From a virus, in IMG/VR virus record IMGVR_UViG_3300033064_001717, positions 1 to 32,491 of that record: a stretch of DNA of 32,491 nucleotides. The stretch is one strand, 5' to 3'. Made by a program: the position numbers and the translations under genes. The notes beneath the pieces were generated by a model. The model did not search any database. It saw only the letters and a program-made list of their open reading frames with translations, and was not told where the DNA came from. Positions 1 through 32,491 of this stretch are shown here, piece by piece; within the stretch, counting starts at the first letter, position 1; each line of letters starts with the position of its first letter.

Positions 1-442
1 CGCACACCGTGTCATAGGTAACGATTAACAGCCCGCCGGTGCATTGAACGCTTGAAACATGAACGCATGACATAACCGAAATAGAACCGGTCACAAATTC
101 GTATTGGGTTGTCGCCGGTGTTAATGCTCCGCCGGATATTGTAACACTGTTTAGCCGCAAACGAACAATTGTCCCCGTTGGAACACCAACGGCCCCGTTA
201 ATTTCCCGGCACCAACTACCGTTGGCGTCGCCTTTGCGCCCAAACTGTTTGATGCGGTAGCCCGCTCCGTTCTCTACCGGCTCCATTTCGTCCCACGTGT
301 AACAAGACAACCCAGCGTTGTCCAGAAACGTCCCCGATATTTTAGCCAAAAACTCCGGCGGTGACGGTGGTTCCAGCACCAGATTCGACCCATCGGAAAA
401 CACACGGAACGCCGGGTCTGCCGACGTGAATTTACCTTTCAT
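1..442 (-). CDS. hypothetical virion-region protein, C-terminus cut by window edge
   Basis: This frame stays open from an ATG at 442 to the window edge, giving about 147 codons with no stop. The ATG overlaps the stop of the preceding gene as TGATG, the translational coupling seen at many junctions here. A G-rich stretch upstream could act as a weak ribosome binding site. The protein starts MKGKFTSADPAF and is rich in Thr, Val, Gly and Ser, with several Cys near the cut end. I do not recognise a family. Its place after the tape measure protein and a second tail-region gene suggests a distal tail, baseplate or tail fibre role. That is inference from gene order only. Confidence 0.6.
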   Translation of the reverse strand, partial: MKGKFTSADPAFRVFSDGSNLVLEPPSPPEFLAKISGTFLDNAGLSCYTWDEMEPVENGAGYRIKQFGRKGDANGSWCREINGAVGVPTGTIVRLRLNSVTISGGALTPATTQYEFVTGSISVMSCVHVSSVQCTGGLLIVTYDTVC

Positions 443-1533
443 CACGGCCCCCCGGCATAATCAGGATTTCGGAAAAACAGGTTAAAAGGAACGGACGGAT
501 AAATAGCTTGCCCGGTGTAATCGCTAGTAGCGTAGTAGTATTGATTTGTCTGACCGTTAGGTACTAGGTTGTGCCCGGCTGGAATGTTTCCGGGTGGTTC
601 CAATGCTCCCGGTGTGTATGCCGCCGCTAGCGTAGGATTCTTAAATGTCATGTTAAACTGCAAGTCGCATAGTTTTGACTGTGACGGGAAAAAATTCCCG
701 GTCGTAGAAATGAACGTAGGGAACGGTGGCGTATAAACTTTTAGCGTGTCTACGGTGTTTAACAACAGCGTTCCCTTTGGGAAACCGTACCAATCGGCCT
801 GATTCACCCGGCCTGAATAACGATCAAAATAGCTGTTGGAGGACAAAACAAACGAGTACGGCACCTGATACCAATTGAACCGGATTGTTGTAGACGGAAC
901 AAACAACCGCAACTGTGCAGCAGACACCATGCGGTTCTGAATGTTTAGACCTACCGGATTAGCGTTAACCCGGTATAGAAACGCTCCGGCGGCAGCGGTA
1001 ATGTACTCGCCCGCCGGTACTACTTGCATTTCTGTATACCGAAAATACTCTTGCTTAGACAGGAAAAATTGCGGGGCTAATAGCGTATCGGTTACATCCC
1101 ACCAGCTGTTCTCTTTAAACGGTATTTGGTTGTCCCGTAGCAGCGCATAAGGTCGGGGAATGAATTCCAGCTGAAGTTCATACGCACGATACCGTGCGTA
1201 ATTTGCAAGTGGGAGGGCTTCGTATTCAATGTCAAATCCAAATCCGGTATCAGCCTCATAGCCTAGTTTTTCTTCAAATTGAACGCCTTCAATGTTGCTA
1301 ATTCGCTCGCAAAATAGCCAAGGGTACTGCGGATGCGCCGCCGGAAGGCTTCGGGTTAACCCTTCCTTTTCCGGCCTAACCGAACCAAGGCACTCGTTAA
1401 TGCCGTTTTCTAAATCCTCGCCGGCAATGGTTAACAACAACTGTGCCCGCCCGCCGTCCATCGAGAAACCGGCGGTAGACGGAGAACGCCCCGATATTCG
1501 CTCCGTCGCTATGTTGATGTTGTCTAGTGTCAT
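442..1533 (-). CDS. putative distal tail / tail tip protein (unknown family)
   Basis: This 363-residue protein is encoded directly after the tape measure gene and overlaps its stop by 4 bases. In siphoviruses this slot usually holds the distal tail protein or the tail-tip hub. The sequence is rich in aromatic residues, especially Tyr, Phe and Trp, and in Asn and Pro in its second half. It has no membrane segment or signal peptide, and the composition suits a beta-rich structural protein. It ends in the motif NPDYAGGP. I cannot name a domain from sequence alone, so the structural role comes from gene order. A receptor-binding or baseplate role is equally possible. Confidence 0.6.
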   Translation of the reverse strand: MTLDNINIATERISGRSPSTAGFSMDGGRAQLLLTIAGEDLENGINECLGSVRPEKEGLTRSLPAAHPQYPWLFCERISNIEGVQFEEKLGYEADTGFGFDIEYEALPLANYARYRAYELQLEFIPRPYALLRDNQIPFKENSWWDVTDTLLAPQFFLSKQEYFRYTEMQVVPAGEYITAAAGAFLYRVNANPVGLNIQNRMVSAAQLRLFVPSTTIRFNWYQVPYSFVLSSNSYFDRYSGRVNQADWYGFPKGTLLLNTVDTLKVYTPPFPTFISTTGNFFPSQSKLCDLQFNMTFKNPTLAAAYTPGALEPPGNIPAGHNLVPNGQTNQYYYATSDYTGQAIYPSVPFNLFFRNPDYAGGP

Positions 1534-3098
1534 ATCCCCATCCCCCCGGCAAACGCACCCATGCCCTCCGGTGCGTCTGCGATTTCGGCGGCGGTTAATG
1601 CCGGGAATATGCCGTTTTTGTTTTGCCAGTCTTTGCCGGCTTCAATAATCTTTTTGTTGATGCCTTCGCCACGGTTTACACCGGGAGCAAGCCCCCCAAT
1701 TCGTTTTAACGCTTCTAGCTGCGCTTGTGCAATGCCCACCGCCTGCGCCTGCAAGTCCCGTGCTTCCCGTGCCAGCTTCTCCGCCGCCGATTCTTTAACG
1801 CCGCTAGCCGAAAAACTGGCAAGGGTCAGTTCTTTGCCCAAGTCGGCAGCTGATTTAAAGCTTGGGTTTGTTGCCGCACCGTACGCCGATATTGGGGCGG
1901 GCGGTGGTTCGTTATCGTCCTTCTTTTTTTCAGCCTTAGCTCCGGTTAGCCATTGCCACCATGATAGTTGTGATTGCGTCGCTTTCATTTGCGCCCGCAT
2001 TTGTTCCTTTAGCGACGCAAGATACAGCTTCAATACCGGCCCCAACTCTTTTGCAAACTTCGCTAGCTCCGGCATCATTTCCTTTAGGAAACCGCCGACA
2101 GAATTGGCCATCTCTTCCAATATTGGCGTAAGGATTTCCATCAACGGTTTTAGATACGCCGCAAACTGACGGACAACGCTAGACGCTGCCCGCACCACCG
2201 GCACCAACGATTCGCCCATGATTGCGTAGACCGACCGCATCGCCATATCAAATTCTAGGATTACCGCCGGATTAAATGCTTCAATAAACGGGCGCAACTG
2301 CCCAATCATTTGCGGGATTACCTTAATTGGATCGCTGAAAATGTCCGTAACACTTGACATGATTAGCTTGACGGAATCGGCAGCATGAGTTGATACCGAA
2401 CCCATCACATTAGCGTAGGCGTAAGACGCTTTTCCAGCCATCTCTAGCCCGGTAGTCATTACCCCGATTTTAGTTTGGAACAGTCGCATTGGAACCATCA
2501 TTGTTGCCATTGCACCACCCAGCCGGCGGAGCGGTAACATCAAGGCGGTCTCGCCAAGCCCAATCAAATCACCCACTACGGGTATTTGCTTGGCCAGGTC
2601 CACCACACCCATAGCGACACCAACCGGCCCGGCTAAACGGGTTAGCCCTTTTAACGCTATGCCTGCGCCGCCGCCCAGCTTTCCAAGCAATCCACCAGCA
2701 GCCTTGGCTTGCTTGGCCAGCCCGCCGGCAATGTCCATGCCTTCGCCACGCAGCATGTCGCCGTATTTACCTAGCCCACGGTCAGACAAGGATTTTGTTG
2801 CCCGCTGCGCCGCCGTTGGTTCCGGCATTACGGGTGCCGGGGCCGGTCGCCCCCGTGCGGGTGCCTGCGGCATTACGGGTGCCGGGGCCGGCCTTAGCGG
2901 GGAAGGTTGATGTGGGGAAAACTCTACTTTAGGAACGGCAGTATGCGGCATCTCCGGGGCTTCATGCCCGGCGTTGCCAGAAAATGCTGACCCGATACGT
3001 GACAACGCCGACGTGTAGCCGTCCAGCGCACGAATTAACCCGGTTATGTCGTTGCCACCACCACCGCCGCCGGTGGAAAGGTCAATCGCTGCTGCCAT
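1530..3098 (-). CDS. tail tape measure protein
   Basis: The tape measure protein sets tail length and is ejected through the tail tube during infection. This 522-residue protein has a Gly-rich N-terminus, a Pro/Ala-rich low-complexity stretch (about residues 50-95), then long helical, hydrophobic segments from about 125 to 370. A Lys-rich stretch and an Ala/Leu helical C-terminal part follow. The position just after the tail-chaperone pair is the classical one. A strong ribosome binding site (GGGAGG, 6 bases upstream) supports the ATG at 3098. The gene overlaps the end of the preceding chaperone frame by 17 bases. At 522 residues it is short for the family, which would predict a short tail if the usual length relation holds. 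Confidence 0.75.
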   Translation of the reverse strand: MAAAIDLSTGGGGGGNDITGLIRALDGYTSALSRIGSAFSGNAGHEAPEMPHTAVPKVEFSPHQPSPLRPAPAPVMPQAPARGRPAPAPVMPEPTAAQRATKSLSDRGLGKYGDMLRGEGMDIAGGLAKQAKAAGGLLGKLGGGAGIALKGLTRLAGPVGVAMGVVDLAKQIPVVGDLIGLGETALMLPLRRLGGAMATMMVPMRLFQTKIGVMTTGLEMAGKASYAYANVMGSVSTHAADSVKLIMSSVTDIFSDPIKVIPQMIGQLRPFIEAFNPAVILEFDMAMRSVYAIMGESLVPVVRAASSVVRQFAAYLKPLMEILTPILEEMANSVGGFLKEMMPELAKFAKELGPVLKLYLASLKEQMRAQMKATQSQLSWWQWLTGAKAEKKKDDNEPPPAPISAYGAATNPSFKSAADLGKELTLASFSASGVKESAAEKLAREARDLQAQAVGIAQAQLEALKRIGGLAPGVNRGEGINKKIIEAGKDWQNKNGIFPALTAAEIADAPEGMGAFAGGMGI

Positions 3099-3306
3099 AT
3101 TTTGCCTCCCACTGCGCCGATAACACCTTGGGATTCTGACCTAAACTTACGCCGATTGCAAGGAACCGCAACTTCTTTTGCGCCATTGTCATGCGTACGG
3201 GCACCGTTGTTGACTCTTCAACCTGCCCGTCTTTATTTCGTTTGGCTCCCAGCATTCGGGTAATCTGCCAATCCGTTAGCCTTCCAATTTCTTCTGGTCG
3301 TAACAA
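3082..3306 (-). CDS. tail assembly chaperone, downstream part (likely reached by -1 frameshift)
   Basis: This frame ends inside the start of the tape measure gene. As a free ORF it would need a TTG start at 3306 with no clear ribosome binding site. The same frame is open much further upstream, to about 3498. The extra stretch after the upstream stop (3307..3386) reads like ordinary protein, including TLAGEPFLLRPEEIGRLTDW. The frame is -1 relative to the preceding gene (3387..3800). This is the layout of the lambda G/GT tail-chaperone pair, where a minority of ribosomes make a fused protein that helps assemble the tail tube on the tape measure. A fusion slipping near 3411 would be about 239 residues. 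Independent initiation at the TTG is the alternative. Confidence 0.65.
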   Translation of the reverse strand: MLRPEEIGRLTDWQITRMLGAKRNKDGQVEESTTVPVRMTMAQKKLRFLAIGVSLGQNPKVLSAQWEAKYGSSD

Positions 3307-3386
3307 AAACGGCTCGCCGGCAAGCGTGGCATAAACATGTATCGGGTCGGGTGCGGGTACTGTCTCCCGTGCCCCGGCTTTGGTTG

Positions 3387-3498
3387 TTACACCGTCGCCG
3401 GGGCTTGCGGAAAACTTATAGCGAACACCTGCCGCACCGCTGCGGTAGCCTCCACCGGGTAGCCCGTTGCCAGCGCAGACGCCTCGGCATCGGCTAAG
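3387..3498 (-). other. candidate -1 ribosomal frameshift region
   Basis: Within this stretch both the tail-chaperone frame and the -1 frame are open, so a switch anywhere here would join the two proteins. No canonical X-XXY-YYZ heptamer is visible. The best local candidate is the TTTT run at 3414..3411: the P-site codon TTT at 3413..3411 can re-pair with TTT one base back. The A-site codon would change from CCG to TCC, which is a poor match. The slip site is therefore uncertain, although the frame geometry is clear. Confidence 0.45.
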
Positions 3499-3800
3499 CT
3501 AAACAACACCTTTACCAACGCAACCGACCCATCTGGCGTTTCAATAAACCGCCGAAAAACTGGCCCGCCAAACGCAAAATCCCCGCCCGCCACTTTGTCA
3601 AGAAACGCACCGTATGCCAGACCAAATTCCAAGTCGGTCAGCGTGTCCTTGTCACGAAAAACCTGATCCCTTGCCCGCCGTTCGCAGATGCGTTCCAGCT
3701 GCGCTTTTGCGTTCTGGTCTACCAGCCTTACCCGATATGGCTTGCCGCCAATTTCCACATCTATTGGCACCGCCAAACACGAGCTAATTGGATTGCTCAA
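3387..3800 (-). CDS. tail assembly chaperone (G-like)
   Basis: This 137-residue protein lies between the tail tube-like genes and the tape measure protein, the position of lambda gpG. It begins with a beta-type segment (PIDVEIGGKPYRVRLVDQNA), followed by charged helical parts and a helical end. The ATG at 3800 overlaps the stop of the upstream gene by 4 bases (ATGA). The frame ends at a TAA at 3389..3387, while the -1 frame stays open across its last 37 codons and continues to 3082, consistent with programmed frameshifting. The family assignment rests on position, size and this frame arrangement rather than on a recognised motif. Confidence 0.6.
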   Translation of the reverse strand: MSNPISSCLAVPIDVEIGGKPYRVRLVDQNAKAQLERICERRARDQVFRDKDTLTDLEFGLAYGAFLDKVAGGDFAFGGPVFRRFIETPDGSVALVKVLFSLADAEASALATGYPVEATAAVRQVFAISFPQAPATV

Positions 3801-4249
3801 ATCAGGATTTCCTCTGTAACGGAATCAACATCGGGGGTTAAAAAGTTGCCTTGGACCAACGCAGTCCACTCGGTCCGAATTAGCCCCTTGACCTCCGCCC
3901 GAACCGAAAAATCAACAATTATCACATCCAGTTTTATCCCAATATCGGTAGCCTTGTCAAAAAACAAGTCAACCGTCAGCTCGTCACCAATGACTAGGTT
4001 TAAATTGCCTAGCTCGTTTTGATACGGGCCAGAAAACATTACGGTGGCAACCGGAACCCCACGCAAGAACCGGGCAGTCGGTGAGTTGTAATCTGACTGC
4101 TCAATTCTTTCCGCAGCAACCGACAAACTCCACTGGTCCATATTTGCCGCATCAACAAACTGACCGCCGACGAAAAACCCCTGCGAGGACAGCTTTATTG
4201 CTGCGCTCGGACCGGTAAAATAGCGTTCATCTGTAGCAGAAATCGGCAT
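3797..4249 (-). CDS. tail tube-like (major tail) protein, copy 2
   Basis: This 150-residue beta-rich protein lies between another tail tube-like gene and the tail chaperone. It shares scattered positions in the same order with its upstream neighbour (4265..4654): a WSLSV segment (WSMSV in the neighbour), an N-x(n)-F segment, an SGPY motif, a Gly/Leu/Val beta stretch and a late T-x-W-T-A/T-I-N-I-T-A type segment. The two therefore look like diverged copies of one fold. Known siphoviral tail tubes are built from one such beta-sandwich protein, sometimes with a second form. Which copy builds the tube is not visible. The stop overlaps the next start as ATGA. Confidence 0.55.
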   Translation of the reverse strand: MPISATDERYFTGPSAAIKLSSQGFFVGGQFVDAANMDQWSLSVAAERIEQSDYNSPTARFLRGVPVATVMFSGPYQNELGNLNLVIGDELTVDLFFDKATDIGIKLDVIIVDFSVRAEVKGLIRTEWTALVQGNFLTPDVDSVTEEILI

Positions 4250-4264
4250 AATGGACCGCCGGGG

Positions 4265-4654
4265 TTACGCCGTAATTGTAAACGATCCCGTGGATTCTGC
4301 GGTAATGTTAATGGTGGCAATCCCCCGCACATTAACCGCAATTGTGACATTGGTAACCCGGACCGGGACCGTAAATGTCATGGTTACCGGGGTGGGTGAT
4401 GTGCTGTCAGTCATGGTCAGCACAATCGAGCCAATGGCCCCAAATGTGACGCCGCTAGATCCGTCGTACGGTCCGGAGGCTGTAATGTCTGCGCTGTTAA
4501 TCGTCGAAACGGTTTCCCGGAACCCACCACTGCCGAAATTGGTGGCATCAGTCACCTCGTTTATGACTGACATGCTCCAGTCGGTCATGGGCTGGACAGC
4601 TGCGCCAACGGTAAAAGTAGCCAACTTTCCAGCGTATAGATTTGCGGTCGCCAT
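4265..4654 (-). CDS. tail tube-like (major tail) protein, copy 1
   Basis: This 129-residue protein, almost free of charge and Lys and rich in Thr, Ser, Val and Ile, is typical of a beta-sandwich tail tube subunit. It begins MATANLYAGKLATFTVG and contains a DWSMSV segment, a GSGGFRETV segment and an ASGPYDG turn. Equivalent features occur in the neighbouring 150-residue protein. It sits 15 bases upstream of that gene and directly after a 163-residue unknown gene. The assignment rests on composition, size and position before the chaperone/tape measure genes. No catalytic motif is expected. Confidence 0.55.
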   Translation of the reverse strand: MATANLYAGKLATFTVGAAVQPMTDWSMSVINEVTDATNFGSGGFRETVSTINSADITASGPYDGSSGVTFGAIGSIVLTMTDSTSPTPVTMTFTVPVRVTNVTIAVNVRGIATINITAESTGSFTITA

Positions 4655-4655
4655 G

Positions 4656-5147
4656 TCATGTGCCCCCTAGAATTGCTATAGCATAGGTCCCAGTTAAAGA
4701 CGCCGAAATGTTGGTGATTTTCAAGGTCTTTAACGATGCGGTCACCGTATAAACGCTGCCATCACCTAGGCAGAAAAACCCGCCAGCCTTTAATGTAATT
4801 GCCGGGGTAGTGCCGGAGAAAAACCATGTAGCGGGGTTTGAGGCCCCCGGTTCAAATTTCATCCCGGTAGTTGTTGCCGTCAACATCACCGCCTGAACTT
4901 TTGTCAAAACTACGGCATCTGCCCCCGTCAATAAAGTCGTTAGGGCCTGAAGGTCAATTGTCACGGTGCCGGATGCCGCCAGCGTTCCACTAACCGCATA
5001 CACCCGGTTGACTACCGTCAGATCCGGTGACAGGCTAGCCGACAACTTGTCCGGCCCCTGCCGTGATGTTACAAACCCCGTATTAGGTGAAATCTGCGTC
5101 CAGCCCAGTTCAACCGCAACCGACGCCAAAGACAGCGAAACGCTCAT
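4656..5147 (-). CDS. hypothetical virion protein in tail block
   Basis: This 163-residue protein is rich in Thr, Ser, Ala, Val and Leu with very few charged residues, which suggests an all-beta structural protein. It begins MSVSLSLASVAVELGW and ends with a stretch resembling a beta hairpin (TLKITNISASLTGTYAIAIL). Its start overlaps the stop of the 144-residue upstream gene by 4 bases and its stop lies one base before the next start. It sits between a tail-completion-like gene and the tail tube-like genes. A tube, decoration or connector role is plausible, but I recognise no family. Confidence 0.5.
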   Translation of the reverse strand: MSVSLSLASVAVELGWTQISPNTGFVTSRQGPDKLSASLSPDLTVVNRVYAVSGTLAASGTVTIDLQALTTLLTGADAVVLTKVQAVMLTATTTGMKFEPGASNPATWFFSGTTPAITLKAGGFFCLGDGSVYTVTASLKTLKITNISASLTGTYAIAILGGT

Positions 5148-5578
5148 GATGCCCTCGTTTCTGGCGACAGGTATGTTAGTTGTAGCCCAGCTATATCGTA
5201 GTTGCTAGCCGATCCAGACACAACCTCCACCACTGCGCCCGGTACAATCGCAAACCCCGCTAGCGAAATAGGGGAACCCGGCAGCGTAGACGTGTAAACC
5301 GTATTGCGCACGGTTTCCCGCAGTTGCAACCAATCCTTTAGGTCGGTTTCAAACACCCGGTTACCAGCCTGAATCAAGGTAACATTCACCCCATACTCGT
5401 AGACGATTAGCCCATTCATTGCTTCTTTATCGACAGATTCCGTACCAGGCGAAACAATCACTAGCGGTAAGGCATCGCCTTCCAGTAGCAACGCCTTTTT
5501 TCGCACCACTACGGTGCATCCCGCCACCGCACTTAGGCGGTCTTTGACGGCATACAAAACATCCCAAAATTTGCTCAC
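5144..5578 (-). CDS. putative tail completion / tail terminator protein
   Basis: This 144-residue protein has an N-terminal helix (KFWDVLYAVKDRLSAVAG) followed by alternating beta segments (TVVVRKKALLL, PLVIVSPG, YEYGVNVTLIQAG) and a helix with WLQLRETVRN. This alpha-beta layout and length match tail terminator or minor tail U-like proteins, which cap the tail tube. Gene order also fits: it follows an HK97 gp10-like and a head-closure-like gene and precedes the tail tube-like genes. It overlaps both neighbours by 4 bases. The family call is from layout and position, without a diagnostic motif. Confidence 0.5.
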   Translation of the reverse strand: MSKFWDVLYAVKDRLSAVAGCTVVVRKKALLLEGDALPLVIVSPGTESVDKEAMNGLIVYEYGVNVTLIQAGNRVFETDLKDWLQLRETVRNTVYTSTLPGSPISLAGFAIVPGAVVEVVSGSASNYDIAGLQLTYLSPETRAS

Positions 5579-5904
5579 AATTCTTCCGCCGCTTCGCTAG
5601 TCGATTCTATCTCGTACAGTTCCCGGCTAACCGTCAGGTCAACCGTGTTTATCCGGTAGTGCTTTCCATCCGCATCGGTTAAGCGTGCGTTGATTTTAGG
5701 ATGTGAAGCGCATTCAATCACCCACAAACACCACCGCACCCCTACGCCAAAAACGGCAACATTTCCAGCCGGTGCATCCGCTAACGCAGACGGTAGCCGC
5801 AGCGCATTTGCAACAGAAAAAGTGGTGACGTTATCGGGCTGCATTACGGTTAATGTTTCTAGCCGATCAAATACAACGTGGTCACCTTGGGGAGTCCAAA
5901 TCAT
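5575..5904 (-). CDS. putative head closure / head-tail joining protein
   Basis: This 109-residue protein is predicted to be mostly beta, with segments such as HVVFDRLETLTVMQ and VRWCLWVIECA and a Glu-rich C-terminus (ESTSEAAEEL). Size, beta character and position next to an HK97 gp10-like gene suit a head-closure or head-tail joining protein, which seals the portal after packaging and docks the tail. Start and stop overlap the neighbours by 1 and 4 bases. No sequence motif makes this certain; it could be another small connector. Confidence 0.45.
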   Translation of the reverse strand: MIWTPQGDHVVFDRLETLTVMQPDNVTTFSVANALRLPSALADAPAGNVAVFGVGVRWCLWVIECASHPKINARLTDADGKHYRINTVDLTVSRELYEIESTSEAAEEL

Positions 5905-6353
5905 TACGGCCCCCCCGCAGGTAACAGCGTGTCTATTAGCTGAAAATTAAGCGGCACACCGGCCAGCGCAGACAGTTGCGGCAATAAATCGGCCAGCGTG
6001 TCCTTTAGCCCCAACGCCCCGTATTTTACCTCCAGCACGGCCCCATAAAATCCATTGGACCGAATGCCAACCCGCAATTTCCCGGTAGCTATAACCGACG
6101 CAACCGATAGCCCCTCAATTCCAATAGATGCCTGCAAGTTACCCGTTCGCTTAAACGGGTAGCGGCCCATAACCGGTGGGCCTTTAATATACCGAACCCG
6201 CCCCCCACTCTTTATGGCAGGGGCCGGCTTGCCTAGTCGTTGCTGGTGTTGTACTTGCAGATAAATTGCTGCCCGGATCAGATTCTTGGCCTGCTTTTCG
6301 GACGGCGCACCGGACCCCGCTAGTGCCCGTGCGACACCAACGGAAAGGTCCAT
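5904..6353 (-). CDS. HK97 gp10-like neck/tail component
   Basis: This 149-residue protein has an N-terminal helical part with many basic residues, then the segment GRYPFKRTGNLQASIGIE. That pattern (RTGNLxxS) is typical of HK97 gp10-like proteins, which act at the head-tail interface or in tail completion. A later NGFYGAVLEVKYGA stretch corresponds to the family's usual YxxxLEYG-type segment. The ATG at 6353 shares a base with the stop of the upstream gene. I am fairly confident of the family, less so of the exact structural role. Confidence 0.65.
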   Translation of the reverse strand: MDLSVGVARALAGSGAPSEKQAKNLIRAAIYLQVQHQQRLGKPAPAIKSGGRVRYIKGPPVMGRYPFKRTGNLQASIGIEGLSVASVIATGKLRVGIRSNGFYGAVLEVKYGALGLKDTLADLLPQLSALAGVPLNFQLIDTLLPAGGP

Positions 6354-6679
6354 TAAATCTTTACCTCACGGTACGTGATGTGCCCCGACACCTGCACCGC
6401 CGCACTCAGGGTTAGGTTTAACGCCTCGCTAACGGCGGTCTCAAACATACCATAAACGCCGCCGGGAACCACCACAAAACTACTAGCCGAAATGCCGCCG
6501 TTTGCGGCAATCGGCATAGCACCAGACAACGCCGTTGAAGCCGATTGCCAAGTTACCGAAACAGCACCGCCGGCAATTAGCCCGTACTCCAACACCACAA
6601 ACTTGTAGCCGGTTTTAGCCGCCACAACCTCGTTTATCCCGGAAGCCGCCTCGTTAATTAAAGCGTATTTAATGCTCAC
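6353..6679 (-). CDS. small beta-rich virion protein
   Basis: This 108-residue protein is rich in Ala, Gly, Val and Ser, with alternating hydrophobic residues (KFVVLEYGLIAGGAVSVTW, ASSFVVVPGGVYGMFET). It has no membrane span or signal peptide. Size and beta character suggest a capsid decoration, tail or connector protein. It is encoded between a 71-residue protein and the HK97 gp10-like gene and overlaps both. The upstream start overlaps its neighbour's stop by 4 bases. I cannot assign a named family. Confidence 0.5.
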   Translation of the reverse strand: MSIKYALINEAASGINEVVAAKTGYKFVVLEYGLIAGGAVSVTWQSASTALSGAMPIAANGGISASSFVVVPGGVYGMFETAVSEALNLTLSAAVQVSGHITYREVKI

Positions 6680-6891
6680 GGTCGTATCCTCGTTATTTTT
6701 TGATACGGCCCGGCCAATCCCTGCTGCGCTACCTGCATCGCCGTAAGCTGACGGGTCAACATGTCAAGGTAATTGCCCCACGAAATTGACTGACCGTTAA
6801 CGCTATAATCCGGTTTTGGGTCGGCAGTTAAATCGACGATTAAAGTAGTGATGTTGTCGATTGCAACGCCGACCTTTTCCGCCGGAGTCAT
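6676..6891 (-). CDS. small conserved-looking head-region protein
   Basis: This 71-residue protein is mainly helical (AEKVGVAIDNITTLIVDLTA, then YLDMLTRQLTAMQVAQQGL) with a central turn (YSVNGQSISW). It starts at ATG 6891, overlapping the upstream gene by 4 bases, and its stop overlaps the next start. The size and position just behind the capsid gene fit a small connector or assembly factor. I recall similar short proteins behind capsid genes of other phages but cannot name a family. Confidence 0.5.
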   Translation of the reverse strand: MTPAEKVGVAIDNITTLIVDLTADPKPDYSVNGQSISWGNYLDMLTRQLTAMQVAQQGLAGPYQKITRIRP

Positions 6892-7103
6892 CGCACTACC
6901 TCCGTGCAGTTTATTCCCGATTCCGGACGTGCCCGGCTAAGATTATATGCGTCAAGGTAACAACGCTTTGCTTCGTTCACTGAATACGCCGAAATCTCCA
7001 ACCGTGGGCAACCGTAACCCATCACCGAATACGTCACCGGTGTTACCGTGGTAGCCGTATGGGTTACGGTTTCTGTCTTAGTCATGCTATTACGCCGCCT
7101 CAT
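6888..7103 (-). CDS. small Thr-rich protein behind capsid gene
   Basis: This 71-residue protein starts at an ATG that overlaps the capsid gene stop as TGATG. An internal ATG seven codons later (MTKTETVTH) is an alternative start, with a GAGGCGG ribosome binding site candidate upstream. The N-terminal half is Thr/Val rich. The second half contains a segment like YSVNEAKRCYLDAYNLSRA, which suggests a small alpha/beta fold. Function is unknown. The conserved tight packing between capsid and connector genes argues that it is expressed. Confidence 0.45.
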   Translation of the reverse strand: MRRRNSMTKTETVTHTATTVTPVTYSVMGYGCPRLEISAYSVNEAKRCYLDAYNLSRARPESGINCTEVVR

Positions 7104-8410
7104 CAGTTCGTGTTAACCATGACGTGCCACGGCGAAATAACGGCAGGAATGCCCCGCTCGCTAGCAAAATAACTAGACACAATCCCGTTGTCCACCATGT
7201 AATACTGGTTTGCCGGGGCTTGCGTAATTGTCAAAGGGAAGTTTTGCATGTATTTAAAACTCTTCCCGCTCTCCATCATCCACCAATATTTGTTGGTGTT
7301 AACCTGAGATAGGGCTAACCCGCCATCGGCAACGGCAGCCAAGCACTGCTGTTCCAACAATGGACTGGTCAGCACTTCAAACTGACTAGCGGTAAACGGG
7401 TTAGCGGCACCCTGCCCGACGTTAAGCGGGTTAGAGGTTGTTTGCGGGGTAGTAGCACCGGAACCGGTACGGCGTTCCATTGAAGTTGCGCCTAGGATTA
7501 TGTTCGCCGTCGCAAGTTTAGCGGGATTAACCAAAACTAGATTAGGCTGAATCATAATCCGCAAGCCGGTGTGCGGGTCAACCGTGCGCATAAACTGTAG
7601 AATATCGGTCTGAAGGCTTTCCCAATCCAACAAGTCGTTAGAAATGCTGTTGGTGAATCCTAGTTGCAACGTGGTGCTGTAGGTGTTGTACGCCGTCCCG
7701 TTGTAGTTGAACGTATTAACTCCACCAATAATGGTGTTAATTATGTCAATTTCCTTGCGGTACGCTAACGCCTCACCGACTCCAGCCGCTTGGTTCAACA
7801 TGTCCCCGGTCAAATCAAAAAACACGGCCTCTTTTGTCACGTCGACCGCTAACGCATTCTCACGGGTTTCAGGGGTGGTGACATATCGCTCGCCAAACTG
7901 CGCCCTGGTGTGCGCCTCGCCCGGCAAACGCTTCCGGCCACGGTCACCGATTGACTGCAAGCCAATCATTTTCTGACCGTTAAGTTTAGTGGGTTCAGCC
8001 GGGCAAATCCGGTCCGCTACCAACGCCGGGTTTTGGAATGCTTGGAGGATTTTTACCTCAATCAAACCACCAACTACGCTGGTAAACGCATTGATGTTCA
8101 GGAACGCAGTCGGGTCAATGCCCACGCCGGAGCTTTCCAGCAATGTCTGCCCCATCGTGCCGCCCTCCGGCGCAAGGGTTCGCTTCCAATTGGGGCCAAC
8201 AATTGCTTCGGCGGATTCCTGAATAGAAAACTGTTCGGGAATCCAAGACGTAGCACCCAACCGGCGGTTGCCGGCCCGGTCACGGTAGTAATTTCCGTTG
8301 CCGTCCACCAGCCCCAGATTCTGCCGTATTTCCTTGGTAAATTGTCGCTGTCCATGCTGAAACTGGGAACGGGACTCAAAAAGAGTACGCAATTTCACGG
8401 GGTCAATCAT
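7103..8410 (-). CDS. major capsid protein (HK97-fold)
   Basis: This 435-residue protein lies downstream of the protease/scaffold and decoration-like genes, the usual place of the major capsid protein. An N-terminal charged helical region (about 1-60) is followed by a segment with FLNINAFTSVVGGLIEVKIL (about 103-122). A central stretch is rich in Arg and Thr, and the C-terminus is beta-rich (MVDNGIVSSYFASERGIPAV). The pattern, size and position suit an HK97-fold capsid protein, though the fold cannot be proven from sequence here. A GGAG ribosome binding site precedes ATG 8410. Whether the N-terminus is cleaved by the neighbouring protease is not visible. Confidence 0.8.
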   Translation of the reverse strand: MIDPVKLRTLFESRSQFQHGQRQFTKEIRQNLGLVDGNGNYYRDRAGNRRLGATSWIPEQFSIQESAEAIVGPNWKRTLAPEGGTMGQTLLESSGVGIDPTAFLNINAFTSVVGGLIEVKILQAFQNPALVADRICPAEPTKLNGQKMIGLQSIGDRGRKRLPGEAHTRAQFGERYVTTPETRENALAVDVTKEAVFFDLTGDMLNQAAGVGEALAYRKEIDIINTIIGGVNTFNYNGTAYNTYSTTLQLGFTNSISNDLLDWESLQTDILQFMRTVDPHTGLRIMIQPNLVLVNPAKLATANIILGATSMERRTGSGATTPQTTSNPLNVGQGAANPFTASQFEVLTSPLLEQQCLAAVADGGLALSQVNTNKYWWMMESGKSFKYMQNFPLTITQAPANQYYMVDNGIVSSYFASERGIPAVISPWHVMVNTN

Positions 8411-8437
8411 CGTAGGAACTCCATAATATTTTCGGGA

Positions 8438-9259
8438 TTAGCTGCCAATTGTGGCGTACCAAGCGACGCCGTCGCTAAAGAAAATTCCGGTCTTTGTGGC
8501 GGCAACTGACCCAATGGTTGTGCCGGCGGGGTTCTTGACGGTCATGGCATGGGTCGCTGGCGCGGTGTTGACAATGTAAAAAATCAACCCTTTGCTCGAT
8601 GCCAGGGCTGGCAGATTCACTTGAACCGCTGCCGTTGGCAAGCCCACCTGGAGGGCTGCACTAGCCACGGTCAGGGTTGTTGTAGCCGCCGCCAAAATTA
8701 CGCCGGGGCCGGCCACCTGACCGTTGCCGACATTACGGCTAACCGGGTTAGCAAACCCGATGTGCTGGTTAATGCCGGTCAATCGTACCCGCACCTTGGT
8801 AGTGGCCAAAACGTATTTTTGCACCACCCTTCCGATGGATTGCGCCGGGTTTGCAACGGCTACAACGGATTGGTCTTGAATGGATGCAACCGCACCCAGC
8901 CCGTCCGAAATTACGCCGACTAGATCGCCAACCGCAAACACTGCGCTTGCACAATCGGCCTCGTAAATACAGTCAGTGTTGATCAGGATGCCCGAAATCG
9001 GGAATGCAGCATAACCGCCGGCGGTGGTCTGCGCCACAACCCTAGCCTGCTGAGCAACGCCGGCAAACCCAGCTGCCGCCGTTATCTGATCAATTGCGAT
9101 AGACGCACCGCCGGTTAAACCAGAAAACGGCTTAACGTTCGTGCCATCGTAGTACAACAAATCACCGACGGCAATTTGCGTGGAAGCCGGGGCGGGCAGC
9201 ACGGTAGTGTTAACACCGAACGGCAGAACAAATCTAGACCCACCAAAGTTAGCTGACAT
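8438..9259 (-). CDS. putative capsid decoration / head fibre protein
   Basis: This 273-residue Ala/Val/Gly-rich protein has the segment TQIAVGDLLYYDGTNVKPF (about 27-45) and a matching FAVGDLVGVISDG later. These recall capsid cement or head-fibre proteins with small beta barrels on the capsid surface. The C-terminal part is again beta-rich (SKGLIFYIVNTAPATHAMTV) and reads like a second beta domain. It sits between protease/scaffold and capsid genes, a usual place for decoration proteins. A good ribosome binding site (AGGGAG) precedes ATG 9259. The domain pattern is convincing, but the exact family is inferred. Confidence 0.6.
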   Translation of the reverse strand: MSANFGGSRFVLPFGVNTTVLPAPASTQIAVGDLLYYDGTNVKPFSGLTGGASIAIDQITAAAGFAGVAQQARVVAQTTAGGYAAFPISGILINTDCIYEADCASAVFAVGDLVGVISDGLGAVASIQDQSVVAVANPAQSIGRVVQKYVLATTKVRVRLTGINQHIGFANPVSRNVGNGQVAGPGVILAAATTTLTVASAALQVGLPTAAVQVNLPALASSKGLIFYIVNTAPATHAMTVKNPAGTTIGSVAATKTGIFFSDGVAWYATIGS

Positions 9260-9275
9260 TCCGTTCTCCCTGTAT

Positions 9276-10553
9276 TCAGTTGGTTAAGTAGCTGCCCAGA
9301 TCCATGCCGGTTGGTACGCCGTTGACCGGCTTGACGGCCTGATAGCCTGCGCTACGAGGTCGGTTGGTAGCCGTCGCTAACCGGGCAACCTGCCGCTTGC
9401 AAGCGTCGTCAGTAAGGCCAGACAGGTCTTCCAGCAATTCACGGGTAGTAGCCACACGGGAATTCTCGCATAACTGCCGCACCCGCTCAATGTTGCGGAG
9501 CTTCTTGTTTTCCCGCAACAGGCTAGCGTTAGATTGCCGAGATTCTTTGTTGTGATGCATTTCCTTTTTGTCGTACATTTCCTTTTTGTCGTCGCCCTCA
9601 ACTTCCTTGGCATCGGGGTCAACGGCTTCCATCGGCTTTTTGTCTTTTTCGTCGCCATCCGGTTCAGCCTCGCCGTCCATTGGCTCCTTGGCCTCATCCA
9701 TGCTGTCCATGTCATCGCTGTAACAGTCGGCTAACTGTTGCACCGCTGCGGTCAACGCTGCCAGAGCATCCTTAACGCCGTCGTCCATTTTAGCCTCCGT
9801 TTTTGATTCCGTGTATTTGTTTTTCACCTTGAACTCTACCCATTGCCACCTGTCGTCAGATAGCCGCATTATGTCCTTATTCGGCAACATTTGCAACGAT
9901 CCGGCCCCAACAAAACTACCGCCCTTTTGCTTCCATCCGTTTTGCACCAAAAACCTAACCCGCCTGTCAAACCGCATGTTGTCAACTTTTGCGCCGGTGT
10001 TGCTGCCCGCCGGGGGGTCTAGTGCCACACCGCCAGCGTAAGCACCTGACGTGTCTTCCAACATTTTGCTCTCCGATAAACTTTTGGTTGTTGCTGGATC
10101 GGCGACAACGTCAACGTGTCGCACCCCAATAATTTTCTCAACCACAAACACGCCGTCACGGGTTTCACCGTCGCCGTCAGCGTTGTGCGATAACCCAAAC
10201 ACGTCAGGCATTCTTTCCGCCGCCTCGCAGATCCGTTCAGCCATCGGGTGCGATTTCAGAAAAAACAAATCCCCAAAAAGCCCCTCGCCTTCCACAAACC
10301 TGACATTTTCAAGTTTGCCAAACCGGTCATATGCTGAACGGCTGTCGTCGGCCTGCCGGTCCGGGTGGTCAATGTTTACGGCTATGTTTTCATATAGCGG
10401 AATAGACTTCTTGACAGCTTCCGGCAAATACCGCCGGTTGTTTTCGCTAATTAGCCCTAGCACCTTGACGTTGCGTATGACACCGTTTCTGCGGTCAACG
10501 GTTAGGGACCGCCCGGCATTTTTAGTCGATTCATGGAATGCTAGTTTTGTCAT
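9276..10553 (-). CDS. prohead protease fused to acidic scaffold
   Basis: The first 160 residues resemble HK97-type (U35) prohead proteases: a GRSLTVDRRNGVIRNVKVLG strand region, a VNIDHPD segment holding the likely catalytic His, and VFGLSHNADG holding the likely catalytic Ser. The protease matures the capsid by cutting scaffold and capsid N-termini. The rest, about 260 residues, includes a very acidic low-complexity stretch (DSMDEAKEPMDGEAEPDGDE) and Lys/Glu/His-rich repeats (KKEMYDKKEM), typical of internal scaffold. Together they form a self-cleaving protease-scaffold. I chose ATG 10553 (MTKLAFHES) because family members start near there. In-frame ATGs at 10562, 10565 and 10580 are possible, and none has a strong ribosome binding site. 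Confidence 0.7.
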   Translation of the reverse strand: MTKLAFHESTKNAGRSLTVDRRNGVIRNVKVLGLISENNRRYLPEAVKKSIPLYENIAVNIDHPDRQADDSRSAYDRFGKLENVRFVEGEGLFGDLFFLKSHPMAERICEAAERMPDVFGLSHNADGDGETRDGVFVVEKIIGVRHVDVVADPATTKSLSESKMLEDTSGAYAGGVALDPPAGSNTGAKVDNMRFDRRVRFLVQNGWKQKGGSFVGAGSLQMLPNKDIMRLSDDRWQWVEFKVKNKYTESKTEAKMDDGVKDALAALTAAVQQLADCYSDDMDSMDEAKEPMDGEAEPDGDEKDKKPMEAVDPDAKEVEGDDKKEMYDKKEMHHNKESRQSNASLLRENKKLRNIERVRQLCENSRVATTRELLEDLSGLTDDACKRQVARLATATNRPRSAGYQAVKPVNGVPTGMDLGSYLTN

Positions 10554-10599
10554 GCAACCCATCATATGGATGCCGCCCATCGTGCGCAACTATTTTTTT

Positions 10600-10926
10600 T
10601 CAAATCGGCCAAACCTGACGTCCGTTTATAAACGTGCCGTTGTCTAAATCCTCAATAGCCTGCATTACCAAATTAACAATTATTGGGTCCGTAGTAGATT
10701 TTGACAAATGTATAGATTCTTTTTTTCCGTTCGGATCTATGCCGTTAATTATCAGATTTGGCATTGTAATTCTGGTTTGCAACGGAACTACCGGCCAACC
10801 GGGACGAGGAAAACGATAGTCGTGGGAATTCCAATTTCCTTCCCCTTCTAAAAACACAAAACTAACCCGGCGTGTCCTGCTATCGTTAGGGTTGTCCACG
10901 ATGTACGTTGCCGAAATTATTTTCAT
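10600..10926 (-). CDS. hypothetical protein
   Basis: This protein of 108 residues from ATG 10926 lies between the 1703-residue gene and the protease-scaffold. The ATG overlaps the upstream stop as TGATG; a GTG one codon earlier (10929) is the alternative. The sequence is soluble, with charged beta-type segments (RRVSFVFLEGEGNW) and a C-terminal helix containing NLVMQAIEDLDNG. The low number of Cys and lack of membrane segments suggest a cytoplasmic or virion protein. Its base composition looks more AT-rich than its neighbours. I do not recognise it; an immunity or modulator partner of the large neighbouring protein is conceivable but unsupported. Confidence 0.5.
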   Translation of the reverse strand: MKIISATYIVDNPNDSRTRRVSFVFLEGEGNWNSHDYRFPRPGWPVVPLQTRITMPNLIINGIDPNGKKESIHLSKSTTDPIIVNLVMQAIEDLDNGTFINGRQVWPI

Positions 10927-13900
10927 CACGCATGGCTCCAGCTTGTTAGACCGATTAGGCTAGGGGCTCCGTAGTATTCCGTTTCAATGTTGTCTGCCAT
11001 GCAAATAAATTCGTTCTCGTGGTCGCCGGCAAACATTGCCCCATTATGTCTTCCGCCCAATGACATTAGGTAAACGCCTAAGATTCGGTGGTAAGGAACT
11101 TCCTTGATTATCAGCTTGGAGTTTGATATTTGGACGGGCTTGAATGCGGCATAACTTTCCAACGCACCAACATTGTGCTGATCCGCTTTCAGGATTTTTG
11201 GCTTGTCCGGTGCCGGGCATTTTGCCGGCAAATTTTTGGGCAATGCGTCCCCTGTCTCCGTGCGATATACACGCATCACCCCGGCCTGCCGGTTGTTGTT
11301 GGGCATGTCAACGTTTCGCAGTAGTTCCATTGACCAAGCCGCCAACATTGCCAAAGATTCTGTCGCTTCTTTTTCGGTAGTTCGAGTGTTTTTTAAGATT
11401 TCTTTTACCGTTTGTTCTCTTTTGTCATTTGTGTTAGAACCGTAGTCCCAATAATAACTGTCCGGCTTTACCCCCGGCCTGTTTTTTACCAAAATTTGTT
11501 TAGCGGCAATTGACCCGTCGGAGGAACTAGATCCGGCTTGCCCCCGTGCATACGTTTCCACAAAATCCATTTTTCCCCCGTTTGCGTCTATGTATTTCCG
11601 TATATCCCCCGACAGCCCTTGCCCCCGCAAGTCGTCAAACGGTTTGCCGTTTTCGTCCTTGGCTTCCTCCCGGTCAATTTTGTTGGCTCCATTAACATCG
11701 CCCAGAATTTTGGGCAGCTTGGCCACCAATCCGCTTTGCCGGTATTGGCATTGATGTTGGGTAACTTTTTTTACGTATTCCTCGCTCCACCCGTCGGCTA
11801 GCAGCATTCGGGACGTGGCGGCAATGTCGGCAAACTGATCTAGCCGCAACCCCAGCATTTTCTTTAATTCCAAGTCGGTGGCGGCATCTAGGATTTGCTG
11901 GCGTGACTGAACTAGCCCTTCTATCTGCCCAACGGTATCGCCCCACGTTAGCCCGCCAAAAACCCGCACGGAATTAGCCCCGGCCCCCTGCGCCTTTCCG
12001 CCGGGCGGGTCTTGGCTCATGGACCACAATTCCGACGGAAAAGCATTCCAGTTGGCGTTCTTTTTTCCGCCTTGCGCCCGGTATCGCAACGAACCGCCGT
12101 TGTCTATTCGGATTGGTTCACCCGCCGGCGTAACCATCACGTTGTCGTTGCCCATGCCCATCACGTCCCAGTTGCCTAGCAATGCGTCAGCGGCAAAATT
12201 CTGTTGTAGCTTTTTGTCTAGCCTCTCCATTTGCGTTTTGGTTGCGGTGTTTTGGTATTCCTTGTAGGTCGCCCCGTCGATTACTTCCGCCAGTTTTACC
12301 GGCTTGCCTTGAACTGTGTGCGTGTCTACAGACGGCACCGCTACGCCGCACGCCGCATAGATTTTGTCGGCGGCGACTTCTTCCGCCAGATGCTCCGGCG
12401 ATGCGCCCATTTTCCGAACAAACTTTCGGCCCGTCGCCGGGTCAGAAACCAGTTCCGCCCCCGTTGATCCACCCAGCACCCGGATTGCCGTTAATGCAGC
12501 AGGATTCTTCGGAAACTCTACCGGCCCGCTAGTAGATTTGTGCGGTGCTGTTGGGCGTGCTTTCGGCACAAACGCCGGGACGTGCGGCACCCGATTTCCA
12601 TTGGCATCGGGTTTAATTCCTAACGCCGGTTTGTTTGTTCCCGCCTTTGGAATAGGGTTCCACCGTGTCGGCTCGTGTAGGTTCGGGGAAACCTTTAAAT
12701 TGGCAATGCTTGGCTTAGGCGGTGCTGCCGGGGCAATTGACGGCGGCGGCGGTGGCGGGTTAACTGGCGGGCTATTAACGGTCGGTAGCGGCACCCCGGC
12801 GGCTAGCTGCTGTAAATGGTGTTTTGCCGCCGCCAAAATTTCCAGATCCCGCTCTTTGCCGCCTTGGTTGGTCGTTCGGTTAATCAGCTTTTCGGCTTCG
12901 TCAAAATCCACCCAAACAACCTGCGAAGTTTCAGGGGTCATAGCTGACGGGTCGTGCGATTCCGATTTCATAAAGTAGAAATTGGTGGAACTATAGCCCG
13001 ACGAAAACGAACCGGGCAAATAACCGACAATTGCCCCTTTGTGTCCAGTTTCCTCTTCTACCTCACGAACTGCCGTATCAGCAGAATGATCTCCGGGGTC
13101 TTGCCCGCCCTTGGCAAATGTCCAGTTATAACCGCCGTAGTTGCCGGTGGGCTTCCGCAACATTATTTTGCCGGCGTTGTCAAACAATATCCCACCGTAC
13201 CCCGTTAGGCCAGTGCCTTTCTTTGGCCCCCAAACGCCTTGGTGCGGTGTTTCTGTTTTGGCTTTTGCCAGCGCATCCGCCCAAGGCAACGCTGCAACGG
13301 AGGTGACTAACGGCGGCACCGCTGTTAATGCCGGCGCAGTCCATAACGGATGCGGCCCAAGCGTGTAATCACCCATAGACAGATTAAGGTTGAAATCTTG
13401 GACAGTTACATTGCCGTAACTTTCAAAATTACCGGTTGAATCGTATTCAATATATTTTATATCGTTGCCAGTTACGCTTGCTATTGTAAAGTTTGCAAAA
13501 TTGTCATGAAACAACGTCCCTACTGCTGGGGCTTGCGTAACGGTTACCGGAACTACTCCAGCTGCGGGGGTTGCATATTTGGGATTTGGTCCATATACCA
13601 AACCTCCGTTTTTTATCTGGTCCAAAAACTCGGCTATGGTTGAATCATAGACGAGTAAAGGGTCTTTTTCTCCGGTTTTTTTGTTCAATCCATTCAAATA
13701 CACCGTATTGTTTGAAACAGAAGTTATTACAAAATTTACGAAATTATCATGAACCAATGTCCCCGCCACCGGGGTTTGTGTGGCGGATGCCGGGCTAGCT
13801 GCCGGCGCATTCGCCGGAACCGGCGCAATAAACTGCGCAACGGCAGCGGGCAACGTGTGAGATGCGTATGTGCCCTTAACCCAAAATCCTGCGGTAAAAA

Positions 13901-16037
13901 GATCGTTAAAATCGGCAACGGTATTGTCATGCGCCGAAACCCATTTGCCGTTAGTGTCGTACGCATCCCAGCTGACAATTCCTTTAATTATTGCCGTAAC
14001 AATTCCCTGCTGAGTCTTGTTTGCCTTGTGAAATACTCCCCCCACGTCAACCACAGATTGGGTAACGGATGCAGCGGGTGCAGGGGTTGCGCCCGGTATT
14101 ATCGGCGGTGTAGTGCCGGGGGCAAACCCCGGAGCATAGTACCCGGTGCTAAAACGATAAGTAAAATCTGTTGCTGAGCAGTCGTCTTTGCCGGTCTTGC
14201 TTCCGTCCGTCCAGTAGGTGGTCCATTTAATGTCATTCCCAACCGCTGTTATTATCCCGTTCATGGTCAGGCTAACGGTGTTGTGGAACTCCATTCCGAT
14301 TACCGGCGGCGGTGCGGGTGCAGGGGCGGGCGTGGGGATGTGCTGCGTTACCTTGTCAAACTTTCCGGGGGCAACGTCGCCCTTTAACTTGGCTAGGTTT
14401 TTGTTGTAAATGTTGGCTAGCGTCCGTATTGACACCTTGCCCTTTTTGTATTTTTGGTACTGACCGGCGGGAATTAACCATTTGTCGTCCCACTTTAATA
14501 GGTGAACATTTGGCTTAAATCCTTTAGCGGAAACCTGCTTTAGCAGTGCGTCCACATCGGTAACGTAATCGGGCAGCGGCGGCACCGGCTTAACGTAGAT
14601 TGTGAAATACCCGGTTTTAAATATGCTGTTTAGTTCAACTACATTTTGCGTGTAACCGGTCGTTACGTCCGGCTTTCCGTCGGGGTCTTTTACGGTCCAC
14701 GTTACCTTTTCGCCGTCGGGCGAAACAGCAAACTTAAATGTGGCACCGACGTAATTCGTGTAGGTTTCGGCTTCCGAGAATTCGGGGGTCGGTGGCGGCG
14801 GTGGCGGGGGCGGCGGTTCCAGATACCCGAACCGTGCTACCTGAATGCCTAGGTCACGGCGGGTTTGAATCGCAGCGGCAACCCCATCCATACGGGATTT
14901 GCGCTCGTCGTCCGATTCGTTCTTAATGTCTTCCACCGGCACTAGCTGACCATCTAACGGGTCTAGCACCGCTGACCAAGTTAACGCCTCGCCCGGTGCT
15001 AAACGGTCTGTGGCCGCCTTCAGCCTTCCAGCCCCTACGGCCCAACGGCGTTCCTGCTCCGTCGCCGTGTCAAACCATTCCGAGTAAACCACCGGGTCGG
15101 GAATCAGCTTTTTGTCGTTGGTCAGAAATAACGCTTTGGCGGCGGGGTCGTTTTCAATATCGGGGTCCATCGACAACACCGGGGACAGGTAACACCGGCA
15201 ATTAAACGCAACGCTGCCGTCTGCCTCCATCGGGGGGTGGGGCATGTCGTCCGCAACCGATAGCTCACCGGGGGCAGGGGTAATTTTGTAAACGTTGCCG
15301 TTGCGTAGGGCGTGGTGTGGCCGAATACGCCAGTCCATTGTCCCGTGGATTTGGTAGCCAATCAGCATGTCGCCTAACCCGTCAAACGCCTGCATCCGGG
15401 CAGCGTGCGCTACCCGCAACCCTTCCGTCCGGGCTACCCGTCTGGCGGTTACCCGGTTCCCCTGCACTATCGGTGCTAGTGCCGCCGTCAGCTGTTGGAC
15501 CGTTGCCCCTTGCGCTGCCTGCATTGCCACTATTGCCGCTATCTGGTCTGGCGATCCAAGCCCCGTTTGCGCTTGAATCCGGGCCTGCCAAGTTGTCCCC
15601 TTGGAAGGGGCGTTTACTATTTCCTCCGCCTCCGTCTGTGTTATTGGGGGAATTAGCTGGGCCTGCACCTGCGCCGATTCCGCCGGGGTTAATTTGGCTT
15701 CCTTTACCGCCGTGGTCTGTAACGCCAACGCAATTACGGCCCGTGGACTCTCTACCACTAAATCCATCGCCTGCTGCCGGTGGGTGATTTTTGCCAGCTT
15801 TGTCATGCCGTCGGTCAACCGGCTAATTGCGCCGGTGGAAATCCCCCGCAGCATTTCCGCTAGCCGTTTTTGCAGGTCGGGGGGCGGTGGCGACATTCGC
15901 AGCAATCGCAGAATCCGGTTCCACGCCTTTAGCGTGGCGGCATCAACCTCGTCGGCTAAATCGTCGGTATGCACCAGCGCACGGGCCTGACTAATGCCGG
16001 CCCGTGCAGCCATCCGTGAATTGAACGCTAGCGACAT
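10926..16037 (-). CDS. giant minor head protein: gp7/Mu F domain + repeats + Nudix + kinase-like + ADP-ribosyltransferase-like
   Basis: This 1703-residue protein follows the portal gene, the normal position of SPP1 gp7/Mu F-type minor head proteins. Residues about 150-290 carry that domain (VARTEGLRVAHAAR, then HALRNGNVY and a CRC at 280-282). After a Pro-rich hinge (408-416) come five beta-type modules at about 428-482, 581-637, 666-722, 759-816 and 840-895. A Nudix domain spans about 925-1065, with box G977-x5-D983-x7-R991-E-V-E-E995-E996-x-G998; Asp replaces the usual first Glu. Residues about 1180-1410 look HipA/PI4K kinase-like (K1205 or K1209, D1284-x4-N1289-x-D1291, RIDNGG with D1312). 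The C-terminus (about 1560-1690) fits an R-S-E ADP-ribosyltransferase: R1592, S1628, E1674-N-E1676. Such head proteins can be ejected with the DNA, so the enzymes may act in the host. Activities are inferred. Confidence 0.75.
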   Translation of the reverse strand: MSLAFNSRMAARAGISQARALVHTDDLADEVDAATLKAWNRILRLLRMSPPPPDLQKRLAEMLRGISTGAISRLTDGMTKLAKITHRQQAMDLVVESPRAVIALALQTTAVKEAKLTPAESAQVQAQLIPPITQTEAEEIVNAPSKGTTWQARIQAQTGLGSPDQIAAIVAMQAAQGATVQQLTAALAPIVQGNRVTARRVARTEGLRVAHAARMQAFDGLGDMLIGYQIHGTMDWRIRPHHALRNGNVYKITPAPGELSVADDMPHPPMEADGSVAFNCRCYLSPVLSMDPDIENDPAAKALFLTNDKKLIPDPVVYSEWFDTATEQERRWAVGAGRLKAATDRLAPGEALTWSAVLDPLDGQLVPVEDIKNESDDERKSRMDGVAAAIQTRRDLGIQVARFGYLEPPPPPPPPPTPEFSEAETYTNYVGATFKFAVSPDGEKVTWTVKDPDGKPDVTTGYTQNVVELNSIFKTGYFTIYVKPVPPLPDYVTDVDALLKQVSAKGFKPNVHLLKWDDKWLIPAGQYQKYKKGKVSIRTLANIYNKNLAKLKGDVAPGKFDKVTQHIPTPAPAPAPPPVIGMEFHNTVSLTMNGIITAVGNDIKWTTYWTDGSKTGKDDCSATDFTYRFSTGYYAPGFAPGTTPPIIPGATPAPAASVTQSVVDVGGVFHKANKTQQGIVTAIIKGIVSWDAYDTNGKWVSAHDNTVADFNDLFTAGFWVKGTYASHTLPAAVAQFIAPVPANAPAASPASATQTPVAGTLVHDNFVNFVITSVSNNTVYLNGLNKKTGEKDPLLVYDSTIAEFLDQIKNGGLVYGPNPKYATPAAGVVPVTVTQAPAVGTLFHDNFANFTIASVTGNDIKYIEYDSTGNFESYGNVTVQDFNLNLSMGDYTLGPHPLWTAPALTAVPPLVTSVAALPWADALAKAKTETPHQGVWGPKKGTGLTGYGGILFDNAGKIMLRKPTGNYGGYNWTFAKGGQDPGDHSADTAVREVEEETGHKGAIVGYLPGSFSSGYSSTNFYFMKSESHDPSAMTPETSQVVWVDFDEAEKLINRTTNQGGKERDLEILAAAKHHLQQLAAGVPLPTVNSPPVNPPPPPPSIAPAAPPKPSIANLKVSPNLHEPTRWNPIPKAGTNKPALGIKPDANGNRVPHVPAFVPKARPTAPHKSTSGPVEFPKNPAALTAIRVLGGSTGAELVSDPATGRKFVRKMGASPEHLAEEVAADKIYAACGVAVPSVDTHTVQGKPVKLAEVIDGATYKEYQNTATKTQMERLDKKLQQNFAADALLGNWDVMGMGNDNVMVTPAGEPIRIDNGGSLRYRAQGGKKNANWNAFPSELWSMSQDPPGGKAQGAGANSVRVFGGLTWGDTVGQIEGLVQSRQQILDAATDLELKKMLGLRLDQFADIAATSRMLLADGWSEEYVKKVTQHQCQYRQSGLVAKLPKILGDVNGANKIDREEAKDENGKPFDDLRGQGLSGDIRKYIDANGGKMDFVETYARGQAGSSSSDGSIAAKQILVKNRPGVKPDSYYWDYGSNTNDKREQTVKEILKNTRTTEKEATESLAMLAAWSMELLRNVDMPNNNRQAGVMRVYRTETGDALPKNLPAKCPAPDKPKILKADQHNVGALESYAAFKPVQISNSKLIIKEVPYHRILGVYLMSLGGRHNGAMFAGDHENEFICMADNIETEYYGAPSLIGLTSWSHA
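13353..14756 (-). repeat. five diverged beta-type repeat modules inside the giant head protein
   Basis: The encoded modules share a pattern: a Gly, two residues, Phe/Val-His, then about ten residues, an Ile/Val-rich strand ending near Asn-Asp, a Trp/Tyr strand, a polar loop, a T-V-x-D-F segment and an F-x-x-G-x-Y/F end. Modules 4 and 5 (residues 759-816 and 840-895) are most alike, both beginning GTL-x-HDNF-x-NF, which suggests a recent duplication. Pro/Ala-rich linkers of 20-30 residues separate them. They could be spacer or binding domains between the head-bound N-terminus and the enzymatic C-terminus. Confidence 0.65.
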
Positions 16038-17617
16038 TACGCTGCCTCATCGCCGCCGTCGTCTAAGGGCTCCATCGGTAGCGGGCTCGTCGCGCCGTCC
16101 CGCTGTGATAGTTCCTCACGGTTAGCAGTTTCTTCGTCCCAATCCAGACCGATTTCGTGGGTGATGGTCTGCGGGGATTTGATGCCCAGCGTAGCGTAAA
16201 CTTGGTTGGCCTGCGCCTCCGCCGTTTTGTCACGGGCTTCAACGCTGGGCGGGGTAGCCTGCACCGCCACTAAGTCCAGCGCATTCTCCGGCAGCTGACC
16301 ATCGGATATTCGGCATTGAATCGCCGCCTTAATTACCTTTAAGAACGGACGTTTTAGCACGGTTTGCAGCCGTATGCAATTCCGCAAAAACGGGCTTTCT
16401 GCCGTCAAACTACTGGCATAATTGTTGTTGCTAGCATCGCTGCTAACCAGCCACTCCGGGGCGTTGTGCCGGTTACCCGCTGACCGTAACAATGCTTGGA
16501 ACGCCTCTAAATGTGCGGCCACGTTGGCCCCGCCGGGGGGCTGGATGTAGTTCATGCCTTTTGGGATGTCCACAAACGAACCGGATTGAATCGCTTGGTA
16601 GTCGCTTGGCCTTCCATTGGCGATTGGCGAAAACGCTGAATAGTCTATCTGTGTTTGGAGGAACGAATCTACCTGAGCTGCGCTGGCGGCATCGTGCTGC
16701 CGGATTCCGGCAATCGCCGCCTGAATACTGGCCCCCTCGCCGACGTTCCGCCGCAACTTGCCGGCAATGTTAAACGTGTCCAGCGTGTCGTAGCTGAAAT
16801 CCGACAACCCCCGTTTAATCGCTCTTTTGACGTTGCTTTTAACATGGATGATTTCGCCAGCGGGCACTATTTCCCCTTGCCCCTCCGGCCCGTCCTTTCC
16901 CGCCGGGGCGGAATATGCAACATGGTAGGCGATTATGTTGCAAACGTCGTCAGGGTCGGTTTCAATTCCGTAGCTCCACTCATCTAGTGACGTGCCGCCC
17001 GGCTGAAATATTTGTTCCGGTTCCACCGTCCGAACCATCAGCCTTCCATCTGCCTGCGGAAACAGCCGCAAGAAAAACTCGCCGTCTTCCCGGCTCCGCC
17101 AAAACAGTTCCTGTTCTAATTCGTCCCAAGCGTTATCGTCAATAAATTCGTCCACTATTTTTTGGATCTGATTGACGAGCTTGGGATATTGGTTCTGCCC
17201 CGGCAGCCCCTGCACCGTGTACTTGAATCCCGACCCAATAACGTAACTGGTCAGACCGTTTAGCAACCCGGTGGCGTTAGGGTTCATCGTGACACAAATC
17301 CGGGCTTGTGCCCGGATCATTGACAACTGGCTCTCGGAATACCAAAACGGGTAGTTGCTGCCGTACCGTCTATCGGTTGGCTGGGCTATCGGGTAGTTTG
17401 CCGAATTGCCGTCGGCAAACCGTGACAACATGTCGCTATAGCCGGATAGCCAATAATCCGAATTAACGTAGCCTTCTGTTAACTTTGCCCGCCGCTGCAC
17501 CGCCCGAAGTTTCATCCCTTCCTCAATTTCCTCACGCTGTTCCCGCAGGCTTTTGGCAACGGGGGCGACATTATGCACCGGCTGAGATGCGGTGGTTTCC
17601 CAGATCGGCTTGTTCAA
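16037..17617 (-). CDS. portal protein
   Basis: The portal forms the dodecameric ring at one capsid vertex through which DNA enters and leaves. This 526-residue protein lies between the large terminase and the minor head protein, and the length is normal. Characteristic segments are ARICVTMNPNATGLLNGLTSYV (after about residue 105), EQELFWRSREDGEFFLRLF in the middle, and a RTVEPEQIFQPGG turn. A GEIIHVKSNVKRAIKRGLSDF stretch precedes the stem-helix region. The C-terminal part has DWDEETANREELSQRD and ends in an acidic tail. The start overlaps the terminase stop by 4 bases and its stop shares a base with the next ATG. The identification is firm from context and pattern. Confidence 0.85.
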   Translation of the reverse strand: MNKPIWETTASQPVHNVAPVAKSLREQREEIEEGMKLRAVQRRAKLTEGYVNSDYWLSGYSDMLSRFADGNSANYPIAQPTDRRYGSNYPFWYSESQLSMIRAQARICVTMNPNATGLLNGLTSYVIGSGFKYTVQGLPGQNQYPKLVNQIQKIVDEFIDDNAWDELEQELFWRSREDGEFFLRLFPQADGRLMVRTVEPEQIFQPGGTSLDEWSYGIETDPDDVCNIIAYHVAYSAPAGKDGPEGQGEIVPAGEIIHVKSNVKRAIKRGLSDFSYDTLDTFNIAGKLRRNVGEGASIQAAIAGIRQHDAASAAQVDSFLQTQIDYSAFSPIANGRPSDYQAIQSGSFVDIPKGMNYIQPPGGANVAAHLEAFQALLRSAGNRHNAPEWLVSSDASNNNYASSLTAESPFLRNCIRLQTVLKRPFLKVIKAAIQCRISDGQLPENALDLVAVQATPPSVEARDKTAEAQANQVYATLGIKSPQTITHEIGLDWDEETANREELSQRDGATSPLPMEPLDDGGDEAA

Positions 17618-19092
17618 GTTCGTAATCTCCGCACGGTGTTCCCCAACGCTGCCCGCCCGTTATGTATCTGGATCATAACACGCAACGCCATTTCCAGCGA
17701 ATCTGGCCCGTCGTCGTGTCCGGCAACGGGGAAATCCCGCAGCTGATCCATTAGCAAACGGGTGCCCGGAGTGTTGCGGAACCGAATTCCTTTAGCCGCC
17801 AGATACGGCCCTAACCGCCGGATTCTTACCGCCTTGCTAACCGTGTTAACCAGCGGCACTATCGGCATTTGCTGCCCGCTTGCCCGTGCCGCCGCTGCTA
17901 TTTGCGTGGCCAGCAATTCCTGAAATTGATTGGTTTCTATTGCTACCGCTTCCGCCGGAAAAACACGGTGGGCTTCAACCATTGCCCCCACAATTTCCTC
18001 AGTAGATCGGCGGGCCAAGTCCGCTTCAACCCATAGCGTTCCCTCCACCGTCCGGGCTAATTTTACGATAGCCGAATAGTCGCCGTGCCGGGAAGACGCT
18101 CCCTTTGACGGGTCTAACGCAATGGTGCGCAGGTTAATGCCTTCCGGCCATTCATCAAACATCAGCCCTTTTTCAAAATAACTTTGCGGCCATTCTACCC
18201 CACCGCCAACCCGTGGAGACTGCTGGTATAGTGCCTGCCATTGGTATTCCCCGATACTTTTCCGCATCCTGCTCAGGTCTTCCATCGGGAACATCTCCGG
18301 CCACAGGGCCTGACCTGGTTCCCGCTGATCGGGGTAAACCACCGGGTCATTAGAAATAGCCGGGAAGTTTAGCACCTCCCACCGGTCCCCTTCCGGGGTT
18401 TCGTCGCTTAGTTTGACCAGCCGCCCAGCCAAATCGTCGGTGTGCCAACGGGTCATGATTACGATTATGCGGGCATCCGGGGTTTGGCGTGTGTACAGCG
18501 TAGACGTAAACCAATCCCAAACCTTTTCACGCATCGTCAGGCTGTCGGCTTCCTCCCGGTTTTTTAATGGATCATCTACAATTAACCACCGTGCCCCCAT
18601 GCCAGTTATGCCACCGCCGACGCCGGTAGACCGATAGCTGCCGCCGTGCCCCACCACTTCAAACACATCAGAATTCCGCAGCCAGGAACCGGCCACGGCT
18701 CGGCTGTTGGTGTCGTTCAGCCGTGTTCCAGGAAACAGCCTGGCATAGGCCGGCAAGGTAATTATCCGCTGAATATCCCGATTCATTCGACCGGCTAAGT
18801 CGGCACCATAACTAGACGAAATGATGGTTTCTGCCGGGTTTAGTCCCAGCAGGTAGGCTGGTAGCCGCCGGCTGATCAGTTCTGATTTTCCATGGCGTGG
18901 CGGCATTGAAACTATCAGTCGCCGAAGGTTACCGTAAACCATGCGCTCCACGGCGTCGGCAATAACCCGATGATGCCAGCCCGGCTGATAGTCCGGCATA
19001 GTGTACCGGCAAAAATCTATTAGTTTACGTCGTGCTATCCGGCGGGCCAATAATTCCGCCGCTGCCTCGCACAATATCGGCAAGCTGTTCAT
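17614..19092 (-). CDS. terL: terminase large subunit
   Basis: This packaging motor cuts concatemeric DNA and pumps it into the prohead. The 492-residue protein has an N-terminal ATPase with Walker A PPRHGKS (64-70), Walker B WLIVDDP (169-175) and a coupling motif MTRWHTDD (213-220). The C-terminal RNase H-like nuclease has acidic residues at D327 (TIALDPSKG), E386 (VAIETNQF) and in HDDGPDSLEMAL near the end. Length and motif order are standard. ATG 19092 lies inside the small-subunit gene, giving an unusually long 68-base overlap. A later start is possible, because the first visible conserved segment begins around residue 30 (YTMPDYQPGWHH). Confidence 0.92.
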   Translation of the reverse strand: MNSLPILCEAAAELLARRIARRKLIDFCRYTMPDYQPGWHHRVIADAVERMVYGNLRRLIVSMPPRHGKSELISRRLPAYLLGLNPAETIISSSYGADLAGRMNRDIQRIITLPAYARLFPGTRLNDTNSRAVAGSWLRNSDVFEVVGHGGSYRSTGVGGGITGMGARWLIVDDPLKNREEADSLTMREKVWDWFTSTLYTRQTPDARIIVIMTRWHTDDLAGRLVKLSDETPEGDRWEVLNFPAISNDPVVYPDQREPGQALWPEMFPMEDLSRMRKSIGEYQWQALYQQSPRVGGGVEWPQSYFEKGLMFDEWPEGINLRTIALDPSKGASSRHGDYSAIVKLARTVEGTLWVEADLARRSTEEIVGAMVEAHRVFPAEAVAIETNQFQELLATQIAAAARASGQQMPIVPLVNTVSKAVRIRRLGPYLAAKGIRFRNTPGTRLLMDQLRDFPVAGHDDGPDSLEMALRVMIQIHNGRAALGNTVRRLRT

Positions 19093-19417
19093 CGGACAAA
19101 TCCTCAGCAGCGTTAACAGTCAACCGCACGTCATGCGACATTTCGCCCCGTTCAGTGTACCCCCGGTTTTTTCCTTGGCATTTCAGATAAAAACACACCG
19201 CCCACGCTTCGCCCGATATTACCCCACGGTTTAAAGAACTTTCGGCGTGGTCCGTCATTGTCTCCCGTTGGTCCGCCACCACCTGCCGCAGTCTTTCACT
19301 TTCGTTAATCCGCACATTCAGCCCGCTACGGCTATAGCCCATCGTCCTTGCCGCCATAGCTATATTCCCCATTGAATTCTCTAACGCTGCCGCTATCTCG
19401 TCTTCCGTGCGCTTCAT
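19025..19417 (-). CDS. terS: terminase small subunit / HTH DNA-binding protein
   Basis: This 130-residue protein starts with an EDEIAAALENSMGNIAMAARTMG helix pair followed by SRSGLNVRI, a helix-turn-helix of the Fis/homeodomain-like type used by small terminases to recognise packaging sites. The middle has EAWAVCFYLKCQGKNRGYTER, a segment typical of this small-subunit group. The C-terminal part (LSDEQLADIVRG) may be the large-subunit contact. A strong ribosome binding site (GGGAGG, 4-6 bases upstream) supports ATG 19417. Its 3' end overlaps the large subunit gene by 68 bases in a different frame. Confidence 0.75.
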   Translation of the reverse strand: MKRTEDEIAAALENSMGNIAMAARTMGYSRSGLNVRINESERLRQVVADQRETMTDHAESSLNRGVISGEAWAVCFYLKCQGKNRGYTERGEMSHDVRLTVNAAEDLSDEQLADIVRGSGGIIGPPDSTT

Positions 19418-19467
19418 TTTTCCTCCCTTTTATGCGTCCACTTTGTCCGGCTGATTGCAATAGCTAT

Positions 19468-20694
19468 CTAAACAATAGTCCCTTCCAGCATTGCCTTCTT
19501 TCCCGTCAGCGTCTCCCACCGCTTGACAATCACATCGCAATAGGCCGGACTGATTTCCATCCCGTAGCACTGGCGGCCCAGTTGTTCGGCAGCAATTAAA
19601 GTTGTGCCGGAACCAAGGAACGGGTCATAAATCGTCTCGCCAATTTGGCTGCTGTTTTTGGCAAGAATTGCAATTAGTTCAACCGGTTTCATGGTTGAGT
19701 GCAATTTGCTTGCGTGCGGTTTGTTGCATTCTATAACGCTAGTGCTAAAATCGCCATAAAACTTATGGCCTCCTTTTTTCCACGCATACAGAATAGGTTC
19801 GTGTTTGTAGTTGTAATCTGACCGCCCAAGCACATGGTTATTTTTCAGCCAAATCAGTTCGTGCTTTGGTTCAATTCCGCCCTCCATCATCATCATCATC
19901 ATCATCATCTGGTCGCCGCCTTGCGGCATAAAACAATAAACCACCGCACCCAGCCCCATCGCGTCCGCCATATTTTTAAACGCTGCGCCCCACATTGCCT
20001 GAGTTTCTTTTTTGTTTAAATGATCATTTTCTATTTTTGTTTGATTGTGATTTCCTTTATCAAAGGCGTTTAAAAATGCGTTTTTTTCTGCGTAACTTAC
20101 GCCATACGGCGGGTCAGTTATTACTAGTTGCGCTTTTGCCCCGTCCATCAACCGCCCCACATCCTCCGCCTTCGTGCTGTCGCCGCACATCACCCGATGC
20201 TCCCCTAGAATCCAAAGGTCACCCGTTTTTGTCACCGGTTCCGGCGGCGGCTCCGGCACTTCGTCTTCAACAACTTCCGCCTGTTGGTACAGCCCCGCTT
20301 CCTTCGCCAAATCGGCCAGCATTCCCGCCACCGCTTCGCTGCCGGTCTGGACGTTGCGCAGCAACGCATCTAGTGCCGCCGCATCGGCCCCGGCCATTGC
20401 TGAAATGGGGTCAAACGTGGCCAGGATCTTGTCCGCCTCGGCCTCGTCCACATCGAGGATCAGAACAGGAATTTCGCTATCCGCAGCCGTCTCTGCTCGC
20501 AAGTGGCCATCAATCAGCACCAACCCCGCCGGCGTTTCCCTGGCCAGCACCGCACCGGCAAACCCAATTTCGGCCAGCACCCCTTGGAGGGCTTCCCGCT
20601 GCGCTTTGGGGTGCGTTCTCCAATTCTTCTGGCTTGGTGCTAATTCGCTAGCTTTTACTCGCCTAAAATCCTTGATCCGGTCCCGGATTTTCAT
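19468..20694 (-). CDS. ParB-like nuclease domain fused to DNA methyltransferase
   Basis: This 408-residue fusion has an N-terminal ParB/sulfiredoxin-type domain (about 10-130, motif LVLIDGHLRAET at 58-69). A Pro/Glu linker (about 144-154) leads to a DNA amino-methyltransferase (about 158-400). The catalytic DPPY is at 194-197 and the AdoMet-binding DPFLGSGTT at 357-365, with HSTMKPVEL before it; this order is the beta class. It would methylate adenine N6 or cytosine N4, either to protect the phage genome or to mark it. No partner restriction gene adjoins it. Odd feature: eight Met in a row at 263-270, encoded by an ATG repeat. The start overlaps the upstream RusA gene by 32 bases. Confidence 0.85.
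   Translation of the reverse strand: MKIRDRIKDFRRVKASELAPSQKNWRTHPKAQREALQGVLAEIGFAGAVLARETPAGLVLIDGHLRAETAADSEIPVLILDVDEAEADKILATFDPISAMAGADAAALDALLRNVQTGSEAVAGMLADLAKEAGLYQQAEVVEDEVPEPPPEPVTKTGDLWILGEHRVMCGDSTKAEDVGRLMDGAKAQLVITDPPYGVSYAEKNAFLNAFDKGNHNQTKIENDHLNKKETQAMWGAAFKNMADAMGLGAVVYCFMPQGGDQMMMMMMMMEGGIEPKHELIWLKNNHVLGRSDYNYKHEPILYAWKKGGHKFYGDFSTSVIECNKPHASKLHSTMKPVELIAILAKNSSQIGETIYDPFLGSGTTLIAAEQLGRQCYGMEISPAYCDVIVKRWETLTGKKAMLEGTIV
19885..19908 (-). repeat. (ATG)8 trinucleotide microsatellite inside methyltransferase gene
   Basis: Eight perfect CAT units on the plus strand encode eight consecutive Met in the methyltransferase, between the DPPY block and the AdoMet-binding block. 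Gain or loss of units would change protein length without breaking the frame. Confidence 0.95.
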
Positions 20695-21082
20695 CGCTAG
20701 AAATCTCCACTAATGCCGCCGCCGGAGTAGTCTTTTTCCCCGGCGTATACCGTATGGCTACCGACGTTACCGTTTCGCAACCGTCGTCTAGTATTATCCC
20801 TTTATGCCGCAACATGTCCAGAATTGCTTTTAAACAGTTATCCAGATCCCGGTTTTTGCGCCATCCCTTGCCGCCGATTATTTCTACGCTGACCCGCACT
20901 TTGCCCGGAATATGCGGGCACCGGCCCAGCAAAACCATATTAGCCGTAATCCATCGCTGATATGCCGGCGCACGGAATACCCCTCTGCGGGTGTGAACGT
21001 GCATATGATTAACGGTTGGCGGCGGGGTTAAACGCAGCAATAGCGGTGCCTCCCCGTGGGAGGGGGTCGGGTTGATCAGCAT
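20663..21082 (-). CDS. rusA: RusA-family Holliday junction resolvase
   Basis: RusA enzymes cut Holliday junctions in recombining or replicating phage DNA. The protein (139 residues from ATG 21082) has the family signature NRDLDNCLKAILDML, holding the Asp pair that binds metal, then GIILDDG with further acidic residues. A PPPTVNHMH segment near the N-terminus is also typical. The length is close to the usual 120-140. The frame could start at a TTG at 21118 overlapping the previous gene, but the ATG at 21082 gives a more normal N-terminus; neither has a strong ribosome binding site. It lies in the middle gene block, close to the primase and the Sak4-like genes. Confidence 0.85.
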   Translation of the reverse strand: MLINPTPSHGEAPLLLRLTPPPTVNHMHVHTRRGVFRAPAYQRWITANMVLLGRCPHIPGKVRVSVEIIGGKGWRKNRDLDNCLKAILDMLRHKGIILDDGCETVTSVAIRYTPGKKTTPAAALVEISSDENPGPDQGF

Positions 21083-21114
21083 ACGGACCACTACACACCG
21101 CCGCCGTGGGCGTG

Positions 21115-21666
21115 TCAAGCCCGGTTGTTACCCTTAATCATTTCCTTGACTTCCCGCAGCACCTTTTGACATTTTGATATTTCGACCAACGTAGTCCGTG
21201 GTTTGCCGGTGTGCGCTGTTTTAATCAACGTTCCCGTCATGTTGTGCAATAGTTCCAATTCAATATAAACGGCGTTGCAGTCTGGCCGAAGCAGTCCGCC
21301 TTTCTGATCCGCCGCTTCCTTGCAAATCGTGTTGAACAGTTCCTCCCACCGCATCAAATAGCCAGGTTTTTTGTGCCACTTGTAGCCCGGCATTACAGCC
21401 GGTTTCCCTTCGCAATCCGTATAGTCCGACCAATATTCCTGTGGCACCGTGTCGATTATTTCCGCCGTGCGCAGGACAAAAACAGCCTTGCACAGGTGAT
21501 CAACTACTTTTTGCGCCGCCTCGTCTTCCATCTCCTTTGGCGGCATTAAATCTAGCAACCGGATAAAATACTCCTGCCCGCATCCGGCCCGACCGCTAGC
21601 GGCTTGCAGCGCACGGATTACGGCGACCATGCTGTCCAGTACCCAGAATCTGTCCCGGTCTACCAT
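21115..21666 (-). CDS. hypothetical protein
   Basis: This soluble, mainly helical 183-residue protein starts MVDRDRFWVLDSMVAVIRAL. It contains an aromatic central part (PGYKWHKKPGYLMRWEELFNTI) and a C-terminal basic helix (KCQKVLREVKEMIKGNN). No membrane segment or catalytic signature is evident. Its ATG overlaps the end of a 54-residue gene by 7 bases, and the next gene (RusA) follows closely, so it probably belongs to one DNA-metabolism transcript. Function is unknown. Confidence 0.6.
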   Translation of the reverse strand: MVDRDRFWVLDSMVAVIRALQAASGRAGCGQEYFIRLLDLMPPKEMEDEAAQKVVDHLCKAVFVLRTAEIIDTVPQEYWSDYTDCEGKPAVMPGYKWHKKPGYLMRWEELFNTICKEAADQKGGLLRPDCNAVYIELELLHNMTGTLIKTAHTGKPRTTLVEISKCQKVLREVKEMIKGNNRA

Positions 21667-21824
21667 CTCGCCACCTCCGCTGCATCGTAGCCGCTTAAAG
21701 CCTGTTCAAGCCGGTCAACTTCCATGCGCAACCGAATTATCTCGCCAACAATTTGCCCCCATTGCTGGCGGGTTAAATCCTCTAGCGCATATTCGGTAAA
21801 CGCCCAGTCTAGATTGTTACTCAT
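21660..21824 (-). CDS. small helical protein, 54 residues
   Basis: This short gene runs from ATG 21824, which overlaps the upstream stop by 4 bases (ATGA), to a TAG at 21662..21660 inside the next gene start. The product starts MSNNLDWAFTEYALEDL and continues with a heptad-like stretch (IIRLRMEVDRLEQAL) that could form a short coiled coil. A Shine-Dalgarno-like GGGGG lies upstream. Perfect packing between two overlapping genes argues that it is real. Function is unknown. Confidence 0.6.
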   Translation of the reverse strand: MSNNLDWAFTEYALEDLTRQQWGQIVGEIIRLRMEVDRLEQALSGYDAAEVARW

Positions 21825-22066
21825 CTGTTACCCCCTGCTTCACGTTTAATTTTCTCCGCAGCTAATTCCATTACATTCACAATTTTCAAGCATTCGCTGC
21901 ACAACGTGTAAGCAACTAACCGGTCTTTCCCGCCCGGTTCTCCCAGTTGCTTTCTTACATTGTCTAGCGGCTTCCATAGCAAAACGTGCGAAGGGTCACC
22001 TTCGCACAATAGGCATGGAAAACCTTTAGCGTACTCAAGCCCGTGAACAACGTTTTTGTCATCCAT
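21821..22066 (-). CDS. small Cys4 (zinc-ribbon-like) protein
   Basis: This 81-residue protein contains two Cys pairs, PCLLCEG and TLCSECLK, about 40 residues apart, a pattern suggesting a single structural zinc site. The C-terminal part is helical (VNVMELAAEKIKREAG). I chose ATG 22066 because AAAAGGA lies 8 bases upstream; the ATG at 22075 would have the ribosome binding site touching it. The gene overlaps the end of the MerR-like gene by 8 bases. A DNA- or protein-binding role is plausible but unproven. Confidence 0.6.
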   Translation of the reverse strand: MDDKNVVHGLEYAKGFPCLLCEGDPSHVLLWKPLDNVRKQLGEPGGKDRLVAYTLCSECLKIVNVMELAAEKIKREAGGNR

Positions 22067-22355
22067 TACGCACATCCTTTTCTAGCCGTTTTAGGTTTTT
22101 CGCCGCATCGGACACTACCAATTTTAATTTGCGCAGCTTTTCCGCCGCTAAATCGGCTTTTGCTTTTGCCCGCTTGGCCCGCAACGCTTCTACCTGCGCC
22201 GTAGAAAACAGGTTTTGGCGGCGACCCGGAGTTCCGGAAAACTCGCCAAACGCAAACGCCAAATCGCCAGAATCTTTTAGATAATGAACCATCGGCCTGC
22301 TTACGCCCAACCGCTCCGCTACTTCTGCCGTCGTCATCGTCAAATTATTGCCCAT
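22059..22355 (-). CDS. MerR/excisionase-like helix-turn-helix protein
   Basis: This 98-residue protein begins with TTAEVAERLGVSRPMVHYLKDSG, a good match to the MerR/HTH_17 winged helix found in small phage regulators and excisionases. The region PGRRQNLFSTAQVEALRAKRAK matches the usual wing and following helix. The remaining 40 residues are a Lys/Leu-rich helix, likely coiled coil. It might regulate nearby promoters or assist DNA transactions. The ribosome binding site GGAG lies 7 bases upstream of ATG 22355. It is one candidate for a phage transcriptional regulator in this window. Confidence 0.7.
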   Translation of the reverse strand: MGNNLTMTTAEVAERLGVSRPMVHYLKDSGDLAFAFGEFSGTPGRRQNLFSTAQVEALRAKRAKAKADLAAEKLRKLKLVVSDAAKNLKRLEKDVRNG

Positions 22356-22536
22356 TACCTATCTCCAGTATTTCGTTTGCCCAGACTGGCCGAAACCATT
22401 CTCCCTGCACCGTGTACGCTGTACATTCGGCAATGCCCAGCCGCAACATTACGCAATGTTGCACCAGCTTTTTAACGTCGTCGTTGCCAGCGTATTTTGC
22501 CTCTAACCGTGTTAGTTCTTCGTCCCAATAGCTCAT
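22345..22536 (-). CDS. hypothetical small protein
   Basis: This 63-residue protein starts MSYWDEELTRLEAKYAGND and has a helical N-terminal half and a Trp-containing second half (QGEWFRPVWANEILEI). It overlaps both neighbours by 4 and 11 bases. A GGGGG stretch lies 10 bases upstream of the ATG. I recognise no family. It lies between a coiled-coil protein and the MerR-like gene, in the operon below the terminator. Confidence 0.5.
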   Translation of the reverse strand: MSYWDEELTRLEAKYAGNDDVKKLVQHCVMLRLGIAECTAYTVQGEWFRPVWANEILEIGNGQ

Positions 22537-22787
22537 CGGGATATTCCCCCAAACCAGTATGATTTTATGATTTTGTGAACCCGGTAAACTTCGCTGCGTG
22601 CCTCGTCGTGCAACTTCCGTGATCCCGCCGATTCACTTTTGCGCAACGCCTCAACCGACAAAAACCATGCGTTTAACGCATCCCCCATAGTTAACCGCCA
22701 TTCCTCCAGCGTTCCTGCCGGAATACCGTTTGCCCTTAATGTCGCTACCTCCCGCCGTAGTGCCGCAATTTCTTCGTCTAATGTCAC
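22533..22787 (-). CDS. small coiled-coil protein
   Basis: This 84-residue protein starts at GTG 22787, preceded by a good ribosome binding site (GGAGG, 7 bases away). The N-terminal segment LDEEIAALRREVATLRANG has clear heptad spacing and is probably a coiled coil. The rest is helical with Trp and basic residues (HKIIKSYWFGG). It is the first gene after the intrinsic terminator, so it opens a new block. No convincing promoter is visible in the 28 bases between them. Function is unknown. Confidence 0.55.
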   Translation of the reverse strand: MTLDEEIAALRREVATLRANGIPAGTLEEWRLTMGDALNAWFLSVEALRKSESAGSRKLHDEARSEVYRVHKIIKSYWFGGISR

Positions 22788-22814
22788 CGTGCTGCCTCCG
22801 TTTTATCGCATTCC

Positions 22815-22859
22815 CTTAAAAAACCACCCGGCCAGTTTAGCATCAGAACCTTGGCCGGG
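22815..22859 (-). terminator. intrinsic terminator after primase operon
   Basis: Reading the minus strand, an 8-base-pair GC stem (arms 22859..22852 and 22834..22827) with a 17-base loop is followed after two bases by a run of six T. This is a classical rho-independent terminator placed 23 bases after the stop of the 293-residue gene. It separates the primase unit from the small genes, RusA and methyltransferase. Confidence 0.8.
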
Positions 22860-22881
22860 CAGCTAATTATTTCCCGTACCC

Positions 22882-23763
22882 CTAGTTGTCTGTGTCTCCC
22901 TTCCCGGTATCGGCTACCGCCCCTTTCTTGTTTAAGAATCCCTTACGGGTAGCGGCGACAGCCGCAACGGGGGCGGTCGGAGTCGAACCAACCGCACTGC
23001 CCAGCCCCCCGGATTTTTGCAATAGTTCCACCCATCCGCTAATAACATCAATAAACGCCTGAATGTTCGCCCCGCCGTCAACGGATATTTCCAAGGTTTT
23101 TACCTGCTGCACTTGCAACCGTTGCCCATCGATTCCTTCAACAAACACCGTGATTTCTGCCGTGCCGTCTACACCGCTTAACGTCGCTAACAAACGGTCG
23201 TGTTCTAACCCCTTGCCCCGTCGTTTTTGGAACTTTGCCAGATATTGTCGATCCACACACGCCATTTCTTCGGCCCAATGGTAAACGCACCTAGACCGCA
23301 CCGCCACCAAATCCGCATCGTTTGATTTTGTTTTTTTCACTAAATCTACCGCCGGTATTTCCCTGCGTATACCAACCGTCACTTTCTTGCCTAATAACGG
23401 TGACGGCGGTTTTTTTACTAGCACCGGCGGCGGCTTAATGGCTGCGCCCCGTGGCCGAATCCTTGCCGTCGCAACTTTCCACGTTTCGGGCAACGTCGCC
23501 CATATTTTTCGTATCCTTCCAATTCCCCTGACTTCGGCATCTACTAACTGTTCCCAATTCCTCCCGTCAATGTCCGTAGGTGACATTTTGGCAACATACC
23601 TCTTGGCAATCTGCAACACCGTTTTCCCAGACTCTAGATGCCGCACTACTGCAATCACCCTTGCCGGGTGCAATTTGCATCGCTTCCAGTATTCCTTGCG
23701 GGTAACCATCTTTTTGCCTAACCCGCCTTGCACCGGCATAAAAAACCGTTCGTTAATCTCCAT
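22882..23763 (-). CDS. hypothetical basic protein downstream of primase
   Basis: The protein has 293 residues from ATG 23763, chosen because of a strong GGAGG 7 bases upstream. The N-terminal 100 residues are Lys/Arg-rich, and RVIAVVRHLESGKTVLQIAKRYV suggests a helix-turn-helix-like pair. A Pro/Lys linker follows (KPPPVLVKKPPSPLLGKK). The middle (about 150-230) has beta-type segments (GTAEITVFVEGIDGQRLQVQ). The C-terminus is Ala/Gly/Lys-rich and probably disordered. It overlaps the primase gene by 11 bases and ends before the terminator, so it is co-expressed with replication functions. A DNA-binding role is plausible. I do not recognise a family. Confidence 0.55.
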   Translation of the reverse strand: MEINERFFMPVQGGLGKKMVTRKEYWKRCKLHPARVIAVVRHLESGKTVLQIAKRYVAKMSPTDIDGRNWEQLVDAEVRGIGRIRKIWATLPETWKVATARIRPRGAAIKPPPVLVKKPPSPLLGKKVTVGIRREIPAVDLVKKTKSNDADLVAVRSRCVYHWAEEMACVDRQYLAKFQKRRGKGLEHDRLLATLSGVDGTAEITVFVEGIDGQRLQVQQVKTLEISVDGGANIQAFIDVISGWVELLQKSGGLGSAVGSTPTAPVAAVAATRKGFLNKKGAVADTGKGDTDN

Positions 23764-25792
23764 CGGGCATCCTCCAGAATTTCCTACCGTCGCCGTCAAA
23801 TTCTACCGCCTCAATTGCGTCCTTGGCCCGGTATAACCGGCCCGGCGTAATCCCTGATGCCGTAGCCTCGTCACGTAATTTAGACACCCGCACGGCACCA
23901 AATGCCAGCTTTTCCCGCAGCCAAGACTTGTCTGGATCAGCGTTTGAAGATCGCTTCCCAACTACCGCTGTATCCCCAGGCAGCGTGGCGTCGTAGTCGT
24001 TGCCGCCGGTGCGCATCGTTACCCCTAACGGTGGGGGCTTGACGCTGTTTGTTTTGGACACCGACAACTTCCGCCGCTCCTGCCATTCGCCGTCGGGTTG
24101 TTCCAATGAAATTACCTGCCGCACGGCCCCAACAATTCTAGCCCCTAGCACCTGCCCGCCCCGGTTTAAATGAGTAACCAGCACAATGCTGGTATTTGTC
24201 CGGGTCGCTATCTCGGCTAGAGGCTTAAAGAACTGTTTGGCTTCCTCCGGCCTCCCTTGGTTGCGGTCGGTGGCGTTTCCGCACGTGTCAATCAGAATTA
24301 GCCCCGGATTGTTTCGCACTATCCGCCGCTCAAATTCAATTAGGTCAACTACCGCATCTAGGTTAGTGCCGGCGTACGGATTACTTCGCCGTCCATTTAG
24401 GATAATCGCCGCCGGTGGAAAACCAAATTCACCCGGCAGCGTCCCTAGCTCTGCCCACTGACTGTCTGCCGCAACCCATAACACCTTAGATTTCTTTGGC
24501 AGCGTTGCCGGCGTTCCGTCCGGCCACGGCATTCCGTGCCAAATCCGTTTTGCTAAATCGGCGCACAACCGGGTTTTCCCAACACCCGGATCAGACGCCA
24601 AACAGGTTAACGTCCCCCGTTGAATCCAGTTTGGCCAAGTCCATCTAATCGTTGCCTGCAACGCAATCAAGTCCTCCGCCGTTGCGTCAGGGTCCGCATC
24701 CTCTGTCACCTCCCCCGCCACGTGTGCCGCTGCCGGTTGCAATGCCGGCAACGTGGCCGGTAACGGTTGCCGCTGGCGGGCTAAGTGTCCACGGTCGGTA
24801 ACGTGTTTTTCTGCTGACTTGATTTTGTGCAGCAACTCCCCCGGCGTCCACGGTGGAACACACCGGGCATTCCATTCCGAGATTAGCTGCAATGCCGTGT
24901 CTTGGTCTAGCCCCCACCCGTCTACTAATAATCCGGCTACGTGAAATGTCGCACCATGCCCATCGCTTCCTGAAACCGCCCCCGGTATCCTCGCAATGTA
25001 CGCCCGTGCCCGTGCCACAACCTCCGGCTCAATAGTTTGGCACTCAATTTCCGTTAACGCTGCCTGCTGCCGGTCCCACGCTAATAACAGATTGCCAACC
25101 CCGTCCCGGTTCGCCGCCGCTGCTGCTGCATCCGGCCTTTCTCCATCTACTATAAACGCCACCCGGTGAGGTCGGTCTATCGCCACCGGCCCCTTTCGAG
25201 TCCGTGTGCCGTATAACTTCCAGATACGGCTAGCGTTGTAGGTTTTGACATCCACCTTTGCCGCCAAATTTGACAGCCGGGAATCTAGTCCGGTTAAAAT
25301 GCGCTTAGCCCTGTCCCGCTCTAAATCGTTGTTTTCTGCGCCCGCCATGCGATAGCTTAGATGCCACCCGTTACCGCTGCTGGCGACAATCGGCACCCGG
25401 AACCCGCCGGCCTGCATCGTCGCCTGCACGTTAGAGCACACGCCCCACGCCGCCAACCGCTCCGCCTCCGTAGCCGAATTGCCGCCCGGCCTCACCGGGT
25501 CAATATCCACAAGCAACCATTCCCGCCGCAAAATGTCTGCGTCACTAGCCGCTTTGCCGCCCAACTTAATTTTGTTTTTCGACAACTCTAGCAACGCCGG
25601 GTTTATCGGGTTAGGCAGAAAATAAATCCCTTGGCACCCCGTGCGCTCTAGCTCCGCCGCCGCCGTCGCCATCTCGCCAATATGCTCGTAGTCAAAAAAC
25701 CCGTTCATTACCGCCTTATCCCGAAACGCCCGCAATTCGGTCACCTGACCGGGCTGCACAAACAACCGCAAATAATCTTCAATTCGTTTCAT
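23753..25792 (-). CDS. primase-helicase (AEP-like primase + RecA-like ATPase)
   Basis: This 679-residue protein probably primes and unwinds phage DNA. The N-terminal domain (about 1-215) has the archaeo-eukaryotic primase pattern: LLVDIDP with metal-binding D96 and D98, and SSGNGWHL (138-145) carrying the usual His. A helical middle (about 250-340) resembles the region following such primases. The C-terminal domain (about 385-600) is RecA/RepA-like with Walker A DPGVGKT (401-407), a Walker B region around LILIDTCGN and a later LVTHLNRGG. The C-terminal 60 residues look like a small winged-helix tail. A close-to-consensus promoter lies 54 bases upstream. Confidence 0.85.
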   Translation of the reverse strand: MKRIEDYLRLFVQPGQVTELRAFRDKAVMNGFFDYEHIGEMATAAAELERTGCQGIYFLPNPINPALLELSKNKIKLGGKAASDADILRREWLLVDIDPVRPGGNSATEAERLAAWGVCSNVQATMQAGGFRVPIVASSGNGWHLSYRMAGAENNDLERDRAKRILTGLDSRLSNLAAKVDVKTYNASRIWKLYGTRTRKGPVAIDRPHRVAFIVDGERPDAAAAAANRDGVGNLLLAWDRQQAALTEIECQTIEPEVVARARAYIARIPGAVSGSDGHGATFHVAGLLVDGWGLDQDTALQLISEWNARCVPPWTPGELLHKIKSAEKHVTDRGHLARQRQPLPATLPALQPAAAHVAGEVTEDADPDATAEDLIALQATIRWTWPNWIQRGTLTCLASDPGVGKTRLCADLAKRIWHGMPWPDGTPATLPKKSKVLWVAADSQWAELGTLPGEFGFPPAAIILNGRRSNPYAGTNLDAVVDLIEFERRIVRNNPGLILIDTCGNATDRNQGRPEEAKQFFKPLAEIATRTNTSIVLVTHLNRGGQVLGARIVGAVRQVISLEQPDGEWQERRKLSVSKTNSVKPPPLGVTMRTGGNDYDATLPGDTAVVGKRSSNADPDKSWLREKLAFGAVRVSKLRDEATASGITPGRLYRAKDAIEAVEFDGDGRKFWRMPDGD

Positions 25793-25845
25793 CGTGCCCC
25801 CTAAGTCCGCCGCCCCCCCGCCGTGGCCGGGGGAACGGCATTCCC

Positions 25846-25886
25846 AATATACCGCCAGCAGTCACCCTGTCAACGGATTCTGACAG
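25846..25886 (-). promoter_or_regulatory. sigma70-type promoter with TGTCA/TTGAC/TGAC operator, primase operon
   Basis: On the minus strand a TTGACA (25873..25868) and a TATATT (25851..25846) are 16 bases apart, a very good sigma70-type promoter that would drive the primase gene. The -35 box is embedded in a 28-base array at 25886..25859: TGTCA, seven bases, TTGAC, four bases, TGAC. The same array geometry appears at the promoters near 30018 and 31431 and partly near 28977, which suggests a shared regulator or sigma factor preference. Confidence 0.75.
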
Positions 25887-26225
25887 TTAATACCGGCAGA
25901 CGCAAACCCACATACCGTTTGCCATGCGGGCAAAACCCCGCTCACGAGGAATTAACACCGACCGGAAGCAGCAACTAGCCTCCGCCGCTTCCGGCGTTGC
26001 CCCTAGCCCAATTCCCTCTGTGCCCCGGTTGCCGCCAACATGGCAAAATCGACCGCTGCCGGCAATTACTGCCGCCGCACCCTGTGCCGTTGTGGTGGTT
26101 GTCGTGGTTGTGGTTGTCGCCGTAGCGGCAACCGTTACCGGCCTGCGGCGAAACACGCCGCCCTCCGCACTTGGAGCCATTACCGCTACCGCTGCAAATG
26201 CTGCCACCCAAAATAAACGCTGCAT
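25887..26225 (-). CDS. small exported Cys-rich protein
   Basis: The protein has 112 residues from ATG 26225, with AAAGGA seven bases upstream. The N-terminus MQRLFWVAAFAAVAVMAPSA is a clear signal peptide, with cleavage likely near AEGG. It is followed by RRR, a run of ten Thr, then a Cys-containing domain (GSGRFCHVGGN, EAAEASCCF, WVCVCRY). It resembles small exported proteins that I associate with Planctomycetes, including their GVG/GIG and TPEAAEA segments; this is from memory. It sits inside the replication and recombination block, which is unusual for a secreted protein, and may alter the host envelope. Confidence 0.65.
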   Translation of the reverse strand: MQRLFWVAAFAAVAVMAPSAEGGVFRRRPVTVAATATTTTTTTTTTAQGAAAVIAGSGRFCHVGGNRGTEGIGLGATPEAAEASCCFRSVLIPRERGFARMANGMWVCVCRY

Positions 26226-26244
26226 GCTGAATCCTTTCAAAACC

Positions 26245-26260
26245 CCGGCGAAAATGCCGG
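26245..26260 (-). promoter_or_regulatory. hairpin upstream of exported-protein gene
   Basis: A 5-base-pair CCGGC/GCCGG stem with a six-base loop lies just before the ribosome binding site, followed by GGTTTTG. It may be a weak terminator after the 153-residue gene or a leader hairpin like those of the early genes. No convincing -35 box accompanies the CATAAT at 26266..26261. Confidence 0.35.
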
Positions 26261-26315
26261 ATTATGCGGACCGGGGAACGATCCCGGACGATGCGGCCAC
26301 CCGCTCCGCACACCA

Positions 26316-26777
26316 TTAAAACGGCAGTTTGTCCATTGGCATCGGCATGTTACCCGTATCTACCACCGACACAATTTTCAGGTTGTGGTAAACCCTTAGC
26401 CCCTTGTCATTAGTAGTTTTTACCCCCCGAAACGCAACCCCCGGAAGGAGGCTGACTGCATCCGGTAGCATTTTGCTAAACGGCTTGCCATTTGCCTTTT
26501 TCCATTCACGAACCGGAACCCCTAGAATCCCCAATTCCGCCCCCAAAAGGTTTATGCTTCTAGCGTCACGCAACCACGTTGTCATCTCTATCGACCGTCC
26601 ATCCGTCGTCCGATACAACCACCTAACCACGGGCACCGTCTGGCCGTCACGTGTCGTTACGGTAGTAACGTCTGCTGTCTGAATAGTAAAAACATGCTCG
26701 CCGTCAGGCAGTCCCTCAATCCCCGTAGGAACGTCGGCAGGAGAAAAAACGTCATCAAAATGCTCTAGCTCTAGCAC
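26316..26777 (-). CDS. putative ssDNA-binding protein of the Sak4/Gp157 module
   Basis: This 153-residue protein starts at GTG 26777, with AAGGAG seven bases upstream. It has beta-rich segments (GEHVFTIQTADVTTVTTRDG, VVRWLYRTTDGRSIEMTTW) resembling an OB-fold-type core, then a Lys-rich helical part and a tail with MPMPMDKLPF. The acidic N-terminus (LELEHFDDVF) is notable, and a short hydrophobic tail of this kind is common in SSB-like proteins. It is encoded immediately after the Gp157- and Sak4-like genes, where phages often place a functional SSB. The identification rests on context and general fold impression, not on a firm motif. Confidence 0.45.
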   Translation of the reverse strand: MLELEHFDDVFSPADVPTGIEGLPDGEHVFTIQTADVTTVTTRDGQTVPVVRWLYRTTDGRSIEMTTWLRDARSINLLGAELGILGVPVREWKKANGKPFSKMLPDAVSLLPGVAFRGVKTTNDKGLRVYHNLKIVSVVDTGNMPMPMDKLPF

Positions 26778-26788
26778 TAAACTACTCC

Positions 26789-27286
26789 TTAAGAAATTAC
26801 CAAAACGTCCGAACGCTCACCCAACCGGGCAAACCCCAGTTGGCACCCTGCAATCAGTGCATCACGAATAGCTGCCGTGTTGTTTTGCATCACGGCCTGC
26901 TGGTATCCTTCCGGCACATCGCCCTCAATAATTAACGGCAACATGCCGCCAGCTTTTCGCACCCGCACCCGGTAGCGGGTAGTTTCCACGTCGTTTACCC
27001 CTACCACGTGAAACGTCCGTTTCAAAGAATCCCGCAAAGATTTTGCCCGCTTTTCGGCAAGCCGCTGCAAAACTATTAACCGGGCAACTTCCGCCTTCCG
27101 GGCTTCCGCTATTGCAAGTAGCTCTCCAATTACCCCGCAGTAGCTTTCCACCTTTAGGTTAAATTCACCCTCGCTGTTCTCTAACCAATTGCACAATTCG
27201 GGATCTATTTCCCCGGTTTCGTTGCTAGCCTCAATCAGCCCCCGGAGGGCAACTAGGTTGCCCTCAATTTGAAACAGGCTGGTCAT
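26789..27286 (-). CDS. Gp157-family protein
   Basis: This 165-residue protein matches the pattern of the siphovirus Gp157 family: an N-terminal segment MTSLFQIEGNLVALRGLIE, an acidic middle (EIDPELCNWLENSEGEF) and a long coiled coil around EARKAEVARLIVLQRLAEKRAKSLRDSL. A beta-type end (TTRYRVRVRKAGG, then the IEGDVPEGYQQ segment) completes the pattern. Family members are usually next to recombinase or SSB genes, as here. The biochemical role is not well established. The ATG overlaps the Sak4-like stop by 4 bases. Confidence 0.7.
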   Translation of the reverse strand: MTSLFQIEGNLVALRGLIEASNETGEIDPELCNWLENSEGEFNLKVESYCGVIGELLAIAEARKAEVARLIVLQRLAEKRAKSLRDSLKRTFHVVGVNDVETTRYRVRVRKAGGMLPLIIEGDVPEGYQQAVMQNNTAAIRDALIAGCQLGFARLGERSDVLVIS

Positions 27287-28200
27287 TTTGCACCCCGCAT
27301 CCGCAGTTCCTTGTCTAGCGCAATCACGTCACTTACCGTAAAATCTCGGCCCGCCTTGCCTAACAGTTTCCACGCCAGCGTAGACAGCTCGTTTTTCTCC
27401 ATTCCAATGGACTCGGCTAGCGTCACGAGGTTAACTAGATCGGCCCGGTCGGCTAACGGGTCAACCGGCGTTAACGCAACCATGCCGGTTGCTGTCGCTT
27501 CCGGTGCAACCGCCGCCCCGCTTTCTAACCACTCCCGTAACATTACCCCGGTCTGCACGGTTATCTTTTCAGGGTCCCTCCCCGAAAACAAACCGCTTCG
27601 GTCCTTGCTCACGGTGGCGTAGTGCCCATCGTGAATCAGATCTAGCACGGTTGTAAATTCGTATTCCACCCCGTCACGAGTCTCCGCTTTCATACCGATC
27701 TTTTTCACCGCCTTCCGGCCCCCTTCTTCTACCTGCGCTGTTTCGGTTTTGCTGCGCACCGTCACCACTAGGTGGGCCGGCACCTGAAGCATCGCCTCAA
27801 CAAACGCCCGGTGGCGTGGCGTGGTCTCGCTCCACGCTGACCAAGTGTTGCCCCGGAATTTCACCTTCGCAGTTTCGTCGTTTAGCTCCAAACATCCTCC
27901 TGACCCGGACCACTCCGGGGTTATTCCGTCTATCACAATTACGCTGTACCCGCCAACAGCTTGTTTAATTGCGTCCACAAACTTTTCGGGCTTGTACGGC
28001 GGTCCTAACGTTAAAACGTCAAACTCAAATTCCCCTGCGTACAACGCTGACGAACCCTGCTCCGTGTCAATTACGGCTATTTTGCCGCCTAAGCCTTTGG
28101 CTAGTAGTAACGCCCCCCATGTCTTGCCACTGCCACTTGGCCCGGTCAATGCTAGCCGCAACTTCGCTTGCGACCGAACCGCTTTCTGAAATCCCGCCAT
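27283..28200 (-). CDS. Sak4-like RecA-type ATPase (phage recombinase)
   Basis: The protein has 305 residues from ATG 28200. It has Walker A GPSGSGKT (20-27), a KIAVIDTEQGS segment (about 40-50) and Walker B VIVID (87-91), followed by a GSGG insert and helical parts. This matches the small RecA-core ATPases of the Sak4 group, which assist single-strand annealing with a phage SSB. I reject the longer reading starting at 28302 because the ATG at 28200 shares a base with the stop of the CsrA-like gene (TAATG) and follows a GGGGGAAG ribosome binding site. The neighbours (Gp157-like, SSB-like candidate) fit a recombination cassette. Confidence 0.8.
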   Translation of the reverse strand: MAGFQKAVRSQAKLRLALTGPSGSGKTWGALLLAKGLGGKIAVIDTEQGSSALYAGEFEFDVLTLGPPYKPEKFVDAIKQAVGGYSVIVIDGITPEWSGSGGCLELNDETAKVKFRGNTWSAWSETTPRHRAFVEAMLQVPAHLVVTVRSKTETAQVEEGGRKAVKKIGMKAETRDGVEYEFTTVLDLIHDGHYATVSKDRSGLFSGRDPEKITVQTGVMLREWLESGAAVAPEATATGMVALTPVDPLADRADLVNLVTLAESIGMEKNELSTLAWKLLGKAGRDFTVSDVIALDKELRMRGAK

Positions 28201-28388
28201 TACGCTTCCCCCTTGTTGTAAATTTCCGTCCTTACAATGCCAACGCTGTCTGGTGCGTAAATCCGCACCCGCGCCTGCACCCTGCCAATGCTGTGCATCC
28301 AAACGGTTGTCACCGTCCCGTCTGGCCCGATGATTTTAAATGACTCGCCAACACGCCGCTCCAAAACCAGCCCATACGGTGGCGTCAC
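28200..28388 (-). CDS. csrA: CsrA/RsmA-family RNA-binding regulator (phage-encoded)
   Basis: CsrA proteins are small dimers that bind GGA motifs in mRNA leaders and change translation or stability. This 62-residue protein (family about 61) has the diagnostic N-terminal segment LVLERRVGESFKI, corresponding to LILTRRVGET in E. coli CsrA, and the C-terminal VRIYAPDSVGIVRTEIY, matching its RIGVNAPKEVSVHREEIY. The key Arg residues (R of ERR and R of VRTE) are present. A GTG start at 28388 is preferred over the ATG at 28409 because GGAGGTGATT (28400..28391) is a near-perfect ribosome binding site. The GTG overlaps the upstream stop (GTGA). The gene opens the recombination module and may act on the structured leaders of the neighbouring early genes. 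Confidence 0.85.
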   Translation of the reverse strand: MTPPYGLVLERRVGESFKIIGPDGTVTTVWMHSIGRVQARVRIYAPDSVGIVRTEIYNKGEA

Positions 28389-28594
28389 AAAATCACCTCC
28401 GTTACCCATATTGCGCTCTCAATTTCTCGTTCGTGGTAAAGCCCGCAGCGGTACACGCCCGGCCCCATCGACCCTACGAATTTCTTGGTTAGCACTTTAA
28501 AAAGTGCTAAACGGTTCTGGTCCACCTCAAAAGTGTCCCCTAAATTGATGCCCACGGCGTGGGAATTGTTGTGCCACCCTGAAAATCTCCACAT
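28385..28594 (-). CDS. hypothetical small protein upstream of csrA
   Basis: This 69-residue protein starts MWRFSGWHNNSHAVGINLGD and has a beta-type pattern (DQNRLALFKVLTKKFV, then the short CGLYHEREIE and AIWVTEVIL segments). It is translated from a strong AAAGGAGAT leader and its stop overlaps the CsrA GTG start, so the two are coupled. It is the second gene of the third early unit, preceded by two hairpins. No family is recognised. A role in controlling csrA translation is possible because of the coupling. Confidence 0.6.
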   Translation of the reverse strand: MWRFSGWHNNSHAVGINLGDTFEVDQNRLALFKVLTKKFVGSMGPGVYRCGLYHEREIESAIWVTEVIL

Positions 28595-28600
28595 TGTTCC

Positions 28601-28665
28601 ATCTCCTTTGGGCTGGGCGATGCCAGCCCCATCTCGCCCCCCGTAGGCGGGGGCGGTCAGGGGGT
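28601..28665 (-). promoter_or_regulatory. type B two-hairpin leader, early unit 3
   Basis: After the 81-residue gene the minus strand reads CCCCTGACC, a GC hairpin of 7 base pairs (28635..28655, seven-base loop), then GAGATGGGGC and a second 7-base-pair hairpin (28610..28629, six-base loop). AAAGGAGAT follows immediately, just upstream of ATG 28594. The leaders at 29590..29660 and 31064..31135 share this layout and the CCCCTGACC, GAGA-GGGGC and CAT-x-GCCC segments. Confidence 0.6.
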
Positions 28666-28666
28666 G

Positions 28667-28912
28667 TCATTCCCCGAAGACTTTAGCGTCTTCCAAGACC
28701 TCTTCGGCCTTGGCCATCAACTTTTGGTAATTGGACTTTGGTCCCCGTGAGCGGGGGTCGTAGTGAGATGATTCCCACACTAGGGAAACACCCTTTTCCG
28801 ACAGCCACCCTTTCTGTTCCGGGCGTTGCACCCGAACTACTCTCAAAACCCGTCGGGGGAATTTGTAGGATTGTGGTAGCCCGGTGACACTAGACTCTAC
28901 GATTTTCAACAT
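28667..28912 (-). CDS. hypothetical small basic protein (early unit 3, first gene)
   Basis: The protein has 81 residues from ATG 28912. The ATG at 28918 is too close to AAAGGAG to be the start, while 28912 has normal spacing. The sequence is basic, with FPRRVLRVVRVQRPEQKGW, and a Tyr/Lys helical end (NYQKLMAKAEEVLEDAKVF). No family is recognised. It is driven by the promoter at 28991..28963 and has a hairpin in its leader. Unlike the first genes of the two other early units it shows no clear similarity to them. Confidence 0.6.
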   Translation of the reverse strand: MLKIVESSVTGLPQSYKFPRRVLRVVRVQRPEQKGWLSEKGVSLVWESSHYDPRSRGPKSNYQKLMAKAEEVLEDAKVFGE

Positions 28913-28918
28913 TGCCAT

Positions 28919-28991
28919 CTCCTTTGGAATCCTGACAGCCGGTTCTTCCGGCTGTAAAGTATATAATGCTTCGCCCCTGTCAGCATGTCAA
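28919..28991 (-). promoter_or_regulatory. promoter plus type A hairpin leader, early unit 3
   Basis: TTGACA at 28991..28986 is followed after 17 bases by CATTAT (28968..28963); a TATATA lies slightly further on. The TTGAC-N4-TGAC pattern is present, but the upstream TGTCA half-site is absent here. Downstream, an 8-base-pair stem (28935..28955) with loop AAGAA in the RNA precedes AAAGGAGAT. The hairpin and ribosome binding site are nearly identical to those at 29975..29997. Confidence 0.65.
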
Positions 28992-29004
28992 GCGGTTTTT
29001 CCAA

Positions 29005-29589
29005 CTAGCCAAGAAAAACTTCCGATTCCACCGTGTCTTCGCCTTGGCACTCTGCCCGCATAATTACCCGACACCCCCACCACCGGCCTTCTGGATTGCA
29101 AAAAGTGTCCGAGTGGCCTGCCCTTACTAGGGCGTTGTACGGCCCCAACGCCTCTACTTCGGTCATTTCGTTTTCTACGGAAACTAACCACGTCTTTGTA
29201 ACCTTACCCACAACAACCCTTTCCTCAAACCATTCCGGAATTTCCCAGTCGTAATCTGGTTCCGTCCAATTAAGAAACGGTTTGTTTTGCACAATTTCTT
29301 TGCATTCAGATTCCGCCGTGTCGGCGCACGCCGCTGATTCCGACGCCATTTCTTGCTCGTAATTCTCCAAGGGCACAAAACAAGTCACCGTTCCGGGGTA
29401 GCACCCAGTCAGTTGGCTTTCGGCAAATTGCAAGCTAACATCCTCAAAAAAACCGTCGTCGTTTTCGACGTGCAACCCCGGCACAAAAAACTCCGCCGGA
29501 ATTTCTTCCCGCTCCGCCAGATCGGCGGCATACGCTAACGCCGTACCGTTCCTTAGAGTTACGCCAAACTTTTCTTTTCTTTCCATCAT
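29005..29589 (-). CDS. hypothetical acidic protein (early unit 2, second gene)
   Basis: The protein has 194 residues from ATG 29589, with AGGGAG four bases upstream; the adjacent ATG at 29586 is equally possible. It is strongly acidic, with several Trp (LNWTEPDYDWEIPEWFEE) and a Cys-containing end region (TFCNPEGRWWGCRVIM). No signal peptide or membrane segment is present. A reading extended to 29700 would overlap the preceding gene and lacks a ribosome binding site. Acidic early phage proteins can mimic DNA or bind host factors; that is speculation here. It is separated from the upstream small gene by the type B leader. Confidence 0.6.
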   Translation of the reverse strand: MMERKEKFGVTLRNGTALAYAADLAEREEIPAEFFVPGLHVENDDGFFEDVSLQFAESQLTGCYPGTVTCFVPLENYEQEMASESAACADTAESECKEIVQNKPFLNWTEPDYDWEIPEWFEERVVVGKVTKTWLVSVENEMTEVEALGPYNALVRAGHSDTFCNPEGRWWGCRVIMRAECQGEDTVESEVFLG

Positions 29590-29660
29590 GGAACTCCCTA
29601 AAAAAAACTCCGGGCAATGTCGCCCCATCTCCCCCGGACTCGCCGGGGGGTCAGGGGTGG
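29590..29660 (-). promoter_or_regulatory. type B two-hairpin leader, early unit 2
   Basis: The minus strand shows CCCCTGACC, a 7-base-pair GC hairpin (29631..29649, five-base loop), GAGATGGGGC and a second small hairpin (29612..29625), then GGAG and a run of eight T before AGGGAG. The segment with the second hairpin and GGAGTTTTT is nearly identical to the leader at 31064..31135. The U-run after the second hairpin could give partial transcription termination between the two genes of the unit. Confidence 0.6.
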
Positions 29661-29665
29661 CATTG

Positions 29666-29953
29666 TCAGTTTGGGCGTCGTTTGCGTGCCAATCGTACAT
29701 GGTCTTTTACCCAAACTTTTAGGCCTTGGATAGTTTCCTCAACCTCCGACTCAACTAAGGCGTCGCAACACCAACTTGCCTTAAATAGCGTTTCTTTGAT
29801 TGTAATATAAGTGCTGAAATTTTTGGTAATCACCCAAAATTTTGCAGCCGGCAATGCTTTTGTTGCCGCCGCCACCGCCAGCCGTATAGCAGCAATACTG
29901 CAATCCTTTTTTGCTCGGTCTCCGTCTTCCATCATTGCCGTAATTGTTTCCAT
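29666..29953 (-). CDS. small early protein, paralog of 31139..31366
   Basis: The protein has 95 residues from ATG 29953; the ATG at 29959 touches the ribosome binding site AAAGGAG. Residues in the second half, YITIKETLFKASWCCDAL then VEETIQGLKVWV, match RITVKETEWGAQWNCDAD then VKETVEDLASWI of the 75-residue protein at 31139..31366. The two are therefore paralogs, and both are first genes of early units. The N-terminus is Ala-rich and helical. The fold looks like a small alpha/beta domain with a conserved Trp-x-Cys-Asp-Ala core. Function is unknown. Confidence 0.65.
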   Translation of the reverse strand: METITAMMEDGDRAKKDCSIAAIRLAVAAATKALPAAKFWVITKNFSTYITIKETLFKASWCCDALVESEVEETIQGLKVWVKDHVRLARKRRPN

Positions 29954-30045
29954 TTCCATCTCCTTTGGTTTTCAAGCAGCCGGTTCTTCCGGCTGCTATG
30001 TATATACTAGCCCGTATCTGTCAGCCCGTCAAGCGCAATTGACAG
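29954..30045 (-). promoter_or_regulatory. promoter, operator array and type A hairpin leader, early unit 2
   Basis: A TTGACG (30032..30027) is 17 bases from TAGTAT (30009..30004), with TATATA just after. The array TGTCA, seven bases, TTGAC, four bases, TGACAG spans 30045..30018. A 9-base-pair hairpin (29975..29997, RNA loop AAGAA) follows, then AAAGGAGAT and ATG 29953. GGA triplets occur at the hairpin stem-loop border, in the ribosome binding site and after it. Confidence 0.7.
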
Positions 30046-30062
30046 GATTGTATTCCCCCAGC

Positions 30063-30087
30063 ACCCCGGACGCTAAACGTCCGGGGT
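30063..30087 (-). terminator. strong hairpin after DUF932 gene, no U-tract
   Basis: A perfect 10-base-pair stem (ACCCCGGACG and its complement) with a five-base loop begins a few bases after the stop codon of the DUF932 gene. The minus strand continues TGCTGGGGG, so the usual U-run is missing. It may stabilise the 3' end or act as a non-canonical terminator before the next promoter. Confidence 0.45.
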
Positions 30088-30091
30088 AGCC

Positions 30092-31048
30092 TTACGGTCG
30101 CAGGGCTAACAGCTGGCCCCACGCCCGGCTTTTCTGGCGGGCACCCTCGCCCATCCAGATGCTCTCCACCCTTGCATCCAACCCCGTCCTGCGCTGGGCG
30201 TGGTCTACCCATTCTGAGAAGGCGTTGTACGCCGCCCATGCGCTCCCACGCATTCCAGTCAGGTTGTTTATCTCGTCGCGAGACACTACCGCAATCTGAT
30301 GAAGCACTACTTCCGCCCGCTCCTTAGAAAGATTCATGCCTTCTACCTGACGGACAAAAAACCTTGCCAAGTCGTCCTGCCGCACTTGCTTTGCGGCAAG
30401 AAACTTTGCTTCAATTTTCATTCGTTCAACGGCTGTATGCACCAGACCCAGAGATTCCCGTGCCCTCTCAACGTTTTCCGTCAGCTTTCCATTGTGGACG
30501 ATTGTACAGCCTAGCGTTTCTCCGTTCGTTGCAACGGTGAGCGTGTTAGCGCACACCACCCGCACCGTCGTCGGTAATACCCGTAAACGGGTACGGCCAT
30601 CGTGGCCGTTCACAAAAAGCGCATACGGTTTTACCTGATCTCCGGGCACTACGTCAAAAGACTCCTTTAAATTGCATAGGAACCAGATTCTTTTTCCCCC
30701 GTGCAGCGCACCCGCTGACTCAATTTTTGCCCCGGTCCCAATAACAGCGTCAAGAAATCCGCTTAGCTCGTCGTTTTGGCACGGCTGATATTTGCCCGAA
30801 ACTACGCCCAACGTCTTATCCGTGTCCTCCCGCACCACCGAATAAGTGTCATCCTCCGGAAACACTATCTGATCCTTGTTTAATCGCATTAGCTGACGCT
30901 TTTCTACTTTCCACCCAAGCCCCGCCGCCTGAATAGCCTCAGCCCCCGTCATTACATCGGGCAACACTTTGCCCAACCCGTGCCACGCCGGTTCCCGTGC
31001 AAATGCTGCACTACCACCCGCAACGCTCATGTCAATTTCGTGTGCCAT
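30092..31048 (-). CDS. DUF932 / phage-plasmid-like protein
   Basis: The protein has 318 residues from ATG 31048. The start MAHEIDMSV and the AFAREPAWHGLGKVL segment are typical of the DUF932 (TIGR03299) family found on phages and plasmids. Other matching parts are GKYQPCQNDELSGFLDAV (about 100), GGKRIWFLCNL and TTVRVVCANTLTVA in the middle. A TGGAG nine bases upstream supports 31048; ATG 31063 or the TTG at 31087 would have no ribosome binding site. Family members are highly expressed early genes of unknown activity, often linked to replication or host takeover by context. Confidence 0.85.
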   Translation of the reverse strand: MAHEIDMSVAGGSAAFAREPAWHGLGKVLPDVMTGAEAIQAAGLGWKVEKRQLMRLNKDQIVFPEDDTYSVVREDTDKTLGVVSGKYQPCQNDELSGFLDAVIGTGAKIESAGALHGGKRIWFLCNLKESFDVVPGDQVKPYALFVNGHDGRTRLRVLPTTVRVVCANTLTVATNGETLGCTIVHNGKLTENVERARESLGLVHTAVERMKIEAKFLAAKQVRQDDLARFFVRQVEGMNLSKERAEVVLHQIAVVSRDEINNLTGMRGSAWAAYNAFSEWVDHAQRRTGLDARVESIWMGEGARQKSRAWGQLLALRP

Positions 31049-31063
31049 TTCTGAAAACTCCAT

Positions 31064-32491: not shown

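What the first reader, a model, noticed from the sequence alone, without database searches (positions are those of the whole stretch)
10926..16037. Minor head protein carrying three enzyme-like domains: Nudix, HipA/PI4K-like kinase and ADP-ribosyltransferase
An SPP1 gp7/Mu F head-morphogenesis domain is joined in one 1703-residue chain to a Nudix box (residues 977-998), a kinase-like region (D1284-x4-N1289-x-D1291 and a RIDNGG motif) and a C-terminal R-S-E type pattern (R1592, S1628, E1674/E1676). Gp7-type proteins are known to be fused to ADP-ribosyltransferases in some phages. The three-enzyme combination with a long repeat arm looks unusual. NAD-related chemistry links ART and Nudix: an ART makes ADP-ribosylated targets and Nudix enzymes often cleave ADP-ribose or NAD. 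This could be a head-packaged effector set injected with the DNA to reprogram the host or counter NAD-based defence.
Basis: partly seen in the sequence, partly recalled or inferred. Interest (0 to 1): 0.88.

Follow-up and report, generated by a model that had tools for sequence, protein, structure and literature searches.

The report
Phage head protein carrying three enzymes
A bacterial virus builds one very long head protein that carries a kinase, a NAD-using ADP-ribosyltransferase and a Nudix hydrolase; the kinase and transferase turn out to be a tightly linked pair found in many viruses and prophages, most likely carried in the virus particle and sent into the host cell with the DNA to modify host proteins.

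Summary
In detail: the 1703-residue ORF (minus strand, 10926-16037) is intact, sits between portal and capsid genes, and contains MuF, Nudix, kinase and ADP-ribosyltransferase (ART) domains at the stated residues. MuF and Nudix pass Pfam cutoffs. The kinase and ART have no usable Pfam, PHROG or PDB sequence match, but AlphaFold models support both: the kinase resembles CtkA, HipT and actin-fragmin kinase (Z 12-15), and the ART's 44 best neighbours are all R-S-E type ARTs (Z 4-6, modest).

The combination is not unique: at least seven proteins share MuF-Nudix-kinase-ART. The kinase is a widespread uncatalogued family (501 viral-contig relatives); 83 of 137 non-redundant members have an ART in the same ORF or within 3 kb. 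Searching from the ART side found the kinase in 32 of 33 loci. In ~90-kb phages a kinase-ART gene lies two genes before a Nudix gene, and one record labels all three products particle-associated.

Best explanation: a MuF-anchored, head-packaged, injected host-modifying effector whose core is a near-inseparable kinase-ART pair, with Nudix an optional accessory. A role against NAD-based defence is untested. New variant of known MuF/polyvalent effectors.

The parts
10926..16037 (-). whole MuF-arm-Nudix-kinase-ART protein, 1703 aa
   Evidence: single intact ORF
15003..16037 (-). MuF/SPP1 gp7 minor head region, residues 1-345 (Pfam core 170-284)
   Evidence: PF04233 E 1.7e-9, phrog_595 E 2e-15, phrog_115 E 5e-13; 41% identical to L010 residues 1-402
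13338..14792 (-). repeat arm with five ~65-residue units (residues 416-486, 580-640, 661-725, 752-818, 835-900) and Pro/Ala-rich spacers
   Evidence: pairwise alignment against shuffles; not found in any other fetched ORF
12867..13205 (-). Nudix domain, residues 945-1057; box G977...REVEEETG998
   Evidence: PF00293 E 3.1e-12; alignment of relatives; PDB profile best 3i7u Ap4A hydrolase E 2e-20
12558..12797 (-). proline-rich linker, residues 1081-1160 (29% Pro)
   Evidence: composition
11814..12533 (-). HipA/CtkA-like kinase domain, residues 1169-1408; K1209, E1220, D1291, N1299, D1312
   Evidence: AlphaFold model and PDB comparison; conservation
11358..11813 (-). helical segment between kinase and ART, residues 1409-1560, conserved together with the ART
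   Evidence: profile with 60 significant stretches in fetched ORFs; helices in the models
10929..11357 (-). R-S-E ADP-ribosyltransferase core, residues 1561-1703; R1592, S1628, E1674, E1676
   Evidence: conservation; model and PDB comparison
16037..17617 (-). portal protein, lambda family, immediately upstream
   Evidence: PF05136 E 1.2e-14
17614..19092 (-). terminase large subunit
   Evidence: PF03237 E 3.8e-16
7103..8410 (-). major capsid protein, downstream in the same head gene cluster
   Evidence: PF25209 E 3.2e-6

Best explanation
The protein is a MuF-anchored injected effector. The N-terminal MuF/gp7 part places it in the head near the portal. A long repetitive, proline-rich arm tethers three catalytic domains inside the capsid, and the protein, or its tail, enters the host with the DNA. 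There the kinase and the ART act as one unit to phosphorylate and ADP-ribosylate host proteins early in infection, comparable in logic to T4 Alt (virion ART) and T7 protein kinase. The Nudix domain is an optional accessory that cleaves NDP-X compounds: by-products, ADP-ribose marks, Ap4A-type alarmones or RNA caps. Shown here: the domains, intact catalytic residues, head-gene position, and the recurrent kinase-ART linkage. Supported indirectly: presence in particles (homologues in one phage record). Inferred: injection, activity, and host targets.
For: MuF and Nudix above Pfam cutoffs; kinase fold; ART fold and invariant R-S-ExE. Position portal-[this]-capsid, with homologues of TerL, portal, capsid and the two genes between conserved around relative L010. 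Kinase-ART linkage: 83 of 137 non-redundant kinases have an ART in the same ORF or within 3 kb. An ART search independent of the kinase gave a kinase in 32 of 33 loci, 31 in the same ORF, including all ten ART-bearing contigs that the kinase search had not returned. Two unlike ART versions occupy the same place; version 2 passes Pfam ART/ADPrib_exo_Tox cutoffs. In ~90-kb phages a kinase-ART gene, a ~160-aa gene and a Nudix gene are consecutive, and in Yersinia phage fHe-Yen8-01 all three carry the particle-associated label also given to portal, major head and sheath proteins. Literature: MuF fused to ART and to Nudix, predicted to be packaged and injected (PMC9503650); Alt is packaged and injected (PMC5512222).
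Against: No proteomics or biochemistry exists for this phage. The particle-associated label comes from a deposited record whose method could not be read, and it also covers a DNA primase, so carry-over is possible. ART structural scores are modest (Z below 6). hhalign between the two ART versions gave only E 0.043 with probability 1.2%, although it lined up the R and S motifs. The kinase has no standard HxD motif and an 8-residue D-to-N spacing, so its phosphoryl acceptor is unknown.
Confidence: 0.65

Rival explanations
1. It is a MuF polymorphic toxin: carried by a temperate phage, the C-terminal enzymes poison competitors or superinfected cells, and a neighbouring gene gives immunity.
For: MuF proteins with C-terminal toxin domains, including ARTs, are a described family in temperate phages (PMC5576092). 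The C-terminal ART is exchanged between two versions. Several relatives lie in bacterial genomes.
Against: A 109-aa ORF follows the gene in the window but has no Pfam match, and in relative L010 only 180 bases separate the gene from the next head gene, so no conserved immunity gene is seen. Two to three enzymes in one chain fit host takeover better than a single toxin.
Confidence: 0.2
2. It serves counter-defence: the injected Nudix and ART act on NAD-derived signals or defence enzymes.
For: Phage Nudix and ADP-ribose-processing proteins are proposed to counter NAD-derived immune signals (PMC9503650).
Against: The Nudix is missing from most kinase-ART proteins and from the nearest relative. 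Its profile is closest to Ap4A hydrolase rather than to ADP-ribose pyrophosphatases. A host-modifying ART does not by itself remove NAD signals.
Confidence: 0.12
3. The enzyme-like domains are mainly structural or act during head assembly (for instance modifying phage proteins), not in the host.
For: Late-gene position; MuF is a structural protein. A HipA-like kinase encoded between portal and capsid genes in Gratiaviridae was argued to act late for that reason (PMC8008677).
Against: Catalytic residues are almost perfectly kept across widely diverged members, and ART effectors typically modify host targets. The MuF fusion and the particle label explain the late position by packaging.
Confidence: 0.08

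Closest known systems
MuF-ART and MuF-Nudix fusions of caudoviruses (PMC9503650, 2022)
   Same: MuF head domain fused to an ART or to a Nudix, predicted head-packaged and injected
   Different: here both are in one chain together with a kinase; the paper's text does not mention such a kinase, and this ART is not matched by Pfam ART models
Polyvalent proteins of phages (PMC5512222, 2017)
   Same: large multi-domain effector chains with ARTs and kinases, present in Verrucomicrobia prophages
   Different: their kinase lacks the whole C-terminal lobe and keeps a conserved His before the catalytic Asp; this one has a helical C-terminal part and no such conserved His; their main ART clade is H-Y-D, this one is R-S-E
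HipA/CtkA/HipT and actin-fragmin kinases
   Same: fold and catalytic K/E/D/N/D set (Z 12-15)
   Different: 16% identity or less; below the Pfam HipA_C cutoff; found in phage head proteins next to an ART, with no Hip antitoxin in the chain
HipA-like kinase between portal and capsid genes of Gratiaviridae phages (PMC8008677)
   Same: HipA-like kinase in the head gene cluster of a phage
   Different: no MuF or ART link reported in the passages read; relation to this family not tested
Phage T4 Alt
   Same: virion ART injected with DNA (as cited in PMC5512222)
   Different: own knowledge: no MuF, kinase or Nudix domain in the chain

Membership tests
Phage Mu F / SPP1 gp7 minor head proteins | MuF domain above curated cutoff, gene next to portal | tested here: met
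   38.8 bits vs cutoff 29.6; portal ORF directly upstream
Nudix hydrolases | Nudix domain above cutoff with REUxEExGU catalytic helix | tested here: met
   47.1 bits vs 21.1; R991 E992 E995 E996 G998 present, D983 in place of the first Glu
HipA/CtkA-type kinases | kinase fold with ATP Lys, alpha-C Glu, catalytic Asp, Asn and Mg Asp | tested here: met
   Z 14.8 to CtkA over 216 residues; all five residues in 135 of 137 relatives; residue-level superposition not done
HipA/CtkA-type kinases | sequence match above the Pfam HipA_C cutoff | tested here: not met
   no hit in the window protein; best hit in the relatives scanned in full E 0.018, 15.1 bits vs 30.5
Polyvalent-protein kinase of PMC5512222 | loss of the C-terminal lobe and conserved His before catalytic Asp | tested here: not met
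   model has several helices after the catalytic strands; no conserved His in that position
R-S-E ADP-ribosyltransferases | conserved Arg, Ser(Thr)Ser-like motif and ExE | tested here: met
   R1592, S1628, E1674, E1676 present in all aligned relatives, 41-42 rows
R-S-E ADP-ribosyltransferases | ART fold | tested here: met
   first 44 PDB rows are ARTs, Z 4.2-5.8; modest scores, weight rests on consistency
R-S-E ADP-ribosyltransferases | match above Pfam ART or ADPrib_exo_Tox cutoff | tested here: not met
   no hit in any of 29 members; the alternative ART version in the same place does pass
R-S-E ADP-ribosyltransferases | NAD-dependent ADP-ribosyl transfer | not testable with these tools
   needs biochemistry
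MuF polymorphic toxins | adjacent immunity gene | tested here: inconclusive
   109-aa downstream ORF without Pfam match; no room for such a gene in L010
Polyvalent phage effectors | two or more effector domains in a virion-linked large protein | tested here: met
   Nudix, kinase and ART with MuF in one ORF

The most novel reading that the evidence does not exclude
The kinase and the ART form one rigid two-enzyme body that modifies a single host target by linked reactions, with Nudix trimming the ADP-ribose mark in some phages; the kinase is a new, widespread family specialised for delivery from phage particles.
Probability: 0.25. Interest if true: 0.85.

Novelty: new variant of a known kind. 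Interest (0 to 1): 0.65.

Why it matters
It links two kinds of protein modification in one phage-delivered protein, shows that an uncatalogued kinase family is almost inseparable from one ART type, and offers an explanation for kinase genes inside phage head clusters: they may be cargo rather than late-acting enzymes. Cultured phages with the same trio (for example Pseudomonas phages Dolphis and Touem01, Aeromonas phage ST4) make it testable.

Tried and rejected
Sequence-only searches with the whole protein (no viral contig), with the first kinase profile against PDB, with the ART profile against PDB and with the combined kinase-ART profile against PDB gave nothing useful, so folds were used. 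Pfam, PHROGs, NCBIfam and PADLOC gave no family name for the kinase or ART. hhalign between the two ART versions was too weak to prove common origin. Searching the broad ART alignment against viral contigs failed for lack of conserved stretches and was replaced by a closer set. A phylum-wide genome search failed. The PI4K reading was neither confirmed nor excluded: no PI4K chain appears among the rows shown, which excludes nothing. The host was not established: kinase relatives point to Verrucomicrobiota, Cyanobacteria and Chloroflexota, but the window itself is a virus record. The idea that the combination is unique was rejected. Selection caveat: kinase loci were fetched with patterns containing NWD or DxGGSL, so conservation of N1289, D1291 and D1312 is partly built in; K1209, E1220 and N1299 are not in the patterns.

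Full report
The object. Window 10926-16037, minus strand, is one intact ORF of 1703 codons. Its ATG overlaps the stop of a lambda-type portal gene, upstream of which lies the large terminase gene; downstream follow further head-region genes ending with a major capsid protein. A major tail protein lies further on. This is the usual place of a MuF/gp7 minor head protein. The window is a 32.5-kb virus record.

Domains by sequence. Pfam gives MuF at 170-284 and NUDIX at 948-1050, both above curated cutoffs; PHROGs agrees. No library names the kinase or the C-terminal region. The arm between MuF and Nudix holds five weakly similar units of about 65 residues; several pairs score above all of 1000 shuffles.

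Kinase. tblastn against phages found relatives in several phage groups, and an alignment of eight gave an invariant set of K, E, NWD, DN and DxGG. With it, 501 relatives were seen in viral contigs and 91 in one-per-species genomes, 80 of each fetched. A model of residues 1160-1703 built on 47 sequences has pLDDT 90.3 and pTM 0.92. Structural comparison places the kinase nearest CtkA (Z 14.8, 216 residues, rmsd 3.8), then HipT (12.1) and actin-fragmin kinase (12.0), with ordinary protein kinases at about 10-11. In 137 non-redundant members all five catalytic positions are present in 135. The high pTM over 544 residues suggests that kinase, helical segment and ART pack as one body; this is inference.

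ART. In 43 distinct relatives R1592, S1628, E1674 and E1676 are invariant wherever aligned. A separate model of residues 1436-1703 (pLDDT 84.4, pTM 0.85) has weak Foldseek scores (best E 0.017, an ART toxin), but the first 44 entries on structural realignment are all ARTs of the R-S-E type, led by iota toxin Ia at Z 5.8. The scores alone are modest; consistency, invariant residues and the replacement argument below carry the case.

Replacement. In other members the place after the kinase is taken by a second ART version, which passes Pfam ART and ADPrib_exo_Tox cutoffs in checked members. Of 171 kinase-bearing ORFs, 46 carry the window's version (23 of them with MuF) and 53 the second version (7 of them with MuF); none carries both. 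On a tree of 137 kinases the ART state changes 25 times against 66 in shuffles, and 83 of 137 have an ART in the same ORF or within 3 kb.

Independent test of linkage. A search from the ART side, using no kinase sequence, returned 33 loci. Thirty-one have the kinase in the same ORF and one in the neighbouring ORF; the last (L212) is a 20-residue match that the ART profile does not confirm. All ten ART-bearing contigs that had not come from the kinase search carry the kinase in the same ORF. Kinase and this ART are therefore close to inseparable in the collection searched.

Nudix. The Nudix is optional: 23 of 137 kinase loci have it fused or adjacent, with at least ten changes on the tree. The fused MuF-Nudix-kinase-ART order occurs in the window and in L027, L042, L067, L096, L191 and L192. 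In the nearest relative, L010, MuF (41% identity) and kinase-ART (40%) are kept while arm and Nudix are replaced by an unrelated proline-rich arm. The family profile is closest to an Ap4A hydrolase (E 2e-20) and then to many Nudix classes, so the substrate is open.

Particle evidence. In ~90-kb phages of Enterobacter, Yersinia, Aeromonas, Morganella and Pseudomonas the same functions are consecutive genes: a large kinase-ART protein, a ~160-residue protein and a Nudix protein. In Yersinia phage fHe-Yen8-01 all three bear the label particle associated, as do portal, major head, sheath and baseplate proteins, but also a DNA primase. No paper on that phage is held, so the method behind the label is unknown.

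Literature. MuF fused to ARTs or to Nudix, with predicted packaging and injection, is described (PMC9503650). Polyvalent proteins include kinases, of a different kind lacking the C-terminal lobe (PMC5512222). MuF polymorphic toxins include ARTs (PMC5576092). A HipA-like kinase between portal and capsid genes was argued to act late (PMC8008677); a head-packaged protein offers another explanation of that position. No held paper found here describes the kinase-ART pair; most subscription papers are not held, so prior description elsewhere is possible.

Verdict. The interpretation as a head-packaged effector set is the best explanation; the NAD-defence role is only one possibility. The new elements are the uncatalogued kinase family and its near-obligate pairing with the ART.

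Noticed in passing
L042:2842-7437: A MuF-Nudix-kinase-ART protein has Hint/intein-like matches between MuF and Nudix (PF07591 335-413 above cutoff; PF14890 363-760 below its cutoff).
   Followed up: no
L060:5398-10209: Kinase and Nudix are fused to a SNF2-type helicase.
   Followed up: no
L112, L113, L130, L144 (Pseudomonas syringae-group genomes): Kinase followed by Nudix in one 555-755-aa protein without a MuF or ART match.
   Followed up: no
L015 521-2122, L016 508-2121, L020 2623-4803, L035 6719-9067, L048 3267-5090: A further ART protein of the Pfam-recognised version is encoded near kinase-ART or kinase-Nudix genes.
   Followed up: no
G005 contigs C14 and C107: One Chloroflexota genome bin holds two similar copies of the large Nudix-kinase-ART gene.
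   Followed up: no
BFVD A0A6J5S481: The best viral structure match (36% identity) is a 1201-aa protein named HK97 portal, suggesting a portal-kinase fusion.
   Followed up: no
L002-L006 and L008, gene between kinase-ART and Nudix: A ~160-aa protein of unknown family lies between the two genes in each of the ~90-kb phages seen and is labelled particle-associated in L003.
   Followed up: partly
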